DNA from: an uncultured Hyphomicrobiales bacterium
Lineage (GTDB): Bacteria; Pseudomonadota; Alphaproteobacteria; Rhizobiales; Aestuariivirgaceae
Assembly: GCA_903930095.1 (NCBI GenBank)
Contig: CAIYXE010000602.1
Location: forward strand, 1-11,882
Length of the DNA stretch: 11,882 bases
Direction: 5' to 3'
Positions 1-11,882 of this stretch are shown here, piece by piece (position 1 is the stretch's first letter; each line of letters opens with the position of its first letter). The translations under genes and the position numbers were made by a program. The notes under the pieces are model-generated. The model was given only the letters and a program-made list of their open reading frames with translations. It was not told the origin of the DNA and made no database searches.

Positions 1-40
1 CAATTTCCGGATTCAATATTATCAATGACTTAATCATAGA

Positions 41-96
41 GAGAGTTGCCCGCCAGGCTCTCTCCCTCCGCCATTTAGCCCTCGGGCAAAGCTCTC
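41..96. repeat. Imperfect long-arm inverted repeat
   Basis: The arm GAGAGTTGCCCG at 41-52 pairs with CGGGCAA-AG-CTCTC at 83-96, leaving a two-base bulge and a loop of about 30 bases. A competing shorter pairing is GAGAGAG at 39-45 with CTCTCTC at 58-64. No T-run follows on either strand, so it does not look like a classic intrinsic terminator. Its role is unknown. Confidence 0.3.
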
Positions 97-241
97 TATC
101 CGAAAGCTGAGCGCCTAAAATCCCCAGTATTTGCGGGCTTCTTTGCGAAAACCTCCTGACTACCTGAGTGGCGGCGAGGCCGATTTTGGTCTCTCTCTGC
201 CAGATATTCTCCAAAGCTCCTGACTGCCCGAATTTAGTACG

Positions 242-255
242 GAGCTTCTAAGCTC
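242..255. repeat. Short perfect inverted repeat GAGCTT-CT-AAGCTC
   Basis: Two six-base arms separated by CT lie immediately before the ATG at 256. It could be a small operator or a hairpin that affects translation of the weak open frame behind it. It could equally be chance, because six-base arms are common. Confidence 0.25.
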
Positions 256-456
256 ATGAAAAAATGTGAAAATCTATCGACCCTATTGCCGTACATTGGA
301 GAGAACGGGCGGTTACCGGAAGGCTCTACGAGCGAACTGTGTGTTTTGATGTCGGTTCTTTCCGCTTTGCGACGCGAGTTCGGCAACCTCGCGCATTGTG
401 ATGCCCTTTGTGCCGAAAACGCGAAGGAGGCCGATCTTGGCTCTCGTCTTCTATGA
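256..456 (+). CDS. Small hypothetical ORF, 66 aa, doubtful
   Basis: An open frame of 66 codons starts at ATG 256 and stops at 456. I do not recognise the product. It is not membrane-like and shows no motif; its middle (about residues 22-40) could form a helix. A GGAG at 241-244 lies 11 bases before the ATG, which is longer than ideal and partly inside an inverted repeat. The frame overlaps the start of the decayed exonuclease gene at 437 by 20 bases. If real, it would be the upstream member of that former pair of genes. Because it sits in a decaying, lower-GC stretch, it may instead be a chance frame. Confidence 0.2.
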   Translation: MKKCENLSTLLPYIGENGRLPEGSTSELCVLMSVLSALRREFGNLAHCDALCAENAKEADLGSRLL

Positions 457-662
457 CACGGAAAACACAGGTACTTGATGGCCTCCTGCGCCCAGATACT
501 GACGTTCGCCGCGATCAGGAGAGACGAAGTCCTTGATGAGATCTATTGCTTCAATGTCCGCTGCCGCACTCAACCGCATCACGGTGGATCTGGTATCCGA
601 TCAAGCCCTTCTGTGTCTCTTTCGATATAGCGGCTGTGATCTACGAAAAGCTCACGGCATGA
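437..662 (+). pseudogene. Decayed exodeoxyribonuclease I-like (DEDDh exonuclease) fragment
   Basis: A Shine-Dalgarno sequence AAGGAGG at 424-430 lies 6 bases before TTG at 437. That frame reads LALVFYDTENTGT and stops at 476-478; FYDTE-TGT is the first catalytic motif of DEDDh exonucleases such as ExoI. A second frame from about 493 reads QILTFAAIRRDEVLDEI followed by YCFNVRCRTQPH (to about 579), which continues the same family (compare DQILQFAAI after motif I). A third frame at 630-659 reads AAVIYEKLTA, then a stop, like the downstream 'AIHEKLTAW' segment. A weak F-I-x-x-N similarity may extend to about 701. Motifs in three successive frames with two stops mark a frameshifted remnant. The rest, including later catalytic residues, is absent; the Lrp gene ends at 700. 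The family assignment comes from remembered motifs, not an alignment. Confidence 0.62.
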
Positions 663-699
663 TTTCGTGCGCTGACTGTCGGCTTTATAGTTGTGAACA

Positions 700-1161
700 C
701 TAGATCGGCACGACGTCCGTGTCTTTCACAACCTCGAGAATGACGGAACTCTGCATCTCGCGAATGCCGGGAAGCGAAACGAGATTCCCCTGCAGCAGCC
801 GTTGATAGTGTTCGATATCGCGGACCATGATCCGCAGATAATAGTCGAAGTCTCCAAGCACCAGCAGCGCGATCTGAATCTCGGGAATATCCCGGACGGC
901 CTTCTTGAACGCGTCGAGCAGCTTGGTGTCGTGCGCATGCAGTTTGATCCTCACGATGATGAGCGTGCCGTAGCCTAGTTTCTTTGCATCAAGTACAGTC
1001 TGCCGTCCGCGGATGACGCCCTCAGCCTCCAGATTGGCGATCCGCCGAGAGCAGGCCGATTGAGATATCCCCACCCGCTCGGCGATTTCAGCCACCGTCA
1101 GCCCGCCAGCGCTCTGCATCGCGCGAAGGATGCGGATATCCGTGTCATGAAGCGTCTGCAT
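700..1161 (-). CDS. Lrp/AsnC family transcriptional regulator
   Basis: The 153-aa product has the standard Lrp/AsnC length and layout. An N-terminal winged helix-turn-helix (about residues 5-50) starts with the family pattern LHDTDIRIL and includes TVAEIAERVGISQSACSRR as the DNA-recognition unit. A C-terminal RAM effector-binding domain (about 65-148) carries GDFDYYLRI at 103-111. Such proteins form dimers to octamers and respond to amino acids or related metabolites. The ATG at 1159-1161 lacks a strong Shine-Dalgarno, but the family start pattern supports it. The gene is divergent from the E1-like gene with 136 bases between the starts, the usual arrangement for a local regulator and its target, as in mdeR and bkdR loci. 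It therefore probably controls the E1 gene and itself. The effector is unknown; 2-oxo acids or amino acids such as methionine are candidates by analogy. Its base composition is less GC-rich than the operon's. Confidence 0.93.
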   Translation of the reverse strand: MQTLHDTDIRILRAMQSAGGLTVAEIAERVGISQSACSRRIANLEAEGVIRGRQTVLDAKKLGYGTLIIVRIKLHAHDTKLLDAFKKAVRDIPEIQIALLVLGDFDYYLRIMVRDIEHYQRLLQGNLVSLPGIREMQSSVILEVVKDTDVVPI

Positions 1162-1297
1162 AATATACCCGCTAAATAAGGAATTGTTGCATGAAAAAGT
1201 ACATATTCATATAGAACAGCGCGATCTCTGGCAAGAAAATGTGCGGTATCCGCCTTATTCTCTCCGTCTCATTTCGAGCGTGAGAGGAGAATCAAGA
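1162..1297. promoter_or_regulatory. Divergent promoter/operator region between Lrp regulator and E1 gene
   Basis: This 136-base gap separates two divergent starts and is AT-rich near 1162-1215. A possible rightward sigma-70-type promoter is TTGCAT at 1187-1192, 17 bases, then TATAGA at 1210-1215; the match to consensus is only moderate. Arms AATAAGG (1175-1181) and CCTTATT (1253-1259) form a widely spaced inverted repeat, and GCGG-TAT-CCGC sits at 1243-1253. Lrp-type proteins bind loosely conserved AT-rich sites and wrap DNA, so this region is the expected target, but no operator can be fixed by eye. Confidence 0.4.
1282..1290 (+). promoter_or_regulatory. Strong ribosome binding site deciding the E1 start
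   Basis: GAGAGGAGA lies 7 bases before ATG 1298. The in-frame TTG codons at 1184 and 1187 have no comparable site and fall inside the putative promoter. This supports translation from 1298 rather than the longer frame. Confidence 0.75.
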
Positions 1298-3679
1298 ATG
1301 GCCGAGCTAGGCTCCCTCCAGGACATCCACCGCATCCTGCTCTGGCTGTCCTGCTGGACAATTCACAACGCCAATCACCTGAGACCGAAGAGCGAAGGCG
1401 ACGTGAAGGTGGGCGGGCATCAGGCATCGTCCGCCTCGATGGCCGCCATGATGACCTCTCTCTATTTTCATGCCTTGCGGCCCGATGATCGCGTGGCGGT
1501 GAAGCCGCATGCGGGTCCTGTGTTCCACGCCATGCAGTATCTCATGGGCAATGTCCCGCTCCAGGAGCTGAAGAGCTTTCGTGGCTATGGTGGCGTCCAG
1601 AGCTATCCCTCAAGGACCAAGGACACGGACGACGTGGATTTCTCCACGGGCTCGGTGGGGCTTGGGGCAGCGCTACCGGTATTTGCGTCGATCATTCAGG
1701 ACTACCTGCATGCCCATGGCTGGGCCAGGTCTGTGAATGGCCGTATGGTCGCCCTGATCGGTGATGCCGAGCTCGACGAAGGCAATGTTTACGAGGCCCT
1801 GCAGGAAGGATGGAAGCACGATCTGCGAAACGTCTGGTGGCTGATCGACTATAACCGGCAGAGTCTCGACGGGATTGTACGAGAAGGGCTGTGGAGCCGC
1901 ATCGAGGCGATATTCCCTGCCTTCGGTTGGCGCGTGGTGAAGCTCAAATATGGCCTGCTGCAGCGCGCTGCCTTCGAGGAAGCCGGCGGCAGCGCGTTGA
2001 AGGACTGGATCGACGCTTGCCCCAATGCCCTTTACTCCGCACTGGTCTTTCAGGGCGGCGCGGCGTGGCGCAAGCGGCTTTTCGACGATCTCGGCGACCA
2101 GGGGGCTGCAATGGCACTGATTGAGCGCCGCACCGACGCCGAACTCGCGAGCTTGATGGAGAATCTCGGAGGTCACTGCCTCGCGACGCTCTGCGATGCC
2201 TTCGACGAGGCTGATGATGACCGGCCGACCGTCTTTCTCTGCTATACGATCAAGGGCTGGGGTACGCCTTTGGCCGGTCACAAAGACAATCACGCGGGCC
2301 TCATGACACCATCGCAGATGGACGCCTTCCAGGCTGCCATGGGTGTTCCGAAGGGAGTGGAATGGAACCCCTTCGCGGCCGCGCGGAATGCGCCTGTGCT
2401 AAAGGCGTTTCTCGATACCATACCCTTTTTCGCCAAGGGCAGGCGGCGCTACACCGCGCGCCGGATAGAGGTGCCTGAAAGGGTTGAACTTGATGATCGT
2501 TTTCAGTCGACGCAAGCAGGCTTCGGAAAGATACTCGACGAGATCGCGCGAACCGGGGGCGATCTCGCAGCTCGGATCGTCACGTTCTCTCCGGACGTGA
2601 CGGTCTCGACTCATCTGGGTCCGTGGGTCAACAGGCGCGGCCTCTTCGCCAGGGACCCTCGCGAAGATACGTTCCGCGATGAGCGCATCGCCTCCGCGCA
2701 GAGATGGGCATTTTCGCCTGGCGGTCAGCACATCGAACTGGGCATTGCCGAGATGAACCTGATGCTGGCGCTCGGCGCCGCCGGACTGTCTCACGCGCTC
2801 TTCGCGGAACGTCTGATCCCCATCGGCACGGTGTATGATCCGTTCATCGCCCGCGGGCTCGATGCCCTCAACTATGCCTGCTACCAGGATGCCCGCTTTC
2901 TTCTGGTGGGAACGCCCTCCGGCGTTACACTGGCGCCGGAAGGCGGCGCACATCAGTCGATTGCATCGCCGCTGATCGGCATGGCGCAGGATGGTCTTGC
3001 CTCCTTCGAACCAGCCTTCGTCGATGAGCTATCAGTCATCATGAACTGGAGCTTCGATTACCTTCAGAGGAATGGTGACGGCGATCCCGATGAGCGAACC
3101 TGGCTCCGCGACGAGACGGGCGGTTCCGTGTATCTGCGACTGTCCACTCGGCCAGTCGAACAGCCGATGCCGCGCGACGGAACGAAGTTCACTCAGGGAG
3201 TGATCGATGGAGCATATTGGCTGCGGGAACCAGGGCCGAATGCGGAGGTCGTCATTGCTTATCAGGGAACGGTAGCAACGGAAGCCATCGCGGCTGCGGG
3301 CCGGATCGCGGGCGACCGCCGGGGCATCGGCGTTCTTGCTGTCACATCAGCCGACCGGTTGAATGCCGGCTGGACCGCGGCACGGCGCGCCCGCGCCCGC
3401 GGCCATACCAGCGCAGCCTCTCACATCGAATCCTTGCTGCAGTGTCTCCCCTCACATTGCGTGCTGATCACAGTACTGGACGGGCATCCTGCTACCTTAT
3501 CTTGGCTGGGTTCAGTGGCAGGCCAACGAGTGGTTCCGCTCGGTGTCGAGCATTTTGGTCAGACGGGTACAATTGCCGAGCTTTACCGCCACTTCCAAAT
3601 TGACGCCGACGCCATCGTGGGAGCAGCAAGTCGCATCGTGCCCGGAAGACCGGTGCGGCTCGTTGGATTCCAAACCTAG
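1298..3679 (+). CDS. AceE/MdeB-like 2-oxo acid dehydrogenase E1 (thiamine diphosphate)
   Basis: The 793-aa product is a homodimeric-type E1, which decarboxylates a 2-oxo acid using thiamine diphosphate. The cofactor motif is GDAELDEGN at 155-163, with N186 in DYNRQSLDG. Histidines matching E. coli AceE active-site positions are H41 (GGHQAS), H71 (KPHAGP), H332 (DNHAG) and H552 (GAHQS). The cofactor-activating glutamate is E485 in GIAEMN. The C-terminal domain (about 655-790) ends with the AceE-like pattern FGQTGTIAELYRHFQIDA. It is about 90 residues shorter than AceE, mostly because the N-terminal E2-binding segment is missing; no E2 or E3 gene is nearby. Beside an Lrp gene, it recalls Pseudomonas MdeB, a putative 2-oxobutyrate dehydrogenase E1, but no methionine gamma-lyase gene is present. 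The substrate is therefore uncertain: 2-oxobutyrate, pyruvate or another 2-oxo acid. It converges on the lactonase gene, 85 bases away, with no clear terminator between. Confidence 0.85.
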   Translation: MAELGSLQDIHRILLWLSCWTIHNANHLRPKSEGDVKVGGHQASSASMAAMMTSLYFHALRPDDRVAVKPHAGPVFHAMQYLMGNVPLQELKSFRGYGGVQSYPSRTKDTDDVDFSTGSVGLGAALPVFASIIQDYLHAHGWARSVNGRMVALIGDAELDEGNVYEALQEGWKHDLRNVWWLIDYNRQSLDGIVREGLWSRIEAIFPAFGWRVVKLKYGLLQRAAFEEAGGSALKDWIDACPNALYSALVFQGGAAWRKRLFDDLGDQGAAMALIERRTDAELASLMENLGGHCLATLCDAFDEADDDRPTVFLCYTIKGWGTPLAGHKDNHAGLMTPSQMDAFQAAMGVPKGVEWNPFAAARNAPVLKAFLDTIPFFAKGRRRYTARRIEVPERVELDDRFQSTQAGFGKILDEIARTGGDLAARIVTFSPDVTVSTHLGPWVNRRGLFARDPREDTFRDERIASAQRWAFSPGGQHIELGIAEMNLMLALGAAGLSHALFAERLIPIGTVYDPFIARGLDALNYACYQDARFLLVGTPSGVTLAPEGGAHQSIASPLIGMAQDGLASFEPAFVDELSVIMNWSFDYLQRNGDGDPDERTWLRDETGGSVYLRLSTRPVEQPMPRDGTKFTQGVIDGAYWLREPGPNAEVVIAYQGTVATEAIAAAGRIAGDRRGIGVLAVTSADRLNAGWTAARRARARGHTSAASHIESLLQCLPSHCVLITVLDGHPATLSWLGSVAGQRVVPLGVEHFGQTGTIAELYRHFQIDADAIVGAASRIVPGRPVRLVGFQT

Positions 3680-3764
3680 GGCCATCACAACTTGACCAAC
3701 CTCTCGACTGACTAGCTTTCAATCGAGCATTCGAAGACGCGCGACTATTCAATGCGGATGTAGG

Positions 3765-4643
3765 CTAAGCGCCGAACCGCGGTTCGGGCACACCCTTGAT
3801 CCCGAGGCCGGTGATCGCGAACAGGCTGCCGCGCAGAACGCCATCGCCCGGGAAGCGGGGTAGCGGCGGCTTGGCCATGGAAGTTACGTAGAGCACGTCC
3901 ATGTTCGGTCCGCCGAACATCACGCTCGTTACCTTCTTCACCGGCATCTCGATCACCCGGTCGACCTTGCCGTCGGGCGTGTAGCGGATGAGCTTACTGT
4001 CATAGACCTGGGCATTCCACAGGCAGCCCTCAGCATCGACCGTCGAGCCGTCCGCCGCACCGCCGCGCGAGGTGTCGAGCTTGACGAAGGTGCGGCGATT
4101 CGACAGCGTGCCGCTCTTGATGTCATAGTCATAGGCCCAGATCTCGCCCGACCATGAATCGGCGAAATAGAAGATGCGGTCGTCCGGGCTCCAGCACGGG
4201 CCGTTGGAGACGATGATGCCGCTCTCGACCTTGGTGACCTTGAAGTCCGGGTCGAGCCGGTAGAGCGCGCCGTTGGGGCCTGACTCCTGGCTGTCCATCG
4301 TGCCGGCGAAGAAGCGGCCGCGGCGATCCACCTTGCCGTCATTGATCCAGTTGTTGGGCTGGCCGGGCTCGATCTCCGCGATGAGCGGGCACTCGCCGGT
4401 GCCGAAGTCGAGCGCGTGGAAGCCTTTGGCGAGCGAGCAAATCGCACCCTTGCCGTCCTTCCGTATGGCGATCGAGCCGACGCGCGACGGGACATCCCAG
4501 GCGCGGACCTCGGTTCCCTGCGCAGTGGCGCGGAACACGCGCATCCCGGTGGCGTCAATCCAGTAGAGCCGCTGCTGCTCGACATCCCACAGGGGGCCTT
4601 CGCCGAGCGTCGTCTTCACATCGACCAGAACTTCGATCTTCAT
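3765..4643 (-). CDS. SMP-30/gluconolactonase family sugar lactonase, copy A
   Basis: The 292-aa product is a six-bladed beta-propeller of the SMP-30/regucalcin/gluconolactonase family, which hydrolyses sugar lactones to aldonic acids with a divalent metal. Metal ligands by family pattern are E15 (LGEGPLWD), N147 (VSNGPCWS) and D198 (ADGSTVDAEG); N101-D102 in INDGKVDRRG matches the substrate-binding loop. Length is normal for the family. No signal peptide is visible, so it is cytoplasmic. The start is supported by GGAGGA at 4648-4653. It is the last gene of the operon, 12 bases behind its paralogue, to which it is identical at roughly half of positions by eye; both end in GVPEPRF. It probably opens the lactone made by an operon dehydrogenase. 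Which lactone, and how the copies divide the work, cannot be read from the sequence. Confidence 0.9.
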   Translation of the reverse strand: MKIEVLVDVKTTLGEGPLWDVEQQRLYWIDATGMRVFRATAQGTEVRAWDVPSRVGSIAIRKDGKGAICSLAKGFHALDFGTGECPLIAEIEPGQPNNWINDGKVDRRGRFFAGTMDSQESGPNGALYRLDPDFKVTKVESGIIVSNGPCWSPDDRIFYFADSWSGEIWAYDYDIKSGTLSNRRTFVKLDTSRGGAADGSTVDAEGCLWNAQVYDSKLIRYTPDGKVDRVIEMPVKKVTSVMFGGPNMDVLYVTSMAKPPLPRFPGDGVLRGSLFAITGLGIKGVPEPRFGA

Positions 4644-4655
4644 GCTGTCCTCCGT

Positions 4656-5528
4656 TTATCCCTTGAAGCGTGGCTCAGGCACGCCGCGAACGCCGAGCCC
4701 GTGAATGGCGAAGACGGCGCCGGCCTCCGCCTCCTTGTGGTAGGCATTGCGGTGGGGCCGCGCCATGGACGTTACATAGGCGATGTCGAGATCGGGTCCC
4801 CCGAAGATGAGGCTGGTGGTGGAGTTGACGGGGAGTCCCACGATCCGGTTCACCACGCCGTTGGGATCGAAACGGATGAGGCGGCCGGAATATACTTCGC
4901 AGCTCCACACATAGCCTTCCGCGTCGACGGTGGCCCCGTCGGGCAAGCCGCGCTGGGTCTCGAAGCTGGTGAAGACTCGGCGCGAGCGCACGTCGCCTGT
5001 CGCCGTGTCGTAGTCATAGGCGTAGATCACCTTGCGGCCGGTATCGGCGAAATAGAGGGTCTTGCCGTCGAGGCTCCAGCACGGACCGTTGGAGCAGATG
5101 AGGCCGTGGTCAAGCTCATGCACCGAGAGGTCGTGGTCGAGCCGGAACAGCTTGCCGACAGGGTTCGCCTCCTCGAAGTCCATGGAGCCCGCGACGAAGC
5201 GGCCCTGGCGGTCCACCTTGCCGTCATTCATGCGCGCGGTGAGCTGGCCAGGCTGTGTCTCGGCGATCAGTGTCACCTCGCCCGTCTGGAAGTTGAGCGC
5301 GTGGAAGCCGGAGCGCAGTGAGACGATGGCGCCGCCCTTCTCGCGGAGCGCGATGGAGCCCACGGGCTCCGGCAGGCGCCAGCTCTTACGGTCGCCGCCG
5401 CGCGCATCGCAGGAGAAGACGGCGGGACCATAGGAATCGATCCAGTAGAGGCGCTGTTCCGCGACGTCCCACAGCGGGCCTTCGCCTAGGTCGTTGCGGT
5501 CTTCGCTGAAGACTTCGATGCGCAGCAT
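4656..5528 (-). CDS. SMP-30/gluconolactonase family sugar lactonase, copy B
   Basis: The 290-aa product is a second SMP-30-family beta-propeller lactonase. Expected metal ligands are E16 (LGEGPLWD), N147 (CSNGPCWS) and D197 (LPDGATVDAEG), with N101-D102 in MNDGKVDRQG for substrate contact. All key positions are intact, so neither copy is a decayed duplicate. Differences from copy A cluster at about residues 30-50 and 115-145 and near the C-terminus (about 258-270), surface loops that could tune lactone preference. The start has AGAGGA at 5535-5540, and the gene begins 11 bases after the BKACE stop. The C-terminal motif VRGVPEPRF is shared with copy A, which suggests a tandem duplication followed by divergence, though acquisition of two related genes is also possible. 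No signal peptide is visible; it likely acts in the cytoplasm on the same pathway. Confidence 0.9.
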   Translation of the reverse strand: MLRIEVFSEDRNDLGEGPLWDVAEQRLYWIDSYGPAVFSCDARGGDRKSWRLPEPVGSIALREKGGAIVSLRSGFHALNFQTGEVTLIAETQPGQLTARMNDGKVDRQGRFVAGSMDFEEANPVGKLFRLDHDLSVHELDHGLICSNGPCWSLDGKTLYFADTGRKVIYAYDYDTATGDVRSRRVFTSFETQRGLPDGATVDAEGYVWSCEVYSGRLIRFDPNGVVNRIVGLPVNSTTSLIFGGPDLDIAYVTSMARPHRNAYHKEAEAGAVFAIHGLGVRGVPEPRFKG

Positions 5529-5539
5529 GGCGTGTCCTC

Positions 5540-6475
5540 TCAGAAGGCGACCTTGTCGCCTCCCTTCAGTTCAAGGATCTGGCGGGCCTCATCGGGGGTC
5601 GCGACCTCCATGCCCAAACCTTCGATGATCTTGCGGGCGAGCAGCACCTGCTCGGCGTTGGACTTGGCGAGCTTACCCTTGCCGGCCCACAGGCTGTCCT
5701 CGAGGCCGACGCGGATGTTGCCGCCGAGTGCGGCGGACTGCGCCGCGACGCGAAGCTGTGCTGCACCCGCACCCAGCACCGACCAGCGGAACTTGTCGCC
5801 GAACAACCGGTCAGCCGTGCGCTTCATGTGGGCGACGTCCTCCGGGTGGCTGCCGATGCCGCCCAAGAGGCCGAAGACCGACTGCACGAAGAAGGGCGGC
5901 TTGACGAGGCCACGGTCGGCGAAATGCGCGAGGTTGTAGAGATGCGCGATGTCGTAGCATTCGAACTCGAAGCGCGTGCCGTTGTCGTAGCAGGTCTGCA
6001 GGATATACTCGATGTCCTTGAAGCTGTTGCGGAACACGAGGTCGCGCGTGGCTTCGAGGTGGGTCTTCTCCCAGTCGAACTTGAAGGTCTTGTACTTGTC
6101 GAGCAGGTGGTAGAGCCCAAAGTTGATGGAGCCCATGTTGAGCGAGGCCACTTCTGGCTTGAAGGTGGCGGCGGGCTTCACGCGCTCCTCGACCTTCATG
6201 TAGGGGCTGCCGCCGGTGGTGATGTTGATCGCAGCCTTCGTACCCTGCTTGATGCGCGGCAAGAAGCGCGCGAAGGCCTCGGGCGTCTGGTCGGGCTTGC
6301 CGGTCTCCGGATCGCGCGCGTGGAGGTGCAGGATGGCGGCACCGGCGTCCGCCGCGGCGATCGCCTCGCGCGCGATCTCGTCGGGCGTGATGGGCAGGTA
6401 GGGCGACATGGTGGGCGTGTGGATGGCACCTGTCACGGCGCAGGTGATAATGACCTTATCCTTGAGGACCGTCAT
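5540..6475 (-). CDS. Beta-keto acid cleavage enzyme (BKACE, DUF849; Kce-like)
   Basis: The 311-aa product is a TIM-barrel enzyme of the BKACE family, founded on 3-keto-5-aminohexanoate cleavage enzyme of lysine fermentation. Members use acetyl-CoA to cleave a beta-keto acid into an acyl-CoA and acetoacetate. Zinc ligands are H50 and H52 (LHLHARD) and E259 (GLEDSLW); catalytic R255 and D260 match Kce Arg226 and Asp231. ITTGGSPY at 85-92 is the conserved family loop. Family members act on amino-, carnitine-derived, dicarboxylic and polyhydroxy beta-keto acids, so the name 'aminohexanoate' should not be taken literally. Position 18 in TGAI is isoleucine where, from memory, Kce has an amine-binding glutamate, which argues against an amino substrate. 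Its ATG overlaps the stop of the 3-dehydrogenase gene as ATGA, implying translational coupling with the enzyme that would make its beta-keto substrate. Lactonases and a sugar importer nearby point to a sugar-derived beta-keto acid. Confidence 0.88.
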   Translation of the reverse strand: MTVLKDKVIITCAVTGAIHTPTMSPYLPITPDEIAREAIAAADAGAAILHLHARDPETGKPDQTPEAFARFLPRIKQGTKAAINITTGGSPYMKVEERVKPAATFKPEVASLNMGSINFGLYHLLDKYKTFKFDWEKTHLEATRDLVFRNSFKDIEYILQTCYDNGTRFEFECYDIAHLYNLAHFADRGLVKPPFFVQSVFGLLGGIGSHPEDVAHMKRTADRLFGDKFRWSVLGAGAAQLRVAAQSAALGGNIRVGLEDSLWAGKGKLAKSNAEQVLLARKIIEGLGMEVATPDEARQILELKGGDKVAF

Positions 6476-7428
6476 GATCCGATCTCTTTCAATGCTTTCT
6501 TCTTGTGGGCCGCAAGGGCCATGAGTCGGCGGTCACGCCAGACCTGGCGCTCCTGCAGCTTGTCGGCGGGAACTTTCTTGCGGCGGTCCTTCTCGACCTC
6601 CTCCATGACGGCGCCCGTCCAGTCGACGCGGCGCAGCATCTGGGGGAAGAGGTTCTCGTAGATCCGCTGGTAGCGCTCGGCATAGTCGCGCACGCCGCCC
6701 GGCGCGTTGAGGTCGATGGTCTCGAAGGGTCCCATGAAGGACCAGCGCAGCGCCAGCCCGTCACGGATGCCGGTGTCGACATCCTCGACACTCGCATAGC
6801 CATCCGCCACCAGCCGGAATGCCTCCTCGAGGAGGGCACCCTGCATGCGGTTCATGATGAAACCGTCGAGCTCCTTCTTCATCACCAGCGGGGCGTGCCC
6901 TGCTAAGACGAGGAACTGGCGCGTGCGCTCCACCGTCTCGGGCGTTGTCCACGGGGCGGGGACGACTTCAGCCGCGGGGATCAGATAGGGCGGGTTGATC
7001 GGGTGCACCACGATGCAGCGGCCGCGTCCCTTCAGCCCTTCGGTGAATTTCGAGGGGAGCAGGGCGGAGGTGGAACTGGCGAGAACCGCATCGGGACGCG
7101 CCACCGCGTCGAGCCGCTCGAACACCTTGATCTTGGTGGCGAGATCCTCCGGCGTGTTCTCCTGCACGTGGGAGGCCACGGCGAGCGCCTCCTCCAGCGT
7201 CTCGCAGGGGGCGATGCGGGAGAGCACAGTGCCGGTACTCTGGCCGTTCAAGAGGTCGTTGGCGGCGAGGTCGTCCAGCACGCCGGTGATGTAGTCCACG
7301 GCCTTGCGGGCAGCACCCTCCGCCTGGTCCCACAGCCTGACGTTTGCGCCCGCCCGCGCGAAGCTGATCGCCCAGGCCCGGCCGATGAAGCCGGAGCCGA
7401 CGATGGCGGTTTCAGAGGGTTTCAACAT
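6472..7428 (-). CDS. Lambda-crystallin/L-gulonate 3-dehydrogenase-type hydroxyacid dehydrogenase
   Basis: The 318-aa product belongs to the 3-hydroxyacyl-CoA dehydrogenase fold and most resembles CRYL1 (L-gulonate 3-dehydrogenase), which oxidises the 3-hydroxyl of sugar acids and of 3-hydroxybutyrate with NAD. Visible features are the Rossmann motif GSGFIG (11-16), D34 ending beta-2 (NAD preference), the ASSTSALLPSKF segment (117-128), the His-Glu catalytic pair H142 and E154 (12 apart, as in the family) and N193. The tail pattern ERQVWRDRRLM also matches CRYL1. It makes beta-keto acids, exactly the substrate class of the BKACE encoded next; the two genes overlap by ATGA. The start at 7426-7428 has GGAG at 7438-7441, nine bases before; ATG at 7432-7434 is closer to that site. 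Either start overlaps the SDR gene end (17 or 23 bases). L-carnitine dehydrogenase is a relative, but its sequence pattern fits less well and no carnitine genes are present. Confidence 0.87.
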   Translation of the reverse strand: MLKPSETAIVGSGFIGRAWAISFARAGANVRLWDQAEGAARKAVDYITGVLDDLAANDLLNGQSTGTVLSRIAPCETLEEALAVASHVQENTPEDLATKIKVFERLDAVARPDAVLASSTSALLPSKFTEGLKGRGRCIVVHPINPPYLIPAAEVVPAPWTTPETVERTRQFLVLAGHAPLVMKKELDGFIMNRMQGALLEEAFRLVADGYASVEDVDTGIRDGLALRWSFMGPFETIDLNAPGGVRDYAERYQRIYENLFPQMLRRVDWTGAVMEEVEKDRRKKVPADKLQERQVWRDRRLMALAAHKKKALKEIGS

Positions 7429-8218
7429 TTCCATCAACTCCAAGGGATTGTCCCGATATGCTGGCGCCGGCGGCCGACAGCAGGAAGGCCACCATGTCCG
7501 CCACATCATAGGGGCTGACCATGCGGCGGAGCGAGACCTTCTCGAGGTAGCGCTCCTCCATCGCCTCGTGGCTGAGGCCGAGCTGCGCGGCGCGGTCGGC
7601 GATGACCTTGTGCATGCGCGGGCCCTCGACGATGCCGGGCAGGATCGCGTTGACGCGGATGTTCGACGGCCCGAGCTCCTTGGCGAGGCTCTGGGTGAAA
7701 CCGACCACGGCGAACTTGGCGGAGGAATAGGGCGTGCGGAACGCATAGCCATGGCGGCCCGCGGCGGACGACATGTTGACGATCGACCCGCCGCCCGCAG
7801 CCTTCAGCATCGGCACTGCGAGCCTCGCGCAGAGGAACTGCCCGGTGAGGCAGACGTCGATGCAGCGCCGCCAGTCGGCCGGGCTAATCTCGTCCACGCC
7901 GCCCGTGGGCCCCGCGATGCCGGCATTGTTGATGAGGGCGTCGAGCCCGCCGAGCTCCCGCTTCACCATGGCGAAGAGCGCATCGACATCGGCATCGACC
8001 GAGACATCCGCCTTGCAGGCGGCAACGCCCGGCAGTTGCTTTCGGGCAGAGACGATGGCCTCGTCCGAGATGTCGCAGATCGCGATCTTCGCGCCTAGCG
8101 CGGACAGGGTGCTTGCGATGGCGATGCCGATGCCGGAGGCACCCGCCGTCACCAGCACGCGCTGGCCTGAAAGGCCGCGGAGGAAATCGGCCGCCGAGGC
8201 CGGAACGGTGTGACCCAT
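7412..8218 (-). CDS. Short-chain dehydrogenase/reductase (SDR), NAD-dependent, sugar or sugar-acid type
   Basis: The 268-aa product is a classical SDR. It has the nucleotide motif TAGASGIG (24-31), D49 at the end of beta-2 (NAD rather than NADP), NNAG (97-100) and the catalytic set S151, Y164 and K168 (YSSAK). The C-terminal GQSLGVDGN follows the usual SDR ending. Two roles fit the operon: oxidation of an aldose at C1 to a lactone, which would feed the lactonases, or oxidation of an aldonate at C3. The known 2-deoxy-D-ribonate 3-dehydrogenase is itself an SDR. Because a separate 3-dehydrogenase is encoded next, the C1 role is slightly favoured; this is inference. The start has AGGAG at 8225-8229, and the gene begins 9 bases after the permease stop. 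Its 3' end carries the ribosome binding site and start of the following dehydrogenase gene. Confidence 0.9.
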   Translation of the reverse strand: MGHTVPASAADFLRGLSGQRVLVTAGASGIGIAIASTLSALGAKIAICDISDEAIVSARKQLPGVAACKADVSVDADVDALFAMVKRELGGLDALINNAGIAGPTGGVDEISPADWRRCIDVCLTGQFLCARLAVPMLKAAGGGSIVNMSSAAGRHGYAFRTPYSSAKFAVVGFTQSLAKELGPSNIRVNAILPGIVEGPRMHKVIADRAAQLGLSHEAMEERYLEKVSLRRMVSPYDVADMVAFLLSAAGASISGQSLGVDGNVETL

Positions 8219-8227
8219 GTTTAACTC

Positions 8228-10279
8228 CTAACTCTTCCGGTCGCGCAGCGCGATCACGGCACCCAGCACCACGAGGCCGAAGAGGATCGCGCGGGTGGCA
8301 TAGGGCAGCGTGGTGCCTGCAAGGAATGTCTGCAAGGCGGTGAGCAGCAGCACGCCGCCCAGCATGCCGAGGTAATGGCCGCGCCCGCCGGTGATGAGTG
8401 CGCCGCCCACCACCACGACCGCGATCGACGGCAGGAGATAGTCATCTCCCATGCCGAGGCTCGCCTGGCCCGAGAAGCCGGTGAGCAGGATGCCGACGAG
8501 GGCCGAACACACGGCAGAGAGCACATAGACGAGGATCAGCGTGCGCCCGACCGGAATGCCGGAGAGCTCCGCCGCGCGCAGCCCATTGCCGATGCCGTAG
8601 ACGCGCCGCCCGAAGGGCGTGCGGCCGAGGAGCGTGACGGCGGCGATGACGAACAGCACCATGAACAGAACGACGGGCGCCACGGGTCCGATCTTGCCCG
8701 TCATGAACCAGCGCAGCATGGGCGAGGAGAAGCCGTCGGGCGTTCCGTTGGAATAAAGAAGTGCCACGCCCTGCAGCAGGCCATTGGTAGCCAGCGTCAT
8801 GACGATGGGCGACAGGCCGAGGAAGACGATGCCCAGCCCGTTTACAAGTCCGATGACACAGGCCAGCAGCAGCACCGCGGGCAGCGCATAGATGAGGGCC
8901 GCATCCGAACCCTTGACCATCCCTGCGAGCAGGATGCCGCAGAGGCCGATGGTCCATGGCACAGAGAGGTCAAGGCCGCCCGTCAGGATCACCGTGCCCT
9001 GGCCGAGGGCGAGGATGGCGAGAAAGCTCGACAGGACGACGAGCGAGTTCCAGTAGCCGGTGTTGAGCAGTGCGCCGCCGAGCCACAGCTGTGTGACCGC
9101 CACGACCAGCACGAAGCAGAGATAGGCGGGAAGGGTGTAGCGCAGCACATCCGCATTGCGCTTGAAGAAGCCGGGCCGCTCGCCCGCCGCCGGTTGGTCC
9201 GCGCTTGCGGCGAGCCTGAGGCGCGTATCGCCCTCGGCGCGCTGCTTGACCAACGTTCCGGCGCGCCGTGCTGACAGCCTGGTGCCGATGATGCGCAGCT
9301 GCCTGGCCAGTGTGGAGGAGCGCGACAGCGAGCCCGCGAGCACCGCGAGGATGAGGATCATTCCCTCCGCGATGGTCGAGTAATAGGCCGAGACATTGAG
9401 GACCAGCAGGATGTTGACGACGATGATGAGGATATAGGCACCGATGGCGCTGCCCAGCGGCCCGCCGCGCCCGCCGCCGAGCCTGGTGCCGCCCACGACC
9501 ACGGCCGCGAACATCGACAAGAGCAGCGGATTGCCGACCAGCGGGTCGCCGCTGCCCGTCTGCGCGCTGATGAAGACGCCGGCCAGGCCGTAGCAGCCGC
9601 CCGCGATCACATAGACGAGGAAGCGCACGAACGGCACGCGGACGCCGACGGCTGCCGCTGCATCAGGGTCGCTGCCGACGGCGTAGATGGCGGTGCCAAG
9701 GCGGGTGCGCTTCAGCCAGGCCCAGGCGAGCAGCACGCCTCCGACGACAACGAGCGGCATGGGAATCCAACCCGGAATCGCATCGCCCATGTAGAAGGCG
9801 CCGATGGAGGGCGAGACGAAGCCGCCCGGCTTGTCCATCAACAGCAGCGTCACGCCCTGAATGATGAACATGGTGGAGAGTGTGACGACGATCGGCTGCA
9901 GCCGGAGGAAGGCGATGAAGATGCCGTTGAAGGCGCCGCACAGCATGCCGATGCCGATGCCCGCGAGGCTCCACAGCAGGACGCTCGCCTCCATGTTGGC
10001 GGGGTCCATGCTCTGCGCGAGGAAGACGTTGACGAGCGAGATCACCGCACCTGCCGACAGGTCGAAGCCGCCCGACAGGATGACGATGGTCTGCCCGATC
10101 GCCGCCAGGGCCGAGGTGGCGCCGCCGCTCGACATGAAGGAGATGTCGAAATAGGTGAGGGGGCCGGTGTTAATGCCGGCGACGGTGCCGAGCAGCACGG
10201 CGAAGACGAGTGCTGCGATCAGCACGCCGCTGTTGGAGGCCAGTGCGCGGCGGACCCAGGGAACGGAGGCGTCATTCAT
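8228..10279 (-). CDS. Fused double permease of a ribose-type sugar ABC transporter
   Basis: The 683-aa inner-membrane protein joins two RbsC-like permease domains (BPD_transp_2), about 15-320 and 380-680, where the family usually has one of about 320 residues. Each half has the family signature near its first third (GGFDLSAG at 70-77, GGLDLSVP at 434-441), a coupling-loop region facing the ATPase ([16 protein letters not shown] at 195-210, [16 protein letters not shown] at 557-572), and a VVVGG segment near its end (261-264, 622-626). The linker at about 320-378 is rich in Arg, Lys and Ala, as expected for a cytoplasmic loop. The halves are clearly diverged, so this is a heterodimer in one chain, not a recent duplication. 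Its ATG overlaps the ATPase stop as ATGA. With the ATPase it should import a monosaccharide or small sugar derivative; which one cannot be read from the membrane domain. Confidence 0.92.
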
Positions 10280-11838
10280 GCGGCCTGCCCCTCGTCGTGG
10301 TGGTCATGGCCCAGTGCCGGGCGCATGATGGCGCTTTCGCTCAGCTTCTCGCTGCCGATCTCGGCGGCCACGCGGCCGGCATAGAGAACCAGAACTCGGT
10401 CGCACAGATGCACCAGTTCGGGCACCTCGGTCGAATGGAAGAGGATGGAGCCTCCGGCATTGGCGAAGTTGCGCATCATCACATAGAGTTCATGCTTGGT
10501 GCCCACGTCGATGCCGCGCGTGGGATCAAACAGCAGCAGGATGCGGCTCTGCGCCACCAGCCATTTCGAGATGGCGATCTTCTGCTGGTTGCCGCCGGAG
10601 AAGGCGCCAGCCCTTGTCCACAGCGCGCGCTCATTGACCTCGACCGTGGCGAAGGCCCGCCGGACGGCGGCTTCTTCTTCCTCAATGCGGATCAGCCCGC
10701 GTGGCGCGAAGCGGCTGATGACGGGAAGCGAGGCGTTGGTGCGGCCGTCGAGCTTGAGGAACAGACCCTCCGTCTTGCGGTCCTCAGGCACGAGGCCCAT
10801 CGAGACGCCCGCCGTCATCGCATCGACGGGTGAAGTGATGGCGGTCTTGCGGCCATCGACGAGGATGTCGCCCGACTTCACCTCCGTCATGCCGAAGCAG
10901 GCGAGGAAGAGGTCGAGCTGTCCCATGCCCTGCAGGCTCGCGATGCCGAGGATCTCGCCCTTGTGCAGGTCGAAAGAGACGTCCTCCAGCTTGTTGCCGG
11001 CCCTGAGGCTGCGCGCCGCGAGAACCGGGGCGCCGAAGCTCGAACGGTCCTTGGGGCGGGGCGGGAACGTCTGGGAGATGCTGCGCCCGACGATCTTCTC
11101 GATCACGTCCGAGTCCGAGATATGGTCGACACCGGTGGTGAGGATGTGGCGTCCGTTGCGCAGGATGGTCAGAGTATCGCAGAAGGCGCGGACCTCGCGC
11201 ATGCGGTGCGAGATGAAGACGATGGTCTTGCCGGCGGCCTTCAGCCTTGCGATCAGCCCGCCCAGCCAGTCGACGTCCTCGCCCGAGAGCGTCGAGGTCG
11301 GCTCGTCAAGAAGCAGGATGCGGGGTTCGCGATAGATCGCGCGGGCGATCTCGATCTTCTGCTGCAGGGCGAGGTCGAGGCGGCCGACCTCCTCGTCTAG
11401 GTCGACGTAAAAGCCCAGCTCTTCGAGGTGGCGGTCGATGGCGGCGCGCGCGCTGCGGCGGCGGATCATGCCCGTCACGCCCAAGGGCGCATAGGGCAGC
11501 ATCATGTTGTCGAGCACGGAGAGATCGCGGATCAGCGTCATCTCCTGGAAAGCGGTCTGGATGCCGCAGCGGTGCGAGGCACGCGGCGAACCCAGGGTGA
11601 CGGACCGGCCTTCCACCTCGATCGAACCGCTATCGGGCAGCATCAGGCCGGAGAGAAGCTTGACCAGCGTCGACTTCCCGGCTCCATTTTCACCGAGCAG
11701 CGCGTGCACGCTGCCGGGGTGGATGTCGAAGGACACGTCATCGACGGCAACGGTAGGCCCGAAGGCCTTGCGGATGCCTTTGACGCTGATAGCGGTGGGG
11801 GTGTGATCAGGGCTCATGCCATCAGGTCCGGCGTGCAT
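10276..11838 (-). CDS. Sugar ABC transporter ATP-binding protein, RbsA-like, two nucleotide-binding domains
   Basis: The 520-aa product has the tandem ATPase layout of RbsA/MglA/XylG proteins. The first domain (about 17-250) is complete: Walker [10 protein letters not shown] (49-57), signature-like [14 protein letters not shown] (154-167), Walker B ILLLDEP (174-180) and switch H211. The second domain (about 272-505) has a good signature FSGGNQQK (413-420), but its Walker A is replaced by LQGMGQLD without lysine, and its Walker B reads LLLFDPTRG, with Phe and Asp where Asp-Glu is usual. One composite ATP site (first-domain Walker motifs plus second-domain signature) should remain active, which is typical of this family. 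The start is uncertain: ATG 11836-11838 and ATG 11815-11817 both lack a strong ribosome binding site, and each is preceded by GCCGGACCT. The first could give a seven-residue extension. It energises the fused permease encoded directly downstream. Confidence 0.92.
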
Positions 11839-11850
11839 GACGAAAGGTCC

Positions 11851-11879
11851 GGCAGGGCGGCGGATGCCGCGGCCCTGCC
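11851..11879 (-). terminator. Strong GC-rich hairpin upstream of the ABC ATPase gene
   Basis: The arms GGCAGGGCGGCGG (11851-11863) and CCGCGGCCCTGCC (11867-11879) pair at 12 of 13 positions around the loop ATG. On the transcribed (minus) strand the stem is followed by GGACCTTT, a poor T-run. It is better read as an intercistronic attenuating or RNA-stabilising hairpin than as a full terminator. Such hairpins are common between a highly expressed binding-protein gene and its ATPase gene, so one probably lies just beyond the right edge. Confidence 0.6.
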
Positions 11880-11882
11880 AGC

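Follow-up and report, generated by a model that had tools for sequence, protein, structure and literature searches.

The window, that is, the whole stretch of DNA analysed here, is an entire contig of 11,882 bases on which seven minus-strand open reading frames span positions 11838-3765 (Table 1). The co-directional seven-gene operon that an earlier note had described on this DNA is real and lies exactly where it had been placed, according to open reading frames, Pfam, and NCBIfam; its genes overlap by 4, 23, and 4 bp or are separated by gaps of 9, 11, and 12 bp, as calculated from the coordinates. The claim that an importer, lactonases, a 3-dehydrogenase, and a neutral-class BKACE are combined in one transcription unit was likewise upheld.

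Table 1. Genes of the operon in the window
Feature	Position	Strand	Evidence
ABC ATPase of CUT2 (ribose-type) importer, two ABC domains, 520 aa	10276..11838	-	Pfam ABC_tran, 2 stretches
Fused importer permease, two BPD_transp_2 domains, 683 aa	8228..10279	-	Pfam BPD_transp_2, 2 stretches
SDR, deoxyribonate-dehydrogenase family, 268 aa, putative 3-dehydrogenase	7412..8218	-	Pfam adh_short
CRYL1-type (lambda-crystallin / L-gulonate 3-dehydrogenase-like) dehydrogenase, 320 aa, putative second 3-dehydrogenase	6472..7434	-	Pfam 3HCDH_N + 3HCDH
BKACE (beta-keto acid cleavage enzyme), neutral-substrate class, 311 aa	5540..6475	-	PF05853, 362.7 bits
SMP1, SMP-30 lactonase 1, 290 aa, accessory	4656..5528	-	Pfam SGL
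SMP2, SMP-30 lactonase 2, 292 aa, deoxyribonolactonase group	3765..4643	-	Pfam SGL

A longer public contig (L009) is a twin of the window, showing 13 mismatches and 1 gap opening in 11,786 aligned columns (99.87% identity). Upstream of the window it adds a binding-protein gene (L009 2412-3542) and a divergent GntR regulator gene (L009 1587-2267), and an operator-like palindrome is also present at its operon start. CRYL1-type, BKACE, SMP-30, and CUT2-type ABC genes were found together inside 9 kb in 47 unique loci, including this twin, so the grouping is not due to chance; an SDR gene is also present in 46 of them. Mesorhizobium, Phyllobacterium, Rhizobium, Agrobacterium, Ancylobacter, and other Alphaproteobacteria are represented among the loci.

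The importer is of the CUT2 ABC type, with a double-ABC ATPase, a BPD_transp_2 permease whose two domains are encoded by one fused gene, and, in L009, a periplasmic sugar-binding protein. The best NCBIfam matches of the ATPase are xylose, arabinose, allose, and ribose ATPases, all of which scored under their cut-offs, and no solved structure is closely related to the binding protein (best 4pe6, 96.8 bits; 4rs3, 73.4 bits). A binding-protein match was obtained in 45 of the 46 other full operons, at 68-85% identity, compared with 50-83% for the permease across all 46 (best aligned stretch), and this better conservation is as expected for a single conserved ligand. The importer probably takes up a lactone or an acid.

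The BKACE scored 545.2 against the NCBIfam NF053538 cut-off of 430, and the zinc-site and catalytic residues expected of a PF05853 member (H50, H52, E172, R255, and E259) are conserved. BKACE15 of Paracoccus denitrificans (PDB 8RIO/8RIP/9HNF) shares these residues and is identical at 194 of 309 aligned columns (63%, with 8rio). In contrast to the role proposed below, the available text of PMC11961710 assigns no physiological role to BKACE15, and its context is said there to suggest aromatic degradation.

An oxidative deoxyribose/deoxyribonate pathway was described in Pseudomonas simiae, Paraburkholderia bryophila, and Burkholderia phytofirmans (Price et al. 2019, PMC6365646), and the available passages propose glyceryl-CoA and acetoacetate as the products of its BKACE-type form. 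Counterparts of the published layouts were found among the compared loci. L256 (genome G556) has the order of the P. simiae deoxyribonate layout as given in the excerpts of Price et al. 2019, a divergent GntR gene and SDR-BKACE-SMP30-MFS-MFS; L273 and L274 carry the P. bryophila set of two SDRs, MFS, and BKACE, with AraC confirmed by Pfam in L274; and L277 from Klebsiella pneumoniae carries the K. michiganensis set (CoA-synthetase, CoA-transferase, FabG, thiolase, MFS, SMP30, MFS, and glycerate kinase). Their cross-identities are near or match those in the same excerpts, namely 67% against a stated 70% for the lactonases, 66% and 56% against "over 50%" for the MFS pairs, and 56-57% for BKACE and 44-46% for SDR across layouts against "50 to 60%".

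Like the BKACE-type pathway of P. simiae, the window operon encodes an SDR dehydrogenase, a BKACE, and a lactonase, and its SDR, BKACE, and SMP2 are homologous one-to-one to published cluster genes, which bears out the deoxyribose/deoxyribonate parallel drawn in the earlier note. The BKACE is 62, 58, and 55% identical to those of L256, L273, and L274, compared with the 56-57% between published layouts. In contrast, MFS transporters are absent and replaced by the CUT2 ABC importer, a CRYL1-type dehydrogenase and a second SMP-30 are added, and the operon type has a GntR-type regulator, divergently transcribed and with an operator-like palindrome of its own. The acyl-CoA deoxyribonate pathway of Klebsiella michiganensis shares a lactonase of the SMP2 group (61%, via L277) and has a glycerate kinase in its cluster, but it uses a CoA-synthetase, a deoxyribonyl-CoA dehydrogenase, and a thiolase instead of BKACE.

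The two SMP-30 proteins (Pfam SGL, 274.7 and 276.8 bits) lie on opposite sides of the SMP-30 tree. SMP2 shares 63% identity with the L256 lactonase (P. simiae-type cluster) and 61% with the L277 lactonase (Klebsiella deoxyribonate-type cluster), set against 67% between these two, and 52% with SMP1; the L256 and L277 lactonases fall on its side of the tree, which also holds lactonases of other settings (L280 and L281). SMP1-type proteins (at least 58% identity) occur in 16 of the 60 loci having SMP-30. The lactonases had been counted among the differences from the published route; a single lactonase does not set the operon apart, since the clusters of P. simiae and K. michiganensis each have one, but the possession of two does. 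In P. bryophila and B. phytofirmans, a close lactonase homologue is lacking.

The window SDR is 53, 51, and 48% identical to the SDRs of the published deoxyribonate layouts in L274, L273, and L256, compared with 39% or less for other neighbouring SDRs. The Burkholderia-type and Pseudomonas-type deoxyribonate-dehydrogenase homologues (53% and 48% to the window SDR) share 46% with each other, so that the window SDR lies within their range, which argues for a 3-dehydrogenase rather than a sugar 1-dehydrogenase. This is the best reading of its sequence; Price et al. 2019 did not establish the carbon oxidised by their SDR.

The CRYL1-type protein scored 475.8 bits against NCBIfam PRK06129 (cut-off 347), and its closest solved relatives are 3ado and 3f3s of CRYL1 / lambda-crystallin, the L-gulonate 3-dehydrogenase, with which it shares family, length, and the Ser/His/Glu/Asn active site. 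Its S123, H144, E156, and N195 align with S124, H145, E157, and N196, the catalytic residues of the rabbit enzyme. CRYL1 serves the glucuronate-xylulose route, whereas the enzyme of the operon is coupled to a BKACE. By sequence, it is a second dehydrogenase unrelated to the SDR, and elsewhere it can pair with BKACE without an SDR.

Gene content, homology to genetically tested clusters, catalytic residues, and co-occurrence form the basis from which we infer the substrate, the positions and stereochemistry of oxidation, and the product steps. The operon is rather probably a new version of the recently described oxidative deoxyribonate pathway, equipped with its own importer, and the imported compound would most likely be an oxidised DNA-type sugar, 2-deoxyribonolactone or a close relative. 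The CUT2 ABC importer may bring in a 2-deoxypentono-lactone, with 2-deoxy-D-ribono-lactone the likeliest, or else the acid; SMP2 could then open the lactone to 2-deoxypentonate, alongside SMP1 as an enzyme of a second specificity. The SDR, in parallel with the CRYL1-type dehydrogenase, would then oxidise C3 with NAD to form 2-deoxy-3-ketopentonate, and BKACE could convert this and acetyl-CoA to glyceryl-CoA and acetoacetate, in keeping with the substrates accepted by BKACE15 (see below). Glycerate and then 2-phosphoglycerate may be formed from glyceryl-CoA, and acetyl-CoA from acetoacetate. The general idea of a CoA-dependent oxidative cleavage by BKACE, already put forward in the earlier note, holds.

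On the product side, it speaks for the proposed route that L090 and L093 have a glycerate kinase after the operon, although the two searched types were found near just 2 of the 47 full operons. A HIBCH-type (3-hydroxyisobutyryl-CoA-hydrolase-like) gene lies near 4 of the 47 (L093, L090, where it is cut by the locus end, L052, and L056), in two lineages, and was not detected near the other 43. The genome of the window, a 90%-complete draft, weighs against the route in that HIBCH-type matches do not exceed 29% identity there and just two partial glycerate-kinase pieces, on separate contigs, are present. The available text of a 2022 article (PMC9007349) lists an "unknown glyceryl-CoA hydrolase", and the HIBCH-like gene of the relatives suggests a candidate for this step of the pathway.

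It is less likely, but deserves weighing, that 2-deoxyribose itself is imported, the SDR oxidises C1 to form the lactone, the lactonases open it, and the CRYL1-type enzyme alone oxidises C3 before BKACE cleavage. The sugar (CUT2) type of the importer fits this order, as do the 15 of 127 unique BKACE places with a CRYL1-type gene and no SDR (14 without other partners, and L063; in 3 of the 15 the locus ends within 5 kb). Among 12 genomes with this or a similar arrangement, an SDR match at E <= 1e-50 is present in 8 and absent from 4 (the complete G140 and G536 and the drafts G313 and G127), and a CRYL1-type gene is present at all 50 unique BKACE places with a CUT2 importer, many loci having been found via that gene. 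Against it, 9 of the 127 places have an SDR of this family and BKACE but no intact CRYL1-type gene (one, L283, has a remnant), and five SDR-only genomes have either no CRYL1-type match at E <= 1e-30 (G556) or matches located elsewhere, of just 33-42% (G335, G675, and G725) or 45% (G613). Each dehydrogenase thus occurs with BKACE without the other, and the CRYL1-type enzyme is not sustained as the sole 3-dehydrogenase that it had been taken for. Oxidation of the sugar at C1 by the SDR, also proposed earlier, is not supported: the family is that of deoxyribonate dehydrogenase, the purified P. simiae homologue was inactive on deoxyribose according to the available text of Price et al. 2019 (PMC6365646), and the linked candidate sugar oxidisers, where present (L086 and L253), are molybdenum hydroxylases.

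The same chemistry on another 2-deoxy acid, such as 3,4-dihydroxybutyrate (yielding glycolyl-CoA) or a 2-deoxyhexonate, appears improbable. The two lactonases leave the chain length open, solved binding proteins are only distant relatives of this one, and the neutral-class BKACE is promiscuous, BKACE15 accepting beta-ketopentanoate and 5-hydroxy-beta-ketohexanoate in the available text of PMC11961710; however, lactonase and SDR homology point to a C5 compound, and the glycerate kinase and HIBCH-type hydrolase of the few relatives best fit a C3 glyceryl product. A substrate retaining its C2 hydroxyl, from which BKACE would release a hydroxylated acetoacetate as the earlier note had envisaged, is very improbable. 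CRYL1 relatives oxidise L-gulonate, which bears a C2 hydroxyl, and the importer is ribose-type, but nothing found supports this version: the BKACE, the SDR, and the lactonase cluster with those of the 2-deoxy pathway, no operon gene suggests handling of such a product, and the BKACE substrates in the available parts of PMC6365646 and PMC11961710 have no C2 substituent. Least credible of all is a pathway for a non-sugar beta-keto acid (dehydrocarnitine, aminohexanoate, or an aliphatic acid). BKACE homologues of 62-73% identity do occur in other settings, for example, among acyl-CoA dehydrogenases in L102, and 23 of the 127 unique BKACE places lack any partner; against this stand the two lactonases and the CUT2 sugar importer in one operon, and the scores of the CRYL1-type protein against two NCBIfam carnitine-dehydrogenase models, far under their cut-offs (182.4 against 592 and 176 against 414). 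Moreover, in an alignment by eye, the BKACE has Ile18 at the position of Glu14 of Kce (3-keto-5-aminohexanoate type), the residue that anchors the substrate amine.

If the importer-equipped deoxyribonate pathway is correct, a route with genetic support in three genera would extend to many Alphaproteobacteria, a substrate would be predicted for a group of orphan sugar importers and binding proteins, the likely function of SDR and CRYL1-type genes annotated merely as generic dehydrogenases would be corrected, and a concrete candidate would be available for the step given as unknown in the 2022 text (PMC9007349). More tentatively, the CRYL1-type enzyme may act on the opposite C3 configuration to the SDR. 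It is conceivable, though we would not count on it, that two unrelated 3-hydroxy-acid dehydrogenases of opposite stereospecificity (the SDR for a D-configured and the CRYL1-type enzyme for an L-configured C3 hydroxyl) act with two lactonases, that C3-epimeric or enantiomeric 2-deoxypentono-lactones taken up by one ABC system converge on one 3-keto acid and one BKACE, and that the HIBCH-type enzymes of some relatives are the missing glyceryl-CoA hydrolase. Two unrelated dehydrogenases would then feed one CoA-dependent cleavage enzyme. In the SDR tree, the 49 BKACE-linked rows form one clade (support 95/93), which is weak evidence because rows were pre-picked at >=46% identity and the four outgroup rows sit on very long branches. 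Against the main reading, the window SDR sits in a 26-row clade in which every locus also has a CRYL1-type gene, and the SDR of L283, 72% identical and adjoining BKACE, is accompanied by the CRYL1-type remnant, so that the role of the SDR could have shifted.

The seven genes that the earlier note had taken for one operon were confirmed as tightly packed on the minus strand, and the upstream continuation of the operon is found in L009, a near-identical public contig with 99.87% identity to the window over 11,786 aligned columns. Three cluster types of deoxyribonate catabolism are described in the available text of Price et al. 2019 (PMC6365646), and these are reproduced, in other strains and as matched by layout and identity, by three kinds of reference locus: L256 (divergent GntR, SDR-BKACE-SMP30-MFS-MFS), L273/L274 (SDR, second SDR, MFS, BKACE, and a divergent regulator, of AraC type by Pfam in L274), and the Klebsiella locus L277 (CoA-synthetase, CoA-transferase, FabG, thiolase, MFS, SMP30, MFS, and glycerate kinase). 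The identities among the reference loci agree with, or come near, the values in that text: 67% versus 70% for the lactonases, 66% and 56% versus over 50% for the MFS proteins, and 56–57% (BKACE) and 44–46% (SDR) versus 50 to 60% for the pair.

Coordinates of the operon, its upstream continuation in L009, and the neighboring genes
Feature	Location	Strand	Remark
ABC ATPase, fused double permease, SDR, CRYL1-type dehydrogenase, BKACE, two SMP-30 lactonases	window 11838-3765	-	seven densely packed genes
Sugar-binding protein	L009 2412-3542		upstream continuation of operon
GntR gene	L009 1587-2267		divergent from operon
Operator-like palindrome TTGATCTTTGATCAA	L009 2321-2335		between GntR and binding-protein genes
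Single-chain pyruvate-dehydrogenase-E1-like protein	window 1184-3679	+	
Lrp regulator	window 700-1161	-	divergent from E1-like gene

The SDR of the window is 53%, 51%, and 48% identical to the SDRs of L274, L273, and L256, respectively, as compared with 44–46% between the L256 SDR and those of L273/L274, and the remaining SDRs of the compared neighborhoods reach at most 39%. The BKACE is 55–62% identical to the reference-cluster BKACEs, which are themselves 56–57% identical to one another. The second lactonase, SMP2, shares 63% identity with the lactonase of L256 and 61% with that of L277, which are 67% identical mutually, and 52% with SMP1; the SMP-30 matches listed from rhizobial plasmids are mostly at 47–50%. 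Judged by sequence identity, the SDR, BKACE, and SMP2 thus fall inside the diversity of the published-type clusters.

In the SDR tree, the rows of which were chosen at a minimum of 46% identity and thinned from 87 to 49, the 49 BKACE-linked rows grouped into a single clade (95/93) that excluded four other SDRs, an outgroup on very long branches that raised a tool warning. The window SDR belongs to a clade of 26 rows (98/99) in which a CRYL1-type gene is always present. The rows without a nearby CRYL1-type gene (L256, L273–L275, L099, L101, L262, and L284) lie outside this clade and are partly interleaved with rows having one, and the role of the SDR may have shifted within the window's clade. 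The SMP-30 tree divides in two at its drawn root (90/97), and SMP2 falls on the side of the L256 and Klebsiella lactonases, together with lactonases of other settings (L280 and L281); the SMP-30 tallies cover 60 loci with an SMP-30, counted without removal of duplicates and with five plasmid loci added by hand. These identities and tree placements make the known deoxyribonate set the best reading of the SDR, BKACE, and SMP2, and they disfavor the role of sugar 1-dehydrogenase that the earlier note had assigned to the SDR. A substrate with an intact C2 hydroxyl group, also considered in that note, found no support among the results. The interpretation is partly supported, and the operon probably encodes a novel form of the deoxyribonate pathway, equipped with an importer and a putative second 3-dehydrogenase. 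Outside the tree, L283 on a Mesorhizobium plasmid has an SDR 72% identical to that of the window, no importer genes, and only a CRYL1-type remnant (9763-10183) between the SDR and BKACE, and is a decaying operon copy.

The CRYL1-type protein keeps the Ser, His, Glu, and Asn positions of rabbit lambda-crystallin. Among 12 genomes tested from the CRYL1-type side, the SDR was absent in 4 and present in 8, and the complete genome G140 has the CRYL1-type gene beside BKACE but gave no match to this SDR family at E <= 1e-50. In the reverse arrangement, G556 has the SDR with BKACE and no CRYL1-type match at E <= 1e-30; among the five SDR-only genomes, CRYL1-type matches were located elsewhere at 45% identity in G613 and at 33–42% in G335, G675, and G725. 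Since each dehydrogenase occurs with BKACE in the absence of the other, each can apparently supply BKACE alone. D-3-Hydroxy acids are the substrates of SDR 3-hydroxybutyrate dehydrogenases, L-3-hydroxy compounds are those of 3-hydroxyacyl-CoA dehydrogenases and L-gulonate 3-dehydrogenase, and C3 of 2-deoxy-D-ribonate is D-configured. By analogy, we infer that the SDR and the CRYL1-type enzyme would form a stereo-complementary pair.

The BKACE belongs to the neutral-substrate class (NF053538; 63% identity to BKACE15), and in an alignment read by eye its Ile18 stands where the aminohexanoate enzyme has the Glu that anchors the substrate amine. Carnitine or aminohexanoate as the substrate is disfavored by both the NCBIfam scores and Ile18. 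The binding protein has no close relative among solved structures; the BKACE and the CRYL1-type protein each have one. Downstream of the operon in Lichenibacterium (L086) lies a molybdenum hydroxylase of three subunits, the start of which looks twin-arginine-like by eye; L253 has a molybdenum hydroxylase between SMP-30 and BKACE (Pfam). Their presence is reminiscent of P. simiae, where deoxyribose is dehydrogenated by a molybdenum enzyme, and suggests that sugar oxidation, where present, is the work of a molybdenum-hydroxylase-type enzyme. Genes for 2Fe-2S and molybdopterin subunits are also found upstream of the GntR gene on the same strand in L100 and near BKACE in L255 and L273. The compact run in L253 (9023-14830; SMP-30, FAD, 2Fe-2S, and molybdopterin subunits, and BKACE) adjoins neither dehydrogenase family and is possibly a separate sugar-to-BKACE route.

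The hydrolysis of glyceryl-CoA is a step given as unknown in GapMind in the available text of PMC9007349. In L093 (Agrobacterium Q15/94), the genes downstream of the operon, on its strand, encode a chemoreceptor, a glycerate kinase of the MOFRL type, and a protein of the 3-hydroxyisobutyryl-CoA hydrolase (HIBCH) type, which scores 425.9 bits for that function (cut-off 274). The same downstream genes, the last cut by the locus end, occur in Rhizobium ruizarguesonis (L090), and a different HIBCH-type gene (40% identical) lies between SMP-30 and the SDR in the Ancylobacter loci L052 (at 12623-13660) and L056. Such a gene was thus present near 4 of the 47 full operons (CRYL1-type, BKACE, SMP-30, and CUT2-type ABC genes within 9 kb), in two lineages, and none was detected near the other 43. 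The HIBCH-type enzyme of these few relatives would convert glyceryl-CoA to glycerate and is thereby a candidate for the thioester hydrolase that the deoxyribonate pathway still lacks. The draft genome of the window gave no HIBCH-type match above 29% identity and only two partial pieces of glycerate kinase. L090 also contains a nickel-pincer racemase set (15377-19414; LarA, LarC, adenine nucleotide alpha hydrolase, and LarB) between the chemoreceptor and glycerate kinase; speculatively, it might interconvert the enantiomers of a 2-hydroxy acid, for example glycerate, which would fit an L-configured C4 substrate.

In evenly drawn samples that include the window's own genome, 45 of 385 class members have the CRYL1-type protein (E <= 1e-60); BKACE (E <= 1e-115) is present in 71 of 385 class members and, at the level of the phylum, in 41 of 398 genomes. 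Loci for the partner tally were the best 80 of 568 CRYL1-type relatives in species genomes, 40 of 50 rows from the CRYL1-type class search, 40 regions hand-chosen from 47 (phylum) and 84 (class) rows of the BKACE searches, with some places in both, and hand-picked plasmid records. Removal of 12 duplicates from 139 BKACE places left 127, with partners counted within 9 kb, a biased sample rather than a census in which contig ends cut many loci and at least 5 kb was available on both sides in 107. In this sample, 46 places have CRYL1-type, SDR, SMP-30, and CUT2 importer genes and one (L063) has these without the SDR; CRYL1-type and SDR genes occur in 30, the same two with an importer in 3, CRYL1-type only in 14, SDR only in 8, SDR and SMP-30 in one (L256), SMP-30 only in one, and no counted partner in 23. 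A basic codon-score gene caller supplied some of the gene orders. In the remaining full operons, identity ranges over 68–85% for the binding protein (matched in 45 of 46), 50–83% for the permease, and 53–78% for the ATPase (46 of 46 each). Judged from listings, no paper on this operon type was found in the open-access literature, outside which most subscription journals lie; in PMC12215611 and PMC7387576, the mentions of deoxyribonate are in the reference lists.

Of 45 homologous regions between the GntR and binding-protein genes, counted without removal of duplicates, 29 contain a TTGATC-N3-GATCAA palindrome; the window itself has no copy. As a regulon query, TTGATCNNNGATCAA gave two places across seven genomes, one between the GntR gene and the SDR-CRYL1-BKACE genes of G632 and the other (G489 C1) on a contig other than that carrying the BKACE operon of G489, and no additional regulon member was established. 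The window's draft genome gave no match; the contig, represented entirely by the 11,882 bases of the window, ends before the site.

Homologues of the E1-like and Lrp genes accompany methionine gamma-lyase in Ruegeria and Sulfitobacter, in an mdeR-mdeA-mdeB-like set, and the two genes, which have no lyase beside them in the window, were therefore taken as a separate function rather than as pathway members. E1-like (65–68%) and Lrp-like (34–39%) genes also adjoin CRYL1/BKACE genes in L039, L083, and L091, for which we have no explanation. In L009, the E1-like gene is broken into two frames near residue 95, which may be an assembly difference or real.

Several loci vary the gene set. A PF04199 cyclase-family gene (Pfam), possibly another lactone hydrolase, is present at 10605-11354 of L052, with 82–97% identical copies in L056, L063, and L083; in these four loci, the SDR is apart from CRYL1-BKACE or was not found. 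In the Burkholderiaceae loci L100, L248, and L282, SDR-BKACE genes occur with a metallo-beta-lactamase-fold gene, which in L282 is annotated as a member of the N-acyl homoserine lactonase family; importer, CRYL1-type, and SMP-30 genes come next. CRYL1-type and BKACE genes are accompanied by branched-chain-amino-acid-type ABC importers and divergent SDR/GntR genes in L091, L094, L097, L169, and L243, with an additional alpha/beta hydrolase in L091 and L094; these operons probably perform related chemistry on another substrate. Finally, L009 is labeled Rhizobium sp. Q54, a label that may be wrong because the nearest SDR, CRYL1-type, and SMP2 relatives among the compared loci are from Taklimakanibacter (L010).
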